Positions 1 through 11,598 of a stretch of DNA of 11,598 nucleotides are shown piece by piece (the first letter of the stretch is position 1; each line of letters starts with the position of its first letter). The position numbers were made by a program, and so were the translations under genes. Source of the stretch: Rhodocyclales bacterium (lineage in GTDB: Bacteria > Pseudomonadota > Gammaproteobacteria > Burkholderiales > Rhodocyclaceae); the NCBI GenBank assembly GCA_021286885.1, contig JAJTBM010000057.1, positions 1 through 11,598 on the forward strand, in the 5' to 3' direction. The notes below the pieces were generated by a model, which made no database searches, was not told where the DNA came from, and saw nothing but the letters and a program-made list of their open reading frames with translations.

Positions 1-929
1 GGCAGGGCGCGGTGGGCCACAAAGCGCACGTCCGGCTTGTCGATGCCCATCCCGAAGGCCACGGTGGCCACCATCACGATGCCGTCTTCGCGCAGGAAGC
101 GGTTTTGATTCAGGGCCCGCTCATCCGCCCCCATGCCCGCATGGTAGGGCAGGGCGCTGATGCCTTTTTCCTGGAGCCAGGCGGCGGTTTCATCCACCTT
201 CTTGCGGGAGCTGCAATACACCACCCCGGCCTCGCCCACATGCCCGTCGCGCATGAAGCCGAGCAGCTGGGCCCGGGCGTTATCCTTGGGAACGATGGTG
301 TAGCGGATGTTGGGGCGGTCGAAGCTGGATACGAACTCCTGGGCTTCGGTCAGCCGCAGGCGCTGGGCAATCTCGCGCCGGGTCTGGGCGTCGGCGGTGG
401 CGGTCAGCGCAATGCGCGGCACCTGGGGATAGCGCTCGGGCAAAATCGAGAGCTGCAGGTATTCCGGTCTGAAATCATGCCCCCATTGGGACACGCAGTG
501 GGCCTCGTCGATGGCAAACAGCGCCAGTTGGCCCTCGGCGTGCAGATGGTCCAGCAGATCCAGAAAGCGCGGCGTCACCAGCCGCTCGGGCGCCACATAC
601 AGCAGATCCAGCGCCCCCGCCTGGAGCGCCCGTTCGATCTCCATGGCCTGATTGAAGCCCAGGCTGGAGTTCAGGAAATCCGCCGCCACCCCCACTTCCT
701 TGAGGGCGCTCACCTGATCCTGCATCAGCGCGATCAGCGGCGATACCACAATCGCCACCCCTGGCCGCAGCAGGGCCGGGATCTGGTAGCACAAAGACTT
801 GCCCCCGCCGGTCGGCATCAGCACCAGGGCATCGCCCCCGGCAGCCAGCTGTTCAACGATGGCCTCCTGGTTACCCCGGAACTGGGTGTAACCAAAGACG
901 TGGTAAAGGATTTCTTGGGCGCGGCTCAT
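1..929 (-). CDS. recQ: ATP-dependent DNA helicase RecQ (N-terminal part, cut by window edge)
   Basis: This is the 3'-5' superfamily 2 DNA helicase of recombination and replication-fork repair, acting in the cytoplasm. I translated the minus strand from an ATG at 927-929 and the frame stays open to the window edge (309 codons). Visible motifs in order: the RecQ Q-motif region [10 protein letters not shown] (about residues 12-21), Walker A MPTGGGKS (38-45), the DEAH box at residues 141-144 followed by [13 protein letters not shown], the LTATAD motif, [10 protein letters not shown], and motif V/VI sequence [17 protein letters not shown] near the cut. Family proteins run to about 600 residues, so the end of the helicase domain, the zinc-binding/winged-helix region and the HRDC domain lie outside. 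The start is well constrained: the Q-motif begins 12 residues in and the next Met is inside Walker A. It is transcribed away from the GST gene. Sure of family; RecQ rather than a RecQ-like paralogue is likely. Confidence 0.95.
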
Positions 930-938
930 GGGGCCGGG

Positions 939-944
939 ATTTTA
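939..944 (-). promoter_or_regulatory. Possible -10 element of recQ
   Basis: Read on the minus strand this is TAAAAT preceded by TG (TGTAAAAT), a reasonable sigma70 -10 hexamer. No -35 hexamer is recognisable at 16-18 bp. It lies only 9 bp before the recQ ATG, which would give a nearly leaderless transcript, so the assignment is tentative. Confidence 0.25.
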
Positions 945-1056
945 CAGGACGTAGCGGGGTGCGACGGGGTTTGGGTGTTTCTTTCGTGGGGAAGGGGGCG
1001 CCTCCACTGCACCTGAAAGTTCGCGTACTGATGGGCTCCTGGGAGGCATGTCGGCA

Positions 1057-1086
1057 TAAAAGCACGGAATCGATGGGAGGCGTGCT
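1057..1086 (-). terminator. Putative rho-independent terminator after the GST gene
   Basis: On the minus strand, AGCACG (1086-1081) and CGTGCT (1066-1061) can form a 6-bp stem with a 14-nt loop, followed directly by TTTA. It begins 4 bp past the GST stop codon. The stem is short and the loop long, so it is a weak terminator at best. The rest of the 930-1090 gap shows nothing else beyond a repeated GGGAGGC(A/G)TG motif. Confidence 0.4.
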
Positions 1087-1090
1087 GTGT

Positions 1091-1771
1091 TTAGGCCGGA
1101 GTTCGTAGGCCGTAGGTGTCAGCCAGGGCGTCCAGTGCTGCTAGGGTTTCGGTCTCTGCTAGGGCGCTGGCTTTCCATTCCTGCATGGCTGGGTGGGCAA
1201 GCAAGGTTTCCTGGTAGCTTTGGGCCATAGGAGGAAGCGGAACTGCATAGGTGTCGAAGCGGAAAGCCACGGGGGCAAACATCGCATCGGCGACCGAAAA
1301 CTGGCCGAACAGCCAGGGGCCTTGATCCGCGCTGGTGTGTGTGCGGGCTTCGGTCCAGATTTCGATGACACGATCCACTTCCCGCTGAACTTCTGGCTGC
1401 AGCGCATGGGGGCGCAGGTGAAGCTTGATGTTCATGGGCATGGTGTTGCGTATCCGACCAAAGCCGGCATGCATTTCGGCACACAGACTGCGCGCGCGTG
1501 CCCGGGCCAGCGGATCCGAGGGCCAGAGTTGTGGATGGGTTTCGGCTAGATATTCGGCAATCGCAATACTTTCCCAGATCTGAAATCCAGAAGTGGTGTG
1601 CAGGCAGGGTACTTTGGCATTGCCTGCCAGGGGCTTGAGATCCGGGTTGTATTCCCGGCCTGCCACCGAAACCAGATGCTCCTGAAAAGGCAGTCCTAGG
1701 TGGCGCAACAGCAGCCAGGCACGCAGGGACCAGGATGAGTAATTCTTGTTGCCGATGTAGAGGGTCTGCAT
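1091..1771 (-). CDS. Glutathione S-transferase family protein
   Basis: A 226-residue cytosolic GST, the usual length for the family, conjugating or isomerising electrophilic substrates with glutathione. The N-terminal thioredoxin-fold domain has NYSSWSLRAW (residues 10-19, with the Ser-rich SSWS motif typical of zeta-like bacterial GSTs and a candidate catalytic Ser), the cis-proline loop KVPCL (53-57) and the glutathione-binding motif WESIAIAEYL (66-75, Glu67-Ser68). The all-helical C-terminal domain follows, with the usual FSVADAMFAPVAFR segment. I chose the ATG at 1769-1771 because the domain begins there and AAGGAT lies 7 nt upstream at 1779-1784; the frame is open further upstream, but that stretch overlaps the DUF2917 gene in another frame and does not resemble a GST. 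The substrate is unknown. It lies 20 bp after the DUF2917 gene and is probably co-transcribed with it, facing a LysR regulator. Confidence 0.93.
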   Translation of the reverse strand: MQTLYIGNKNYSSWSLRAWLLLRHLGLPFQEHLVSVAGREYNPDLKPLAGNAKVPCLHTTSGFQIWESIAIAEYLAETHPQLWPSDPLARARARSLCAEMHAGFGRIRNTMPMNIKLHLRPHALQPEVQREVDRVIEIWTEARTHTSADQGPWLFGQFSVADAMFAPVAFRFDTYAVPLPPMAQSYQETLLAHPAMQEWKASALAETETLAALDALADTYGLRTPA

Positions 1772-1778
1772 GACGGAT

Positions 1779-1784
1779 ATCCTT
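1779..1784 (-). promoter_or_regulatory. Ribosome binding site fixing the GST start
   Basis: AAGGAT on the minus strand, 7 nt before the ATG at 1771. It supports the internal start over the longer open frame reaching to 1990. Confidence 0.6.
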
Positions 1785-1791
1785 TTTGGTA

Positions 1792-2103
1792 TCAGAAGCT
1801 TGCTGTGCTTAGGGTGCCCAGCTGGTATAGAGAGAAGGCGTTTGAGGCGGGCTGGGTGTGCCGCACTTCGAGTGCGCCTGGGCCTTCGATCAGCAGCACC
1901 CCTCGGCATCTCTCGCGGCGCTCTCCTGCATGTAAGCACCAATCTTGGGGGACGAGACTGCTGGTGACCCAGAGCCGACCAGCTGTACATGACAAAGTAA
2001 TGTCGATGGCGCTTTCGAGGCGCAGCAGTTCCCCGGCTTCGAGCTGGGTGCGTAGCTTGTAAGCCGCGCAGGGGCTAGGGTTTGATGTCATTTCAGTTAT
2101 CAT
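1792..2103 (-). CDS. DUF2917 domain-containing protein
   Basis: A 103-residue protein with the pattern of DUF2917: a short beta-rich domain beginning QLEAGELLRLESA, then ITLSCTAGRLWVTS and a later LHAGERRE segment, like a small cupin-like sheet. The function of the family is not established. There are no metal-binding His clusters, signal peptide or membrane segment. The first ATG (2103) is taken; a second in-frame ATG lies 12 bp in (MTSN) and neither has a clear Shine-Dalgarno sequence. It is followed after 20 bp by the GST gene and faces the LysR gene across about 70 bp. From memory, LysR, DUF2917 and sometimes a GST recur together in betaproteobacteria, which suggests regulation by the adjacent LysR protein. 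Confidence 0.75.
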   Translation of the reverse strand: MITEMTSNPSPCAAYKLRTQLEAGELLRLESAIDITLSCTAGRLWVTSSLVPQDWCLHAGERRERCRGVLLIEGPGALEVRHTQPASNAFSLYQLGTLSTASF

Positions 2104-2119
2104 TGAACTGGAAGTGCTT

Positions 2120-2137
2120 GTAATTTACCTCCCGTAA
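2120..2137. promoter_or_regulatory. Likely LysR operator between DUF2917/GST and the LysR gene
   Basis: The 70-bp divergent intergenic region holds TTAC-N5-GTAA at 2125-2137, a dyad that also satisfies the T-N11-A rule for LysR-type binding sites. An overlapping GTAA-T-TTAC palindrome at 2120-2128 makes three alternating half-sites. The position, between a LysR gene and a divergent operon, is where such operators usually lie. Clear -35/-10 pairs are not evident on either strand. Confidence 0.5.
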
Positions 2138-2173
2138 GTACGGCTTAAAAAGCGATTTGTTTTCCAAGTTATC

Positions 2174-3157
2174 GTGAGTTTTTCTAACATAAATCGAGTT
2201 CCTCCGCTGCCGGCCTTGAGGGCGTTCGAGGCCGTGGCACGTCTGGGCAGCGTGGTACGTGCTGCGGATGAGTTGAACGTTACCCATGGGGCTGTGAGCC
2301 AGCAGTTGAAAGTGCTGGAAGATTTGCTGGGCCTGAGTTTGTTCCTGCGCCAAGGCAAGCGCCTTAGCGTGACCGAGGATGGTCGGGTGTATGCCATGCG
2401 TGTGCGCATGGCCCTGGCAGATATCGCGATTGCTACAGGAGATGTCTTGGCTTTGCCGCGGGATGATGAGCTGATCCTGGCGGTACTGCCTTCCTTCGGA
2501 GCCCACTGGCTGGTGCGTCGTCTGCCGCGCTTCATGGCAGCCTATCCCGGCTATCGGGTCGTGCTGCGGGCGGGGCTGGAAATGGTGGATTTCCAGTTGG
2601 AGCGGGTGGATGCCGCGATTCGGATGGGGCCAGGTGGGTGGGAAGGTGCCTCCCAAAAGCATCTGTTTGTAGATGAATTGGTGGCGGTGGCCGCGCCCCA
2701 TTTCAACGGGGGGCGTCTTCCTTCTACACCTGCAGCTTTCATGGCCGGGCCGCTCATTGCATCGGTGGAGAGCTGGAGTCCGTGGTTGGCGGCGGCTGGG
2801 CTGGGAAGTGAGCTGCCCCGTTGTCCGGTGTATTCAGATTCCAATCTGATCGTGGAAGCTTTGCGTCAGGGCTTGGGGGCAAGTGTTACCCGGCGTTCTT
2901 TGGTGCATGACCTGATTGCTCAAGGGCAACTGGTTCAGCTGTTCGAGTTATCGGCGCCCTATGCCAATCCTTATTGGCTGGTGTGGCCCCTGCGTACTCA
3001 GATCAAGCCCAAGCTCCAGATTTTTAGCGACTGGTTGCAGGACGAGGTGAGCGCCTATCAAGCCAGTTTGACCAATTCCGCCAGCCGCCCTGCAAATCCC
3101 GCCACGCTGGCCGTCTTCCCCGACGATGAAGGCGGGGCGCTGGCTGGGGCGGGGTAA
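2174..3157 (+). CDS. LysR-family transcriptional regulator (GcvA-like)
   Basis: A 327-residue LysR-type regulator. The N-terminal winged helix-turn-helix spans about residues 10-72, with PPLPALRAFEAVARLGS, then RAADELNVTHGAVSQQLKVLED and the wing LFLRQGKRLSVTEDG. The periplasmic-binding-protein-like effector domain follows; PSFGAHWLVRRLPRF, FQLERVDAAIRMG and a late QGLGASVTRRSLV segment are typical of the GcvA group. The start is GTG at 2174; an in-frame stop at 2135-2137 and lack of another start codon between exclude a longer form, and no strong ribosome site is seen. The last roughly 25 residues (Ala/Pro/Gly-rich) run past the normal end of the fold and into the promoter region of the next gene. 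It probably controls the divergent DUF2917/GST pair and itself; the inducer is unknown. Confidence 0.9.
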   Translation: MSFSNINRVPPLPALRAFEAVARLGSVVRAADELNVTHGAVSQQLKVLEDLLGLSLFLRQGKRLSVTEDGRVYAMRVRMALADIAIATGDVLALPRDDELILAVLPSFGAHWLVRRLPRFMAAYPGYRVVLRAGLEMVDFQLERVDAAIRMGPGGWEGASQKHLFVDELVAVAAPHFNGGRLPSTPAAFMAGPLIASVESWSPWLAAAGLGSELPRCPVYSDSNLIVEALRQGLGASVTRRSLVHDLIAQGQLVQLFELSAPYANPYWLVWPLRTQIKPKLQIFSDWLQDEVSAYQASLTNSASRPANPATLAVFPDDEGGALAGAG

Positions 3158-3160
3158 AAT
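3155..3160 (+). promoter_or_regulatory. Possible -10 element for the MBL-fold/tcdA operon
   Basis: TAAAAT overlapping the LysR stop codon, in GGGGTAAAATTG. No -35 match is seen at 16-18 bp. If used, transcription would start near 3167, which fits a translation start at 3190 and excludes the TTG at 3160. Confidence 0.3.
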
Positions 3161-3179
3161 TGTTTCCTTTTGATCACAC

Positions 3180-3183
3180 GGAG
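3180..3183 (+). promoter_or_regulatory. Ribosome binding site of the MBL-fold gene
   Basis: GGAG, 6 nt before the ATG at 3190. It decides this start over the in-frame TTG at 3160. Confidence 0.6.
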
Positions 3184-3189
3184 CAGCTG

Positions 3190-4137
3190 ATGCACGGGCT
3201 CAGGGCGTTCGAGTACGGGATCCATGCGGTGGATTCCCTCTATACCGGCGAGGATGTGGCCGCCATTCATCTGGTGGTGGAAGCGGGCCGGGTGGCGATT
3301 GTGGATACGGGCAACAACGAGAGCCTGGCGTCGGTGCAGGCCGCCCTGGCGGCGCTGGGGCTGGGGGCGGAGGCGGTGGATTATGTGCTGCTCACCCATA
3401 TTCACCTGGATCACGCGGGTGGGGCGGGGGCCTTCATGCAGGCGTTTCCGAATGCCCGGCTGGTGGTGCATCCCCGGGGCGCACGCCATATGATTGATCC
3501 GGCCAAGCTGTTTGCCGGGGTGTGTGGCGTGTATGGCGAGGCGCGGGCCCGGGCGCTGTATGGCACCCTGATTCCGGTGCCCGCCGGGCGCATCATCGAA
3601 GCCACTGACGGGCTGGAGTTTGCGCTGGCTGGCCGGGTGTTCCGGGTGTTCGACACGCCGGGCCACGCGCTGCACCATGTCTGTTACCTGGATACCGGCA
3701 GCCGCAGCTTCTTTACCGGCGACACTTTCGGGCTGTCTTACCGCACCTTGGACGTGGCCGGGCGGCCGAGCATTTTCCCGACCACTTCGCCCGTCCAGTT
3801 CGACCCCCTGGCCATGCACGCCTCGGTGGCGCGGATGGAGGCCGAGCAGCCCCGCGCCATGTATCTCACCCACTACGCCGAGGTGCAGGACGTGCCCCGG
3901 CTGGCGGCGGATCTGCATCGCCTGATCGACGCCCATGTGGCCATTGCCGAGCGCCATGAGGCCCTCACCGACGGGCGCAAGGACGCCATTGAGGCCGATA
4001 TCTGGGCCCTGGTGGCCGAAGAAGCCCAGCGCCAGGGCTGGACGGTGGATGAGGCCCGCTGGCGCCAGATCCTCGGGCTGGATGTGGAGCTGAATGCCCA
4101 GGGGCTGGATTTCTGGCTGGGGGCCCGTAACAAATGA
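3190..4137 (+). CDS. MBL-fold metallo-hydrolase
   Basis: A 315-residue metallo-beta-lactamase-fold enzyme, probably cytoplasmic (no signal peptide). All the usual metal ligands are visible: THIHLDHAGG (His70, His72, Asp74, His75), PGHALHH (His159), FTGDTF (Asp178) and LTHYAE (His228), so it should bind two metals and hydrolyse a substrate. The opening region GIHAVDSLYTG followed by AIHLVVEAGRVAIVDTG is typical of a group of proteobacterial MBL proteins with no settled substrate; it lacks the length and pattern of glyoxalase II, RNase Z or RNase J. A roughly 85-residue helical region follows the last ligand. The ATG at 3190 is chosen for its GGAG site; a TTG start would add 10 residues. The stop overlaps the tcdA start as ATGA, implying translational coupling. 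Confidence 0.9.
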   Translation: MHGLRAFEYGIHAVDSLYTGEDVAAIHLVVEAGRVAIVDTGNNESLASVQAALAALGLGAEAVDYVLLTHIHLDHAGGAGAFMQAFPNARLVVHPRGARHMIDPAKLFAGVCGVYGEARARALYGTLIPVPAGRIIEATDGLEFALAGRVFRVFDTPGHALHHVCYLDTGSRSFFTGDTFGLSYRTLDVAGRPSIFPTTSPVQFDPLAMHASVARMEAEQPRAMYLTHYAEVQDVPRLAADLHRLIDAHVAIAERHEALTDGRKDAIEADIWALVAEEAQRQGWTVDEARWRQILGLDVELNAQGLDFWLGARNK

Positions 4138-4919
4138 GTGGTGGTGCAGTGGTTGACGTGGACGCCCGACGCTTTGGCGGAATAGGCCGGCTCTACGGCG
4201 AAGACGGGCGCGGGCGTCTGGCTGCCGCCCATGTGGCGGTGGTCGGGATTGGCGGGGTTGGCTCCTGGGCGGCAGAGGCCCTGGCCCGCAGTGGCCTGGG
4301 GCGGCTGACCCTGATCGACCTGGATCATGTGGCCGAATCCAATCTGAACCGCCAGATCCACGCCACCGAGGCCACCCTCGGGCAGGCCAAGGTGGAGGCC
4401 ATGCAGGCCCGCATCGCCAGCTACAACCCCCTGTGCCGGGTGGATCTGGTGGATGATTTTGTGACGGTGGACAACGCTGCCCAACTCCTCGACCAGGGGT
4501 TCGATTACGTGATCGACGCCATTGATGTGGTGCGGGTCAAGGTGGCGATGATCGCCTTCTGTGCCGAGCGCAAGTTGCCGATTGTGACCTGCGGTGCGGC
4601 GGGGGGGCAGATCGACCCGACCCGCATTCTGGTGGATGATTTGTCGCGCACCATCCAGGACCCGCTCCTTTCCAAGGTGCGGGGCCAGTTGCGCAAGGCC
4701 CATGGTTTCACCCGCGACCCCAAGCGCAAGTTCGGGGTGGAGGCGGTGTATTCCACCGAGCCCCTGCGCTATCCGGCGCCGGATACCAGTTGCGCCGTGC
4801 CCAGCGGCCCGGCGGGGCTCAATTGTGCGGGCTTCGGCTCGGTGGTCACCGTGACCGCCACGGTGGGCATGTTCGCCGCCGCCCGGGCCCTCAACGCGCT
4901 GGCCCAGGGCCGGAGCTGA
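4134..4919 (+). CDS. tcdA: tRNA threonylcarbamoyladenosine dehydratase (TcdA/CsdL)
   Basis: An E1/ThiF-like enzyme of 261 residues (E. coli TcdA is 268) that uses ATP to cyclise t6A37 of ANN-decoding tRNAs to ct6A. Visible: the entry motif RRFGGIGRLYGEDG (12-25), the nucleotide loop VVGIGGVGSWAAEAL (36-50), Asp62/Asp64 in LIDLDHV, the SNLNRQIHA motif (69-77), DYVIDAIDVV, and TCGAAGGQIDPTRI. The TcdA-specific region DPLLSKVRGQLRK and the VEAVYSTEP segment separate it from MoeB/ThiF; the paired Cys of those enzymes' zinc site is not apparent. The ATG overlaps the stop of the MBL-fold gene. Its 3' end overlaps the convergent M23 peptidase gene by 29 bp. A substrate tRNA class, tRNA-Thr, is encoded 1 kb downstream, probably by chance. 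Confidence 0.93.
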   Translation: MSGGAVVDVDARRFGGIGRLYGEDGRGRLAAAHVAVVGIGGVGSWAAEALARSGLGRLTLIDLDHVAESNLNRQIHATEATLGQAKVEAMQARIASYNPLCRVDLVDDFVTVDNAAQLLDQGFDYVIDAIDVVRVKVAMIAFCAERKLPIVTCGAAGGQIDPTRILVDDLSRTIQDPLLSKVRGQLRKAHGFTRDPKRKFGVEAVYSTEPLRYPAPDTSCAVPSGPAGLNCAGFGSVVTVTATVGMFAAARALNALAQGRS

Positions 4920-5736
4920 GCAGGAGCTGCGGGTCCACCGCAGCGCCGTTGAGGTACATGCTCCAGTGCAGGTGCGGGCCGGTGGCCCGCCCGCTCTGGC
5001 CCGAATCCCCCAGCACATCCCCCTGGCGCACCGTATCTCCGGGTCGTACCCGGCTGCGCGAGAGGTGGCATACCATGCTCACCAGCCCCTGGCCGTGGTC
5101 TACAAACACCGTGAGTCCGTTGAAGTAATAGTCGCCCACCTGGTTCACCACCCCATCGGCTGGGGCGCGTACCGGCGTGCCGCTGGGCACCGCCACGTCC
5201 AGCCCGCTATGGGGCGCCCGGGGCTGGCCATTAAAGAAGCGCTGCAGCCCGAAGCGGCTCGATAGCCGCCCCTGGGCGGGCAAGGCCAGGGGCAGGCGGG
5301 CTTCCCGGCGGGGGTCGAAGGTTTCCCGGGCCTCCCGCAGAACAGCCCCATCGGCCAGGATGCGCAACTCGTCTTCCGGGTTGGGGGTGACGAGGCGGGG
5401 GTTTTTGATGCTCAGGCGCTGTACCGGGTAGCTGTGGGGCTGCACCTCGAAGGGCAGGGCGCGGGCCTCCGGCCCCTTGCCGAGCTGGAGCGCCAGCCGC
5501 CCGGGAGGCGTATCCAGTGGAATCCCCACCCAGGCATGCCAGCCATCGGGTTCCTGCCGCACCAGCACCGGCTTGTCTCCCAGCCGGGCCTCGGGTCGGG
5601 TGGCGCTGGCCGGCAGCAGAATGTCGGCAATGCCGCCGGGCACCGGGCGGGCCGTCTGGGCCTGGGCTGCGGGGGGCAGCGTGAGGGCCAGCAGGGCGGC
5701 CAAGATCAACGGAGCGCGGGCAAAAAACCGAAACAT
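4891..5736 (-). CDS. Secreted M23-family peptidoglycan DD-metalloendopeptidase
   Basis: A 281-residue LytM/M23 zinc peptidase acting on peptidoglycan cross-links in the periplasm. Residues 1-26 form a Sec signal peptide (RFFAR, hydrophobic LILAALLALTL, cleavage near AQA/Q). A beta-rich N-terminal domain (about 30-150) precedes the catalytic domain, where the zinc and catalytic residues are present: His176 and Asp180 in HSGLDVAVPSGTPV, His224 in MVCHLS, and His255/His257 in GPHLHW. YYFNGLTVFVDHGQG is also typical. All residues needed for activity seem present, so it should be a true hydrolase rather than a degenerate activator such as EnvC or NlpD. The start is chosen for the signal peptide; the ribosome site is weak. 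It is transcribed towards tcdA and overlaps its 3' end; no terminator is visible between them. Confidence 0.92.
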   Translation of the reverse strand: MFRFFARAPLILAALLALTLPPAAQAQTARPVPGGIADILLPASATRPEARLGDKPVLVRQEPDGWHAWVGIPLDTPPGRLALQLGKGPEARALPFEVQPHSYPVQRLSIKNPRLVTPNPEDELRILADGAVLREARETFDPRREARLPLALPAQGRLSSRFGLQRFFNGQPRAPHSGLDVAVPSGTPVRAPADGVVNQVGDYYFNGLTVFVDHGQGLVSMVCHLSRSRVRPGDTVRQGDVLGDSGQSGRATGPHLHWSMYLNGAAVDPQLLLSSGPGPAR

Positions 5737-5844
5737 GGAACAAGACCCAGGAGAAAACCCGCCATTCTGCGCGGCTTTTCCACAAAAATCTGTTTGAATT
5801 CCAGTGTCTCACCCCCCGCACGACGCCAAAGCCGGGCCGGGGGC

Positions 5845-5873
5845 TTGAAGAGGCGCCCGGCTTGCCGTAAGAT
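5845..5873 (+). promoter_or_regulatory. Sigma70-type promoter of the tRNA-Thr gene
   Basis: TTGAAG (5845-5850), a 17-bp spacer and TAAGAT (5868-5873), followed by the GC-rich stretch GCGCGTCC. The GC-rich discriminator is the hallmark of stringently controlled stable-RNA promoters. The predicted start near 5880 gives a leader of about 40 nt before the mature tRNA. The remaining 5737-5844 region contains the upstream flank of the M23 gene and no other recognised element. Confidence 0.6.
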
Positions 5874-5884
5874 GCGCGTCCTTG

Positions 5885-5913
5885 CTGCATGTAGCGCAAG
5901 CTACAAGTTGCAG
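5885..5913 (+). other. GNRA-capped hairpin in the tRNA leader
   Basis: CTGCA-TGTAGC, loop GCAA, GCTACA, three unpaired bases AGT, then TGCAG: an 11-bp stem with a 3-nt bulge, closed by a GNRA tetraloop. It sits between the predicted transcription start and the mature tRNA 5' end, 8 nt before it, so it would fold in the precursor. It may shape RNase P or endonuclease access; this is inference. Confidence 0.5.
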
Positions 5914-5921
5914 GTGGTGAC

Positions 5922-5997
5922 GCCGGCATAGCTCAGTCGGTAGAGCAGCGCATTCGTAATGCGAAGGTCGGGGGTTCGATTCCTCTTGCCGGCACCA
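5922..5997 (+). tRNA. tRNA-Thr (anticodon CGU)
   Basis: A 76-nt tRNA with encoded CCA. The acceptor stem is GCCGGCA paired with TGCCGGC, followed by discriminator A and CCA at 5995-5997. The D arm is GCTC...GAGC, the anticodon loop TTCGTAA with anticodon CGT, and the T arm has the GGTTCGATTCC signature. The anticodon stem GCGCA/TGCGA has a G-A mismatch at 27-43, also present as far as I recall in the E. coli Thr(CGU) gene thrW, whose anticodon arm looks the same. It reads ACG codons. Genes of this isoacceptor are known prophage integration sites, but no integrase or duplicated 3' end is seen beside it here. Confidence 0.97.
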
Positions 5998-6004
5998 AAG
6001 ATTC

Positions 6005-6044
6005 AAGCAAAAGGCCAATCCTGCGGGGTTGGCCTTTTGCTTTT
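6005..6044 (+). terminator. Rho-independent terminator of tRNA-Thr
   Basis: A 17-bp stem (6005-6021 with 6026-6042, one T-G wobble) around the 4-nt loop TGCG, with core GCAAAAGGCCAA / TTGGCCTTTTGC, starting 7 nt after the CCA. The 3' arm ends in CTTTT. The long, nearly perfect stem makes this a confident call. Confidence 0.85.
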
Positions 6045-6061
6045 GTGGCGTCGCTGGGGGG

Positions 6062-6076
6062 CGTGCCGGGGGCACG
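6062..6076. repeat. Short perfect inverted repeat (CGTGCC-GGG-GGCACG)
   Basis: A 6-bp perfect palindrome with a 3-nt spacer, between the tRNA terminator and the DUF4124 gene. It could be an operator or a secondary hairpin. No T-run follows it. Confidence 0.3.
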
Positions 6077-6096
6077 TGACAGCCGCTTGCATCCCC

Positions 6097-6111
6097 GCCC
6101 TTGTGAAGGGC
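6097..6111. repeat. Short perfect inverted repeat (GCCCTT-GTG-AAGGGC)
   Basis: A second 6-bp perfect palindrome with a 3-nt spacer, 50 bp before the DUF4124 start and followed by TTTG. It may be a weak back-up terminator or part of the 5' untranslated region of the next gene. Confidence 0.3.
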
Positions 6112-6161
6112 TTTGCCTTTGCTGCACCATGCTCACGTTTCTTTACCAATCGGGGGCCGGG

Positions 6162-6653
6162 ATGCGCATGCAAAAGCTGCTTTGGGGCTGGGGGATCTGT
6201 GCTGCGGCCTTGTGGGCTGGGCCGGCGCTGGCCGTGAACAAGTGCGTGGATGCCCAGGGCAAGGTCAGTTACACCGATGGCCCTTGCCCGGCGGGGGCGC
6301 GTGGGAATAGCGTGGATCTGCTCCCGCCGCCTAGCCGGGAGGATCAGCAGGAGGCCGTCCGGCGCGGGCAGGCTTGGCGCGATGAGGCCCGGGCGCTGGA
6401 TGCGCGTCAGGATGCCGAACTGGCGGCCCGGCGCAGGGCGGCTGAGCAGGCCGAGGCCCAGGAGGCCCGGCAGGCCGCCCGGGCGGCAGCCCAGGCCCAG
6501 CAGGATGAAAGCCTGACGCCCCGTTATTACTACCCGGTGCCGGTGCCCGTCTATCCCCAGCGCCCGGTGCCCCAGCCGCCGGTGGTGCGCAAACCCGAAG
6601 GGCCGACGCCCATGGGCAAGGTTAACGGAGCGGGCTTCAAGCGTCAGGATTGA
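6162..6653 (+). CDS. Secreted DUF4124 domain-containing protein
   Basis: A 163-residue exported protein. Residues 1-24 are a signal peptide (RMQK, then LLWGWGICAAALWA, cleavage after ALA). The mature protein opens with the short DUF4124 motif, NKCVDAQGKVSYTDGPCPAG, with paired Cys28 and Cys42 likely to be disulfide-bonded in the periplasm. A charged Ala/Arg/Glu/Gln-rich stretch (about 60-120) is predicted helical, possibly coiled-coil, and is followed by a Pro/Val/Tyr-rich tail (YYYPVPVPVYPQRPVPQPP) that looks extended. The function of DUF4124 is unknown; it is a common accessory motif in beta- and gammaproteobacterial envelope proteins. Start choice: ATG 6162 just after GGGGGCCGGG; ATG 6168 is possible, and the frame's upstream extension overlaps the tRNA terminator and lacks a signal peptide. 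It converges with the next gene, leaving 10 bp. Confidence 0.8.
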   Translation: MRMQKLLWGWGICAAALWAGPALAVNKCVDAQGKVSYTDGPCPAGARGNSVDLLPPPSREDQQEAVRRGQAWRDEARALDARQDAELAARRRAAEQAEAQEARQAARAAAQAQQDESLTPRYYYPVPVPVYPQRPVPQPPVVRKPEGPTPMGKVNGAGFKRQD

Positions 6654-6663
6654 TGCATTGCCG

Positions 6664-7263
6664 CTACGCAGTTGCCTGCGTGCCACATTCCAGTACCCGC
6701 ACCGGCTGCCGGTAGTGGGCCGCCTGGGCTTCCAGGGTTTGGCGCAGGGCCTGGGCCTGGGGCGCCAGCAGCCCGTCCAGCACGATGAGGGTGGCGCGCC
6801 GGGGGCGCCAGCGGGCGAGCGCTGCCATGCGGGCTGCGTCCAGGTGGGCCGAATCCAGCCAGCCATCGTCCCAGGGCAGGGCGTCTTGGGGCGCAAACCA
6901 CAGCAGGGGCCAGAGTTGTACCTTCAGCCGGTAGAGCTTGGCCTGGGTGGGGCTGCGCCGGTCCAGTTCGGGATAGCCCGCCAGGGTGTAGCACAGCTGG
7001 AGCAGGCCCGGGCGGGCCTCGGCGCCGAGGGCTTGCCAGGCCAGGGGGCAGGGCGGCTGGGCTTCTGCCCAGGGCGTGGGGGTGCGCCCGTCGCCGCAGC
7101 CCTCCCGGGCCCAGTGGGCCAGCGCGGTGGGGAGGGGCGCGCCGGACTGGGGCTGGGGTACGGGACACAGGGCCGCCAGATCGTAGCGCCGCCGTAGCCC
7201 CACCAGGCGCGGCACCAGGGCCAGGGCAATCAGCGCGGCGAGGCTGGCGGCACCGCTCAGCAT
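6664..7263 (-). CDS. Hypothetical membrane-anchored protein, unrecognised
   Basis: A 199-residue protein I do not recognise. The start MLSGAASLAALIALALVPRLVGLRRRYDL is one hydrophobic segment followed by Arg residues, which predicts an N-terminal anchor with the rest on the cytoplasmic side, unless it is a poor signal peptide. The middle is Pro/Ala/Cys-rich, then Trp-rich (LYRLKVQLWPLLWF, LPWDDGWLD). The C-terminal part, RRATLIVLDGLLAPQAQALRQ, reads like a beta-strand/loop/helix unit with the Asp-Gly of a Rossmann-like fold, but no catalytic motif is clear. That it is real is supported by its ATG (7263) overlapping the methyltransferase stop by 7 bp and by its codon pattern. It is the last gene of a three-gene operon. 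Confidence 0.7.
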   Translation of the reverse strand: MLSGAASLAALIALALVPRLVGLRRRYDLAALCPVPQPQSGAPLPTALAHWAREGCGDGRTPTPWAEAQPPCPLAWQALGAEARPGLLQLCYTLAGYPELDRRSPTQAKLYRLKVQLWPLLWFAPQDALPWDDGWLDSAHLDAARMAALARWRPRRATLIVLDGLLAPQAQALRQTLEAQAAHYRQPVRVLECGTQATA

Positions 7264-8141
7264 GCGAAGCGGCTCCGCAGCTCGTTGAGGTTGAGGCTGT
7301 CGAGGATCTGCTCGATGCGCTCCATGGCGTTGCGACGCGGCTGGCCGGTGTAGCGGGCCACGATCAGCTCGTTTTTCATGGAGTGTTCCCAGCCCACCAG
7401 CTCGGTGACGGTGACTTGGTAGCCATGGGCTTCAAGTTGCAGGCAGCGCAGGGCGTTGGTCAGTTGGCTGCCGAATTCCCGGGTGTGGATGGGGTGGCGC
7501 CAGATTTCCGACAGGGGCGTGAGGCCGAAGCTGGCGTTCTTGTTCTGGCGCAGCACGCCGGCCACCTCCGCCTGGCAGCAGGGCACCAGCACCACAAAGC
7601 GGGCCTGGCGGGCAAAGGCGAACTGGATCGCGTCGTCGGTGGCCGTGTTGCAGGCGTGCAGGGCCGTCACCACGTCGATGCGCGGGGGCAGCAGAGGGGT
7701 GTTGATGGCTTCTTCGACCAGCAGATCCAGAAACTCCATGCGCCCAAAATCCAGCCGCTCGGCCAGCTCCCGGGAGCGGGCCACCAGCTCGCGGCGGGTT
7801 TCGATGCCGTACACGGTGCCCGCGTCGCGTGCTTTCAGGAACAGGTCGTAGAGGATGAAGCCCAGGTAAGACTTGCCCGCCCCGTGGTCGGCCAGGCTCA
7901 GGCTGCCTTCCTTTTCCAGCACCTCGGCGAGCAGCGGCTCGATGAACTGGTAGAGGTGATAGACCTGCTTGAGCTTGCGCCGGCTGTCCTGGTTGAGTTG
8001 GCCATCCCGGGTGAGGATGTGCAGCTCCTTGAGCAGTTCGATGGATTGGCCCGGGCGGATGTCCGGGTGGCGGGCCGGGGCCGCTTGGGTGTTGGGGCTA
8101 CTGGGGGCACTTGTGGCGCCCTTGCCCTTAGTTTTTGCCAT
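7257..8141 (-). CDS. SAM-dependent methyltransferase, Methyltransf_32-like
   Basis: A 294-residue class I methyltransferase-like protein. Residues 1-25 are low-complexity (Lys/Ala/Ser/Pro) and probably disordered. A helical region (about 30-80, IELLKELHILTRDGQLNQDSRRKLKQVYHL as shorter helices) precedes the Rossmann core. Motif I is LADHGAGKSYLGF (83-95), the acidic end of strand 2 is YGIETRRELV (Glu114), and ALHACNTATDDAIQ (160-173) and VPCCQAE (186-192) correspond to the ALHACG...TD and PCC signatures of the Methyltransf_32 group, which includes the C-terminal domain of GSTCD and METTL25-like proteins. The substrate is not known to me; an RNA or protein target is possible. The ATG at 8141 overlaps the DUF1415 stop by 14 bp, with AAGGCGG upstream inside that gene. 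Confidence 0.8.
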   Translation of the reverse strand: MAKTKGKGATSAPSSPNTQAAPARHPDIRPGQSIELLKELHILTRDGQLNQDSRRKLKQVYHLYQFIEPLLAEVLEKEGSLSLADHGAGKSYLGFILYDLFLKARDAGTVYGIETRRELVARSRELAERLDFGRMEFLDLLVEEAINTPLLPPRIDVVTALHACNTATDDAIQFAFARQARFVVLVPCCQAEVAGVLRQNKNASFGLTPLSEIWRHPIHTREFGSQLTNALRCLQLEAHGYQVTVTELVGWEHSMKNELIVARYTGQPRRNAMERIEQILDSLNLNELRSRFAC

Positions 8142-8706
8142 CGTTGCCGCCTTGGTAGCTTTCAGGAACCGACAGGCCCAGGGCCTTCCAGCCGGCGATC
8201 CCCAGCGTGCGCAGGGTTTCCATGTTGCGCTCGTAGATGGTTTCGGCTTCGGGGAAGGCTTCCACGGCCCGGTCGATGCTCGCTTCGCGGATCAGGTGCA
8301 GGGTCGGGTAGGGGGAGCGGTTGGTGAAGTTGGTGATGTCGTCCGGCTCGGTGCCTTCAAACTGGAAATCCGGGTGGAAGCTGGCGATCTGGAGCACGCC
8401 TTCCAGCTCATGCTCGGTGATGGCCTCGTCGGCGATTTCGAGCACGTCGTTGAACAGCAGAAAATCGGGGAACAGGGTCGGATGGATCAGCAGGGTGGTG
8501 TCGGTGACTTCCGGATCCACCTCGGCCAGGTGGTCCAGCTCCCGGTCAAGATCCTCCAGAAAGCCGTCCAGGTGGCGCGCTTCGCTGACCACGATGCGAA
8601 CCTGGTTCTTCACGTAAACCGACTTGGCGAAGGGGCAGAGGTTGAGCCCGATAACGGCCTTTTCGAGCCAGAGCCGGGTGGCGGCGATGATTTCTTCGTG
8701 TTGCAT
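8128..8706 (-). CDS. DUF1415 domain-containing protein
   Basis: A 192-residue cytosolic protein showing the DUF1415 pattern from end to end: WLEKAVIGLNLCPFAKSV (13-30, with the conserved CPFA), HPTLFPDFLLFND (76-88), IASFHPDFQFEG (108-119) and NRSPYPTLHLIREASID (130-146). The family is full length here. Its biochemical function is unestablished; the conserved Cys, His and Arg residues look like an active site or ligand pocket, but that is inference. AAGGAT at 8715-8720, 8 nt before the ATG at 8706, supports the start. It is the first gene of the operon with the methyltransferase and the 199-residue protein, and is divergent from the RbgA-like GTPase across 72 bp that contain GATAAT (8743-8748, plus strand) but no convincing promoter. 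Confidence 0.88.
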   Translation of the reverse strand: MQHEEIIAATRLWLEKAVIGLNLCPFAKSVYVKNQVRIVVSEARHLDGFLEDLDRELDHLAEVDPEVTDTTLLIHPTLFPDFLLFNDVLEIADEAITEHELEGVLQIASFHPDFQFEGTEPDDITNFTNRSPYPTLHLIREASIDRAVEAFPEAETIYERNMETLRTLGIAGWKALGLSVPESYQGGNDGKN

Positions 8707-8778
8707 GATCGTAAATCCTTCTAGGGGAGCGCATTTTGCCCTGATAATGGCAGGTTTTCATTGATTCAGGTCGCACCC

Positions 8779-9729
8779 ATGCCCATCCAGTGGTTTCCCG
8801 GTCACATGACTTCCGCCCGCAGGAAGGCGGCGGAGAGTATGGAGCGTACCGATGTTGTCATCGAAGTGCTCGACGCCCGCCTGCCCGAAGCGAGCAGCAA
8901 CCCCATGATCCGCGAGCTGCGCGAGTACCGCCAGCGCGCCTGCCTCAAGATCCTGAACAAGGCCGATCTGGCCGATCCGCAGATCACCGCCGAGTGGCTG
9001 GCCTACTACAACGCCCAGAAAAACGTGAAGGCGGTGGCCCTGTCGTGCCGCAAGCCCTCCGACGTGGCCAAGGTGCCCGGCCTGTGCCGCCCCCTGGCAC
9101 CCCATCGGGGCGACCGGCTCAAGCCCCTGCGCATGATGATCATGGGCATCCCCAACGTGGGCAAATCCACCCTGCTCAATGCGCTGCTCAAGCGCCGGGT
9201 GGCCGCAGTGGGCGATGAGCCGGCGGTCACCAAGCACCAGCAGACCTATGACCTGTCGCCCACCATGACCCTCACCGACACCCCGGGGATGATGTGGCCC
9301 AAGATCATTCACGATTCCGACGGCTACATGCTGGCCGCCAGCCACGCCATTGGGCGTAACGCGGTGATCGACGAAGAAGTAGCCTCCTTCCTGGGCGGCG
9401 TGCTGCTCCAGCGTTATCCGGCCCTGGTCAGCAAGCGTTTCAACACCCCCATTGAAGGCCTCGACGGCCCGGCCCTGCTCGAAGTGGTGGCCCAGCGGCG
9501 CGGCTGCCGGGTGCGCGGCGGCGGGCTTGATCTGGAAAAGGCGGCGCTCATTCTGTTGCAGGATTACCGCGATGGCGCCATGGGCCGCATCAGCCTCGAA
9601 AGCCCCTCCAGCCGTCTGGTGATGCTGGACGAACACGCCCAGCGCATGGCCGAAATCGCCGCCCGCAAGGCCGCCGGCGAAGAAGACCCGAATGCGCCGG
9701 ACGATCCGGACAGCCTGAACGACGACTGA
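8779..9729 (+). CDS. ylqF: Ribosome biogenesis GTPase, RbgA/YlqF type
   Basis: A 316-residue circularly permuted GTPase, in the family of B. subtilis RbgA, which helps late assembly of the 50S subunit. The permuted motif order is visible: G4 NKAD (60-63) comes first, then G1 GIPNVGKST (123-131), Thr151 region as candidate G2, and G3 DTPG (167-170). The opening MPIQWFPGHMTSARRK and VLDARLP (30-36) are hallmarks of the family. A helical C-terminal domain follows (LLEVVAQRRGC...LDLEKAALILLQDYRDGAMG), and the last 20 residues are acidic and probably unstructured. I start at ATG 8779, where family proteins begin, rather than at the in-frame TTG 8761 that would add six residues. It ends 18 bp from the end of the convergent channel gene, with no terminator visible between. 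Confidence 0.92.
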   Translation: MPIQWFPGHMTSARRKAAESMERTDVVIEVLDARLPEASSNPMIRELREYRQRACLKILNKADLADPQITAEWLAYYNAQKNVKAVALSCRKPSDVAKVPGLCRPLAPHRGDRLKPLRMMIMGIPNVGKSTLLNALLKRRVAAVGDEPAVTKHQQTYDLSPTMTLTDTPGMMWPKIIHDSDGYMLAASHAIGRNAVIDEEVASFLGGVLLQRYPALVSKRFNTPIEGLDGPALLEVVAQRRGCRVRGGGLDLEKAALILLQDYRDGAMGRISLESPSSRLVMLDEHAQRMAEIAARKAAGEEDPNAPDDPDSLNDD

Positions 9730-9747
9730 TCCCGCTGGCAGCCCGGC

Positions 9748-11283
9748 CTATAGCCCAAAGAACTCCCGGATCTTCTTGCCCAGGGCGGTGGCGTCCTGGG
9801 GGATCTGGGCGATTTTTTGCAGATCTTCGGCATGGCCCCGCTCCAGGGCCTGAAAATGGGACAGGCGCCGCTGCAGGATGGCCGAAATCCCCTCGGCCAG
9901 CTCGGGCCGCGCCCGCAGGATGTGCTCGAAGCCGGTCTTGTCGAGCCGGTAGGCCTCCATGTCGCTGGTGGCGATCACCGTGGCGCGCCGGGGGGCGCCG
10001 GTCATCAGGCCCAACTCCCCGAACACATTCCCCGGCCCGCGCTTTTCCAGCAGGCGCTGGGGGCCGCCATCGGGGGGCTGCCACCAGGCTTCGGCCTCGC
10101 CCTTCACGATGATGTACAGCCAGTGGGCGATGGAGCCCTGGCGGGTGATGATGTCGCCCTTGGCAAAGGGCGCATTCACCAGCCGCCGCGCCAGCTCCAG
10201 CTGTTCGACCTCCGAAAGCTTGGAGAACAGATCGATCTGGGCAATGGCCTGCTGGCGCCGGTTCAGCTCCCGGGCCCGCACCTCTTCCCGGTGCGCCTCG
10301 CCTTCCTTCACCAAATGGATGGTCTGGTCGCCCACCGCCAGGCGAATATCCTCCCGCTGCAGGGCCGCCAGAATGTGGCGCCGCACCTCCGAATCGGTGC
10401 TTTCGTCGTGGGCCGGGTCGGTGAGCCAGTAACGCACCTGGTAATGCCCATAGCCCGCCCCAAAATCCATCAACAGGCATTGGGGCTCAACGCTCGGGCT
10501 TACATGGGCGATGCGGGCGGTTTGAATGTCCTGCAATACCGCCTCACTCACCCGGCCCGGCGGTACCGACAAATCCACATTGAAATTGACCGAACGCCGT
10601 TGCAGGGGCACCTGTTGGCGCTTGTTGCACAGCACGTTGTAGCGGTTCTTCATCAGGTGGCTGTTGGGCATCACCACCTTCTCGCCGGTGCGGGTGAGGA
10701 GGGCGGTGTAACGCCACTGGATATCCGTCACCCGCCCCACCAGCCCGTTGATCTCGATCCAGTCGCCAATCTCAAGGGAGTTGTCCATCTGCAGCGCCAG
10801 CCCGCCCAGCAGATTGCCCAGGGTGTCCTGCATCGAAATGGCCAGCACGGCGGTCAGCACCGCCGAGGTGGCAAACAGCGCGGTGAACTCCACCCCAGCC
10901 ATGTTGAGCCGCAGAAAGCCCCACGCCACATAGCCCATGATGACCATGATGTCCGCCAGAATGCCCGACACCGGCACCTTGAGCCTGTCCAGAATCACCT
11001 CAAAAAACGCCAGCCCCAGATAGCGGATCACCGCCAGCCCCTCGCCAAACACCGCCATTTGCCGCAGCCAGCGCAAGGCCGCCTCGGGCAGATGGCCATG
11101 CAGCAGCCCGGCCAGCAGATCCCCGATCATGCAGGCCACAAAGAACACCGCCGTATTCAGCAGCGACCGCCGCCAGCGCCGCAAGGGCGTAAAAATCAGC
11201 CCCCCGGTCAGGAGCAGCAGGAAAAGGGCAAACGGAGTTTCCGGGCTATACACCGGAAACCCGGAATCAGAAGCAAGGAACAT
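9748..11283 (-). CDS. MscS-family channel with C-terminal cyclic-nucleotide-binding domain
   Basis: A 511-residue inner-membrane protein. Five hydrophobic segments are seen at about 19-34, 43-62, 82-97, 108-125 and 134-150, the last (ATSAVLTAVLAISMQDTLGNLLGGLAL) running into the MscS pore helix signature. The MscS beta-domain follows (NSLEIGDWIEINGLVGRVTDI, then VVMPNSHLMKNRY) and the alpha/beta domain to about 325. A linker with a charged helix leads to a CAP-like domain at about 350-470, whose phosphate-binding cassette FGELGLMTGAPRRATVIA (421-438) keeps the Glu and Arg that contact cyclic nucleotides. The layout matches the bacterial cyclic-nucleotide-gated (bCNG) branch of the MscS superfamily, so gating or modulation by cAMP or cGMP is the likely role. 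ATG 11283 is chosen, with GGTGGAG 10 nt upstream; a TTG at 11304 would add seven residues. Confidence 0.93.
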   Translation of the reverse strand: MFLASDSGFPVYSPETPFALFLLLLTGGLIFTPLRRWRRSLLNTAVFFVACMIGDLLAGLLHGHLPEAALRWLRQMAVFGEGLAVIRYLGLAFFEVILDRLKVPVSGILADIMVIMGYVAWGFLRLNMAGVEFTALFATSAVLTAVLAISMQDTLGNLLGGLALQMDNSLEIGDWIEINGLVGRVTDIQWRYTALLTRTGEKVVMPNSHLMKNRYNVLCNKRQQVPLQRRSVNFNVDLSVPPGRVSEAVLQDIQTARIAHVSPSVEPQCLLMDFGAGYGHYQVRYWLTDPAHDESTDSEVRRHILAALQREDIRLAVGDQTIHLVKEGEAHREEVRARELNRRQQAIAQIDLFSKLSEVEQLELARRLVNAPFAKGDIITRQGSIAHWLYIIVKGEAEAWWQPPDGGPQRLLEKRGPGNVFGELGLMTGAPRRATVIATSDMEAYRLDKTGFEHILRARPELAEGISAILQRRLSHFQALERGHAEDLQKIAQIPQDATALGKKIREFFGL

Positions 11284-11497
11284 GGCCTGTGGTCTCCACC
11301 GCAAAGATACAGGCCGCCCGCACCGGAGCGCAGACGGGGGACAGAGGGTTTTACGTCCCCGGGCGGGAAAAATCTAGGGTATGGGTGGTTGGGGCTGGGA
11401 GGTGTGCACGGTCTGTTTGGTGATGACTGGGCCAGTGTTTCCTCGAAAGGGGGCATCATCCGCCTATCGGGGTGTCTGGGGGGATTGGATCGCTACA
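11284..11497. other. Intergenic region between the channel gene and the attC site
   Basis: About 210 bp with no gene I can support. It includes GGTGGAG (11294-11300, minus strand), the channel gene's ribosome site, and presumably its promoter; TATCTT at about 11305-11310 on the minus strand is a candidate -10 without a -35. A GGGGAC/GTCCCC dyad (6 bp, 12-nt loop, around 11336-11359) is followed by no T-run. If the attC is the last of an array, the part from 11503 downwards is the ancestral chromosomal or attI-side flank. Confidence 0.4.
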
Positions 11498-11558
11498 GTA
11501 TAACGTTTGAGTTGACCCGCCCGCCGAAGGCGGTGCGGGTCGAACGAATTGGTTAGGC
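11498..11558 (-). repeat. attC: Integron attC recombination site (cassette-end element)
   Basis: Read on the minus strand, the site starts with R'' GCCTAAC (11558-11552, fits RYYYAAC) and ends with R' GTTATAC (11504-11498, one mismatch to GTTRRRY). Between them are the arm CAATTCGTTC, an imperfect hairpin, and the arm AACTCAAAC. The hairpin is GACCCGC / GCGGGTC with an unpaired A, then CCGCC / GGCGG around TTC. GTT and AAC extend it across an unpaired C. The arms TAAC(C)AATTCGTTC and AACTCAA(A)CGTTA are almost those of aadA-type cassette attC sites, in the same order. Length (61 bp), asymmetry and structure match the short attC class. IntI would recombine between G and T of GTTATAC (11504/11503). 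A cassette gene reading on the minus strand would lie at higher coordinates, and one seems to end there. Confidence 0.88.
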
Positions 11559-11560
11559 GT

Positions 11561-11598
11561 TTAATCGCCACGGTTTGCTAAGTATTCACCCGAGCAAA
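11561..11598 (-). CDS. C-terminal tail of a probable gene-cassette ORF (partial)
   Basis: Entering from beyond the window on the minus strand, one frame reads CSGEYLANRGD and stops with TAA at 11563-11561, two bases before the attC R'' box. Cassette genes normally end just before or inside their attC, so this is the best candidate for the last cassette's product. Another frame (FARVNT, TAG) is also possible. Twelve codons cannot identify a protein. Confidence 0.35.
   Translation of the reverse strand, partial: CSGEYLANRGD

Follow-up and report, generated by a model that had tools for sequence, protein, structure and literature searches.

An attC site, very probably genuine, at a contig end in a Zoogloea genome and its possible place in a cassette array

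The window, by which we mean the whole stretch of 11,598 nucleotides that was analyzed, corresponds to the entire contig C35 of a fragmented assembly and ends on the right at position 11598. Close to this end, positions 11498 to 11558 very probably constitute a genuine attC recombination site of 61 bp in minus-strand orientation. The source genus is Zoogloea in the taxonomy used for comparison; the genomes grouped there in this genus include G003, G005, and G009, whose mscS regions show 100% identity over more than 4.5 kb to records of Zoogloea sp. 1C4, a Zoogloea MAG, and Zoogloea ramigera NBRC 15342, respectively. We favor, with moderate confidence, the reading that the site is the distal attC of an array in this Zoogloea genome, either a CALIN or the last part of an integron that assembly has split.

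On the minus strand, the site reads from 11558 to 11498 as an R'' box (GCCTAAC, 11552–11558, minus strand, assigned by sequence and by alignment to the covariance model R1 described below), a six-base spacer, an arm, a loop of three bases, the returning arm, a further six-base spacer, and an R' box (GTTATAC, 11498–11504, minus strand, assigned by sequence), which is the predicted strand-exchange box. The consensus of the R'' box is RYYYAAC and that of the R' box is GTTRRRY; GCCTAAC agrees at seven of seven positions and GTTATAC at six of seven, the fifth base being off. The same GTTATAC box also ends two sites of a relative (L071:3669-3725 and L071:9461-9547) and one site on contig C380 of the window's own assembly (L088:6801-6881).

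The minus-strand fold forms a stem of 3 + 7 + 5 pairs with two unpaired bases, both on the R''-L'' arm. Fold and base check place one of them within the L'' arm (11535–11545, minus strand), namely the bottom-strand G at 11542, and the second at the bottom-strand T at 11534 (plus strand), the bottom strand being the window's plus strand; the L' arm, taken from the fold, lies at 11511–11520 (minus strand). In the plus-strand fold, some of the spacer bases are paired as well. In direct comparison to 200 dinucleotide shuffles, none of which was equally stable, the fold had a z of -4.7 (minus) and -5.1 (plus), a stability that by itself would fit a terminator too. A study from 2009 (PMC2727003) characterizes attCs by a partnerless bottom-strand G in L'', by bases that stand out of the helix on the R''-L'' arm, and by a central spacer that stays unpaired, and it places recombination at R' of the bottom strand; its example attCs are marked with three extrahelical bases, whereas the window fold has two. 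Rfam gave no match at the attC site, and its two matches in the window were a tRNA and, below threshold, the opposite strand of this tRNA.

For the covariance model, IntI genes in relatives were located with NCBIfam TIGR02249 and ten surrounding regions were taken, in which a motif-plus-fold script proposed 49 candidate attCs. R1 was built from 19 of these 49, which came from six of the ten regions and were hand-chosen for length and clear boxes; it comprises 68 positions and 13 pairs, and the window was held out. The window attC matched R1 over its full length (model positions 1–68 of 68) with 44.5 bits and an E-value of 2e-8 in a search of 100,966 bases, and with E = 6.7e-7 across the 3.4-Mb assembly, both values being rough because the calibration was short. 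It ranked 35th of 58 R1 matches, with 15 other sites in the relatives' regions and all 19 training members above it, so that every training attC scored higher than the window attC. The preliminary description, made from the letters of the window, had named a complete short minus-strand attC with the boxes GCCTAAC and GTTATAC, a GC-rich hairpin, and two unpaired bases, had considered a chance origin very unlikely, and had proposed a check by an attC covariance model; sequence, fold, and the held-out R1 match bear this out.

No other match was found with R1 in the window at E <= 1. A second place at 2182–2278, inside a LysR gene, had been listed by a looser motif-plus-fold script and was rejected, as R1 gives no match there. 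Across the assembly, an R1 search at E <= 10, with 150 of 3,698 candidates scored, yielded seven matches: five on C380, one on C49, and the one on C35. A second attC on C49 was absent from this search and was found by a separate R1 search of that contig. The motif-chosen training set could favor any hairpin with attC-like ends, but the confinement of all seven assembly matches to three contigs argues against such loose behavior. When the attC and the contig tail were compared to plasmids, two short hairpin matches were obtained (E = 0.8), which we took as chance. An exact-arm pattern had no match in 84,980 species genomes, a set that may lack the closest records to the window's genome. A further sequence pattern found the window site once and, in 22 of 60 genomes in all, gave many matches that by eye were not attCs.

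In its R boxes, spacers, stem, and extrahelical bases, the site resembles the chromosomal-integron attCs of Zoogloea and of relatives from the same order; it differs from the relatives' integrons in being a single site with no IntI found. The preliminary description had also likened the arms to those of aadA-type cassettes. The window attC shares AATTCGTTC and AACTCA with the site at L079:5159-5270, in line with the short (~60 bp) aadA type, and its arms presumably also resemble those of aadA itself. However, the stem arm and the spacer are each one base longer (by eye) than in the site at L072:13174-13233, the R' box of the window being GTTATAC, and the spacer between R'' and L'' exceeds that of the relatives' aadA-like attCs by one base (by eye).

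Since the R1 match of the window attC is on the minus strand, the cassette that it closes must be on its right and read leftwards; the attC is the distal end of whatever lies rightwards, not the start. The ORFs on C380 are likewise on the same strand as their R1 matches, and near IntI genes the attC matches are mostly opposite to the IntI strand (e.g., L071 and L072). The presumed cassette is represented by its last 40 bp (11559–11598, minus strand, assigned from the contig end and the translation of the tail); as the contig stops 40 bp past the attC, the cassette gene is missing. Within this tail, one of the frames stays open over 11 codons and ends in TAA (11563-11561), two bases before R''. 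This frame fits the end of a cassette gene, but it is too short to serve as gene evidence and proves nothing.

To the left, the attC is followed first by the 63-bp remnant of an insertion sequence, then by 130 bp that match nothing in the assembly, and then by a gene for an MscS-type channel with a cyclic-nucleotide-binding domain (9748–11304, minus strand; Pfam PF00924 and PF00027). This mscS-type gene is a neighbor of the attC and lies outside any cassette. The window genes away from the right end form an ordinary set: a RecQ-like helicase truncated at the left end (by eye), a LysR regulator, a metallo-beta-lactamase-fold protein, a ThiF-family protein, an M23 peptidase, a methyltransferase, a ribosome-binding-type GTPase, and a tRNA-Thr (CGT) at 5922-5997. 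The below-threshold Rfam match opposite this tRNA is a plastid ycf2 leader, probably merely the tRNA complement.

The insertion-sequence remnant is terminal and abuts the attC (11435–11497, minus strand), with position 11497 as the tip of the IS end, and it matches on C98, C197, C213, C333, and C239. The copy on C333 lacks the outer tip and continues into the gene of a transposase OrfA (Pfam HTH_Tnp_1), for which NCBIfam gave sub-cut-off matches only, with IS66- and IS3-type models first; the copy on C239 lacks the inner part. Partial copies of this one IS end are present on six contigs, including C35 (L002, L003, L004, L005, L006, and the window), and their neighbors differ. An insertion sequence that specifically targets attCs was considered and rejected, as the flanks of the four other copies that keep the end (L002, L003, L004, and L006) have no attC by eye and R1 gives no match on their contigs. 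Within the assembly, the junction between IS end and attC is unique to the window.

Elsewhere in the same assembly, cassette clusters were detected on C380 and C49. On C380, five attCs lie on the minus strand with starts 0.3-0.8 kb apart, each of them ending a same-strand ORF, and in two cases ORF and attC overlap by a few bases. The cluster (L088, G000:C380:12000-21675, attCs at 6801-8936) heads toward the right end of its contig. On C49, two attCs surround one ORF of 150 amino acids without a Pfam match (L089, 292-903), and this two-attC cluster is followed by apparent chromosomal genes. Four of the five cassette ORFs on C380 have no Pfam match and one contains ankyrin repeats, so that five of the six ORFs reaching an attC on the two contigs are without a Pfam match at E <= 0.01 and one of the six has ankyrin repeats. 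The preliminary description had noted that integron cassettes are usually novel genes; in the clusters elsewhere in the assembly, most genes are unrecognized. C35, C380, and C49 all end toward the attI side of their arrays; these three contig ends fit breakage within cassette arrays but may just as well reflect three separate loci.

C35 carries a single attC, whereas PMC9024848 gives at least two attCs as the default for a CALIN in IntegronFinder 2, with the remark that CALINs with a single attC can be true; it also states that CALINs are overestimated in draft genomes, where contig breaks split integrons. The window attC resembles a CALIN in that no IntI was found over the cut-off in the assembly and in that clusters are present on C380 and C49. 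The earlier proposal of an integron or CALIN beginning at this point is partly supported: the attC is a true one and is accompanied by the clusters on C380 and C49, but it is alone on its contig and forms a distal end rather than a start.

The search for an integron integrase, which the preliminary description had suggested, gave no match over the cut-off in the assembly (3,438,872 bases, 611 contigs, 2.78% contaminated). This is weak evidence because the assembly is only 80.5% complete, and the integrase may be in the roughly one fifth of the genome that it lacks. The region 1-1889 of C220 (L007) encodes an IS91-type transposase and a recombinase that resembles IntI and XerC/XerD and stays below all cut-offs. 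We rejected this tyrosine recombinase as IntI, as it reached 174.6 bits against a cut-off of 265, as neither of its two matches covers profile positions 179-236, and as it adjoins the IS91 transposase; it counts against this rejection that the integron-integrase model was the best in NCBIfam, just ahead of XerA, XerD, and XerC. All 14 of 14 control genomes also gave sub-cut-off IntI matches, and such matches therefore say little.

The mscS locus was also compared to that of relatives. Among 15 relative matches in all, 11 loci were fetched, and in all 11 a HIT-family gene is located directly upstream of mscS, with 81-100% identity to that of L061. R1 found no attC in these 11 HIT-mscS loci (47,418 bases), and the 294 bp upstream of the window mscS had no convincing match to the relatives' upstream regions. 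The window's assembly gave no close match to the HIT gene, the best reaching 38%, so that this gene is probably located in an assembly gap.

It was in principle possible that the site is merely a GC-rich hairpin or an intrinsic terminator that by chance carries AAC and GTT at its ends. The stem is indeed stable and GC-rich, and the loose script listed one other place in the window, but a hairpin of this origin would hardly explain the full-length match to a model from which the window was held out, the low E-value genome-wide, and the conservation of the spacers and of the unpaired bases on one arm; moreover, neither strand has a T run after the stem (by eye). We regard a chance hairpin as highly improbable. 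An assembly or binning artefact, in which the attC-bearing end was misjoined to the mscS contig, is quite unlikely in our view. In its favor, repeats, IS ends among them, are places where contigs break or are wrongly joined, the assembly consists of hundreds of contigs with some contamination, and the attC adjoins an IS end that is repeated on five other contigs, with the contig stopping soon after; against a misjoin speaks that the junction of IS end and attC was found nowhere else in the assembly.

The site could further belong to a lone cassette, or to one or two cassettes, inserted away from an integron at a non-classical site of the attG type, which we consider possible but less probable than an array. 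In favor of such an insertion, the sister genomes have HIT and mscS without an attC at this place, and attCs in the genus occur at many separate places. R1 matches at E <= 0.01 were obtained in at least 19 of the 23 Zoogloea genomes examined, the window's own included (150 candidates were scored per genome and the matches partly listed, so that the counts are lower bounds), whereas IntI matches at E <= 1e-60 were present in 8 of the 23, seven of them over the cut-off; 11 of the 23 genomes hence have attC matches without such an IntI. Among all 60 genomes searched, again including the window's own, 28 have an IntI over the curated cut-off; this count and that of the Zoogloea genomes with attC matches also speak for the main reading. 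The Zoogloea attCs are spread over many contigs: in G020, the matches listed fall at nine places, at least four of which are no closer than 20 kb to the ends of their contigs (117-488 kb), and in G017, which has no IntI match at 1e-60, those listed fall at six places. Some of the other dispersed places may belong to a single array that assembly has broken up.

Against a lone insertion, no clean empty site was found for the other dispersed attCs. At G020:C32, where the attC has a decayed R' box, there is about 1.3 kb more than in G019, and the G019 junction holds 145 unrelated bases. The flanks of G020:C71 are on two different G019 contigs, and a repeated element, presumably an IS, lies ~370 bp past the second attC. 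For G019:C4, only short weak matches were found elsewhere, with no ortholog. In the window itself, the outer junction would fall past the contig end, and at the inner one the attC meets the IS remnant. A comparison with Xanthomonas also argues against the lone cassette: according to PMC12444791, CALINs outside the main locus occur in about half of the genomes, and the positions of these CALINs are described as relatively conserved, which the authors contrast with the broad pattern of attG insertions. Off-target insertion, loss of intI, and rearrangement are listed as proposed origins of CALINs in a review (PMC8618304).

If the distal end of an array is indeed what the window preserves, the array would continue rightwards beyond the contig. 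The attC would presumably be active in recombination. Once single-stranded, its bottom strand, the plus strand of the window, would fold into the hairpin, which an integron integrase, from the own genome or acting in trans, would bind, reading the orientation from the extrahelical bases. The integrase would cut in the R' box, which would allow excision of the cassette on the right or its joining to attI or to another attC. The insertion sequence may have landed against the attC and decayed later, an order of events that we infer from the remnant abutting the site.

A search for papers that treat Zoogloea, integrons, and attCs together found none, which is weak evidence given partial literature coverage, and in the available portions of the literature joining Zoogloea, gene cassettes, and integrons, Zoogloea is named once per paper. 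By itself, the window attC adds nothing new on integron mechanism and is one more example of a feature that is ordinary in the genus. The more far-reaching idea that Zoogloea scatters cassettes over its chromosome by off-target integrase action, with the window attC as one case, appears rather doubtful to us. If it were true, Zoogloea would be a natural system for the genomic insertion seen experimentally at attG, where cassette insertion was reportedly demonstrated by Loot et al. in 2024. The scatter of attCs across the genus could merit a dedicated study with complete genomes. Zoogloea species are floc-forming bacteria of freshwater and sludge, and the window attC is a boundary point of the accessory genes available to this genus.
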